DNA of 36,163 bases, taken from positions 1-36,163 of the IMG/VR virus record IMGVR_UViG_3300019487_000062; one strand, written 5' to 3'. Shown piece after piece: positions 1 through 36,163 of the stretch. Every line of letters starts with the position of its first letter. The first letter of the stretch is position 1. The translations under genes and the position numbers were made by a program. Origin of the DNA: a virus. Below the pieces are notes generated by a model that was given only the letters and a program-made list of their open reading frames with translations, was not told the origin of the DNA and searched no databases.

Positions 1-330
1 CACCTGAACATCGGATCGTTTTGTTTTGTTCGGCCGTCGCGCCGCCACTTCCCGCCCTGTCTTCGCGTTGTGACACGGCCGACAGAGCGTCTGCAAGTTC
101 GTCGGGTCCATGAACATCCGCTCATCGCCGCGGTGGGCGTTGATGTGGTCGACGACCTCGCCCTTCCCGTTGCAGGACCTGCAATCGGGCTCGATGCGTA
201 ATTGGCGCGCGCGGAGCCGGTACCAGGCTGGCGTCTTGTAGAGCGACGACGACCGGATGGCGTTCGTGAACGGCCGTTGCTTGTGTAACGAGCACGGCAT
301 CAGGTCAAAGCATTGCGGACAGCGGTCCAT
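1..330 (-). CDS. HNH endonuclease, partial at window edge
   Basis: This is a small free-standing HNH nuclease of the type found next to phage terminase genes, where such proteins assist packaging-site cleavage. The visible 110 codons begin with a CPQC pair. A core follows with CRSC, DHINAH (HNH histidines), a Thr-Asn-Leu-Gln step and LCRPCH, the usual Cys-HNH-Cys zinc arrangement. The ATG at 330 has a strong ribosome site, GGGGGAGAAG, directly upstream. No stop is reached before base 1. If the window is circular, six more codons lead to TAG in the right-end sequence, giving 116 aa, and the terminase small subunit follows. Family assignment is firm; the role in packaging is inferred from position. 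Confidence 0.88.
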   Translation of the reverse strand, partial: MDRCPQCFDLMPCSLHKQRPFTNAIRSSSLYKTPAWYRLRARQLRIEPDCRSCNGKGEVVDHINAHRGDERMFMDPTNLQTLCRPCHNAKTGREVAARRPNKTKRSDVQV

Positions 331-441
331 CTTCTCCCCCAACGACAACGGCCACCGCTGCACCCTGGGTGGGTGCTGTGCGATGGCCTCTACTCGCGGT
401 TACGCCTGTTGCTTATGCGCTGATGCAGCGCAATCCGGTTA
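331..441 (-). other. non-coding leader with two small hairpins
   Basis: No convincing gene lies here. Two perfect short stems are present: GCGCTG/CAGCGC with a 3-nt loop (417-431) and GCACCC/GGGTGC with a 5-nt loop (360-376). Neither has a U-tract, so neither is a good intrinsic terminator. They sit in the leader of the edge HNH gene and, if the genome is circular, just upstream of the late operon. A late promoter or a processed leader could lie here, but no convincing -35/-10 pair was found. Confidence 0.35.
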
Positions 442-606
442 CTACCTGCGTCTCAGCACAACACCCTTGCACGTCAGCGCGAGGTGCAGGAGAGCGCGAC
501 GCAGACGCCGGTGCGCCCCTATATACGTCAGGCCGCCACGGTGATAGGCGCTAAAGCCTGGTGTCGCCCGACCGGTTGGCGTGTCGTACGCATCCCACTC
601 ACTCAT
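442..606 (-). CDS. small hypothetical protein, 54 aa
   Basis: Unrecognised small basic protein. It begins MSEWDAYDTPTG and ends in an arginine-rich tail with one cysteine (about residue 47). The ATG at 606 overlaps the stop of the preceding 18-codon frame in an ATGA arrangement, the coupling used throughout this operon. A TAGAAT hexamer lies 6 nt upstream of the ATG, so it could also be read from its own leaderless transcript. No function is proposed. Confidence 0.5.
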   Translation of the reverse strand: MSEWDAYDTPTGRATPGFSAYHRGGLTYIGAHRRLRRALLHLALTCKGVVLRRR

Positions 607-659
607 GGAGCGATTCTACTACACTTCGGCATGTCGTCCTCGATCTCGTACCAGCTCAT
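603..659 (-). CDS. micro-ORF, 18 aa
   Basis: Eighteen codons (MSWYEIEDDMPKCSRIAP) start at the ATG that overlaps the stop of the zinc-ribbon gene upstream (ATGA) and end in an ATGA overlap with the next gene. The double coupling is the only support for translation. It may simply carry ribosomes between its neighbours, or be the remnant of a longer acidic protein. Confidence 0.35.
   Translation of the reverse strand: MSWYEIEDDMPKCSRIAP
613..618 (-). promoter_or_regulatory. possible -10 element (TAGAAT)
   Basis: TAGAAT on the minus strand ends seven bases before the ATG at 606, a spacing that fits a leaderless transcript. No good -35 hexamer is seen, so this is weak. Confidence 0.2.
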
Positions 660-814
660 AGAATCACCACCACGGGTTTGCCGCATCCCTTCCGTCTGTG
701 CCGATGGATCTCGACCGGGCGTCCGTCTGCGGTGAGGAAGTGGGACGCCTTCACCTTCCAGGCGAGGGCCGGCGCTGGTTGGTGGCAGTGGGGACAACGG
801 ACGGGCGAGGTCAT
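656..814 (-). CDS. zinc-ribbon mini-protein, 52 aa
   Basis: Small protein with an N-terminal CPHC pair (MTSPVRCPHC) and further His and Cys residues later (HRHRRKGCG), a pattern consistent with a single zinc-binding module. It ends in ATGA overlap with the following micro-ORF. Similar one-zinc proteins recur across this genome (11059, 16120, 25425). They resemble nucleic-acid-binding ribbons in general, but the target is unknown. Confidence 0.6.
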   Translation of the reverse strand: MTSPVRCPHCHQPAPALAWKVKASHFLTADGRPVEIHRHRRKGCGKPVVVIL

Positions 815-833
815 GCGTTGTTCTGTCAACCGA

Positions 834-905
834 TCAACCGCTGAGATACAAGGCTAATGTATAAGAGACCATCTTCTCCCCCCTGTATGTATGTATATGG
901 ATCAC
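834..905 (-). CDS. micro-ORF, 23 aa
   Basis: Starts with GTG overlapping the previous stop (GTGA). An internal ATG is preceded by GGGGGGAGAAG, nearly the same ribosome site as the edge HNH gene, and would give only 12 residues. The sequence is less GC-rich than its surroundings. Translation is supported only by coupling and the ribosome site. It may be a degraded gene start that shares its junction with the HNH gene. Confidence 0.3.
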   Translation of the reverse strand: MIHIHTYRGEKMVSYTLALYLSG

Positions 906-1078
906 CGTTGCACCCCCACCTTGAGGCAGCGTCCCGGCTTACAGGGCTTCTTCGGCTTCTCCGTGAGGAGCATCCAGTGGGCGTAGCGGCCCCAGATGAT
1001 CAGGTGGGCGTGGAAGCCCTTGGTGATGATGTGGGCGCGGAGGTCGAGCGCCGTCTTGGGCTGGCGGGGCTTCCTCAC
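902..1078 (-). CDS. small basic hypothetical protein, 58 aa
   Basis: Begins GTG-AGG-AAG in a GTGA overlap with the 15-codon frame upstream and ends in GTGA overlap with the next. The product is rich in Lys, Arg and His, with two cysteines near the C-terminus (KPCKPGRC). The GTGAGGAAG junction matches the junction after the radical SAM gene (4572). No family was recognised. Confidence 0.5.
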   Translation of the reverse strand: MRKPRQPKTALDLRAHIITKGFHAHLIIWGRYAHWMLLTEKPKKPCKPGRCLKVGVQR

Positions 1079-1122
1079 AGCAGCCGTACCTCGTACTGGG
1101 CGTCCAGCCGCTGGCGGATCAC
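1075..1122 (-). CDS. micro-ORF, 15 aa, possible gene remnant
   Basis: Fifteen codons (VIRQRLDAQYEVRLL) between two GTGA overlaps, immediately after the methyltransferase. Its last codons and stop (CTGCTGTGA) repeat the end of the methyltransferase and of the radical SAM gene. It is either a coupling peptide or the C-terminal leftover of a gene deleted by recombination at these repeated junctions. Confidence 0.3.
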   Translation of the reverse strand: MIRQRLDAQYEVRLL

Positions 1123-1850
1123 AGCAGCACCCCTTGTCGCAGGCGTTCGATGATCGAATGGCAGTACGACTCATTGATCTCAATGCCGATGGCCTTACGT
1201 CCCAAGTCTTTTGCCGCCCGCAATGTCGTGCCGCTCCCCGCAAACGGGTCAAGGATCACCTCGGCGTCCGTCCGGGCGATCAGTTCCCGAAGTACGCGCA
1301 TCGGTTTCGGCGTCGGATGGCCGAAACGATGCTGCCCGTACTCTATGTTGGCCGTCAGCACGTCGCTTCCAAAACCCCCGTCTGAATGCTTCACGAACCG
1401 TCCATCTGTATGGCGTTTCTGGCCCTTCTTCCGGTCGCCGAAGTAGGCGATATGCTCCCAATGCGGCATGAACGGGGCCGCACACACAGCCATCGATAAT
1501 GGTTTAACCCATACAGCAGACCATGAAATGTCGTGGCGCCCATGCCTGACATATGCGCGGTACGCTGTCTGGGAAAAGAACATCATTGTTTCCGGCGCAA
1601 CGGCCCGCCACGCGCTGAACCGCTCATCGAGCCAGGCCGCCCACTCGGGCCAGTCCCGTCGGTCGTTAGTTGTCTTGCCGTAGTTCTTGCCCGCGTTGTA
1701 CGGCGGATCGGTGATCACCATGTCTGCGGCGAGCTGTGGCAGAAGGTCGAGGCAGTCTGCGTGGTATAGCGTGATGCCGTCCCGGTCGTACACCGCCTCC
1801 ATGCCGCGCATCACCTCCACGCAGTCGCCCTGCTGTACGGTCTGGGTCAC
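1119..1850 (-). CDS. DNA N6-adenine/N4-cytosine methyltransferase
   Basis: S-adenosylmethionine-dependent DNA base methyltransferase of the beta arrangement. Catalytic motif IV DPPYN is at residues 48-52, followed by the variable target-recognition region. The SAM-binding motif DPFAGSGTT lies at about 201-209, near the C-terminus. At 243 aa the length is normal for phage orphan enzymes. No restriction partner was seen, so it more likely protects phage DNA or regulates it than forms a restriction-modification pair. The GTG start at 1850 overlaps the previous stop (GTGA). Odd feature: the first 17 residues (TVQQGDCVEVMRGM) look like the start of a second methyltransferase, placed in front of a complete one that starts again at about residue 22 (DRDGITLYHADCLDLL). 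Confidence 0.9.
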   Translation of the reverse strand: MTQTVQQGDCVEVMRGMEAVYDRDGITLYHADCLDLLPQLAADMVITDPPYNAGKNYGKTTNDRRDWPEWAAWLDERFSAWRAVAPETMMFFSQTAYRAYVRHGRHDISWSAVWVKPLSMAVCAAPFMPHWEHIAYFGDRKKGQKRHTDGRFVKHSDGGFGSDVLTANIEYGQHRFGHPTPKPMRVLRELIARTDAEVILDPFAGSGTTLRAAKDLGRKAIGIEINESYCHSIIERLRQGVLL

Positions 1851-2125
1851 TCGGTTATCAGCCTTATCTCGCCCGGCGGCACCGTCTCGTCTACCAAGAC
1901 GCGCACGGTCAACCCTTTGAAGGTCGCAACCGCTGGCGGTGGTGGCCCAGATGCGGCGTACTCATAGACGTTCAGGTCGTCCGGCCCGCTCACGCGCATG
2001 AACCGCCACGGTTCACCGTCTACCATCGCCACGATGATCTCTGGTATGTCGTCGCATTCAAGACCCTTCATGCGCGTGAAGCCCTGCCACCGCAGCACTG
2101 CCAAGGGTGATCTCTCGAAACTCAT
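1847..2125 (-). CDS. hypothetical protein, 92 aa
   Basis: Begins MSFERSPLAVLRWQGF and ends with GEIRLITE. The ATG at 2125 is chosen because GAAGGAG lies 9 nt upstream, and that ribosome site is part of a repeated junction sequence. The stop is coupled to the methyltransferase by GTGA. The protein looks compact, mixed alpha/beta, without signal or membrane segment. No family was recognised. Confidence 0.6.
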   Translation of the reverse strand: MSFERSPLAVLRWQGFTRMKGLECDDIPEIIVAMVDGEPWRFMRVSGPDDLNVYEYAASGPPPPAVATFKGLTVRVLVDETVPPGEIRLITE

Positions 2126-2129
2126 CTCA

Positions 2130-2225
2130 CTATTCTCCTTCGATCTCGGTGAGGTCTGGGGTACTCCGGCGATGACCATCATCGCGTCCTATCTCATACA
2201 GACGTTTTGCTCCTTCAATGATCAC
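2130..2225 (-). CDS. possible 31-aa gene remnant ending LTEIEGE
   Basis: A GTG-started open frame whose last seven residues, LTEIEGE, are identical to the end of the upstream protein (LTEIEGEP), encoded in the same 22-bp direct repeat (2133-2154 and 2256-2277). No ribosome site is visible. It may be the tail of a lost paralogue joined by recombination at the repeat, and it may not be translated. Confidence 0.3.
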   Translation of the reverse strand: MIIEGAKRLYEIGRDDGHRRSTPDLTEIEGE

Positions 2226-2277
2226 GGCTACCGGCAGGGAGGAAGCTGATCATGGTTCTCCTTCGATCTCGGTGAGG
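2133..2277. repeat. 22-bp direct repeat at gene ends
   Basis: Identical 22-bp copies at 2133-2154 and 2256-2277. On the minus strand each encodes LTEIEGE and contains the ribosome site GAAGGAG used by the next gene. A repeat that combines a gene end with a ribosome site could act as a homology boundary for swapping whole genes. Confidence 0.75.
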
Positions 2278-2510
2278 ATGACGTCGAAGTACGCCTCCAG
2301 GTAACAGACGCCGCACATCCCTGTGCCGCATTCCGCGTCGTGGACGCTGCCATATGCCGACTGCCATTCCCATTTCGCCCACGCCTTACAGAACGCCTCG
2401 TAGCGGTCGAGGACGTCGTCAAACTCCTGCTTCGCCGCTGCAAAAGTCGCCGCTTCCCGCAGCTTCTCCCGTGCCTTGTCGATGCGCGGTTGCGTGATGG
2501 CTTCGGTCAT
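2250..2510 (-). CDS. hypothetical protein with cysteine pair, 86 aa
   Basis: Mostly helical small protein (MTEAITQPRIDKAREKLREA at the start) with tryptophan-rich middle and a CGTGMCGVC cluster near residues 61-69 that could bind metal. It starts in ATGA overlap with the cysteine-rich gene upstream and ends in the LTEIEGEP tail carried by the 22-bp repeat. No family was recognised. Confidence 0.6.
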   Translation of the reverse strand: MTEAITQPRIDKAREKLREAATFAAAKQEFDDVLDRYEAFCKAWAKWEWQSAYGSVHDAECGTGMCGVCYLEAYFDVILTEIEGEP

Positions 2511-2713
2511 CGGCTTCCCTCCCTCGGCCTGTCATGCTCCAGTGGCTCGTACCACGGGCATCTGTGGCGATCCTGGTAGCAGTGCCTATGAGGATCGCCG
2601 ACGCCGCACAGGATGCACACTTCGTCGATGATGTCAGCGCGATCGGGACCGCGCCGACAGCCTTCATCGAACACCGGCAGCCAGCAGTGGCGGCGGCAGA
2701 TCTCTCTATTCAT
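2507..2713 (-). CDS. cysteine/histidine-rich small protein, 68 aa
   Basis: Starts MNREICRRHCWLPVF and contains CILCG, HRHCYQDRHRC and other Cys/His residues, enough for one or two zinc sites. The ATG at 2713 has GGAGGGAGCGG upstream and overlaps the previous stop by 8 nt (ATGAATAG), an arrangement copied at 3028-3035. Probably a small zinc-binding protein; the role is unknown. Confidence 0.6.
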   Translation of the reverse strand: MNREICRRHCWLPVFDEGCRRGPDRADIIDEVCILCGVGDPHRHCYQDRHRCPWYEPLEHDRPREGSR

Positions 2714-3035
2714 CCGCTCCCTCCGCCACGACAGCGACGAGTCGCGCGACCATCTCCGCTGCATCCGCTCGCAGCTTTGAGATAAGTTCGAGGTCTGGAA
2801 CGTCCTCCTCACGCCACCCACCTGACTGAGCGTTGTCGAACCGCCACGACTGATAGCACTGCTCCGATATCTCGGCGCGAGCTACAGCGCGTTCTAACTC
2901 CACGTATGCGTCAAGGGCTTCCCATTGCTGCTCGGAAAGCGGCAACGGGCCAGCGTCGTTACCATCGAAGTACCAATGCGGGCCGGTGCTGTTCAACCTA
3001 TGGCGCAACAGACCTAACGCTTCTGTGCTATTCAT
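2706..3035 (-). CDS. hypothetical helical protein, 109 aa
   Basis: Begins MNSTEALGLLRHRLNSTG and ends AVVAEGADE. The C-terminal half (ELISKLRADAAEMVARL) is strongly helical. The ATG at 3035 is preceded by GAGGGAACGG and overlaps the micro-ORF upstream by 8 nt. No domain recognised. It sits among small early accessory genes that in temperate phages often modulate host functions. Confidence 0.6.
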   Translation of the reverse strand: MNSTEALGLLRHRLNSTGPHWYFDGNDAGPLPLSEQQWEALDAYVELERAVARAEISEQCYQSWRFDNAQSGGWREEDVPDLELISKLRADAAEMVARLVAVVAEGADE

Positions 3036-3093
3036 CCGTTCCCTCTTGGCGTAGGCGGGCGATCTCGTATCGGAGTTCGTACAGCTCCGCCAA
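3028..3093 (-). CDS. micro-ORF ending ...RLRQEGTDE
   Basis: A 21-codon TTG-started frame (LAELYELRYEIARLRQ...) with coding-like composition that ends TAG inside the ATG of the next gene, exactly the 8-nt ATGAATAG overlap used at 2706-2713. The frame is open upstream to the stop at 3112, so an ATA or other start is possible. A competing frame from ATG 3115 to 3032 (27 aa, MNNLKKPIGG...) has a much better ribosome site but less coding-like sequence. Only one of the two is likely real. Confidence 0.35.
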   Translation of the reverse strand: MAELYELRYEIARLRQEGTDE

Positions 3094-3111
3094 TTGGCTT
3101 CTTGAGGTTAT

Positions 3112-3318
3112 TCATCCGCTCCCCTCCGCAACACCGGACATCAGCCGCTCCACGTCCAGATACTCCGTCCAGCGCACGATCAACTGTCCGTCGCGCGTGG
3201 CGAGAACACGGACGGCTTCGTGGCGCTCGTGCGGGCGCCGGGCGTTCTTATGCACCCGCTCGCAGGTGAGCGTGAAGGTGCCGATCGTGATCGTGCAGGG
3301 ACATGCAGCCACATTCAC
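3112..3318 (-). CDS. hypothetical protein, 68 aa
   Basis: GTG start at 3318 overlaps the previous stop (GTGA). The N-terminus MNVAACPCTITIG and the following TCERVH give three cysteines. The rest (EAVRVLATRDGQLIVRW) looks like a small beta-rich fold. Its end lies in the repeated junction GGAGGGGAGCGGATGAAT. No family was recognised. Confidence 0.55.
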   Translation of the reverse strand: MNVAACPCTITIGTFTLTCERVHKNARRPHERHEAVRVLATRDGQLIVRWTEYLDVERLMSGVAEGSG

Positions 3319-3533
3319 GCTCCGCCTCTCGTCTCGGCTTCCACACAGGCATCGATGTATGCGTCGATTGCGGCCTCAGCGGCGTAGAACTTTGGTAGGT
3401 CGCCACGCCCCGGCTGGGTGTACTTTGGACACGCCTTGATGGCTTTGATCATCTTGTCCCGGTGCGCTTCTAGTTCGCGCGTCCGCCACCAGTGCGCTTG
3501 CGCTCTCCTCGCCTCTCGTACTTCCTCGTTCAC
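3315..3533 (-). CDS. hypothetical helical protein, 72 aa
   Basis: Starts with GTG in a GTGA overlap with the split-nuclease tail upstream. The product (MNEEVREARRAQAHWWRTRE...) is charged and helical, with two cysteines. No family recognised. The preserved overlap with the 24-codon remnant suggests that this gene once followed the intact nuclease directly. Confidence 0.55.
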   Translation of the reverse strand: MNEEVREARRAQAHWWRTRELEAHRDKMIKAIKACPKYTQPGRGDLPKFYAAEAAIDAYIDACVEAETRGGA

Positions 3534-3604
3534 CCGATCACCGCCTCGATCTCCCCAAGCACGCCCCGCTGCACCATGCCCGTCGAAAATCTGAGAACTT
3601 TCAT
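3530..3604 (-). pseudogene. C-terminal remnant of a split nuclease (24 aa)
   Basis: Encodes MKVLRFSTGMVQRGVLGEIE and four more residues. The motif VLRF-x4-V-x2-G followed by a short helix is the typical C-terminus of small VSR/VRR-type phage nucleases (GW-x-VLR...). The ATG overlaps the stop of the zinc-finger nuclease (TGATG), and the end overlaps the next gene (GTGA). The reading frame differs from the upstream gene, so this is not an intein. It is best explained as the tail left when a homing-type nuclease inserted into the older gene, whose head is residues 1-38 of the upstream protein. Assignment by family memory; not searched. Confidence 0.55.
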
Positions 3605-4575
3605 CAGTACACCTTCTTGGGAGAGCGTTCCCACTCTGGAATCATGGCCCCCATCTTTTGGGCGACGCCGCGGTACATGGCCTGATCTACCACCACCATG
3701 CGAACGGTCGGGTGATACTTCGCCATCCGCTTCAGCTTCGTTGCGCTTGCAGGATCCATCCACCCCTTGACCTCGTGGTACTCGATTGAACCGTTACGGT
3801 TTGTCACTTTGAAGTCTGGGGTGTAGAAACGTGAACCGCGTCTGATGCGTGAAAACTCGAACGTGTCCACCTCGTATTCCCAACCTTGAATTTCGCCGTA
3901 CTGCACCAGAAGATTTAGGTACCGTGCCCAGTTCGCTTCCCATGCGGAGCGGAAATAGCGCCCCTCCAAGTCTTCGCGTTTACCGCCACGACTTCGGGAG
4001 TATTGGAACTCTCTGTTCACCCTGGTCTGTACCTTTCCCCAACATCGCTGGGAGCAGAACCGTGCTTGGCCGCGACGGCGATGCGCGCCTGAGGCCATGA
4101 AAGCAACCCCGCACGATTCACACATCACAAGGATGGGACGCTCGGCAGCCTTACGAGGCCAACACGCGGACGTGCAGTATTTGCGTCGGGGCTTTCGTGG
4201 TGCTCCACACGTCGGGCACAAATAAGTCTGTGCGCGGCGACAGGCGGCGACGCAATAGCGCTGCTTGGCGGACGACGGGGTAAATGTTTGACCGCAGCCT
4301 TTACAAGTTCGGGTCTCCACCGGCCCACGTGCTGCAGCGTTGACCACGATCTGGTGATCCGCCCTACACCGCACCGAGCAAAACTTTCCCCCACCTCGGC
4401 GCCTCTGTGCTGGCGGCGCATAGAACGGAGTGTTGCAATGGAGGCAAGGCGTCCGCGCAACGAAGTGCAGTCCGCGCGACCACCCTTTTTTGGGGTGGCG
4501 CAGCTCCCGCTCGAACGGGATGCCCGCGGCCCGCAGGTCGATCTCCAGCGTCTGCACCGCGTCCCCCTTCCTCAC
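3604..4575 (-). CDS. zinc-ribbon array fused to PD-(D/E)XK nuclease, probable homing endonuclease
   Basis: A 323-aa protein with three parts. Residues 1-38 (LEIDLRAAGIPFERELRHP) resemble the head of a small phage nuclease. Four zinc ribbons follow, with cysteine pairs at 44/47-66/70, 91/94-108/112, 120/123-134/138 and 152/155-174/178, in the C-x2-C...FCS-x2-C style of homing-endonuclease DNA-binding fingers. The C-terminal PD-(D/E)XK nuclease has an AWEAN helix near 211-215, YTPDF at 251-255 and the catalytic EVK at 268-270. It probably cuts a specific DNA site and promotes its own spread. It overlaps the radical SAM gene by ATGA. An ordinary phage-encoded resolvase or endonuclease is the alternative. 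Confidence 0.75.
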   Translation of the reverse strand: MRKGDAVQTLEIDLRAAGIPFERELRHPKKGWSRGLHFVARTPCLHCNTPFYAPPAQRRRGGGKFCSVRCRADHQIVVNAAARGPVETRTCKGCGQTFTPSSAKQRYCVAACRRAQTYLCPTCGAPRKPRRKYCTSACWPRKAAERPILVMCESCGVAFMASGAHRRRGQARFCSQRCWGKVQTRVNREFQYSRSRGGKREDLEGRYFRSAWEANWARYLNLLVQYGEIQGWEYEVDTFEFSRIRRGSRFYTPDFKVTNRNGSIEYHEVKGWMDPASATKLKRMAKYHPTVRMVVVDQAMYRGVAQKMGAMIPEWERSPKKVY

Positions 4576-5363
4576 AGCAGCACACCCTGCGGCATGCGCT
4601 TCCGCTCACGGTCATATTCGTGAAACTCCCAGACTTTATAGAGTCGTCGATTCACCCACCGAGCAAGGTGGCGCTTTTGCTTGTCTTCAACGCCGTGTCC
4701 TGTCAGTGGATTGCGGAACAGCATCACGAACGGGTCTGCGCCGTAACTGCGAATGATCTCGATTCGCCGCATGTCCTCCTCAAATGACGAATTGAAGCCC
4801 ACCAAAACAAACGATTGCAGATGGCGGGCGGGAACCCCCGACGCAAGCAGCAGTTCGATGCCACGGCGATATTGGCGCTCATATGAGATCTGGTCGAACG
4901 CAAACGTGATCTGCCGGGAGGTGTGGTGAAGGTTCCAGTACGGCGCCGCCGCCAGCGCCTGCGCAAGTGCGCGGGTCACCACTCGCACGTCAAGCCCCTG
5001 CGACGGGCAGAAGTCGATACCACGTCGCGTAAACTCCTCAAGCTGCACTATCGCCCACTTTTCTTTCCAGAAGAACTCGTTGTCCAGCAACACAACGAAG
5101 GGTCGTCGTCGGGGACTGTGCTCATTGAGAAGATCGTCGATGGCAGCCACTGAGTGCGGCTTGCCCTCCTTTGTCGGAACCACACAGAAATCGCAGTGCC
5201 AGATGCACCCCCGCATCAGATACCCGATGCCGTAATCTATGCCGTACAACGTATAGTCGGCCCGCTGACGTTCGACCTCGTCCGGCAACGTGTTCGTAAG
5301 TGACACGCCTGTGCCTCCGATGTCTGCGCCGAGCGCGGCTGCGGCCTGCGCTTTCGTCGCCAT
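4572..5363 (-). CDS. radical SAM enzyme, B12-type family, N-terminally short
   Basis: Radical SAM proteins use a 4Fe-4S cluster to cleave S-adenosylmethionine and start radical chemistry. The cluster motif is C53-x3-C57-x2-C60 in RGCIWHCDFC, followed by VVPTKEG. Downstream stretches LLDNEF, QGLDVR, ITFAFDQ, LVGFN and DPFVMLFRN match, from memory, a phage/plasmid family that normally has a cobalamin-binding-like domain in front. Here only about 45 residues precede the cluster (GGTGVSL...LPDEVERQRADYTLYG), so most of that domain is missing. The ATG at 5363 overlaps the helicase stop (TGATG). The substrate is unknown; a nucleic-acid base or tRNA modification is one possibility but is not shown. 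Confidence 0.85.
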   Translation of the reverse strand: MATKAQAAAALGADIGGTGVSLTNTLPDEVERQRADYTLYGIDYGIGYLMRGCIWHCDFCVVPTKEGKPHSVAAIDDLLNEHSPRRRPFVVLLDNEFFWKEKWAIVQLEEFTRRGIDFCPSQGLDVRVVTRALAQALAAAPYWNLHHTSRQITFAFDQISYERQYRRGIELLLASGVPARHLQSFVLVGFNSSFEEDMRRIEIIRSYGADPFVMLFRNPLTGHGVEDKQKRHLARWVNRRLYKVWEFHEYDRERKRMPQGVLL

Positions 5364-7555
5364 CAGTCGTCCTCCCGGTACGGCAGCCGGCGCACCGCCG
5401 GGTGGCATGTGTCGCACATCCAGCGCCCGCCGACGCGCAACGTCCAGGCGTAATCGCCGCAGGTCGGACACGGCGGTGATGGCCGCGTTATGTCGTGACC
5501 GAGGACAGCCGCGGACATCGCCGGTTTTCCATTTGTCCTAGTTTTGGTTTCGGAAATGGCACCCTCCCGATGGCTCGTTGCTGCGCCTGTTTGCGGCGAA
5601 AATTGGCTGCTTTCAAAGCTGGATTGCTGACCTGTGTCCGAGCTTGTCCACGTGTCCTTTTGTGTCCGTATGTCCGTTTGTCCGCCATTACCGTCCTTCA
5701 CGGACAAAAGGACACCAACACCTATGGGGTGTGTCCGCGCCGCGTTTTCTGGCTCAAACGTGCTAAACAGACGACCGCCGTGCGAGAGGATGTAACCGTT
5801 CATCGCCGCGCGATAGAGCAGCTTGTAGGCGGCTGGCCTGGTCTTCGACATCGCCGCTGCGATCTCTTCCGGGGTGACGGGGTGCGCGATTTGCGTCATC
5901 ACCTTCAGCAGGTCGGCAGTCTCGCGCCCGGCGCGCAGGGACGCTGCATCCCCGGTGATGGTCCAGCGGCCCCTGGCGCCGTCGAAGACGACGCCGTAGT
6001 CCTGCTCCTCGATGTCGCGTCCTGTGACGTGGAGGATCGCCTCTTGCTGTCCCTTCGCCCCGCGCGGGCGCTCGAGGCCAAGGATGGTGTCCGCAGCGCC
6101 CGTCGTGCCCGTCGAGCCCGTGACGCTGTTGAGCCAGTCCTCGTTGAACGCCTTGTTGTAGTGCGTGATCAGGAGGATGGCGACGCCGTGCCGGCCGGCG
6201 AGCTCCTGGAACTCCTCCGCTACGGCGTAGTCCTCGGCGTACACGTCGCCGCGCTTGGCGCCTGGCTGCGCGATTGCCTTGAACTTCGCCAGGGTGTCGA
6301 TGACGACGAGCCGCGCCTGAGGATGTTGCCCCAGCCAGGCGTCGATCGCGGCGACGCCGCCCTCATTCTGCCGTGGCCAGCGGTGCTCGAAGTACAGCCG
6401 GTCGGGGAATGGCTCGTCCTGCATGAGGACCTTCATGCGGCTCTTGAGGCGCGTCTTCGTGTCCTCGAGCGCCAGGATGAGCACGTCGCCGTCCTCGACT
6501 GGCAGGTCACCGAGGGCGATGCCGCCCTGCGCGACGGCCACGCCGATGTTGAATGACAGCCAGGACTTGCCGATCTTCGGACGCCCGGCGAGCAGGGCCA
6601 GCCCTTGTGGCAGGAGCCCCGGCACGGCCCACTTGACCGGCTCGATCTCCATGTGCTCAAGCTCGGCCGCGGAGAACGGATGCGGGACGTACACCTCGCG
6701 GTGCGGCCGCGCGCCGCCCTGGCGCTGCTCCTGGTCCTGCGTACGTACGATGAGCGGCGCCTCGCCGGGCTCATGCTTCGCGATCGACGCCGCGATCTGC
6801 GCTACCTCACCCTGTTCGAGCGGTTGGCTCCACTCGTCGTTGATGGCCGAGAGCGACTTGAAGATGACGCGTTCGGAGGCGCCGCGGTGCCGGAGCACGC
6901 CCGCCCACTTCGCGAGGGTGTTATTGCGTTCGCCTGGCGCGACGTCCGCAGGCAGCACCCGCGTTTCCGGTCCGTCGCCAAACGGGTGGTCATCGTCGCC
7001 GGCCATCATCATGAGCAGCCACGGAGGGATAACGGGCAGCGGCAGGTCCGGGCCTGCCTCGTCATACCACTCGTACGGCATGCCGGACTGGTGCACGGAG
7101 GGTGGCGCCACGACCTGGCCGCCGTCTCCCTTCACGTCGATGCCGGGGGCGATCGTGCGGCTGCGCACCTTCCCGCCAGGATGGCGGAAGTAGTAGTGCT
7201 GACCGCCGCCGCCGGTCTCGCACGCGGGACCCGGCGGCAGCAGTTCGTGCTCGTCGCACAGGCGCGAGAGTTCCTGGTCGCCGCCGTGCCGCGGGTCGAT
7301 ATCCAGCACGACGACGCCGGACTCCGGACCCGTGGCTACGCCGACGTTCGCGTGCGGCCACTGCTGCCACCATCGCTCGACGTCCGCATGGGCGCTCGAG
7401 GCGTTGCGCACCCAATCGTTGATGCGCGGGTGCTTCGCCGGCGACGGACAGCCGTCACGATGACAGTCGCAGCGGCGGCCGTCCGGTGAGTGCAGCGGCA
7501 CGACTCGCCATGAGCGCGCGGCTAGGTCGAGTGCCGCTTGTAGGTTGTTCCGCAT
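5363..7555 (-). CDS. bifunctional primase-polymerase / RecA-fold helicase
   Basis: Main replication protein, 730 aa. Residues 1-180 are a Prim-Pol (archaeo-eukaryotic primase) domain with the metal-binding DID at 85-87, H120 and the IDVKGDGGQVVAPPS signature. A linker leads to a RepA/AAA_25-type ATPase with Walker A GRPKIGKS at 324-331, Walker B LVVIDTL (D420) and a following ITHYNK. A winged-helix-like segment lies near 560-600. A low-complexity linker follows, whose DNA carries TGTCC repeats, and the end has a zinc ribbon (CPTCG...CDTC). It would make primers and unwind DNA at the phage origin. The ATG at 7555 follows a structured leader. Confidence 0.93.
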   Translation of the reverse strand: MRNNLQAALDLAARSWRVVPLHSPDGRRCDCHRDGCPSPAKHPRINDWVRNASSAHADVERWWQQWPHANVGVATGPESGVVVLDIDPRHGGDQELSRLCDEHELLPPGPACETGGGGQHYYFRHPGGKVRSRTIAPGIDVKGDGGQVVAPPSVHQSGMPYEWYDEAGPDLPLPVIPPWLLMMMAGDDDHPFGDGPETRVLPADVAPGERNNTLAKWAGVLRHRGASERVIFKSLSAINDEWSQPLEQGEVAQIAASIAKHEPGEAPLIVRTQDQEQRQGGARPHREVYVPHPFSAAELEHMEIEPVKWAVPGLLPQGLALLAGRPKIGKSWLSFNIGVAVAQGGIALGDLPVEDGDVLILALEDTKTRLKSRMKVLMQDEPFPDRLYFEHRWPRQNEGGVAAIDAWLGQHPQARLVVIDTLAKFKAIAQPGAKRGDVYAEDYAVAEEFQELAGRHGVAILLITHYNKAFNEDWLNSVTGSTGTTGAADTILGLERPRGAKGQQEAILHVTGRDIEEQDYGVVFDGARGRWTITGDAASLRAGRETADLLKVMTQIAHPVTPEEIAAAMSKTRPAAYKLLYRAAMNGYILSHGGRLFSTFEPENAARTHPIGVGVLLSVKDGNGGQTDIRTQKDTWTSSDTGQQSSFESSQFSPQTGAATSHREGAISETKTRTNGKPAMSAAVLGHDITRPSPPCPTCGDYAWTLRVGGRWMCDTCHPAVRRLPYREDD
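5534..5736. repeat. TGTCC iteron cluster, candidate replication origin
   Basis: TGTCC begins at 5635, 5645, 5653, 5663, 5671 and 5679 (steps of 10, 8, 10, 8 and 8 bp), with inverted copies (GGACA) at 5702 and 5710 and further TGTCC at 5534 and 5732. Segments 5652-5669 and 5700-5715 form a long inverted repeat. The surrounding stretch is poorer in GC than the rest of the gene. Lambda places its origin iterons inside gene O, so this cluster inside the helicase gene is a reasonable origin. It is inferred, not shown. Confidence 0.5.
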
Positions 7556-7660
7556 CCCTGCCCGACTTCCCCCTTCGTCTTCCGCCCCTGCGCCGAGGCC
7601 CCCAGGCAGGCACCCAAGGTCTCGGCGTATGAGCGGACGACGAAACGTCCGCTGCCGTTG
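7556..7660 (-). other. structured untranslated leader of the primase-helicase
   Basis: No gene is seen in these 105 bases. A perfect 8-bp stem AGCGGACG/CGTCCGCT with a 6-nt loop lies at 7632-7653, and GCCGAG/CTCGGC pairs 7592-7597 with 7621-7626. There is no U-tract, so an intrinsic terminator is unlikely. The hairpins may stabilise the message or limit read-through into the helicase. Confidence 0.4.
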
Positions 7661-7999
7661 CTACTGCGCGGGCTGTTCGCCGCCCTCTGCGGGCAGGTCG
7701 CCCTCGTTGACGCCGCCGTCGGTCGGCACGTCGGGGTCGATCGTGTCGGCCACGCCGCTGATCGCGTCGAGCTCGGCCGCCAGGGCCGATAGCTCAGGGT
7801 TGTCCGCGACGCGCGCCTTCGCGGCGTCGACGGCGGTGCGCAGCCGGCTCGCTGCGTCCCTGAGCACCTGCGGGATGTCTGCCATGTCGATGTCCTCCGT
7901 TGCTTGCTCCAGCAGGTTCCTCGTGCCCCGCAGGACGTTGAGCGACCGCTGGATGTCCGTTCCGATTTCCGTTAGTTCGTCGATGACCTGATCGTTCAC
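7661..7999 (-). CDS. hypothetical acidic helical protein, 112 aa
   Basis: An acidic protein (starts MNDQVIDELTEIGTDIQRSL, ends in a Gly/Glu/Pro tail) that should be mostly helical, possibly a coiled-coil, in the first 85 residues. It starts with GTG; the nearest strong ribosome site AAGGAGG is 14 nt upstream, rather far. It lies between single-strand-binding-like and helicase genes, so a replication or recombination accessory role is possible, by context only. Confidence 0.65.
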   Translation of the reverse strand: MNDQVIDELTEIGTDIQRSLNVLRGTRNLLEQATEDIDMADIPQVLRDAASRLRTAVDAAKARVADNPELSALAAELDAISGVADTIDPDVPTDGGVNEGDLPAEGGEQPAQ

Positions 8000-8026
8000 T
8001 TCACCCGCTTGTGCCTCCTTGCGTCG

Positions 8027-8404
8027 CTAGTTGCGCTGCCCGCATGGAAGCCGGTGAATCCACGGCCTCCATGCCGGCAGCGCAGCCGCCGGCATCGGTT
8101 CTTCAAAAGACTCCCTTAGTGCTTGGCGCCCCGCACTGCGGAGCCGCGCACCTCCTTTCTCAGCGTCGTTGACCGTTTCCCGGGACGGCCTTACGGACGT
8201 CCCGTACTTCGCGTCGAGCCGCTCCTTGATCAGGTCGAAGGTGATGTGCGCCGTCTCGAGCAGCTGGTCGAGTTCTGCCATCGTCGTGTCAGCGCGCAGG
8301 CCCGAGAGCATGCACGAAGCACCGGCGCTCTCGTAGTTGCCGAGGTTCAATTTCATCTCGACCGACACGGCAACCTTAGGCTCGTCGTTGCGTTCGTCGC
8401 TCAT
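8027..8404 (-). CDS. hypothetical protein, 125 aa
   Basis: Begins MSDERNDEPKVAVSVEMKLN in ATGA overlap with the ssDNA-binding-like gene. The first 65 residues look like an alpha/beta domain. The arginine- and proline-rich C-terminus (PMPAAALPAWRPWIHRLPC) may be disordered. The tight coupling suggests it works with the recombination pair upstream. No family was recognised. Confidence 0.65.
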   Translation of the reverse strand: MSDERNDEPKVAVSVEMKLNLGNYESAGASCMLSGLRADTTMAELDQLLETAHITFDLIKERLDAKYGTSVRPSRETVNDAEKGGARLRSAGRQALRESFEEPMPAAALPAWRPWIHRLPCGQRN

Positions 8405-8991
8405 GCCGCGTTACCGCCGTGCTGTGGGCACAGCGCCGCGCCGTTGTTGTCGTAGCTGAACGCTTCGCGTCCGCATCGCGGCACCTCGCAGACCAGCTTG
8501 TCGGGCTGTTCGACCGCCTGGGGCGCCGGCGCGGCCGTGCGTTGCTGCTGGGGAGCTCCCTTGCCCCGAAGGCCTGAGCCCGTCGGTGCCGGTTGCTCCG
8601 TCGGTGCCCAAACATCGGTGATGACGGGCCGCGACTGTTCGCCTTCCCCCTTGATGCTGATGACGACGCGCGCGCGGAGGCCGATCAGTTGCTCGGTGTT
8701 GACGCCGCCTGTGGGGTCCATGCCGAGGGCTTCGCAGACCTTCCAGAGGTTCGACTTCTTCGGGCTGACGGTGAGCTTCTGTGTGACGAAGTGGAAGAAC
8801 TGGACGGGCGCGCCATTGTCGTCGAGCTCCGCCGGCAAGGCGAAGACGATTTTCAACCGCGGTCCGGAGTCCGGAAAGACCGTTGACGCCGGTGCCTCCT
8901 CGATGTTGGCGATCTCGGCCTCGTAGACACCTGCGTTCACGGCTGCCCACGCGCCCGACATGCCTTCCGACTGCGTGATGGTGATGCCCAT
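8401..8991 (-). CDS. ssDNA-binding-like (DUF669-type) recombination protein
   Basis: Residues 1-115 have the style of phage single-strand-binding/DUF669 proteins: MGITITQSEG, AGVYEAEIANIEE, FFHFVTQKLTVSPKKSNLWK, and an OB-like end RARVVISIKG. A Pro/Gln-rich linker follows and a C-terminal Cys/His module (CEVPRCGRE...CPQHGG). It sits directly downstream of a RecB-like exonuclease, the usual recombination or replication pairing. The ATG at 8991 is preferred, although AAGGAG is 12 nt upstream; an in-frame GTG at 9018 would add nine residues. The family call is moderate, from pattern and context. Confidence 0.65.
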   Translation of the reverse strand: MGITITQSEGMSGAWAAVNAGVYEAEIANIEEAPASTVFPDSGPRLKIVFALPAELDDNGAPVQFFHFVTQKLTVSPKKSNLWKVCEALGMDPTGGVNTEQLIGLRARVVISIKGEGEQSRPVITDVWAPTEQPAPTGSGLRGKGAPQQQRTAAPAPQAVEQPDKLVCEVPRCGREAFSYDNNGAALCPQHGGNAA

Positions 8992-9064
8992 GGTTCGTGT
9001 GTGCTCCTTGCTGTTCACTGGTTATTGGTGGTCCGTGGGGTCCGCGCCCTGCGCGGCGCGGGGT

Positions 9065-9769
9065 TCAGACACCGGCTGGGGCTCCCTCAAGCTCGTTCTT
9101 CAATGCGAGGGCGGCCTCCACGAGCTCGGGCGGCTTGTCGTCCTCCCACCGCCGCGTCTCCCCGGCGCGGCGGATCAATCCGATGAGACGTCGCTCGATC
9201 GCCGTCCAGACCTCGAGGTCGAACGGCACGTGGAACGCGCGCACCGCCTGATCGCCCTTGTTCTCGTAGAGCACGATGGTGTCGAGGACGCCGAGGCCGG
9301 CCATGTAGCAATGCACCTGCTCGACGTGTCCGTCCTGGGGCGTTGCGAGCTTGCCGAAGCCAAAGGGGTTGATGGACTTGAGCTCGAGGATGTAGCGCCT
9401 GCCCGTCTCCGGATGGGCGACGATCCCATCGCACTCGCCGCGCATCCGGACGTACGGCAGCTCAAACCGCCGGACGTGCTCGGGCATCACCTCGGCCGCC
9501 GCCAGGTACGCATCCCAGCGCCGGTGCATAAACGTGCCGTTGTCGTATACGCGGAGCTTCTGCGCCGGCTCGAAGCGGTACACCGACGTGCCCATGTAGC
9601 GGGCGAGCAGTTCGTGGTCGTCGCACGTCAGGTCGGACGGATGGAACCAGCCGGGGTCCTGGCGTGGCGTTTCGTTGAGCTCGCGCGTCTGGCCGCAGGC
9701 GTCGACGAGCCACGCGGCCTCGGGGTCCGGTGTGTAGCCGGTCTCGGGCATGATGCGGATGTTCGTCAC
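9065..9769 (-). CDS. PD-(D/E)XK exonuclease, RecB/Cas4-like
   Basis: A 234-aa nuclease with the RecB-family core: WFHPSDLTCDDHELLARY (N-terminal helix with cysteine), RGECDGIVAHPETGRRYILELKSINPFGF, giving the catalytic D...ELK motif, and a downstream QVHCYMAGLG helix containing the conserved Gln. Such enzymes resect phage DNA ends for annealing recombination. The GTG at 9769 is chosen because it overlaps the previous stop (GTGA) and has GGCGAGGGG upstream. Followed by the ssDNA-binding-like partner. The family is confident; the exact polarity is not known. Confidence 0.85.
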   Translation of the reverse strand: MTNIRIMPETGYTPDPEAAWLVDACGQTRELNETPRQDPGWFHPSDLTCDDHELLARYMGTSVYRFEPAQKLRVYDNGTFMHRRWDAYLAAAEVMPEHVRRFELPYVRMRGECDGIVAHPETGRRYILELKSINPFGFGKLATPQDGHVEQVHCYMAGLGVLDTIVLYENKGDQAVRAFHVPFDLEVWTAIERRLIGLIRRAGETRRWEDDKPPELVEAALALKNELEGAPAGV

Positions 9770-10215
9770 GCGCCCCTCGCCTTCGCTATGGCGGAACGGG
9801 CCGGCTCCCTGAGTACGCGATCGAGCCATGCTTCAACTGCACCGTTGCTCTCAGGGTGGGCGCACGGATAGCGATCCATGAGCTCGCCGCGCTCGAACAA
9901 GACGAAGCGGTCCAGTGCCGCCAACAGGTCCGGCGCGGCCGCAATCAGCCGGGCGTTGGCCTGATACGCGGTCTCCGGGATGTCGTTGTCGCGCACCATC
10001 CGGCAGATGAATTTGCGCTCAGGGGTGTCGTCTGTGATCGCCGCTCCGAGCGACGAACCGAGGTTCCCGCCCACCTCGGCGAAGATGCTCCATGGTCCGG
10101 GAGTGTGAGGCGCTTCCATTCGCTGCCGCCTTTCGCGTTCGGCGATGACTTGCTCTCGCAGGGCCTCTTGTCGGCGAAGCCACCGGCTATAGCCGCTGCT
10201 GTTTCTGATGACCAT
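9766..10215 (-). CDS. phage early protein with HTPGPW motif, 149 aa
   Basis: Contains the sequence HTPGPW near residue 38, then TDDTPERKFICRMV and ARLIAAAPDLLAALDRFV, a combination common in phage early proteins of unknown function (PDLLAAL with ANARLIAAAP). The ATG at 10215 overlaps the stop of the small membrane protein (TGATG). An internal ATG at 10119, just before EAPHTPGPW, is the alternative start and would match the usual family length better. Confidence 0.7.
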   Translation of the reverse strand: MVIRNSSGYSRWLRRQEALREQVIAERERRQRMEAPHTPGPWSIFAEVGGNLGSSLGAAITDDTPERKFICRMVRDNDIPETAYQANARLIAAAPDLLAALDRFVLFERGELMDRYPCAHPESNGAVEAWLDRVLREPARSAIAKARGA

Positions 10216-10343
10216 CACCACCACCTGTGCCGCTTGCCGCACGAGCACGGCGGTCCGGACTGCAGGTGCACGAGGACGATCAGGACGACGGTGGCCGCTG
10301 CGACGAGGACGGCGTCGAGGGAGGAGAACGGCGCACCCATCAT
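10215..10343 (-). CDS. small single-pass membrane protein, 42 aa
   Basis: Encodes MMGAPFSSLDAVLVAAATVV followed by LIVLVHLQ, one clear transmembrane helix (about residues 10-28), then a short basic tail with CSCGK. It starts in ATGA overlap with the upstream gene and ends in TGATG overlap with the next, which supports translation. Small membrane proteins in the early operon may act in superinfection exclusion, but nothing here proves it. Confidence 0.6.
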   Translation of the reverse strand: MMGAPFSSLDAVLVAAATVVLIVLVHLQSGPPCSCGKRHRWW

Positions 10344-10660
10344 GCGGCCTCCCACTCGTGCATCACGACGAGCTTGCCATGGAGGGCGCGCAGCGCGTTT
10401 GCCAGCGCCGCCATGTCGTACGAGCGGTCCTTCGGCCGGCCATGGCCATCGACCAGGCTGTCGACGTATTCAGCCGCGAGCAGGACTTCGGTGATGGCGT
10501 CCGCGCGGCGTTCCCGCGCGTGCGTCGGCCGCGCCGCCTCACACGGCTCGCAGCCGCACGCCGTCTGCTGCGGCGGTCCCTCGAGGATCCGGATGACGTG
10601 CTCGACGGCATCCGCGCCTATTTGGGCGATGGGGTCGTTGTGTAAGCTGTCCGCGGTCAC
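10340..10660 (-). CDS. hypothetical protein, 106 aa
   Basis: The GTG at 10660 is chosen because AAGGAG lies 7 nt upstream; a longer frame from 10738 would overlap the previous gene. The product has a CGCEPC cluster and helical segments (ALANALRALHGKLVVMHEWE). Ends in ATGA overlap with the membrane protein. No family was recognised. Confidence 0.65.
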   Translation of the reverse strand: MTADSLHNDPIAQIGADAVEHVIRILEGPPQQTACGCEPCEAARPTHARERRADAITEVLLAAEYVDSLVDGHGRPKDRSYDMAALANALRALHGKLVVMHEWEAA

Positions 10661-10721
10661 GAGAGGACTCCTTGTGACTACTGACCCCGCCGCCCCTGCT
10701 CGGGCGGCGTTGTCATTCCTG

Positions 10722-10949
10722 CTACTTCCTCGATGCACGAGACGGACGCACGGACCTGGTCAGTCCGCCCGTGTTGCCGCCCGCCGCGAGACTCCGGTTT
10801 TGACGCCGGCCACGCTTAGCGGAGCCGCGACCAACCGGCTCCACCGGCTCGCCCGTCTCACGCATCGAGGACTTGCTCTTGCGCCAGGCGGCGACCGCCT
10901 GGTCCCACGCCGGATACGCGCTCTCCGGGATCGGCCAGACGCTCGTCAT
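10722..10949 (-). CDS. small basic protein, 75 aa
   Basis: Starts MTSVWPIPESAYPAWDQAV and ends in an Arg/Ser/Gly-rich tail (KRGRRQNRSLAAGG) that suggests nucleic-acid binding or disorder. The start overlaps the zinc-ribbon stop (ATGA). Located two genes after the Cro-like protein in the early leftward operon. No family was recognised. Confidence 0.6.
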   Translation of the reverse strand: MTSVWPIPESAYPAWDQAVAAWRKSKSSMRETGEPVEPVGRGSAKRGRRQNRSLAAGGNTGGLTRSVRPSRASRK

Positions 10950-11059
10950 GCCGCCTCCCCGGCCTCTCGCACGTGGGACGGCTCGCACTTGTGCGCCGGA
11001 AGGTCGGCCATGGCGACCGGCCTCAGGCAATGCGGGCACCACCAACGGAGGACGATCAT
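10946..11059 (-). CDS. zinc-ribbon micro-protein, 37 aa
   Basis: Encodes MIVLRWWCPHCLRPVAMADL followed by PAHKCEPSHVREAGE: a CPHC pair and an HKCEPSH segment, which together could hold one zinc ion. It is linked by ATGA overlaps to the Cro-like gene on one side and to the 75-aa gene on the other, strong evidence that it is translated despite its size. It belongs to the set of one-zinc mini-proteins scattered in this genome. Confidence 0.6.
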   Translation of the reverse strand: MIVLRWWCPHCLRPVAMADLPAHKCEPSHVREAGEAA

Positions 11060-11394
11060 GCGGCCCCTCCCACTTGACGAAATGAGGGATTTTGCCCCTG
11101 AGAGGCCGCTGACGGGCTGTTTAGGGCCGAGTCGGCCGATTCCCCGCCTAGGCCCGATTCTGGGGCAGGCTGTTGACGCTGGCGGGCGGAGGGGGCAATA
11201 TCTTGCGCATCGGTAACCCCACTACCGACCTGTAACTCATCCACGCCAAGAAGGGCGGCTAGTTCGCGCACGCGACGGGCAGGGATGTCCCGCTTTCCCT
11301 GGGACCAAAGCGTGACCGTCGCCGGACTGACGCCCAGCTTCTCCGCCACCCAGGACGGGCGGCGCCCCTGCTCTCTTAGAACGTCAGCCAGCAT
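11056..11394 (-). CDS. Cro-like HTH regulator
   Basis: XRE-type helix-turn-helix DNA-binding protein, 112 aa. The HTH is near residues 13-34 (SWVAEKLGVSPATVTLWSQGK), followed by a long disordered Gln/Ser/Pro-rich tail. It is divergent from the LexA-like repressor and is the first gene of the leftward early operon, the position of Cro. The ATG at 11394 has AGGA upstream. The promoter at 11427-11455 overlaps operator palindromes. Probably represses the repressor promoter and commits to lytic growth. Confidence 0.85.
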   Translation of the reverse strand: MLADVLREQGRRPSWVAEKLGVSPATVTLWSQGKRDIPARRVRELAALLGVDELQVGSGVTDAQDIAPSARQRQQPAPESGLGGESADSALNSPSAASQGQNPSFRQVGGAA

Positions 11395-11403
11395 GTTCCT
11401 GCT

Positions 11404-11493
11404 CCGTAACGGTACTACCGCCCCGTACCTTACGGCGTTTCCTACAGGGAGTCAATAGCCATTACGGTAAATCAGGCATTAGTTTTCCGTAGG
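11404..11493. promoter_or_regulatory. operator cluster of CCGTA/TACGG palindromes
   Basis: Between the divergent regulators lie CCGTAACGG (11404-11412), CCGTACCTTACGG (11423-11435), TTACGGTAA (11462-11470) and TTTTCCGTAGG (11483-11493). The second overlaps the -10 box of the leftward promoter, and the fourth overlaps the start region of the repressor gene. These are the likely binding sites of the repressor and the Cro-like protein. Confidence 0.65.
11427..11455 (-). promoter_or_regulatory. early leftward promoter
   Basis: Minus-strand TTGACT (11455-11450), a 17-bp spacer, and TAAGGT (11432-11427), a near-consensus sigma-70 promoter 32 bp ahead of the Cro-like ATG. The -10 box sits inside the CCGTA-AGG-TACGG palindrome, so repressor binding should block it. 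Confidence 0.7.
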
Positions 11494-11502
11494 CTGGGTT
11501 CC

Positions 11503-12150
11503 GTGGAAACGGAGTTCACCCGCTGGTTTCAAGAGGCGATGGACCGCCGGGGGATCATCCAGTCGCAGGTCGCTGCCTACGCTGGGGTGTCTTCAGCGGC
11601 GGTCAGTCGGTGGGCTACGGGCAAGAGCCGCCCCGATCCGGAGTACGTCCGGCGACTCGCCGAGCTCTTCCAAGAGCCGCTCCATAAGCTCTATGCCCTA
11701 GCGGGTCATCCGTCTGAGTACACGCCTCCAGAGCGACAGCCGTTGTCGCTCCGAAACGCTACGGTGGAGTTCCTCGCCGAACTACCGATCGAAGTCCCCG
11801 TGTACGAGCAGCTCGCCAGTGCGGGCGAAGGTCAAGCCGCCGTGCTCGATCGTATCTTCCTGCCGCCGCACCGCGGCCGCCGAGACCGCCTCTTCGGCCT
11901 CCGCGTCCGCGGCACATCCATGGAACCGGAGATCCGCGATGGCGACACGCTGGTCATCGACCCGGACGCAACAGCACGCGACGGCGATACCGTTGTCGGC
12001 AGCGTCGGCGATGAGACGTTTGTGAAGACGCTCCGCCAGAAGTCCGATCACTTCGTCCTGCAGGGGACGAACGGCAAGGTCGTGCAGGCCGCGGACGCGA
12101 CGATCGCCGGCGTGGTGATCCAGGTCGTGCGGGATGTGCCGCGGGGGTAG
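11503..12150 (+). CDS. LexA/CI-type lysogeny repressor
   Basis: 215-aa repressor with an N-terminal XRE helix-turn-helix (about 20-42, QVAAYAGVSSAAVSRWATGK) and a C-terminal S24 peptidase domain. Ser139 in RGTSMEP and Lys175 in TFVKTL form the catalytic dyad with the usual spacing. Ala107-Gly108 in QLASAGEG is the expected self-cleavage site, so induction by RecA during DNA damage is likely. It keeps the prophage silent by binding the palindromes upstream. The GTG start at 11503 has no ribosome site; TAGGCT lies at 11490-11495, so the message may be leaderless. It is followed by the recombinase 28 bp downstream. Confidence 0.92.
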   Translation: METEFTRWFQEAMDRRGIIQSQVAAYAGVSSAAVSRWATGKSRPDPEYVRRLAELFQEPLHKLYALAGHPSEYTPPERQPLSLRNATVEFLAELPIEVPVYEQLASAGEGQAAVLDRIFLPPHRGRRDRLFGLRVRGTSMEPEIRDGDTLVIDPDATARDGDTVVGSVGDETFVKTLRQKSDHFVLQGTNGKVVQAADATIAGVVIQVVRDVPRG

Positions 12151-12165
12151 GAGAGTTCTCCCCGC
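12141..12165 (+). other. hairpin between repressor and recombinase genes
   Basis: GCGGGG/CCCCGC can pair around a 13-nt loop. An overlapping perfect GGAGA-GT-TCTCC palindrome lies at 12150-12161. It spans the repressor stop and ends 14 nt before the recombinase ATG. It could tune recombinase translation, or its symmetry could belong to a serine-recombinase attachment site. Neither is shown. Confidence 0.3.
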
Positions 12166-12178
12166 TCAGGGAGGCCCG

Positions 12179-13618
12179 ATGCGAGCCGTAGCCTACATCC
12201 GCGTCAGCACCGAAGAGCAGTCCGGCCCCGGGCACGTCTCCCTCGAGGTCCAGGAACAACGCTGCCGCGACTACATCGCCAGCCGCGGCTGGACGCTGAT
12301 CGGCGTCGAGCGCGACATCGAGAGCGGCCTCAAGCCCACGCGCGCCGGCTACCAGCGCGTGATCGAGCTCGCACGCGCCGGCTCCATCGACGCCGTTGTT
12401 GTAATGCAGGCATCGCGCTTTGGCCGTAAGGCCAGCGAAGTCTTGCTGCGCGTCGAAGAGCTGCGCTCGCTCAACGTCGAGCTCGTCTCGACGGCTGAAG
12501 ACCTGACGTCGTTCCTCATGCTCGGCATCCAGGCGGTGCTGAACGAGCACGAGACGCGCGTCATCCTCTCGCGCACGATGCCCGCAAAGCAGCAGCGCAC
12601 CCGCGACGGCTACTGGCTGGCGAAGGCGCCGTTCGGCACGGTCAACGTCCGCGGCGTGTTGCAGCCCGGCCCGCACTTCGACCTGATCCGCCTGGCGTTC
12701 CAGCTCGCAGCCGACGGCGAGAACGTCGCCGACATCACGCGCCGCATCAACGAGGCGATCGCGCCGCGGACCATGCACTACGGCAACGTGATCAAGCTGC
12801 TGAAGAACAAGGCGTTCGTCTCCGTCGTCCAGTGGGGCGGCATCACCGCGCCGGCGCAATGGGACCCGCTCATCGACCCGGAGCTCTTCAACCGCGCCAA
12901 CGCCGCCATCCGCGCCCGCTACGTCCAGCGTCGGCAGTTGTCGCGGTCATACCCGTACTGGATCCTCGGCCTGGCGTTCTGCGCGCGCTGCGGCCACCGC
13001 ATGCATCCGAAGGTCCACGTGACGAGCTGGGGTCCCGGCGTATACCCGTACCTCATCTGCGGCCGCGTGGAGATGCGCGGCCTCGAACGCCCCTGCCGCG
13101 GCAAGTACGTCTCCATCCTCGACGTGCAGGCGTGGGTCCTCGAGCGGGTGGAGCAGCAGACAGCAGACGCTGGCGACGTCGCCCGCTACATCGCACGCAT
13201 CCAGGAGCGGGCCGAGGAGCAGGCGGCCGCAGAGGACGAGCGCCGGCGATCATTGAGAGCCGAACGGAGCCGCCTGGAAGCGCGGCTGCAGGCGGCCAAG
13301 TCCGCACACCTGGACGCCCCCGACACCTTCACGATCGCCGACGTCCGCCGCATCGACGCTGCGGTGCGCGACAGCGTGGCTGCGATCGACCGGGAGCTGG
13401 CCGTACCGGTGCCGTCGGTGCGGGGGGAACAAGAGATCCGCGAGCTGCGCCAGTTCTTCGAAGAGCGCGCCTGGCTCGGGCTCAGGGATACGGACCCGCA
13501 GGCGTTTCGTGCGCTGCTGCAGGTCTACATTGAGCGCGTCGACGTCCGAGGCCCCGGTGCGTACGAACTCGTCTGGCGGGATGTGTTCGCGGAAGCCCTG
13601 ACGCATTCACGCAGCTAG
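12179..13618 (+). CDS. int: large serine recombinase (phage integrase)
   Basis: 479-aa large serine recombinase that would integrate the phage at attP x attB. The catalytic resolvase domain covers residues 1-145, with nucleophile Ser10 in YIRVSTEEQ and the conserved QASRFGRK near 78-85. The recombinase domain follows (about 155-255). A zinc ribbon near 267-315 has CARCGHRM, a further Cys in YLICG and another in RPCRGK. A long coiled coil precedes the C-terminal end. The ATG at 12179 has GGGAGG upstream and fits the family's MRAVAYIRVS start. It is co-transcribed with the repressor. A paired attachment site could not be identified from one sequence. Confidence 0.95.
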   Translation: MRAVAYIRVSTEEQSGPGHVSLEVQEQRCRDYIASRGWTLIGVERDIESGLKPTRAGYQRVIELARAGSIDAVVVMQASRFGRKASEVLLRVEELRSLNVELVSTAEDLTSFLMLGIQAVLNEHETRVILSRTMPAKQQRTRDGYWLAKAPFGTVNVRGVLQPGPHFDLIRLAFQLAADGENVADITRRINEAIAPRTMHYGNVIKLLKNKAFVSVVQWGGITAPAQWDPLIDPELFNRANAAIRARYVQRRQLSRSYPYWILGLAFCARCGHRMHPKVHVTSWGPGVYPYLICGRVEMRGLERPCRGKYVSILDVQAWVLERVEQQTADAGDVARYIARIQERAEEQAAAEDERRRSLRAERSRLEARLQAAKSAHLDAPDTFTIADVRRIDAAVRDSVAAIDRELAVPVPSVRGEQEIRELRQFFEERAWLGLRDTDPQAFRALLQVYIERVDVRGPGAYELVWRDVFAEALTHSRS

Positions 13619-13650
13619 ATTTATTCCTGAAGAAGGCGGGATACGTGGAA

Positions 13651-13683
13651 GGACCGGGGGCTCCTCGCATGAGTCCCCGGTCC
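13651..13683 (+). terminator. hairpin after recombinase gene
   Basis: GGACCGGGG (13651-13659) pairs perfectly with CCCCGGTCC (13675-13683), with an inner CTC/GAG extension. It lies 33 bp after the recombinase stop. There is no clear U-tract; the stem strength and the convergent position suggest a terminator or a transcription roadblock. Confidence 0.55.
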
Positions 13684-13695
13684 CCTGCCCCAACA

Positions 13696-13729
13696 CCGAC
13701 AGCCGGGCCACCCTACGTCCGGCTGTTGG
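13696..13729. terminator. second hairpin between convergent operons
   Basis: CCGACAGCCGG pairs with CCGGCTGTTGG (11 bp with one G-U) around a 12-nt loop. Its right arm overlaps the 3' end of the late-operon regulator gene (stop at 13713). It probably ends transcription between the convergent recombinase and late operons. Confidence 0.5.
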
Positions 13730-13943
13730 CTACCCGTTCATTGGCGCGGTGCCGGAGCCACAGGTACGCCATGTGCCCCCGGTGCTTCGCGCCGAGTTGC
13801 CACTCCGCTTGCAGCAGCAGGTGCTGCACGGTGGCCTTACTGATGCCCATCGCCTCGGCGATTTCGTCCGTCTCCAGCCCCTCCAGGACGTACAGCCTCA
13901 CCGCTTCCGCCCGCCGCGGCGAGAGGCCGCCCACTAGCTGCAT
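13713..13943 (-). CDS. sigma-region-4 / LuxR-like HTH protein, 76 aa
   Basis: Starts MQLVGGLSPRRAEAVRLYVL and contains a textbook region-4 helix-turn-helix: LETDEIAEAMGISKATVQHLL (about 22-42), as in sigma-70 family and LuxR-type regulators. It has no other domain. The ATG at 13943 overlaps the stop of the secreted-protein gene by 10 nt. As the last gene of the late operon it may regulate late transcription or a host gene; the target is unknown. Confidence 0.8.
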   Translation of the reverse strand: MQLVGGLSPRRAEAVRLYVLEGLETDEIAEAMGISKATVQHLLLQAEWQLGAKHRGHMAYLWLRHRANERVANSRT

Positions 13944-14215
13944 CCGGCCAGCGCCACCGGCGTCCCACTGATGTACGCCTGGTACTGCGGGTGCTCCGGC
14001 GGCAGCAGGTACTGGTCGCCGAACTGGATACCGTAGAACTCGGCGCTGCCGTCCCGCGCCGGATAGCGCAGCAGCCCCACGGTCGCCGCGTTCTCTTCTG
14101 TGACGTTCACCCGCTCCAGGCACGGCCCCGGATCGTCGGCGGCGACAACCCACGTCGCCAGCGAGGCCAGCGCCACGACGGCCACGAGCACGAGTGCCCG
14201 CCAGTGCGCCGTCAT
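13934..14215 (-). CDS. small secreted or membrane-anchored protein, 93 aa
   Basis: The N-terminus has a basic start, a hydrophobic helix (about 6-24, ALVLVAVVALASLATWVVA) and a plausible signal-peptidase site before ADD. The exported part has one cysteine (C32) and a C-terminal CS. It follows the amidase with an ATGA overlap. In this place phages encode spanin-like or accessory lysis proteins, but no lipobox or coiled coil is seen, so the role is open. Confidence 0.65.
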   Translation of the reverse strand: MTAHWRALVLVAVVALASLATWVVAADDPGPCLERVNVTEENAATVGLLRYPARDGSAEFYGIQFGDQYLLPPEHPQYQAYISGTPVALAGCS

Positions 14216-15027
14216 GGCTTCTTCGCCTCCAGCTCGTCGACACGCTGCTTGAGGTCCTGCGTCTTCGGATCCGCGTCGCCGTACACCTGCTTCGCCAGGT
14301 CGAAGACGGCTCCGGCGAGCGAGCCGATGCTCTCGACCGTGTACTTGAACAGCGCCTGGAACTCACGCCTCTCCTGGTCCGTCATGGGTCCGCCTCCGAT
14401 CAGCTCCTCGAGCATCAGCGCCCGCGGCCAGTTGAGGCCCGGGCAGCTCGCACGGTTCACAGCGTCGATCTGGAAATGGCCGGCGAGCATGTGGACGTCG
14501 CGCACGATCGGCACGCCGTAGCGGTCGCACTCCTCGAGGCACCACTGTTTCCACCGGATCGACGTCGCGATCATCGCCGGCGTCCACGCCTGGTCGCGCG
14601 TCTCATCCTCGTGCTCGGTCGAGATGGTCCTACAGTTGAGAACGTTCAAGCCGCCGGCGTCGAGCGAGTGAGCGCGTGGCGAGTATGACGGCCGCGCGAT
14701 CCAGGTGCCCTGCTGCTCGATGAGCGCCAGCCGCGCGTTGCCGCGGTCGTACCTCTCGACGGCGCCGGCAATGCCGTTCCCCCACGCCGCGTCGAAGATG
14801 CTGACGTACTGGTCGAGCGAGCCGTCGCGGCCGATACCGGCGTGCACGCTGGTCAACGTCTCATGGCGCCAGACGTCGTTGTCAAGCGTGCGCTTGTAGC
14901 CGCCCATGCGGTGGTCCACGAAGAGCACCGGGCGGTTCTGGTCCGCCGCGCCGGCCGGATAACCGAACGGGCCGGCGGCGAGGCCGCGGTGCTGTCGCGC
15001 GAACGGGCACCAGCCGCGGTCGGTCAT
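14212..15027 (-). CDS. N-acetylmuramoyl-L-alanine amidase (endolysin)
   Basis: Endolysin that cuts the amide bond between N-acetylmuramic acid and the peptide stem of peptidoglycan. The amidase_2-type core has VDHRMGG (zinc H39), ISTEHED (E138) and GHFQID...ASCPG (H184, C195), the zinc and catalytic set of that family. The C-terminal 57 residues (from MTDQERREF) form a helical/coiled-coil tail that probably binds the wall or mediates oligomerisation. No signal peptide is seen, so export would depend on the holin candidates just upstream. It starts in ATGA overlap with a 27-aa membrane peptide. Confidence 0.85.
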   Translation of the reverse strand: MTDRGWCPFARQHRGLAAGPFGYPAGAADQNRPVLFVDHRMGGYKRTLDNDVWRHETLTSVHAGIGRDGSLDQYVSIFDAAWGNGIAGAVERYDRGNARLALIEQQGTWIARPSYSPRAHSLDAGGLNVLNCRTISTEHEDETRDQAWTPAMIATSIRWKQWCLEECDRYGVPIVRDVHMLAGHFQIDAVNRASCPGLNWPRALMLEELIGGGPMTDQERREFQALFKYTVESIGSLAGAVFDLAKQVYGDADPKTQDLKQRVDELEAKKP

Positions 15028-15107
15028 CGCGGCACCGTGATCGCGCCGAGCAGGATGAGCACCAGCAGCACGACCAGGATCACGATGGCAATGTCGCGGC
15101 CGCTCAT
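15024..15107 (-). CDS. 27-aa single-helix membrane peptide in lysis cassette
   Basis: MSGRDIAIVILVVLLVLILL and seven more residues: nearly the whole peptide is one transmembrane helix. ATGA overlaps on both sides (holin-like gene and amidase) support translation. It could be an antiholin or a membrane-disrupting helper of lysis. Such short peptides are easily missed by gene callers. Confidence 0.65.
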   Translation of the reverse strand: MSGRDIAIVILVVLLVLILLGAITVPR

Positions 15108-15370
15108 CGCGGCAATCCTTCCGCGAGGTCGTCCGCGTCCTGGTCCTGCCCCGTCCGCAGTTCCGCGCGCCGTTCGGCCTCCTCCGTCCCCGCGCGGGAC
15201 AGGTGCATCAGGCCGATGATGACCGCTGCAATGAGAGACGAGATCAGCGGGTGCCAGTCGATCGACTGCCGCGCGTCGACCTGGCGTTGCAGTTCGAGCA
15301 ACAGGTCGATGATGGGCGCGGCCAGCGTCGTGACGATCCGGAACGTCCATTGTCCAATCTGCGGGTTCAT
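15104..15370 (-). CDS. putative holin, 88 aa
   Basis: Two hydrophobic stretches (FRIVTTLAAPIIDLLLELQ, about 9-27, and ISSLIAAVIIGLMHL, about 42-56) and a charged C-terminal tail, the usual layout of small holins that time membrane permeabilisation. GGAGG lies upstream of the ATG at 15370. It sits just before the 27-aa peptide and amidase. The call rests on topology and context; sequence similarity was not tested. Confidence 0.7.
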   Translation of the reverse strand: MNPQIGQWTFRIVTTLAAPIIDLLLELQRQVDARQSIDWHPLISSLIAAVIIGLMHLSRAGTEEAERRAELRTGQDQDADDLAEGLPR

Positions 15371-15380
15371 GTGATGCCTC

Positions 15381-15851
15381 CTACCTCGTGAGCAAAATCC
15401 CAAGTGCTCCGATGATCACGGGCTGCTCGATGACGAACACCCATGACAGGAACCGGAAGATGTTGTAAGCCGACCACAACGTGTCGTGCTCTTTGTCCTG
15501 GCGGGCGCGGCGCTCGCGCTCCTCCGGGGTGTGGGTCAAGACGTGGGCCTGCCACATCACGCCGTGGCGCTCGACGAACTGCTGGCGGGCCTCCGTCGGG
15601 GTGCGCTCGTTCCAGAGCAGGTTCAGCCGCTCCCACATCTGGACGCGGTCCGCCTCGTCCGTGCGCTGCGTCTGCTTGATCTCGGCGATGCCCTGCTGCA
15701 TGACGCCGCACGATTCGAGTACGCGCTCCAGTTGCGCGCGCAGTTCGGCGTCGCGGGAGATGGAGGCCTTCGCGTTCTCCTTCACCTCGGAGATCACGGT
15801 GGTCAGCAGCGCGTCGTGGCGGATCAGCAGGTCGTGGTCGGTCTCGTTCAC
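15381..15851 (-). CDS. coiled-coil protein with C-terminal membrane helix
   Basis: 156 aa. The first 115 residues are charged and helical (LLTTVISEVKENAKASISRD, QQGIAEIKQTQRTDEADRVQ), and the last 30 contain a hydrophobic helix (FLSWVFVIEQPVIIGALGILL). This coiled coil plus one C-terminal helix resembles XhlA-type lysis accessory proteins, which act with a holin. The GTG start at 15851 has GGGAG 7 nt upstream. First gene after the terminator at 15868-15918. Confidence 0.65.
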   Translation of the reverse strand: MNETDHDLLIRHDALLTTVISEVKENAKASISRDAELRAQLERVLESCGVMQQGIAEIKQTQRTDEADRVQMWERLNLLWNERTPTEARQQFVERHGVMWQAHVLTHTPEERERRARQDKEHDTLWSAYNIFRFLSWVFVIEQPVIIGALGILLTR

Positions 15852-15867
15852 TCATCGCTCCCGCCGA

Positions 15868-15918
15868 AAACGTGAAAACGCCACCGCCGACTCGCATCCC
15901 TGCGAATCAGACGGTGGC
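15868..15918 (-). terminator. intrinsic terminator between tail and lysis genes
   Basis: On the minus strand GCCACCG (15918-15912) pairs with CGGTGGC (15886-15880), with an inner TCGCA/TGCGA stem and 4-nt loop, followed by GTTTTCACGTTTT. This is a good intrinsic terminator that would reduce read-through from tail genes into the lysis cassette. Confidence 0.75.
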
Positions 15919-15946
15919 GCCGTCTCCAACCAGTTAGCCGTGCGCT

Positions 15947-16120
15947 CTATTGCGTCTGGAGGAGTCTACCAGCAATGGCAAGCATCAGTGTCCGTTTCCC
16001 GCACCTCGCGTGCTTGGCGTAGGCGATGCGGCGGCCGTCCCACAGCAACACGCCTTCACCCATGCTCACCTTGAACTCGTCACGCCGAAACAGCTTCTTA
16101 CAGTGCGCGCAGTAGATCAT
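15947..16120 (-). CDS. zinc-ribbon mini-protein, 57 aa
   Basis: MIYCAHCKKLFRRDEF with a CAHC pair and a later HARCGKR give a possible single zinc site. It starts in ATGA overlap with the receptor-binding-like gene and is the last gene before the terminator. Probably a small nucleic-acid-binding or structural zinc protein; no closer family is proposed. Confidence 0.6.
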   Translation of the reverse strand: MIYCAHCKKLFRRDEFKVSMGEGVLLWDGRRIAYAKHARCGKRTLMLAIAGRLLQTQ

Positions 16121-17499
16121 GCGCCCCCCCGCTGCGTCGTGCTGTGCCGGATCTCCGCGAGCGTCCGTTCGAGCGGCGAGCGGTACGTGAAGTTGTAGTC
16201 GGGCCGCAGCACGGGGCCTCGTGCGCCGGGGATATCCGCGCGCCCACTCTCCGCCACCGGCGTCCCCTGGTTCGGCGTCGTCGAGAGCGGCAGGTTCTGC
16301 GTGTAGTACACGGCTCGGGCGGAGCGCATCGCCGTGATCTGCGGCAGCGGCGTGCCGAACGACAACGCCTCGACGCCTACTTCCAGAACGCCGGGATCGA
16401 AGTCCGCACGAAGCCACGATCCGCCGCCCGGCCGGGCAGCAGCCCAGTGCACGATGCCGTGCCAGCCGTTGGGGTGCGCGGTGACGGGGTTCGCAGGGTT
16501 GCCCAATGCTACGCTCGTGCCGCCCAACCGCGCCAGCACTTGCCCGCCAACCTTCGACGCGCCGACGATCCGCTGGACCGCCGCAACGGACGTACGCAGG
16601 ATCGTCGCGCCAGCAGGTACCGGGTTCGCCGCCGCGTAGGTGAACGTCTGCCTATCGCCAGCGACGGTGGACTGGATCACGTCAACGTCTTCGTTGTGCG
16701 GCGCGTCGTCGATGGCCTGCCACTTGTTCGCCGGGGGTGTCGTGCCGCCGATCGTCCAGGTGTTGTGGAACCCGTTCGCGTCGAAGACCACCGGGACGCT
16801 CACGCGCGGCCGCGGATGCGCGAGGTTGTACGGCGCGTCGGCCACGCTCGTCGTGTAGCGGCCGCACCAGTCGTCCGTGTACATCGCGCAGTTCCGCATG
16901 ACGCCCGTGGGAAGGGACTCGGCGATATATATGTCCCGGCGGCCAGGGCCGAACCCCGTCCCGAACATCACTGCCACAGACAGGCCGGTGTCGAACTCCC
17001 ACTCCCACACGCCGTTTCGCGCGATGGACACCCACACCGTGGACTGCGACAGGCAGTCGAAGACGACCGTGAACTCGTCCAGCCCGGTGAGGTTCGGCCC
17101 GAACGGGGACGTTGCCACGGCGAGGTTCAGGAAGGTGCGGATCGTGAACTCGCCCGAGGGTTCGAGCGTCAGCCACTTCGCCCCCGTGGACGTGCCGTCG
17201 CTGAGCACGCCGAGCCGGGACGTAGGCATGGCCGAGAACCCGAGCGCGAACGACACGGACACGATGTGGGGAATGTCGCCCCAGTTGGGGTAGCGGCTGA
17301 TCGGCACGGCACAGTCCGCCCCTGGGATGTTGAGGTTGTGCTTGAGGCTGTACGTCCCCGTCTGCGCCCGGTCGGTCGAGGGGTCGATCGATTTCAGGTA
17401 CGCGTCAAACGAGGCGTTGTTTGAGTTGCCGGCGTAGTCGAACTGGCGCTCAACGCCGTCACCACCCGCGGCAGGGTAGTTTGGCTCCGTCCACGCCAT
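16117..17499 (-). CDS. minor tail / receptor-binding-like protein, 460 aa
   Basis: Large beta-rich protein at the end of the tail module. Residues 30-210 resemble a LamG/concanavalin-like jelly roll (ending RRDIYIAESLPTGVMRNCAMYTD). Residues 230-400 form a second beta domain (HPNGWHGIVHWAAARPGGG, ITAMRSARAVYYTQNL). The short charged tail (SPLERTLAEIRHS) is a likely attachment or trimer segment. This is the expected place of a host-binding tip protein. Fold assignment is by pattern only. Confidence 0.65.
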   Translation of the reverse strand: MAWTEPNYPAAGGDGVERQFDYAGNSNNASFDAYLKSIDPSTDRAQTGTYSLKHNLNIPGADCAVPISRYPNWGDIPHIVSVSFALGFSAMPTSRLGVLSDGTSTGAKWLTLEPSGEFTIRTFLNLAVATSPFGPNLTGLDEFTVVFDCLSQSTVWVSIARNGVWEWEFDTGLSVAVMFGTGFGPGRRDIYIAESLPTGVMRNCAMYTDDWCGRYTTSVADAPYNLAHPRPRVSVPVVFDANGFHNTWTIGGTTPPANKWQAIDDAPHNEDVDVIQSTVAGDRQTFTYAAANPVPAGATILRTSVAAVQRIVGASKVGGQVLARLGGTSVALGNPANPVTAHPNGWHGIVHWAAARPGGGSWLRADFDPGVLEVGVEALSFGTPLPQITAMRSARAVYYTQNLPLSTTPNQGTPVAESGRADIPGARGPVLRPDYNFTYRSPLERTLAEIRHSTTQRGGA

Positions 17500-17994
17500 T
17501 CAGTCCCCCCACGCAGCACGGAGCCGTTGCAGCGCCTGGTCGAGTCTCACGACGCTATGCCCGTCGAGGATGTCCGTGCGGCCCTGGACGACGCCCTGCG
17601 CCGTTTCCGCGATCGGCGTGCCGAGCGTGAACACCGCCCACCACTGACCGAGGTTCCGCCGGTCGGCAAGCTCCTCGTTGATCCACTTCAGGACGAATCG
17701 CCAACGGCGCGACGGGGCCCAGACGTGGTGGATGAACACGACGTCCCGGACGCCGAAGTTCGTCCGCATGTTCGCGCGCGCCTCCACCCAGATCAGGTAG
17801 CGTTCGAACTCCTCATTGTCGTCCTCCCGGTCGAGCACCCAGATCAGGTGGCCATCGGCCAGCTTCGCATCGACGTACGCGGCCGCGAACTCCAACCGCA
17901 CACCGTGACCCGTCTCGTCCACCATCCGCTGCGACTCGGTGGCGATGATCCGCGCCGCGACCTTGCCTTCACCACGCAGCAGCCGGCGGATCAT
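17500..17994 (-). CDS. tail-module hypothetical protein, 164 aa
   Basis: Starts MIRRLLRGEGKVAARIIATE and contains many Trp/Phe and charged residues (VRDVVFIHHVWAPSRRWRFV, DRRNLGQWWAVFTLGTP). The alpha/beta pattern could suit a small enzyme-like or assembly protein, but no motif is convincing. It is ATGA-coupled to the 37-aa gene upstream and lies immediately before the receptor-binding-like gene. Confidence 0.6.
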   Translation of the reverse strand: MIRRLLRGEGKVAARIIATESQRMVDETGHGVRLEFAAAYVDAKLADGHLIWVLDREDDNEEFERYLIWVEARANMRTNFGVRDVVFIHHVWAPSRRWRFVLKWINEELADRRNLGQWWAVFTLGTPIAETAQGVVQGRTDILDGHSVVRLDQALQRLRAAWGD

Positions 17995-18104
17995 GTGCGC
18001 TCCTGTTTCCGGGCCTCGAACGCCAGGCGCTCGATCTCCTTCTGCAAGCGGGCGGCGGCCGGGGACACGATGACAATGCGGCCGTTTTGGATCACCACCT
18101 CCAT
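17991..18104 (-). CDS. small tail-module protein, 37 aa
   Basis: MEVVIQNGRIVIVSPAAARL and 17 more residues form a short beta hairpin followed by a charged helix (QKEIERLAFEARKQ). It starts in TGATG overlap with the hub protein and ends in ATGA overlap with the next gene. Likely a small structural or assembly factor, kept by its position in the tail operon. Confidence 0.6.
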   Translation of the reverse strand: MEVVIQNGRIVIVSPAAARLQKEIERLAFEARKQERT

Positions 18105-19684
18105 CAGAGGATCTCCGCCGTCGTGATCGCGTGTTCCTTCTTCTGCGGGTCGAAGCCGATCTGGACGATGCGCGCTTCCCGCTCCAGGGGCATCGCGAGG
18201 TCGGTCTGGTTCAGCCGCACCGTGACGACATCACCGACGTTGACCTTCTTCATGTCGAGCGCGTCCTCGACGATCACCAGGCCAAACCGCTCGGTGCCGT
18301 ACTCAGGCGACTCGTGGAGCCGGAAGGCCGCCTGCTTGAGGGCGTCCGGGCCCGACATTTGACGGTCGATCAGGATGCGCGTGCCGCCCATGCCGCGGCG
18401 CCGCGTCTTGCCCACCGTGCGTGGTGTCGCGTCCGTCGCGCCGCCCGTCGCCCGTGCTGAGACCGCAGAGCGTTCGTTGAAGTCACCGTCGCCCCCCACC
18501 ACGTACGCCTCCGCAATGCCGTTCTCGTAGTTCAGGGAGTAGTGCGCTTTCTTGAGGTTCAGGCCTTCCTGCAACACGACCTCGTCGCGGCGGTCAGAGC
18601 CCACCATGGGCTCGAACTCCAGCGAAGTCGTGACGCGGCCCGGCGTGACGCCGTAGTTGAAATGCCACTCCCACCCGGTGAACTGCGCGACCTGGGTGAG
18701 GAAGTCCAACCCGGACTGGGCGCGGAAGTCGTAGACGAACGACGGCCCGCCTTTGATCCGCTGCACGTTCACGAACAGCGGCGGTGCGGTGCGCTGGTCG
18801 ATCTCGTGGATGATCGACGGCAGCAGGCCGCCGAGCGAACCGCTGGCCGTCCCGCCGCGCTTCGTCCGCGCGGCACGGAATCGCCATGCATGATCGCGCA
18901 GGGTGAAATGCACTTCCGGGTCTTCGGCGTCCGCGTCGTACGCGAACAGGAACCCGACGTACGGGTGCAACCCGTCAGGGCGTTCGATGGTGTACATCGG
19001 TGCCGGGCCGTCAGGGTGCAGCATATGGCCGAACGAGTTGATGTTCGGGTCGGTGCGCGACAGGCTGAAACTCGCGGCGTTCTCGCGCATCAGTCCATTG
19101 CCGTAGACCACGTTTGTCGGGAGGAGTTCTAGGACGGTCTCGTGGGGCGGGAAGGGCGACCGCAAGCGCACGACCGTGAGCCCCTCCTGCTGGCCCTCCT
19201 CACCGAAGTAGACGAGCAGCACCACGCGCGTCACCTGCACAGCGCCGCCGACACCGCCCATCGCGTTCCGCATCCCGAACTGCAACGCCGCGATCCCCTG
19301 GCGTGTCCAGGGCAGGCCGGTCGCGGGGTCGCGTTTCCAGATGCCCCGGTAAGGCAGGAACGATTGTGTGAGGGTGAAGATGGGCGACTCTGCATCGACG
19401 CCGTTTGAGCGGATGAACGCGCGGACGTTGTTCTGGTTGGCGTTCGACATGCGCGCGGTGACTTCGACCGCGACGTGGGTGATCAGCCCGCCGCTGTACG
19501 AGCCGGGGAGTCCGCCGTGGATGTAGGTGTCGCGCTCCGTCCCTGAGAACGTGTTGTCGAAGACGTACGTGGTGTCGTCGGTGGTCGGGTCATCGACCAT
19601 CTGCCAGTGCGGCTGGGCGGCGGGAGATGTCTCGCCCCATTCGGTGTACGTCCCGACGCCGGTCGGAAGGAGTTCAGCAGGCAT
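18104..19684 (-). CDS. tail hub / Gp37-like minor tail protein with N-terminal adhesin-like domain
   Basis: 526 aa. Residues 1-165 form a beta-rich domain (ITHVAVEVTARMS, GLPWTRQGIAALQFGMRN, VQVTRVVLLVYFGE) of the type on phage tail-tip and adhesin proteins. From about 175 the protein has the hub/Gp37-like series (ENAASFSLSRTDPNINS, GLDFLTQVAQFTGWEWHFNY, LKKAHYSLNYENGIAEAYVVGG, VNVGDVVTVRLN, IVQIGFDPQKKEHAITT) used in siphovirus tail tips. It would form the baseplate centre below the Dit-like protein. Family call from motif order and position. Confidence 0.75.
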   Translation of the reverse strand: MPAELLPTGVGTYTEWGETSPAAQPHWQMVDDPTTDDTTYVFDNTFSGTERDTYIHGGLPGSYSGGLITHVAVEVTARMSNANQNNVRAFIRSNGVDAESPIFTLTQSFLPYRGIWKRDPATGLPWTRQGIAALQFGMRNAMGGVGGAVQVTRVVLLVYFGEEGQQEGLTVVRLRSPFPPHETVLELLPTNVVYGNGLMRENAASFSLSRTDPNINSFGHMLHPDGPAPMYTIERPDGLHPYVGFLFAYDADAEDPEVHFTLRDHAWRFRAARTKRGGTASGSLGGLLPSIIHEIDQRTAPPLFVNVQRIKGGPSFVYDFRAQSGLDFLTQVAQFTGWEWHFNYGVTPGRVTTSLEFEPMVGSDRRDEVVLQEGLNLKKAHYSLNYENGIAEAYVVGGDGDFNERSAVSARATGGATDATPRTVGKTRRRGMGGTRILIDRQMSGPDALKQAAFRLHESPEYGTERFGLVIVEDALDMKKVNVGDVVTVRLNQTDLAMPLEREARIVQIGFDPQKKEHAITTAEIL

Positions 19685-19685
19685 G

Positions 19686-22412
19686 TCACCTCGCCGGTCT
19701 GAACGTGGTCACAAGGTCGGTCTGGCGCATGTTCGCCTCGGCATAGCTGACGGCGTTCGCTCCCGCCGCGAGCTTGAGCCAATCGCTGGCGTCGAGCGGT
19801 GTTACCGCAGCGGCCGCGGGCCACTCCACGTTGTCCTCGACGTAGACGGCGGTGCGCTGCTCGCAGTCGATTGCCAGCGAGGAGCCGATATCCATCCACC
19901 TGTCGATGTCCAGCTCGTCGCCGGTGGTGGTGTTGGTGACGGTGGCCGCGCAGTGATAGAGGCCGTTGGTAAAGCCTGAGTAGCGATGCACGTACGGGTA
20001 CGACGGCGGCGCAACGGGGAACAGGATGCTCGACTTGTCGAACGACGCCGTTGTGCCCGTGCGGACAGGCGGCGTCACTGCGACGTTCAGCACGGGTTGA
20101 TCGTCCTGCACGGGCGCGTTGCCCGCATTGTCGTAGTCGCACATGATGTAAAATGTCAGGTCAATGCCTTTGCGCCCTGCGCCGTACAGTTCGTTCCAGA
20201 CGCCCGCGCCGGCGCCATGCTGCTTGACGCCGCCACGGATGAAGTTCGTCGAGAACGTGTAGTAGACGCGCGTGCTGTTTGTGAACGCGGACCGCCACGC
20301 GACAAGCCAGTACGTGCCTGGCGTCAGCAGGAACGGGCCGCACGCGACACGATGCGTTGTGGGGGTCGTGGTAAACGTCGCGCTGCCACAGTCGATCTGA
20401 ATCGGCTTTGTCGAGTCGGGCTTGTCGCCGTTGTCGGCAAAGATGCCGAGGCGCACGACAGTCGTGCCGGCAGCCGTATCGCCGCGAATCGCGATGGCGT
20501 CAACGCGAGTCTGTTGATCGATTACGAACTTCTGCCCGATGACCTCTTGCACGTCAGGGTCGTCAGTCGTGTTGTTGAACGTCTGCGAGCCGTCGTCCTT
20601 GCCGCGAAAGCCCGTCGTGATGTTGTAGCGCGCCTTGAGCTTCACGCCGTACCCCACTGCCGTCAGTGCCGGACTCGCCCGTGCTGCTGCGGCGGCGGAC
20701 TGCTGCAATTCGTCCTGAAGTTTGAGAGTACCGTCGCTGTCTCTCGTGAACAGTTCGAGGTTGAGGACTTCAACAGCAGGCGTCCAATCGTTGACGATCA
20801 TGCTGCCGCCGGTGCGGATGCCTTGCGGTAGATAGATCTCCGCGAAGTTGTTCGGTGGGGTGCCGTCGCCGGGATCGTTGTCCGCGAACGTCAGGATGGT
20901 GGACGAGGAGTTCACGCGGATCAGCGGCGCGATGTCGTTGCCGTCGAGGTCGAACCCGAGCGACCACTGCGCCGTGCGGTCAGGGTTTGTCTTGTCGTAG
21001 TAGACCGTGCTGGCGTCGTCCGCCTGGTCGCCCCACTTCCAGTTCAGGTTCTGCGACCCCGGCAACTGGATCGCCGGTCGTCGGCTGATCCGTGCGCTCG
21101 CAGCCGGGGCCGTCGCCTTGCCAATCGCGCAGACAATGAACTGGGGCTTGGCCCAGATCTGCACGGTCGTGAGCTGCGACGCGGCCGTTGACCCCCAGAC
21201 ACCGCGCACGACGTTGAAGATGCCACGGTCGGTGCGGCCGCCGTAGTAGATGATCTCGTTGATTCCAGCGCCGGTGGTGAAGGCGAGGAAGCCCTCGGGG
21301 TCAAGGTTGGCGGCGCCTTCCACAAAGTCCATCGCGGTGTCGGCGGCGGTGAGCGCCTTGACCAGCGTCTTCTGGACGCCCGCAGGCATGCTCATGTTGA
21401 TTACGATGTCGGAGGCCGTGGAGTCCGCCCACGCTGTGCCCGCCGGCGTCACCAGGTAGCGGTCTTCCGTCTCCACGTCGTTCACCCAGACCCGGCAATC
21501 GTCGCCGTTCGCCAGCGCCTCGGACACGGCAATGGTCTGTCCGCCTGAGTGCGCGAAGCCAACGGTTCCGCCAATGCCGCGCGTGACACCCGTCAGCGTC
21601 GTTCCGCCTTTGCCCGACCACCAGATCTGCTCCGAGTTTGCGCCGTTAGTGATGTAGCCCATCCCGCGAGTGGGGAACGCTGCTGCTGATGCAACGTTGA
21701 TCGTCGTGGCGCCGGCGGTGTGCGCGCCGCTCAGCGTCGTCGTGGTGCCCGTCTTCACCAGCGCCGCCGTGCTGATCCGGGCCTGGCTGCCCGACTGGTC
21801 GCAGAGGTACACGGGCAGGTCCACCCATGCGTTCGGCGCGCGGTTCACGACGATCGCCCGGAACGAATGGTAGTAATCGTCCACGGTGCTGATCTTCGTC
21901 TGGTCGGGGACGACGGTGAGGATCGGCCTCGCTTCGCGTGTGCCCGTGTTGTCGAGCGACGGCGAGATCGTGTTGCCGGCCTGGTTGAGCTGGCTGTTGG
22001 TCGTCTGGGCGTCGGCTTCGAGGATGGGACGCGCGACACGGAGCGGGACCTTGAACCGCGACGGCATCACGCGCTGTGTGCCGAGCACGCGCACCTGGAC
22101 ACGCCACGTAACGCCGGCGCCGTCGATGAGGCGCAGCAGCACCGTGCCGAGCTGCTCGTTGAAGATGCCGCGGAACGTCTTCATGTCGGCCTCGTCGAGC
22201 GAGGTCAGCTCCACGGTGAGGAGCCACGTGGCTGCCTTCGGCTGTCCGCGCACGTCGCGTGCGCCGAGGCCTGCGATCTCGCTCTCGACGGCCTCCACCG
22301 GATTGCCCGCGGTGAACGGCGACGGGTCATCAGCGTCCCAGTACGAGCGGATGCTCGCGGTGTTGATGGAAACACCGTTGAGGCTGACGGGCGTGAGCGT
22401 GTAGGCGGCCAA
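19686..22412 (-). CDS. distal-tail-like protein with long carbohydrate-binding-type extensions, 908 aa
   Basis: The first 135 residues have the layout of distal tail (Dit) proteins (MAAYTLTPVSLNGVSIN, LLTVELTSLDEADMK, GTVLLRLIDGAGVTWRVQV). The rest is a long series of beta domains, including two tandem copies of a 65-70-residue module (226-293 and 349-416; both with a V-x-RG-x2-G ending), and a late lectin-like part (TPGTYWLVAWRS). Dit rings anchor the tail tip; extended (evolved) forms bind cell-wall sugars. It is placed right after the tape measure gene, the standard Dit site. Confidence 0.75.
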   Translation of the reverse strand: MAAYTLTPVSLNGVSINTASIRSYWDADDPSPFTAGNPVEAVESEIAGLGARDVRGQPKAATWLLTVELTSLDEADMKTFRGIFNEQLGTVLLRLIDGAGVTWRVQVRVLGTQRVMPSRFKVPLRVARPILEADAQTTNSQLNQAGNTISPSLDNTGTREARPILTVVPDQTKISTVDDYYHSFRAIVVNRAPNAWVDLPVYLCDQSGSQARISTAALVKTGTTTTLSGAHTAGATTINVASAAAFPTRGMGYITNGANSEQIWWSGKGGTTLTGVTRGIGGTVGFAHSGGQTIAVSEALANGDDCRVWVNDVETEDRYLVTPAGTAWADSTASDIVINMSMPAGVQKTLVKALTAADTAMDFVEGAANLDPEGFLAFTTGAGINEIIYYGGRTDRGIFNVVRGVWGSTAASQLTTVQIWAKPQFIVCAIGKATAPAASARISRRPAIQLPGSQNLNWKWGDQADDASTVYYDKTNPDRTAQWSLGFDLDGNDIAPLIRVNSSSTILTFADNDPGDGTPPNNFAEIYLPQGIRTGGSMIVNDWTPAVEVLNLELFTRDSDGTLKLQDELQQSAAAAARASPALTAVGYGVKLKARYNITTGFRGKDDGSQTFNNTTDDPDVQEVIGQKFVIDQQTRVDAIAIRGDTAAGTTVVRLGIFADNGDKPDSTKPIQIDCGSATFTTTPTTHRVACGPFLLTPGTYWLVAWRSAFTNSTRVYYTFSTNFIRGGVKQHGAGAGVWNELYGAGRKGIDLTFYIMCDYDNAGNAPVQDDQPVLNVAVTPPVRTGTTASFDKSSILFPVAPPSYPYVHRYSGFTNGLYHCAATVTNTTTGDELDIDRWMDIGSSLAIDCEQRTAVYVEDNVEWPAAAAVTPLDASDWLKLAAGANAVSYAEANMRQTDLVTTFRPAR

Positions 22413-22421
22413 CGGCGTCTC

Positions 22422-24188
22422 CTAGAGGTTCATCCCGAGTGCCTCGATCGCGGCCTGTGGCGAGCCGTGGATCTCTACGCGGTCGATGTAGATGTGTCGG
22501 ACATTCGCCGGTGCAGCGGTGTCGGCGAGCATGGCGCGGGTGTCGGCGTTCGAGAACACGCGCTGGCCGCCGCTCGGTGAGTAAAGGAGCTCCGGTCCCG
22601 ACTCGCCGACGAGCGCAAACCCGCGAGGCAGCAGACCTCCGACGGCCCGTCCTGGTAGCAGGTCGACACCTTTACCGAGGATGCCTCCGAACTTGTCCAC
22701 CGGGTTCGGGATGCTGTTGATCGCATCTCGCACCGCGTACGCGGCGTCGCGCAGCGAGTAGAAGGCATCCTTCAGGAAGTACGCCGTGTCCTTCGCGGCA
22801 TTGAACATGTTCTGGGCGCGCTGAAGGACGCCAAGCAGATAGTCATTTACAGCCCGCCCCGCCGCGTTCACAGCATCGTTCACGGCGTTCATTGCGGTCG
22901 TCAGTGCGTTCACGACGGTCGCGACCACGGCGATGATGTTGCCGCCGCGCTCGAACACACCTGCCCAGTAGCCGCCCGCCTCGATGGAATCATTGATCCG
23001 TTGAGTGAGCCAGCCGATGCCCACGATGACCGCTCCAACGGCGACGGCGGTGGAGCCGAGGACGATCGCGACACCCACGATCGCCGCCGCCAGTGCGATA
23101 AACACCTGCTCGTGCTCATTCAGCCAATTGCCCAAATCCACGAGCTTCGGCCACAAGGCCACCAGGATGATGATCCAGCCAGAGATGACATCCTCGGAGA
23201 GGCTACGGATCTCGCTTGCGAGTGTGCGGACGTTGCCGATCATGTCGTCGAAGGCCGGCTTGTTCTCCACCAACCACAATGCGATCGCTTGCAGCGATGG
23301 TGGCAGCTTCGCAAACGCCTCGGCTGCATTCGTGACGTTCCCGGCGAGACCCGCACTGATAAATGTGCCCAGAGTGCTGAATCCATCCACTGCGCTCTGT
23401 ACAGCAGGGACGAGGTGCGTTGCGAGGACGGAAACCAGCGCCAGCATCAGCGGCATGAGCGCGGTGCCGATTTGCGCCTGCAAGTCCTGCCACTGGGCAC
23501 CGAGAATCCGCTGCTGGTTGGCTAGGCCATCGGAGGTACGCGAGAAATCGCCCTGGGCGTTCTTCGTTTGCTCGAGGATGATCGCGTAGCGCGCCTGCAC
23601 CTTGGCCGATTCGGAGATCGCGCCCGACGCATCAGCCAGCCCCAGCTCCAGGGCCTTCGCTTCGACCATCGCGGCGTTCATGTTCACGCCGAGCGCACGC
23701 AGCGGCTCCGCTTCGCCGACGAGGCCAGCACGCAGCTTCTCCAGCGCGTCCGTGGTGCTGATGTTATTGAACGACGACAGGTCGACGCCCAGCTCGGTGA
23801 TCTGAAACGACAAATCACGCGCTTCCTTCTGCCCGATGCCCATCGCGGTGAACAGGTTGCCGAAGGTGCCGGCCACCTCGAGAGCCGCCTGGCGGGACAT
23901 ACCGAGGTTTCGGGCGGCGCCGGTCGCCCACTCCTGGACTTCAAGGGCAGACTTGCCGAAAACGACGTTGACCTTTGAAATCGACTCGGCGAGGTCGCTC
24001 GCGGTGCCGATGAACTTCACGCCGGCTGCAACGGCAATGCCGATGCCTGCGCCGGCAAGGAGGCCTCCCGAACGGAGGACATTCCCCAGAGTGGCGCCCA
24101 GCCCGGAGGCGGTCTTCTTTACGCCGTCCAGGACCCGTGAGGCTTCATCGCGAGCGCGGACGATCAGGTTCACCTCTGCCTGATTCAT
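22422..24188 (-). CDS. tape measure protein
   Basis: 588 aa. Sets tail length and may act in DNA entry. The N-terminal helical region (RARDEASRVLDGVKKTASG) and the segment SISKVNVVFGKSALEVQEW are classic for phage tape measures. Hydrophobic stretches occur near 40-60 and 355-400 (VFIALAAAIVGVAIVLGS). The end has GGLLPRGFALVGESGPELLY, a signature seen at the end of many tape measures. At roughly 1.5 angstrom per residue the tail would be near 90 nm. It follows the frameshifted chaperone pair, as expected. Confidence 0.95.
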   Translation of the reverse strand: MNQAEVNLIVRARDEASRVLDGVKKTASGLGATLGNVLRSGGLLAGAGIGIAVAAGVKFIGTASDLAESISKVNVVFGKSALEVQEWATGAARNLGMSRQAALEVAGTFGNLFTAMGIGQKEARDLSFQITELGVDLSSFNNISTTDALEKLRAGLVGEAEPLRALGVNMNAAMVEAKALELGLADASGAISESAKVQARYAIILEQTKNAQGDFSRTSDGLANQQRILGAQWQDLQAQIGTALMPLMLALVSVLATHLVPAVQSAVDGFSTLGTFISAGLAGNVTNAAEAFAKLPPSLQAIALWLVENKPAFDDMIGNVRTLASEIRSLSEDVISGWIIILVALWPKLVDLGNWLNEHEQVFIALAAAIVGVAIVLGSTAVAVGAVIVGIGWLTQRINDSIEAGGYWAGVFERGGNIIAVVATVVNALTTAMNAVNDAVNAAGRAVNDYLLGVLQRAQNMFNAAKDTAYFLKDAFYSLRDAAYAVRDAINSIPNPVDKFGGILGKGVDLLPGRAVGGLLPRGFALVGESGPELLYSPSGGQRVFSNADTRAMLADTAAPANVRHIYIDRVEIHGSPQAAIEALGMNL

Positions 24189-24204
24189 GCGCTCGACTCT
24201 GTGC

Positions 24205-24210
24205 TACCAT
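24205..24210 (+). promoter_or_regulatory. extended -10-like element
   Basis: TGCTACCAT (24202-24210) fits TG-n-TA-n3-T, 10 nt before the plus-strand ATG at 24221, so transcription could be leaderless. The plus-strand HNH gene has the related GTGCTACAC upstream (26660-26668). No -35 is convincing. Confidence 0.35.
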
Positions 24211-24220
24211 CGCCGTCGTC

Positions 24221-24466
24221 ATGGCGTGGTTTCCTGAACCGGACACCTGGTACGAGGACGCTGGCCCCCGCTCCGCAGTCCGTGAGTACTCCAGTCTGGA
24301 GGCGATGCGGCTCGACGCCGAGCGCGCCGCGGAACATGGCTGGCGCATCATCTCGACGAGCGAACTTCAGCAGCGGGCGGGATGCATGCGGATCCTGACA
24401 CTCGGCTTGTTCGCGCTGCTCTGGAAACCGAAGTCGCACATAATGGCGACTTACACGCGCGACTGA
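24221..24466 (+). CDS. plus-strand accessory gene (moron-like), 81 aa
   Basis: Encodes MAWFPEPDTWYEDAGPRSAV and continues to a hydrophobic stretch, RILTLGLFALLWKPKSHIMA. It lies on the strand opposite to its neighbours, exactly in the gap between the tail chaperones and the tape measure gene, with its own extended -10-like element. This is the picture of a moron: an independently transcribed cargo gene, often expressed in the lysogen. The short hydrophobic segment (about 59-67) may touch the membrane. It converges with the chaperone gene, overlapping its end by 16 nt. No family was proven. Confidence 0.65.
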   Translation: MAWFPEPDTWYEDAGPRSAVREYSSLEAMRLDAERAAEHGWRIISTSELQQRAGCMRILTLGLFALLWKPKSHIMATYTRD

Positions 24467-25142
24467 GCCTCCGCCCGCTTCCGCCGCCGGTCCGCTTCCT
24501 CCCAGTCGCGTCTCGCTTGGTTGCCCTCGGCGAGCAGGACCATGTAGTAGTCCTCTGCCACAAAGGCAGGCATGAACGGCTCCAAGCCCGCTGCGGTAAA
24601 GGCTCCTGCATAGAGTTCCGGCCACGTCACCCCCATGCGGTCGCACAGCGCGACGTCATTCAGTTCGACTGGCCAATGGGCGCGGCCGGTCCCGTAATGG
24701 GCCGCGAGCCGTTGGCTGATGCTTTTTTTTCGTCTGCGCTTCGGATGCTGAAGGAGATGATCTCGTCGAACAGCCACGCGGCCGTGTCCTCGTCGAGCTC
24801 CTCAACGCCGGTGTCGATGGCGGCCTGGTACGTCCAGTCGATCAATCCGTACTTCAGCACCGCAGTGCGCTGGTACTTGCTGGCGGGTAGTTCGGCTTCT
24901 GCCTTGGCCTTCCGCCGCGCCTCCGCCTTTTCGATGCGCTGCTCGGGCGTGTCGTCGGGTGCATCCTCGTTGGGAGTGGGAAGTTCCAGGCCCTGAAAGA
25001 GGCGCATCTGCTCTGCGGCCTCAGAGATCTTGGCGTTGTGCGCCATCATCAGCTGATGATGCGACAGCTTGCGGATCGTGACCCGCTGGCCGGGTTCGTC
25101 CGGGATCTCGAGGTGCTTGGTGATCTGGGATGTGAGTGCCAT
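24451..25142 (-). CDS. tail assembly chaperone, frameshift-fused form (gpGT-like)
   Basis: The predicted fusion uses codons 1-140 of the upstream chaperone, slips -1 on the A8 run at 24730-24723, and continues for 90 codons (SISQRLAAHYGTGRAHWPVE...) to the stop at 24451, 230 aa in all. Long-tailed phages make a G-like and a GT-like chaperone in fixed ratio this way. The ratio helps coat the tape measure with tail tube subunits. The downstream frame has no good start of its own and sits exactly between G-like and tape measure genes. Frameshifting is inferred, not measured. Confidence 0.8.
24660..25142 (-). CDS. tail assembly chaperone, short form (gpG-like)
   Basis: 160-aa product of the zero frame, starting at ATG 25142 with GGAGG upstream (a longer frame from 25178 lacks one and would begin inside the terminator tail). 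The helical start ALTSQITKHLEIPDEPGQRV, the charged centre (PEQRIEKAEARRKAKAEAEL) and the VEELDEDTAAWLFDEIISFS region fit siphovirus tail chaperones. It is encoded between major tail protein and tape measure genes. Confidence 0.85.
   Translation of the reverse strand: MALTSQITKHLEIPDEPGQRVTIRKLSHHQLMMAHNAKISEAAEQMRLFQGLELPTPNEDAPDDTPEQRIEKAEARRKAKAEAELPASKYQRTAVLKYGLIDWTYQAAIDTGVEELDEDTAAWLFDEIISFSIRSADEKKASANGSRPITGPAAPIGQSN
24723..24730 (-). other. A8 slippery site for -1 frameshifting
   Basis: On the minus strand GAA-AAA-AAA-GCA presents A-AAA-AAA in the zero frame. A -1 slip gives AGC-ATC and opens the 90-codon extension. It is the only such run inside the gene pair. Confidence 0.75.
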
Positions 25143-25154
25143 GGTGCCTCCGCG

Positions 25155-25197
25155 AAAAAACAAAAAAACGAGCCGCACGGGAATACCCGTTGGCCCG
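25155..25197 (-). terminator. intrinsic terminator before tail chaperone genes
   Basis: Minus-strand stem CGGGCC...GGCTCG plus ACGGG/CCCGT around a TATT loop (25197-25169), followed by TTTTTTTGTTTTTT (25168-25155). This strong terminator lies after the tail-tube and zinc-ribbon genes and ends 13 bp before the chaperone ATG, so it should lower chaperone and tape measure expression relative to capsid and tail tube. Confidence 0.85.
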
Positions 25198-25233
25198 TTC
25201 AGTGACCTCTGGCTGAGGCCCGCGGACAGCGCT

Positions 25234-25425
25234 CTACGCCGACTTTACGACGCGACGCGCGCGCCTGTCAACCATGCTCATTGCAAGCGCCTTTCCGCCT
25301 TGCACGCGAAACATGATCACTGGCCCCTGACAACGCCGGCTATGGCATCGAACCTCAACGACGCTGCCCTCGCCGGCGCGTCCAGTCGTTCGATGGCACA
25401 ACGGACACGGTAGCGCGTGGAGCAT
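25234..25425 (-). CDS. Com-like zinc-ribbon protein, 63 aa
   Basis: MLHALPCPLCHRTTGR, then VEVRCHSRRC: two Cys pairs around a short beta turn, the layout of Mu Com-type zinc proteins, which bind mRNA to control translation of DNA-modification genes. The start at 25425 shares a base with the previous stop (TGATG). It is the last gene before the terminator at 25155-25197. Com identity is a pattern-level suggestion; an unrelated zinc ribbon is equally possible. Confidence 0.55.
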   Translation of the reverse strand: MLHALPCPLCHRTTGRAGEGSVVEVRCHSRRCQGPVIMFRVQGGKALAMSMVDRRARRVVKSA

Positions 25426-25616
25426 CAATTCTCACCGCGTATGAGGAAGACAACGATGTCATGCTTGTCGCGAATCACCCACTCGTACCATGGTTCCCCG
25501 GGGCACTCGGGACAGGAGGTGCGTACCCGCGCTGGTGGATTGGATGGCGCGCCCGCGGTGCCCAACTCCGCATCGGTGTCATGGCCGAGAGGACATTTGA
25601 GCTGAATCATTTCCAC
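25425..25616 (-). CDS. small zinc-ribbon protein, 63 aa
   Basis: Begins GTG-GAA-ATG (GTG 25616 or ATG 25610) and carries KCPLGHD and a later SCPEC pair, a possible single zinc site, ending FLIRGEN. It is placed directly after the major tail protein and is coupled (TGATG) to the Com-like gene. Two adjacent one-zinc proteins here suggest a duplicated or paired regulator. Confidence 0.55.
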   Translation of the reverse strand: MEMIQLKCPLGHDTDAELGTAGAPSNPPARVRTSCPECPGEPWYEWVIRDKHDIVVFLIRGEN

Positions 25617-25628
25617 GCCCGGATCTTA

Positions 25629-26645
25629 CTATGGCAACGCCGCGAGCGCGTTGACTACTTTGACCTTCAACCCGAGGGAGTTGGTGTTGTCGTACGACCC
25701 CACGAGCCGCAACGTCACGACGCCGTTGCCGTCGCGGTCTCCGTCTACGTCGAACCCACCCTGCTCGTACTCGAACGCGCCGTCGATCTCGATCTCGTAC
25801 GCCGAGCCACCAAGCGTCGCACCCACCGCCTCAAGACGGATGTACCTGAGCGCGCCCGGGTCGTCGTCCGCCTTCTGCTGTTCGCTGAGGATGTCCGCCG
25901 TGTACTCCACCTGCATCTCCAGCGAGAAGTCGGCGTCCTTCAGGCCGTACGCGCTGAACGAACGGTTGGCGAGCCCGTCCTGGTAGAGCTTGGGCTGGTA
26001 CGGCGACGTGTAGGCAAGCCGCCACGAGACGAGGGTCCCCAGCTTCTGCGTCGTGCCAATCGCGCCGAACGTGTCGTTGATGTACAGCTTGAACAGCGCC
26101 GCCGGGACGTAGTTGACCGCCGGCACGCCGATCGCCCCGGTGATGGCCGTCGCCAGCTCCACCGGGCGGCCGACGCACTCCGCCATGATCTTGGCGTTCT
26201 CGCCGATCGCAGCCGAGATCTCCCAGTTCTTCGCGAACAGGTAGGCGATGCGCTCATCCCAGTTCGTCGTGCCATCCGTCTTACGGTAGCCCAGCGTGAA
26301 CGTGTTGAGCGCCGGGTCAGCCGAGACGGATGGCGTGAACTGCCACGTCTTGTCGGCGCCGCCACCCGTCCCTGTCGTCAGCCCCGCGAAGCCCATGTTG
26401 AGGACGTGCAGGATCTGCTCAAATGTGAGGTCCGATTCGAAGCGCACGTTGGCCATGCGGGTGGCGATCGTGCCCCGCTGCGAACGCGGCAGCATGATGC
26501 CGTTCTGGGTACGCGCCCAGAACTTGGGTTCATCGGGCGAGACGTTTGTCACGCCTACCCAGCGCGTCGTCTGGGCGACCGCACTACCTTTCACGCTCTC
26601 TCGTCCAAGTTGAGCGATTTCCAACGTACGAAGATCGGAAGGCAT
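25629..26645 (-). CDS. major tail (tube) protein
   Basis: 338 aa. Location after neck genes and before tail chaperones is that of the tail tube subunit. The sequence is beta-rich, with typical parts: LRTLEIAQLGRESVKGSAVA, RFESDLTFEQILHVLNMGFAG, SADPALNTFTLGYRK, NDTFGAIGTTQKLGTLVSWRL and a late EYTADI...RYIRLEAVG. This type of longer tube protein occurs in Mu-like-capsid siphophages. Its start is divergent from the plus-strand HNH gene by 32 bp. Confidence 0.8.
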   Translation of the reverse strand: MPSDLRTLEIAQLGRESVKGSAVAQTTRWVGVTNVSPDEPKFWARTQNGIMLPRSQRGTIATRMANVRFESDLTFEQILHVLNMGFAGLTTGTGGGADKTWQFTPSVSADPALNTFTLGYRKTDGTTNWDERIAYLFAKNWEISAAIGENAKIMAECVGRPVELATAITGAIGVPAVNYVPAALFKLYINDTFGAIGTTQKLGTLVSWRLAYTSPYQPKLYQDGLANRSFSAYGLKDADFSLEMQVEYTADILSEQQKADDDPGALRYIRLEAVGATLGGSAYEIEIDGAFEYEQGGFDVDGDRDGNGVVTLRLVGSYDNTNSLGLKVKVVNALAALP

Positions 26646-26677
26646 CAGAACACCCCCTGAGTGCTACACGCGGTACC

Positions 26678-27385
26678 ATGCAGACGATGGCTCCGAAGCG
26701 CATACCCCGCGTCGTTGGGACGTGCCCCGGTTGCAAAAAAGAGGTCGAGTTTCTCGCGAGCTGGCCACGCAAGTTCTGCTCCAACGTGTGCTCGGGACGC
26801 GCCGCAGCAGTAAACCTCGGCGCTTATTACCGACCGCTGCACGCCCAGCCAAGATGCGAGCAGTGCGGCGCGCCAACGCCTAGACGTTCGAACGCACGAT
26901 TCTGCTCGCAACGATGTTTCGGTGTCGCGCTCAGCCAACGAACTGGGCCGCTTCATCCGATGTACGGAAGAACCGTCGCTATCGACAAACGCAAGCCAGT
27001 GACTCGCGTCGATAAGACGTGCCCCACCTGCGGCGCTGTGTTCGCCGTAAAGGCTAGTCATGCGGCGCGCCGTCGATTCTGCTCTCGTTCCTGCCAAACT
27101 CCGGCCCTCTCTGCGCATTGGATGCGGGGCGGGAATCCCCACTGGCGCGGCGGGCCTGCCGCCCGATACTACGGCGTGACCTGGCCCGCTGCGCAGCGGG
27201 CCGTTCGTCAACGTGATCGCGTCTGCATTGACTGCGGCCTGACGCCCGAACAGCACGGTAGAGCGCTCCATGTGCATCACATCACAGAGTTCCGAGAGTT
27301 CGGTGTTGCGCAACATGTCGAGGCGAACGCGCTCACCAACCTCGTCCTGCTCTGCAACCCGTGCCACAAGCGTCGGCACCGCTAG
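26678..27385 (+). CDS. HNH homing endonuclease with zinc-ribbon array, inserted opposite
   Basis: 235 aa on the strand opposite to all neighbours. Three or more C-x2-C...FCS-x2-C zinc ribbons (CPGC/FCSNVC, CEQCG/FCSQRC, CPTCG/FCSRSC) precede a C-terminal HNH domain, CIDCG...HVHHITEF...NLVLLCNPCHKRRH. The finger style matches the PD-(D/E)XK gene at 3604-4575, so one lineage of DNA-binding fingers seems to be joined to two nuclease folds. It lies between a neck-module gene and the tail tube gene, an intergenic homing insertion. GTGCTACAC upstream may be its promoter; no ribosome site is seen. An alternative ATG lies at 26687. Confidence 0.85.
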   Translation: MQTMAPKRIPRVVGTCPGCKKEVEFLASWPRKFCSNVCSGRAAAVNLGAYYRPLHAQPRCEQCGAPTPRRSNARFCSQRCFGVALSQRTGPLHPMYGRTVAIDKRKPVTRVDKTCPTCGAVFAVKASHAARRRFCSRSCQTPALSAHWMRGGNPHWRGGPAARYYGVTWPAAQRAVRQRDRVCIDCGLTPEQHGRALHVHHITEFREFGVAQHVEANALTNLVLLCNPCHKRRHR

Positions 27386-27603
27386 CCCCCCTTCTTGGTG
27401 GCCGGCTTCTCCGGCTCGTCCTGTGCGACGTAGATGGCCGCGTGCTGTGTGTCCTCACTGTCTGCGAACTTGGCGTTGTCCCGGACGAGCTTGCGCTGTT
27501 CTGCGTCGAGGGCGTCCCAGTCGTCCTCGTCGAGGTCGCGCGCCGGGATACCCGCGAGGTACGCGCCCTTGCCCGTGTACTCGTAGACCTTCTTCTTCGC
27601 CAT
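27382..27603 (-). CDS. small acidic protein between neck and tail tube genes, 73 aa
   Basis: MAKKKVYEYTGKGAYLAGIP then an acidic, helical part (RDLDEDDWDALDAEQRKLVR) and a Lys-rich end. It has a good ribosome site (GGGAGGGG). Similar short proteins with the phrase YLAGIPARDL occur in the head-to-tail region of Mu-capsid-like siphophages, role unknown. Its stop overlaps the end of the opposite-strand HNH gene by 4 nt. Confidence 0.65.
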   Translation of the reverse strand: MAKKKVYEYTGKGAYLAGIPARDLDEDDWDALDAEQRKLVRDNAKFADSEDTQHAAIYVAQDEPEKPATKKGG

Positions 27604-27615
27604 ATACCCCTCCCT

Positions 27616-28059
27616 TTACGGCGCGAATGACGCCGCCTCGGTGAGCTTCACTATCAGATCGCCTTCGTCCCACAGTGACGTACCGTCGGCTTCGGGCTCG
27701 GTGTTGCGCCAGTTCGGCCCCTCGACGAGCGAGTACCCCCCGCCAAGATGGAGCGTCACGGCTGCATCGAAGGCGGTCCGAATCGCTTCCTTGAAGGCGT
27801 CCAACAGTTCACCCATCTCTGCACCGCCGACCGGCTTCACCACGAGCCGAATCCCGATGCTGTAGAGCGTCTCCGACATGCTGTGTGCGCGCAGGGTGCG
27901 TGAGGCAAAACCCGTCACCCACGCACACGGAAACTTCGTCACGTTGCCGAGGTCGGGCCGGAACTCGTAGACCTCCGTGAGCGTCTTGTCTATCGGCTCC
28001 GTGATCGACACGCCCCGCAACACCTCGGCGATCGCCGTCCTGGCGTCGAAGTAGCTCAT
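27616..28059 (-). CDS. tail terminator-like neck protein, 147 aa
   Basis: Alpha/beta protein (MSYFDARTAIAEVLRGV, SIGIRLVVKPVGGAEMGELL) with length and place of tail terminator/completion proteins, which cap the tail tube at the neck. ATGA overlap with the preceding neck gene. No strongly diagnostic motif; the call is based on order and size. Confidence 0.6.
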   Translation of the reverse strand: MSYFDARTAIAEVLRGVSITEPIDKTLTEVYEFRPDLGNVTKFPCAWVTGFASRTLRAHSMSETLYSIGIRLVVKPVGGAEMGELLDAFKEAIRTAFDAAVTLHLGGGYSLVEGPNWRNTEPEADGTSLWDEGDLIVKLTEAASFAP

Positions 28060-28376
28060 TGCATCTCCGACACGACACGATCAGCGGCTTTTCGTAGCAC
28101 TCTCGGCGCCATCGCTTTCGCCTGCCCGATCTTCTTCCGTGTCATGGCCGCGCCAGTCGTGCGCGGCGTGTTTGTGGTGGACGACACGGTCACCGCCATC
28201 TGGCCGGGATGCGGATGCTTGGTCAGGGTGTTATTCCGTACACCCAGTCCTCTCCCACCGCGCATCCACCGCTCCCCTACCTTCTCCACCGCCTCCTGGT
28301 ACATGGCGTCACGGACCGTGCGCGATACGTTGCGCCGGAACAGTCCACCGTTGACCTTCACCGTGACGTCGATCAT
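28056..28376 (-). CDS. neck protein (HK97 gp10-like position), 106 aa
   Basis: MIDVTVKVNGGLFRRNVSRT, then a charged helix (MYQEAVEKVGERWMRGGRGL) and a basic C-terminus. The pattern of a beta start followed by long helices matches HK97 gp10-type head-tail joining proteins. TGATG overlap with the connector upstream and ATGA with the next gene. Confidence 0.6.
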   Translation of the reverse strand: MIDVTVKVNGGLFRRNVSRTVRDAMYQEAVEKVGERWMRGGRGLGVRNNTLTKHPHPGQMAVTVSSTTNTPRTTGAAMTRKKIGQAKAMAPRVLRKAADRVVSEMQ

Positions 28377-28837
28377 CAGAAGGACTTCCCCATCTTGAAC
28401 AGCGGTTCGGCGATCCGACCCGTGTCCTCCTCCATGTCGGGATTGCGCGTAAAATACGTTGACGGCAACACGAGACTGGCATCGGACGTGGGCGTAACGG
28501 GGCTGATGGTGCCGTCGCCGATGGCCGTGAGCCCGGCTTGGTACCGCTCCTCCCAGAAGGCGTATGCGGGCGTGTCGTTGGGCCCCACCGCGTCAGGGAA
28601 TGCGGACTTCAACACCGCCGCCGCCGTGCCATAGGCATTGAGCAGCGACAACCAGCCAGTAAGTTCCACGGGAGTCGTGATCGGTGTGGCGTAGCCCGCG
28701 CTCGACAGCCGCACGTTGATCTCGCTCGCCGTGTCTTCCATGATCGAGGCCGCCTGGTCGATCGTCGGCACGGAATCGGAGCCGAGCGTCAGTTGCGCCA
28801 CCAGCTCCTGCACCTTCTCGATCGTCGCGTACGCCAT
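28376..28837 (-). CDS. head-tail connector (adaptor-like), 153 aa
   Basis: MAYATIEKVQELVAQLTLGS, IDQAASIMEDTASEINVRLS, LTGWLSLLNAYGTAAAVLKS: the helical layout of adaptor proteins (gp6/DUF1320 type) that bind beneath the portal. The start at 28837 follows a hairpin (28858-28884) and GAAAGAGA. Assigned by helical pattern and position. Confidence 0.7.
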   Translation of the reverse strand: MAYATIEKVQELVAQLTLGSDSVPTIDQAASIMEDTASEINVRLSSAGYATPITTPVELTGWLSLLNAYGTAAAVLKSAFPDAVGPNDTPAYAFWEERYQAGLTAIGDGTISPVTPTSDASLVLPSTYFTRNPDMEEDTGRIAEPLFKMGKSF

Positions 28838-28854
28838 CCCGATCTCTTTCACTG

Positions 28855-28884
28855 AAAGGGGCCGGCCGTTTCCGACCGGCCCCC
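28855..28884 (-). terminator. hairpin after the major capsid gene
   Basis: Minus-strand GGGGCCGGTCG/CGGCCGGCCCC (11 bp with one G-U) closes a GAAA tetraloop and is followed by TTT. It lies just after the capsid gene and probably causes partial termination or protects the capsid mRNA 3' end. Confidence 0.65.
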
Positions 28885-28908
28885 TTACCGACCCCCGGCA
28901 GGAAGGTC

Positions 28909-29847
28909 CTAGTTCACAATCCTCACCACACGGCGAGGATCGCCATACCCGACGTTGTAGCGAGCACGCACGGAGTAGATGTACCGGTCGCGCACGACCG
29001 CGTACTCCGTCCCGTCGAGCACGTTCTCCAGCGTCGGCGCCACGCGCGTCTGGTAGATGAACGGCTTGTTCGCGCCGTCCACCGACATGAGGTACCAGTC
29101 GTTCGCGTCGGTCAGGTACGGGTTCACGTAGATCGAGTACCCATTCGCCCGAATGACGCCGTCCGTTGTCGCCGGCACTGCCGGACCGACGTTTGGCGAC
29201 GCCGCCGGGAACGAGATGTTGAGCGCCATATAGGCCAGTTGCTCCAGACCTGACGGCACCATGATCACGTTGCCGACGTTGTTCATCGGCCGACCCTGGT
29301 CGTCCTGGAAGTTCCGCAGGAGCGCTCGCGCCGTCGCCAGGTCCGCCTGGAACCCGGCAAGCGTCGTGCCTGAGCCGCCCGACGCCATGTTGTTGTCGAT
29401 GTTCGCCGACAACCCGATCGTCCGCGTGTCGGCAATGAAGGCCGTACCGTCGAAGGCCAGGCCATTGCTCACCGGCAGCTGCATGATCAGCTGTCCCGGA
29501 TGACGCGCCGCCTCCTGGCCCAGCTGCTCCAGCCGCGGGCGGATCAGATTCAGCTTGTCGTCCTCGAAGGTCGACCGCTGAACCTCGATCGCCGCCTTGA
29601 AGGTCAGGTTCTGGATCGAGTAGTTGAAGGATTCGAGACCCTTCATCTCGAGGTCCTTCTTCGTCGTATCGACCATCTGCGGCGGCGTGCCCAGCCACTG
29701 GATCGTCTCCGTGTCGGTGTTCGACTGGACCTCGGTCGCAAGGTCCCGCCATGCCGCAGCGTTGTTCGCCGCGTCGAACGCGCGCTGGAACTCCGCCCGG
29801 AAGTTCGTCATGACCCCCGCGAGGAAGTCGGCAGTTACAACAGCCAT
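28909..29847 (-). CDS. major capsid protein, Mu gpT-like
   Basis: 312 aa. The start MAVVTADFLAGVMTNFRAEF followed by TETIQWLGTPPQMVDTTKK and LTFKAAIEVQRSTFEDDKL is the pattern of Mu-like gpT major head proteins. The end RYIYSVRARYNVGYGDPRRV is also typical. It is the shell subunit, matured by the ClpP-type protease encoded upstream. Gene order protease, scaffold, decoration, capsid matches. Confidence 0.88.
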   Translation of the reverse strand: MAVVTADFLAGVMTNFRAEFQRAFDAANNAAAWRDLATEVQSNTDTETIQWLGTPPQMVDTTKKDLEMKGLESFNYSIQNLTFKAAIEVQRSTFEDDKLNLIRPRLEQLGQEAARHPGQLIMQLPVSNGLAFDGTAFIADTRTIGLSANIDNNMASGGSGTTLAGFQADLATARALLRNFQDDQGRPMNNVGNVIMVPSGLEQLAYMALNISFPAASPNVGPAVPATTDGVIRANGYSIYVNPYLTDANDWYLMSVDGANKPFIYQTRVAPTLENVLDGTEYAVVRDRYIYSVRARYNVGYGDPRRVVRIVN

Positions 29848-29857
29848 GTCACTCCCC

Positions 29858-30289
29858 CTACGCGCTCAGCGCCTGAGCCACGCTCAGACCCGGCACGAGC
29901 ACCCAACCCGACGTGGTGCTGACGAACTCCGTCAGCGAGCCCACGACTTGCGAGTTGGCACTCGTCTCATCAACGGTGTTGTCGTCGATGACCTTCATCG
30001 CCTGGCCGAGCATCGCCTGCGTGATCGAACTTGCCGTGAACAGGTACTCCCGCCCGCACTCGACCTCGATCGCCTTCGCGCCATCCGTGGCACCGCCGAG
30101 CACGCTCTCCGCCGCGACGCCGAGCACCTTCACGTTGGCGCCGGATACCGCCGCGACCGCGAACCCGTCCGTGCCGCAGCCGACGATTCCGCCTTTCCAG
30201 ATCTGTGATGTGGCCTTCACCGGGACCTTGAAGCGGTACTTGACCTCTCCGCGCGCCCTCCGGTTCGTAGCCGCTGCCAGAGCAGCCAT
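29858..30289 (-). CDS. capsid decoration-like protein, 143 aa
   Basis: Gly/Ala/Val-rich, beta-type protein (GGIVGCGTDGFAVAAVSGAN, VKVLGVAAESVLGGA) directly before the capsid gene, where Mu-capsid-like phages place a head decoration or capsid stabilisation protein. The start ATNRRARGEVKYRFKVPVKA is basic. Call by composition and gene order. Confidence 0.7.
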   Translation of the reverse strand: MAALAAATNRRARGEVKYRFKVPVKATSQIWKGGIVGCGTDGFAVAAVSGANVKVLGVAAESVLGGATDGAKAIEVECGREYLFTASSITQAMLGQAMKVIDDNTVDETSANSQVVGSLTEFVSTTSGWVLVPGLSVAQALSA

Positions 30290-30571
30290 CTAGTCCTCCT
30301 TCTTCACTCCCCGTGGAGGCGTTCCGGCCGGTAGCGGCCCGTTGTCGCCCTCTTGCTTCGCCCTGGCCGGTGTTCGGCCGAGCGGGCTCACCTCGTACAC
30401 CCCCGCCACATTCGCCGCGCAGTCATCGCACAGCTGGCGCTTCTGCTCGACCGTCGTCGGTTCCTGCCCGAGACGCTCGACGGGCTTCGTGATCGTGCGT
30501 TCGCGCACGTCGTCCTTCGTCTGCGTGCACCGTTCACACTGCGGGACTTCCTTGCCGTCTCGTGTCGCCAT
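30290..30571 (-). CDS. head-module zinc-binding protein, 93 aa
   Basis: MATRDGKEVPQCERCTQTKD and a later QLCDDCAAN give two C-x2-C pairs, one zinc site. The C-terminus is Lys/Asp-rich and disordered. It lies between scaffold-like and decoration-like genes. Function unknown; an assembly accessory is possible from position. Confidence 0.65.
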   Translation of the reverse strand: MATRDGKEVPQCERCTQTKDDVRERTITKPVERLGQEPTTVEQKRQLCDDCAANVAGVYEVSPLGRTPARAKQEGDNGPLPAGTPPRGVKKED

Positions 30572-31144
30572 CTAGCTCACCTCCACGGGCAGGGTCAGTC
30601 CCCGCTCCTTCGCCTTCACCCGCATGAGCGCCAGGCGCGACGCTGCCGGCTTCGTCTCGTCCCATGTGCCCATCTGCTTGGCGATCGCGATCTCCTGCTG
30701 GGACGGTTCCAAGTCCGCGAGCTCGCTGCCCGTCGCCACGCCGCGCTCCGTCAGGTCGATGCTCGGCAGTGTCGCCACGTACTCGTCGAACTTCTCCGCC
30801 GACAGGTCCTCCGCCAGGCTGAGCGCCACGTCGCGGTTCGCGGGACGGATGCGCCCCTTCGCAATCAGTGTGTCCACCTTGGCGACGGCCTGCTCCTTGC
30901 GGCGCTCGACCTCGATTCGGGAGATCTTCGCCGCGTTCTCACCCTCGATCGTGAGCAGCCGCTGGTTGGCACTCACCAGGTCGCTTCGCAGCTTCGCCAT
31001 CTCCGCCGCATCGGCCGTCGGCTTGTCGCCGGCGATCGTCTCCTTCAGTGATGCCACCTCCGCCCGGATGTTGGCGATCGCCGCGACCGGGTCCGCGTCC
31101 TCCGCAATACCGAGAGCCGTGAGCACGTCCTTGATGTCAGCCAT
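30572..31144 (-). CDS. scaffold-like protein, 190 aa
   Basis: Helical and charged (DPVAAIANIRAEVASLKETI, LRSDLVSANQRLLTIEGENA, SRIEVERRKEQAVAKVDTLI), with a C-terminal part resembling the scaffold region of Mu protein I (LIAKGRIRPANRDVALSLAE). Together with the ClpP-type protease just upstream it provides the protease-scaffold pair of prohead assembly, here as separate genes. Confidence 0.75.
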   Translation of the reverse strand: MADIKDVLTALGIAEDADPVAAIANIRAEVASLKETIAGDKPTADAAEMAKLRSDLVSANQRLLTIEGENAAKISRIEVERRKEQAVAKVDTLIAKGRIRPANRDVALSLAEDLSAEKFDEYVATLPSIDLTERGVATGSELADLEPSQQEIAIAKQMGTWDETKPAASRLALMRVKAKERGLTLPVEVS

Positions 31145-31153
31145 GTGGCCTCC

Positions 31154-31996
31154 TTACGCCGCCCTCGCGGCTACTTGTGCATGTCCTTCGAGGTGGCGCA
31201 GCGCGTCCTCGCGCCGCTCCACTGGGATGCTGAGGTTTCGTACACGCGCCAGCGCGACGCGCAGCAGTTGACTATCCACTGCGCCGGTGCCGCCGTGATG
31301 CGCGAGGAAGGTCCAGCCGTGGTCGGTGTCGATCGGCGTCTCGGGGGCTGGATCCGGCTCTGGATTGGGCCTGTTTTCGGCCTTTGGAGCCCAATCGGGG
31401 ACATGTTTGAACCGTGAGAGCGCGAACGACCGGCCTTCGATGAGGTTTTTTGCACCGGTGCCGTAGCGCACTACGTCATCTGCGAGCCCCGCGTCGACGG
31501 CCTCCTGCGGCCGGAACCAGGTTTCGTCCTTCATCCGATCCCGCCACTCGGATGCCTCACCACCGGCTCGATCGGCGTAAATCCCCGCGATCTCATCGGC
31601 GTCGCCGTCCAACTGAAGGGCCATTTTTCGCATGAACTCGGCGTCTCCAACCGCGCCGATCCACGGTTCGTGAATCATCAGCGCCGAGCCTTGTGCCATC
31701 AGACGCTTGTCTCCGGCCTGCGCGATCACAGATGCAATCGAGAGCGCAGAGCCATCTACCGTGACGGTGACGGACGCCTTGTGTCGCTTCAGCGCGTTGA
31801 AAATGGCGACACCGTCCCCGACTTCGCCGCCTGGGGAGTTTAGGAAGAGGTTGATCTGGTTGGTGTCGAGGCCGTTTATCTCATCGACGAATGCCCGCGC
31901 AGGTACGTCCCACCAGCCGATCTCCCCGTAGAGGAACACATCGACTGCGCCCTTACTCGCTGCGTTGATTGAGTACCAGGATTGATTGCCGGGCAA
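31154..31996 (-). CDS. ClpP-type prohead protease, TTG start
   Basis: 280 aa. Core typical of phage Clp-fold head maturation proteases: VFLYGEIGWWDVPARAF, INLFLNSPGGEVGDG, catalytic Ser86 in GSALSIAS and His109 in MIHEPW. It processes scaffold and capsid during head assembly. The only sensible start is TTG at 31996 (mature start PGNQSWYSINAA); no in-frame ATG or GTG exists before the conserved core. A hairpin sits just upstream and TAAGGAGA lies beyond it, at the end of the Com-HNH gene. The original start may have been displaced by the HNH insertion. Confidence 0.88.
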   Translation of the reverse strand: MPGNQSWYSINAASKGAVDVFLYGEIGWWDVPARAFVDEINGLDTNQINLFLNSPGGEVGDGVAIFNALKRHKASVTVTVDGSALSIASVIAQAGDKRLMAQGSALMIHEPWIGAVGDAEFMRKMALQLDGDADEIAGIYADRAGGEASEWRDRMKDETWFRPQEAVDAGLADDVVRYGTGAKNLIEGRSFALSRFKHVPDWAPKAENRPNPEPDPAPETPIDTDHGWTFLAHHGGTGAVDSQLLRVALARVRNLSIPVERREDALRHLEGHAQVAARAA

Positions 31997-32040
31997 AGAG
32001 AAACGACCCCCATCGTCCCGTTTGCGGGAAAGGGGGCCGC
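31997..32040 (-). other. hairpin between Com-HNH gene and protease start
   Basis: Minus-strand GGCCCCC...GGGGGTC (outer) with CCCG/CGGG (inner, CAAA loop), then CGTTTCTCTTTG, whose last TTG is the protease start. It can act as a weak terminator, or fold to bring TAAGGAGA (32054-32047) close to the TTG. Either would limit protease expression. Confidence 0.5.
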
Positions 32041-32052
32041 GCGTGCGTCTCC

Positions 32053-32661
32053 TTACGGAGGGGCCACGTCGAGCGATTTGTCGCTCTTACCTAGGTTGCA
32101 ATCTAAGCATGCTGTCACAAGATTGTCAACTATCGTGGCGCCGCCCTTAGACGCCGGAGTAACGTGGTCAGCGTGTAGAACGGCACCGTCCGCAGGCGAT
32201 CGACCGCAGTAGCGACACCGAAAACCATCGCGAGCGAACACATCGAACCGCAATCCTACGGCCAGCTCCGCCTGCGCCCTGATGCGGGTGCGTCGAGCTG
32301 CGTCCCAACGAGTCTCCATCATCGAAACGATCTCTTCCTCGGAGGGACGCAATCGATCGACGATTCCGCGTACAGCCAGCGCACCTCGGTTCTGCACGAT
32401 GTCCGGGCGATAGTGCTCGAACAGGTATTTGCTTAGCGCCTCGTCAGCGTTTGGATCGTCACCTGTTATCACATTCTGCTTTTTGCAGCGGCGGCAAATG
32501 ATCTCGATCCGTCCGTGCATTTCGTACATGAACAGGAGCACTTTCGTGCAGCTCCAGCACCGCCGCACAGTCTCGCGAGGGTGCTGCTGCCCGTTGGCGG
32601 CGAGCCGTTCTGGCCTCGTAGAGCCATCGCCGAGCTGTCGCACATGCACTTCAGTGCTCAT
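32053..32661 (-). CDS. Com-like zinc domain fused to HNH nuclease
   Basis: 202 aa. The N-terminal half has C35-x2-C38 and C56-x2-C59 around FMYEMHGRIEIICRRCKKQN, the layout of Com-type zinc proteins, often found after the portal in Mu-capsid-like phages. The C-terminal half is an HNH nuclease: CRYCG, HADHVTPASKGG (H163, H166), VDNLVTACLDCN, LGKSDK. The ATG overlaps the portal stop (ATGA) and has GGAGG upstream. Probably an HNH homing domain captured by, or inserted after, a com-like gene. Activity is not known. Confidence 0.8.
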   Translation of the reverse strand: MSTEVHVRQLGDGSTRPERLAANGQQHPRETVRRCWSCTKVLLFMYEMHGRIEIICRRCKKQNVITGDDPNADEALSKYLFEHYRPDIVQNRGALAVRGIVDRLRPSEEEIVSMMETRWDAARRTRIRAQAELAVGLRFDVFARDGFRCRYCGRSPADGAVLHADHVTPASKGGATIVDNLVTACLDCNLGKSDKSLDVAPP

Positions 32662-34031
32662 ACCACCTCCTGCCGCTCCCGCCGCAGCCGGAAGCCGAGC
32701 GCCTTCGCCTGCGCCTTCAACTGCTCGATTTGCGCCGCCTCGGTGCCATCCGCCGGCTCCGGCTCCGCTTCGAACGGCCGCGTCTCCTCCGGGATGTCGA
32801 GTTGGGTCCGCAGCTCGCGCTCCGTGTCTTCACCGGGCGTCAGCGCGCCGACGCTCACCAGCTGCTGAACGGCCTGTGCCAGTTGCTGGGTGTCCCGCGT
32901 GTCCAACCGGCTGTACCGCATCCGCGGGTACTCCTTGACCCGCCAGTTGAAGTCCACCCAGGGCCGCAACAGGTAGGTCGAGCCGGCGTCGGCGATGTTG
33001 TCTGACGTCGCCTCCAGCGCCATCAGGAAGAACGACGTCTTGTCCCGGTGCATGGCCCGTGAGCCCGTCGAGCCCGTCCCCATGCCCACGAACTCCGCGA
33101 TCACCGAACGCAGGATGTGCCAGTCGTGGTGCTCGATCGACGCCATGATCGCGTTCGCGTTCCCCCTGGCGCCACCCGTCTCGAGCTTGTACTCGTAGTT
33201 CTCCTCGTCCGTGACGATGTAGTTCTTCTCGTGGGCGTGGAGCGTCATCAGTGCCCGTTCGAGTTGCGTCTTGAGGTTGGCCTTGTCCGTCGCGCCGGGT
33301 TTGATCACGCCGATGTCGATGCCTACGGTGCGCTTCTCGTTCGCAATCGCGTCGATCCGGTACATCCCGTCCTTGTAGAACCAGTGCTTGTACGCCCGCC
33401 TGAGCACGGAGATGCCGCGGAAGTTCGCGCCCTCCTGCTCGTTCACGAACAGCACGAGCTTGTTCGCCGGGATGTCCACCAGCGTCCACCCGGACGTCTT
33501 GAACGCGCCCTGCTGGATGCCCGCGAATCCCCCGTTCTCGTCGATCAGCCACTTCAGCACCGACCGCGGCATCCGCGGCGCCAGTTTGCGGAGGTGCACG
33601 AGGCCGTCGTCGCCCACGTCCCACACCGTCTCGAACGGCATCGAGCCGTAGTCCAGGTGGAGCAGGATCTGGCGCAACGTCGCCTGCCACGACGTCGTCA
33701 TCGACCGAAGGTCCCGTTCGATGAACTCTGCGATCATGCGGTCTTCGGCCGTGTCCGACGCCGGTTCGACGGACCACTCCGCCCGCAGGATCGGCAGCTT
33801 GATCACCGCCAGCGCCGCCCCGACCTGGCCGTCGGAGAGCCGCATCTTGTCGAAGATGTCGTAGCAACCCGGCGGCTGCAAGTCCGGGTTGTAGTCCTGC
33901 AACGCCGACAGCTGGCCTCCAAAGATCTGCGTGCCGGGCGCGCCCAGTTCGCTCGTGTCCGGCCGTGCGGCGGGCGACCGCACCGCCGCTACCGGCCGGC
34001 TGCGTTCGATCGTCAACGGTCCCAGTCTCAT
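32658..34031 (-). CDS. portal protein, Mu gp29-like (DUF935)
   Basis: 457 aa. The portal ring of the capsid vertex. Segments VGAALAVIKLPILRAEWSVE, LLHLDYGSMPFETVWDVGD, RGISVLRRAYKHWFYKDGMY and IAEFVGMGTGSTGSRAM follow the DUF935/Mu gp29-like portal pattern. The C-terminus is a charged helix (AAQIEQLKAQAKALGFRL). Lies after the large terminase, as usual. Together with the gpT-like capsid it gives a Mu-type head on a long non-contractile tail. Confidence 0.88.
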   Translation of the reverse strand: MRLGPLTIERSRPVAAVRSPAARPDTSELGAPGTQIFGGQLSALQDYNPDLQPPGCYDIFDKMRLSDGQVGAALAVIKLPILRAEWSVEPASDTAEDRMIAEFIERDLRSMTTSWQATLRQILLHLDYGSMPFETVWDVGDDGLVHLRKLAPRMPRSVLKWLIDENGGFAGIQQGAFKTSGWTLVDIPANKLVLFVNEQEGANFRGISVLRRAYKHWFYKDGMYRIDAIANEKRTVGIDIGVIKPGATDKANLKTQLERALMTLHAHEKNYIVTDEENYEYKLETGGARGNANAIMASIEHHDWHILRSVIAEFVGMGTGSTGSRAMHRDKTSFFLMALEATSDNIADAGSTYLLRPWVDFNWRVKEYPRMRYSRLDTRDTQQLAQAVQQLVSVGALTPGEDTERELRTQLDIPEETRPFEAEPEPADGTEAAQIEQLKAQAKALGFRLRRERQEVV

Positions 34032-34042
34032 GACTCCCCTCC

Positions 34043-35707
34043 TCAGAACTGCTTACCGCGCACGCCCGCCATCTCCGTCGTGCGCTCTTCACGGGACTCG
34101 TACGTCGGGTCAGCCGCCGGTCCGCGCGGCCGCACGCCCGACGCCACCGCCGCGCACCGCGCTTCCCATGACAACGCAGCGGACATCGCCGGGTCGATCT
34201 TGAGCGGCGAATCCATCCGCTCCTTCTGGATCGTCCACATCGTCGCGCCCTCGTCGTCGGTGCACTGCTCCATGTGCTTGTGACTGTTGGCGAGGCCGGC
34301 ACGGAAGCGAGGGTCGCCGTCATGACTCAGCTCGCCGGCGTTGATGGCCGCCGCGTACTGCGCGAGCGCCATCGCCATCGGCCGCGACCTGGTCGTATTC
34401 CAGCTGCGCACCACGTCGGCGCTGTATTTGCCCTGCCACGAGGCGATCCAGCTGCCCCAACGGTACGGGTCCGCGTTCATCCGCCAGACGTTCCAGCGCC
34501 CGAACGCCCACTGCACCGTCTCGTCCACCGCGCGCATGTCGATCTCGACGTTGCCCTCGCGCGTCGGCTCCGGCTCCCAGTAGCCGACCACCCACTGGTG
34601 GCCCGTCTCGATCTCCGTCCCGATGAGAACCGTGTGGTCGCGCGTCAGGGAGCCGTCGAACCCGAGCGTGATCGCCGCGCGCGCCGGCACCTGATACTCC
34701 TCCCGCACCAACTCGTCCCACCGCGTCACGTCGAAGGGCTTGTCCTCCTCCGCCACGATCTGGTTCAGGTAGAAGCGTCGCGCAATCGCCGGCGACGTTC
34801 GGGGATCGCGGATCTCCGCTACCAGGCGATCAACGTCGAGCCACTCCGCGTCGCCACGGGCGGCCATGATGCCCGCGCGCAGCGAGGCATCGTCCAACAG
34901 GTCCGTCTCGGGCGCCTCTAGCGAGTCGTACAGGAAGTCCGGCGCCCGCGACTTACCCTGCTCGATTTGCTGCCACGCTTCGTAATCGTGCTCCGCGACC
35001 GAGTCCTCGCCGGGGGCGTGCGCATTGGTGATCGCCAGCATCCGCGACGCGCCGTCGCGCGATTTCGCGGCATTACGCGCGATCACGTCCGCCATCGCGT
35101 GGCCTTCGTTTTGGCGCAGCCAGTGGTGCGTCTCGTCGAGGACGATAAAGGTCGCGCGGCCACCCTCCAGTGACCGCGGCGAGCTCGTCACCGCCTCCAG
35201 ACGGCATCTGCCGCGGTGCGCGTAGATGATCTCCTTGCCGAGGTCGACCTGGAACTCTTCTATCGCCTCGCGGCTGATCATCGCCGGCAGCAGCGACATG
35301 GAATTGCGCGTCTGGTCGCGCGACACCGCGGCCATCTGCACCCAACTGGAGTAGTGCGGCTCGCCCACGGGCTGCCCGTCGGCGTCCCAGCGTCCGGAGA
35401 ACCGGCACGGCCCCACCAGCTCGCAGATCGCGATGGCGTCTGCGAACGGATTCTTCCCGGCCCCTTTGAGTCGGCGATAGACGCCGCGCCTGTATGTGAA
35501 TCGGCCAGCCTCATCGACCGCGTACCACCAGGCGATGAAGCGGGATTGCTCCTTCGTGAAGCGCCACGGTGCCCCCGCCGTCGGCCCGTCAGGCTGGCGG
35601 ATGTATTTCGGCGCCCACACCTGCGCCAGGTGATAGCCCAGCGACCGCGCCGGTAGCACGAACTTGCCATCCTCGCCCCGGTGCCACGTCGGCCCGACCG
35701 CGTTCAC
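34043..35707 (-). CDS. terL: terminase large subunit
   Basis: 554 aa DNA-packaging motor and nuclease. N-terminal ATPase: Walker A-like RRLKGAGKNP (78-87) and Walker B TFIVLDETHHW (D191, E192). C-terminal RNase-H-like nuclease: AITLGFDGSLTRDHTVLIG, then a Trp-rich region (WGSWIASWQGKY) and a late MAMALAQYAAAIN. The GTG start at 35707 overlaps the small-subunit stop (GTGA). The family is of the GIY/phage-type TerL with KGAGKN rather than the usual GKT. Confidence 0.92.
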   Translation of the reverse strand: MNAVGPTWHRGEDGKFVLPARSLGYHLAQVWAPKYIRQPDGPTAGAPWRFTKEQSRFIAWWYAVDEAGRFTYRRGVYRRLKGAGKNPFADAIAICELVGPCRFSGRWDADGQPVGEPHYSSWVQMAAVSRDQTRNSMSLLPAMISREAIEEFQVDLGKEIIYAHRGRCRLEAVTSSPRSLEGGRATFIVLDETHHWLRQNEGHAMADVIARNAAKSRDGASRMLAITNAHAPGEDSVAEHDYEAWQQIEQGKSRAPDFLYDSLEAPETDLLDDASLRAGIMAARGDAEWLDVDRLVAEIRDPRTSPAIARRFYLNQIVAEEDKPFDVTRWDELVREEYQVPARAAITLGFDGSLTRDHTVLIGTEIETGHQWVVGYWEPEPTREGNVEIDMRAVDETVQWAFGRWNVWRMNADPYRWGSWIASWQGKYSADVVRSWNTTRSRPMAMALAQYAAAINAGELSHDGDPRFRAGLANSHKHMEQCTDDEGATMWTIQKERMDSPLKIDPAMSAALSWEARCAAVASGVRPRGPAADPTYESREERTTEMAGVRGKQF

Positions 35708-36111
35708 TCAGCAATACCCTTCCGGTAGTCCTCTAGCGACGGGATGTCCTCGGGTAGTTCTGCCTTTGGGTCGACGTAGCGGATGCGCAGATCGCGCCGG
35801 AAGTCGACCGTCGTCCCCATCACCTTCTCCCGATTCCGAAGCTCCGTCGCCGCCTGCATCTTCCCCGCATAGAAGCGTTTCGCGACTTCGGCACTGTCCA
35901 TCGCAAACTGCCAGTCGGACTCGTCCCAGAGCACACAGTGCGGCATCGACGAGATCGCCTTCCACCAGCGCAGGACCTTCGCCGACCAGCGCCCACCGGG
36001 CAGCGGCGGCCCCTGAAACGGGACGGCCTCGACCTCCGTCCATTCGTGCACCGGCTTTACGCGGTGACGAACGGGAGCACCCTCGTTGGGCTTGCGCCCG
36101 CTCACTGGCAT
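35704..36111 (-). CDS. terS: terminase small subunit
   Basis: 135 aa, first gene of the packaging module and directly coupled to the large subunit by GTGA. Sequence: VPFQGPPLPGGRWSAKVLRW, SMPHCVLWDESDWQFAMDSA, KRFYAGKMQAATELRNREKV, the layout of the P27/HK97-type small subunits that recognise the packaging site. The ATG at 36111 follows GAAGGTGG. In a circular reading it lies just behind the HNH gene that is cut at base 1. Confidence 0.85.
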   Translation of the reverse strand: MPVSGRKPNEGAPVRHRVKPVHEWTEVEAVPFQGPPLPGGRWSAKVLRWWKAISSMPHCVLWDESDWQFAMDSAEVAKRFYAGKMQAATELRNREKVMGTTVDFRRDLRIRYVDPKAELPEDIPSLEDYRKGIAE

Positions 36112-36163
36112 GAACGGGCCACCTTCAGTCGGGGGTCAGGTTCTATACCGGGCCGGAGAGTGG

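Follow-up and report, generated by a model that had tools for sequence, protein, structure and literature searches.

Can a free-standing nuclease gene overwrite the middle of another nuclease gene and persist between its two ends? The question is raised by a minus-strand locus of a virus (IMG/VR record IMGVR_UViG_3300019487_000062; the whole stretch analysed, 36,163 nucleotides, is called the window below). A sequence-only reading of this locus had taken residues 1-38 of a 323-aa protein and a 24-codon frame behind its stop for the head and tail of a small VSR/VRR-type nuclease gene, split by four zinc ribbons and a PD-(D/E)XK nuclease. The 323-aa ORF (3604..4575, minus strand) begins with a GTG that lies within a GTGA overlap with the TGA of the upstream radical SAM gene (4572..5471, minus strand), four bases being shared. 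At its other end, its TGA (3604-3606) overlaps the ATG of the 24-codon ORF (3530..3604, minus strand) as TGATG. The stop of the 24-codon ORF and the start of the downstream neighbour, a 72-aa ORF without family match (3315..3533, minus strand), form a second GTGA overlap, again of four bases. The head is in frame with the inserted nuclease and the tail is in a different frame from the head; the coupling and the difference in frame are plain in the sequence, as the earlier reading had described.

The inserted part comprises residues 28-323 and the TGA stop (3604..4494, minus strand). Its front, residues 44-178 (4042..4446, minus strand), carries four zinc-ribbon motifs of the type CxxC...CxxxC (C44/47/66/70, 91/94/108/112, 120/123/134/138 and 152/155/174/178) and is the predicted DNA-binding part, and its rear, residues 194-316 (3628..3996, minus strand), is a PD-(D/E)XK domain in which E213, P253-D254 and E268-V-K270 are invariant among relatives (alignment A7). 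Four zinc ribbons and a PD-(D/E)XK nuclease do therefore lie between head and tail. The nuclease domain matched PHROG 190, named 'Holliday junction resolvase', at 1.2e-18, a similarity to resolvase families, and DUF1064 below the cut-off. The predicted structure of the 323-aa protein had a mean pLDDT of 74, with the nuclease domain mostly near 90 (mostly 87-96 across residues 201-310), and a fold search of the model returned weak PD-(D/E)XK matches only (TnsA, NucS-like, VRR_NUC and T7 endonuclease I at E 0.01 or worse; best E 0.011). Eighty relatives were kept from IMG/VR, and in our reading the front parts of most of them are Myb-like or NUMOD-like instead of zinc ribbons. A scan of a genome collection added six relatives, two of which (L297 and L298) were rusA-associated by eye only.

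The border between the inserted nuclease and what precedes it was set by comparison with these relatives. The closest, L001, is 43% identical over residues 28-323, the alignment starting at residue 28, and both L001 and L294 start with GKGWSSG or GKGWSRG, the equivalent of the KKGWSRG motif at residues 29-35 of the window protein. Since these two proteins begin at their own GKGWS[SR]G, residues 1-27 lie outside the zinc-ribbon nuclease family, and the head is confined to residues 1-27 (4495..4575, minus strand), possibly to residue 32 (down to 4480), and not to residues 1-38 as first proposed. The head alignment may extend to W32, which would fit a junction at shared K-x-W codons. The other zinc-ribbon relatives lack the head altogether (alignment A7), which removes the objection that homologues of the whole 323-aa protein might always carry it. 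Ahead of the first zinc ribbon, start codons occur at residues 1 and 7 and nowhere else, and the insert thus depends on a borrowed start.

The origin of the two ends was traced to the DUF559/Vsr-like phage nucleases (PHROG 503), a family gathered via its catalytic core; PF04480 matched one PHROG 503-type member at 3e-7. A full-profile HMM of the family gave only 3.5 bits for the tail of the window gene and missed the head, a weak result owed to the shortness of the pieces, and head and tail matrices built from 63 members were used in its place; their empirical null consisted of 1,439,250 positions in the six frames of 82 other viral loci. Residues 5-27 of the head scored 23.5 bits and the tail VLRFSTGMVQRG likewise 23.5 bits, the null maximum being 18.9, so that the family-specific head (LRAAG..FERE.. 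type) and tail (VLRF[ST]..MV..G..IE) are both present. A motif modelled on the window tail, with W where the window has ATG (W..VLRF[ST]..MV[KRQ]..G), had 35 matches in all of IMG/VR, every one of them a C-terminus of this family or a fused version of it. In L170, for example, GWKVLRFSTGMV stands where the window reads MKVLRFSTGMV, and KVLRFSTGMV is identical in both. The best pairwise matches of head and tail were to members akin to those of Acinetobacter phages (LRACKISFEQEYKFHPKRKW ... VLRFSTEQVKSGLAVQQIEKMIG). In a plain shuffle test, the best score of the real tail was reached by none of 300 shuffles and that of the real head by one of 300, which leaves the head alone marginal by this test. 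The two ends nevertheless fit a single nuclease family, each at the profile position expected of it and in the correct order, which confirms the tail, upholds the existence of a head and corrects the type of the old gene: it was DUF559/Vsr-like, not VRR-NUC. The possibility that neither end belongs to a nuclease family, which would have refuted the earlier reading, is thereby set aside.

This recognition rests on the family matrices, which match each end. Joined into a 62-aa fragment, head and tail had no relevant match in Pfam or PHROG scans, tblastn of head and tail in phages gave unrelated matches only, and the exact head pattern LRAAG[IL]PFERE had no match in IMG/VR. The catalytic core of the family (RW.FDF, EVEGG, EKYN) was not found in the six frames of the window, which therefore holds the remnant of a PHROG 503-type gene and not a member of that family. 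About 60-65 codons of the old gene, catalytic core included, are gone. To call the gene split with both ends kept was thus right for the ends and incomplete for the rest, the active site having been lost. The tail (MKVLRFSTGMVQRGVLGEIEAVIG and stop, 3530..3604) is probably a dead remnant; it could be re-initiated at TGATG, and the product is probably not functional.

An uninterrupted homologue at the same site, which the earlier reading had proposed to look for in related phages, was not found. Searches with the radical SAM gene, the primase and DNA for relatives of this phage brought up no near relative in the collections covered: there were only two matches in IMG/VR at the protein level, both distant, and one of 92 bp in the methylase gene. 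For this reason no empty allele is available for the window's own site, and the reading of that site rests on its remnants and on the parallel with rusA. None of the other members of the nuclease family was seen to have a DUF559-like remnant next to it; all other recognised remnants were of rusA, and many relatives had no recognisable host remnant.

The rusA remnants were sought locally with phage RusA seeds, the E. coli RusA seed having been unproductive. RusA tails starting at the nuclease stop were found in L013 and L031 (PF05866 positions 92-123; E 3e-6 and 1e-5), in L024 (7.6e-6) and in L072/L075 (0.0014). An in-frame RusA head was found in L015 (MSAITFEIPGRPVPKGRPRHS; PHROG 140, 6e-4), and in-frame RusA-type heads were recognised by eye in L058, L013, L008 and L028. 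In an unbiased scan of 38,880 PHROGs with 63 segments that directly follow the nuclease stop, the RusA-like families phrog_34 (6 segments) and phrog_140 (3) ranked among the most frequent, and in the same scan RusA was absent from the families listed for 65 control segments taken 1.2 kb away. By eye, the start-side remnants often end at DxDN, PxxKGR or PNxRxHW, which are conserved RusA positions. The tails equivalent to that of the window are about 14 to 43 aa long, lie in different frames and often lack an ATG. Replacement of the middle of a host gene with both ends kept was therefore found again independently in rusA. Taken together, the nuclease family repeatedly overwrites junction-resolvase-type genes, mostly rusA and here a DUF559-like gene.

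Other arrangements of the two genes were also observed. In L009 (4006-5465), the nuclease gene follows immediately after a RusA-like gene that appears complete, and does not lie inside it; this could possibly be another stage of the same process. L076 has a fragment of a RusA tail (4458-4574, minus strand; E 0.003) upstream of its nuclease and on the other strand, which points to an insertion that was inverted or rearranged. Five loci (L050, L051, L026, L016 and L017) share a head-like start (IPAGYVEVSKGVYERID) and a downstream segment (DDTGVLMPFPEQEEGF...) without known family match, and their shared flanks are possibly a further type of host gene.

Empty and occupied alleles were compared in one phage lineage, from which 80 contigs were fetched with the ref gene that lies upstream of the L055 nuclease. 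The slot behind ref held an intact rusA in 63 contigs, an Hjc-like gene in eight, the nuclease in five and neither in four (two of them cut off), and no contig held two of the three. The occupied L303 and the empty L352 have flanks that are 86% and 92% identical, and the corresponding values for the pair L355 and L336 are 82% and 96%. The alleles are homologous up to the end of ref and again from the position immediately behind the nuclease stop, in the last rusA codons at ATTAAATCAGGCGGCGGTTGTAC; in L380 and L381 a longer rusA tail (35 aa) is kept. The occupied alleles are without most of rusA. The five occupied contigs represent two groups of near-identical insertions and not five independent events. 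Pairs of empty and occupied alleles, as required of a homing endonuclease, were thus obtained for rusA-inserted relatives only (L303/L352 and L355/L336), and no empty site was found for loci L046-L061.

The third occupant of the slot, the Hjc-like gene (PF01870 at 2e-6 for the copy in L302), replaces rusA in L302, L307, L308, L325, L326, L329, L338 and L372, apparently without remnants. Within the first ~1.1 kb after ref in L302-L381, the interval between ref and rusA holds additional cassettes in several contigs, by eye either a PAPS-reductase-like gene or a QueD-like gene together with an ORF of 246 aa; these cassettes mark the resolvase slot as a wider exchange hot spot. Across 24 nuclease-bearing records besides the window's, a complete RusA was present in L009 only, where it adjoins the nuclease, and neither RuvC nor VRR-NUC was detected in the 25 records tested when the window's was included.

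That the remnants in the window arose by chance, residues 1-27 being a native extension of the nuclease and the 24-codon ORF a random out-of-frame one, can draw on the empty library scans with short pieces and on the one head shuffle in 300 that reached the real score. It is highly improbable all the same, since two independent matrix scores stand above all 1.44 million null positions, in the right order and flanking the same insert, the tail motif found one family in 35 of 35 matches, and the pattern recurs in rusA. Head and tail of one gene around an element would also be expected if the element were removable (intron, intein, split-intein fractured gene or translational bypass) and the old nuclease still made. 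This reading can practically be dismissed: with 60-65 codons including the catalytic core absent, joining head to tail cannot restore the enzyme, and the stretch of about 15 codons or fewer between the junction and the first zinc ribbon is too short to hold a ribozyme or splicing domain; the occupied rusA alleles have likewise lost most of their host gene. A group I or II intron was rejected because no ribozyme was recognised next to the ORF (2800-5400 had no match in Rfam up to E 1), and an intein was rejected on the different frames of head and tail, the insert's own stop codon and the absent host middle, so that the earlier exclusion of both holds. A working peptide kept by translational coupling, for instance as a partner of the nuclease, would account for the TGATG overlap and for the intact stop overlapping the next gene; however, the rusA tails differ in length and frame and often have no ATG, as expected of remnants, which makes such a role for the 24-aa tail improbable.

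Ordinary gene displacement, in which illegitimate recombination without homing installs a resolvase-like nuclease that is kept for the same job, is possible though not likely. It is in line with the replacement of rusA by the Hjc-like gene in the same slot of one lineage without visible remnants, with junctions that differ by nuclease lineage (after PxxKGR, PNxRxHW or DxDN) and with the nature of all recognised targets, which are nuclease or resolvase genes. It sits poorly with the nuclease ORF directly abutting host codons in many independent loci, and a clean swap need not leave both ends. The variable DNA-binding front parts (Myb-like, NUMOD-like and zinc ribbons), typical of homing enzymes, also speak against it. 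The same modularity would suit a purely selfish homing element, with the resolvase function lost and the phage using a host resolvase, and phage resolvases can indeed be dispensable in the laboratory, G44P of SPP1 not being essential (PMC3485210). We regard this reading as unlikely, because the slot never holds more than one of its occupants, each of which is resolvase-like, and because the inserted domain is itself assigned to PHROG families named 'Holliday junction resolvase'.

The probable explanation is gene replacement by a homing-type nuclease that overwrites junction-resolvase-type genes and maybe takes over their job. The parts of this explanation are not equally secure. The mosaic replacement architecture is nearly certain. 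Mobility by self-promoted homing is favoured with reserve; it is inferred, in the absence of cleavage-site, cleavage or homing data. Functional take-over of the resolvase role, for which resolvase activity is itself an inference, falls somewhat short of an even chance. For the window, the ancestral gene would have been a DUF559/Vsr-like gene of roughly 110-120 codons, packed between its neighbours by GTGA overlaps, whose catalytic middle was overwritten by a complete zinc-ribbon PD-(D/E)XK nuclease gene. Since the newcomer brings no start codon ahead of its first zinc ribbon, it would be translated from the old gene's start, with the first ~27 residues as a leader, and would end at its own stop, leaving the last 24 codons of the old gene behind as a remnant. 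The nuclease is proposed to cut intact alleles inside the segment missing from its own locus, and recombination would then copy it across, with the remaining head, tail and neighbours as homology. By this inferred route the nuclease allele would convert others and be immune to itself. The insertion may be tolerable since the resolvase-like catalytic domain may supply the lost function. A more far-reaching reading, less likely than not, is that the nuclease family acts as both homing endonuclease and replacement resolvase: by cutting the resolvase gene of a competing phage, overwriting its active site, borrowing its start and supplying the lost function, it would impose a low cost on the phage.

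Free-standing homing endonucleases that split host genes are known from mobE in Aeh1 nrdA and mobA in T4 topoisomerase (PMC2988022). As in these cases, a stand-alone nuclease gene lies in a functionally critical part of a phage gene and uses host expression signals and overlapping stop and start codons. The host coding regions of mobE and mobA, however, are split into two polypeptides that still assemble, whereas the overwritten gene of the window, itself a nuclease gene, has lost its catalytic middle, and its head is joined in frame to the insert. Out-of-frame HNH insertions of the ShiLan type occur in phage methylase genes (PMC11855218). They resemble the window in being homing insertions in a phage gene without intron or intein parts, and differ in that the host gene is open to read-through, the enzyme is HNH and not PD-(D/E)XK, and no loss of host sequence is reported. 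In a fractured gene with split inteins, a free-standing nuclease gene lies between two parts of one gene, as in the window; there, host function is restored by the split inteins, of which the window has none. The DUF559/Vsr-like phage nucleases (PHROG 503, PF04480) are the source of the window's head and tail, and unlike them the window has no catalytic middle and retains remnants only. With the phage RusA, Hjc-like and endonuclease I-like resolvases (PF05866, PF01870, PHROG 190), the window nuclease shares a catalytic domain that groups with PHROG 'Holliday junction resolvase', and its relatives are found in the genomic slot that RusA or Hjc-like genes fill in other contigs; unlike those resolvases, it has a large variable DNA-binding front part, and its resolvase activity is inferred.

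Introns, inteins and the gaps between genes are the usual refuges in which homing nucleases avoid harm to their hosts. The nucleases described here destroy a gene time and again and settle in its place, some of them starting from its start codon. If the nuclease also performs the function of the gene that it destroyed, a selfish gene would have become a useful one, which could explain swaps of phage resolvase genes, and the empty and occupied alleles found make the homing and take-over idea directly testable. Nuclease genes at exchange boundaries have been described, in a text without mention of RusA or resolvase (PMC10448857). Full-text literature searches for RusA together with homing gave no description of this replacement; most subscription journals were not covered, and novelty is provisional. 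One caution for annotation is that a gene labelled 'resolvase' may be an insertion of homing type and a tiny ORF behind it a dead tail.

Three further observations concern related genes. In Thermus phage Riverbug (PQ109080, 22260-23548), a RusA-like frame breaks off after the DDSQV motif in a region with an annotated ORF of 390 aa and another RusA-like gene annotated nearby; this is possibly another interrupted rusA. PHROG 1532 (80 positions, 'unknown function') was matched by the same segments as the RusA tail and may consist of RusA-like C-termini. In the window itself, an HNH endonuclease-like gene (202 aa; 32053-32661, minus strand) is placed between the genes for the portal and the head protease and shares 4 bases at its start with the end of the portal gene; it is probably another homing-type gene of this phage.
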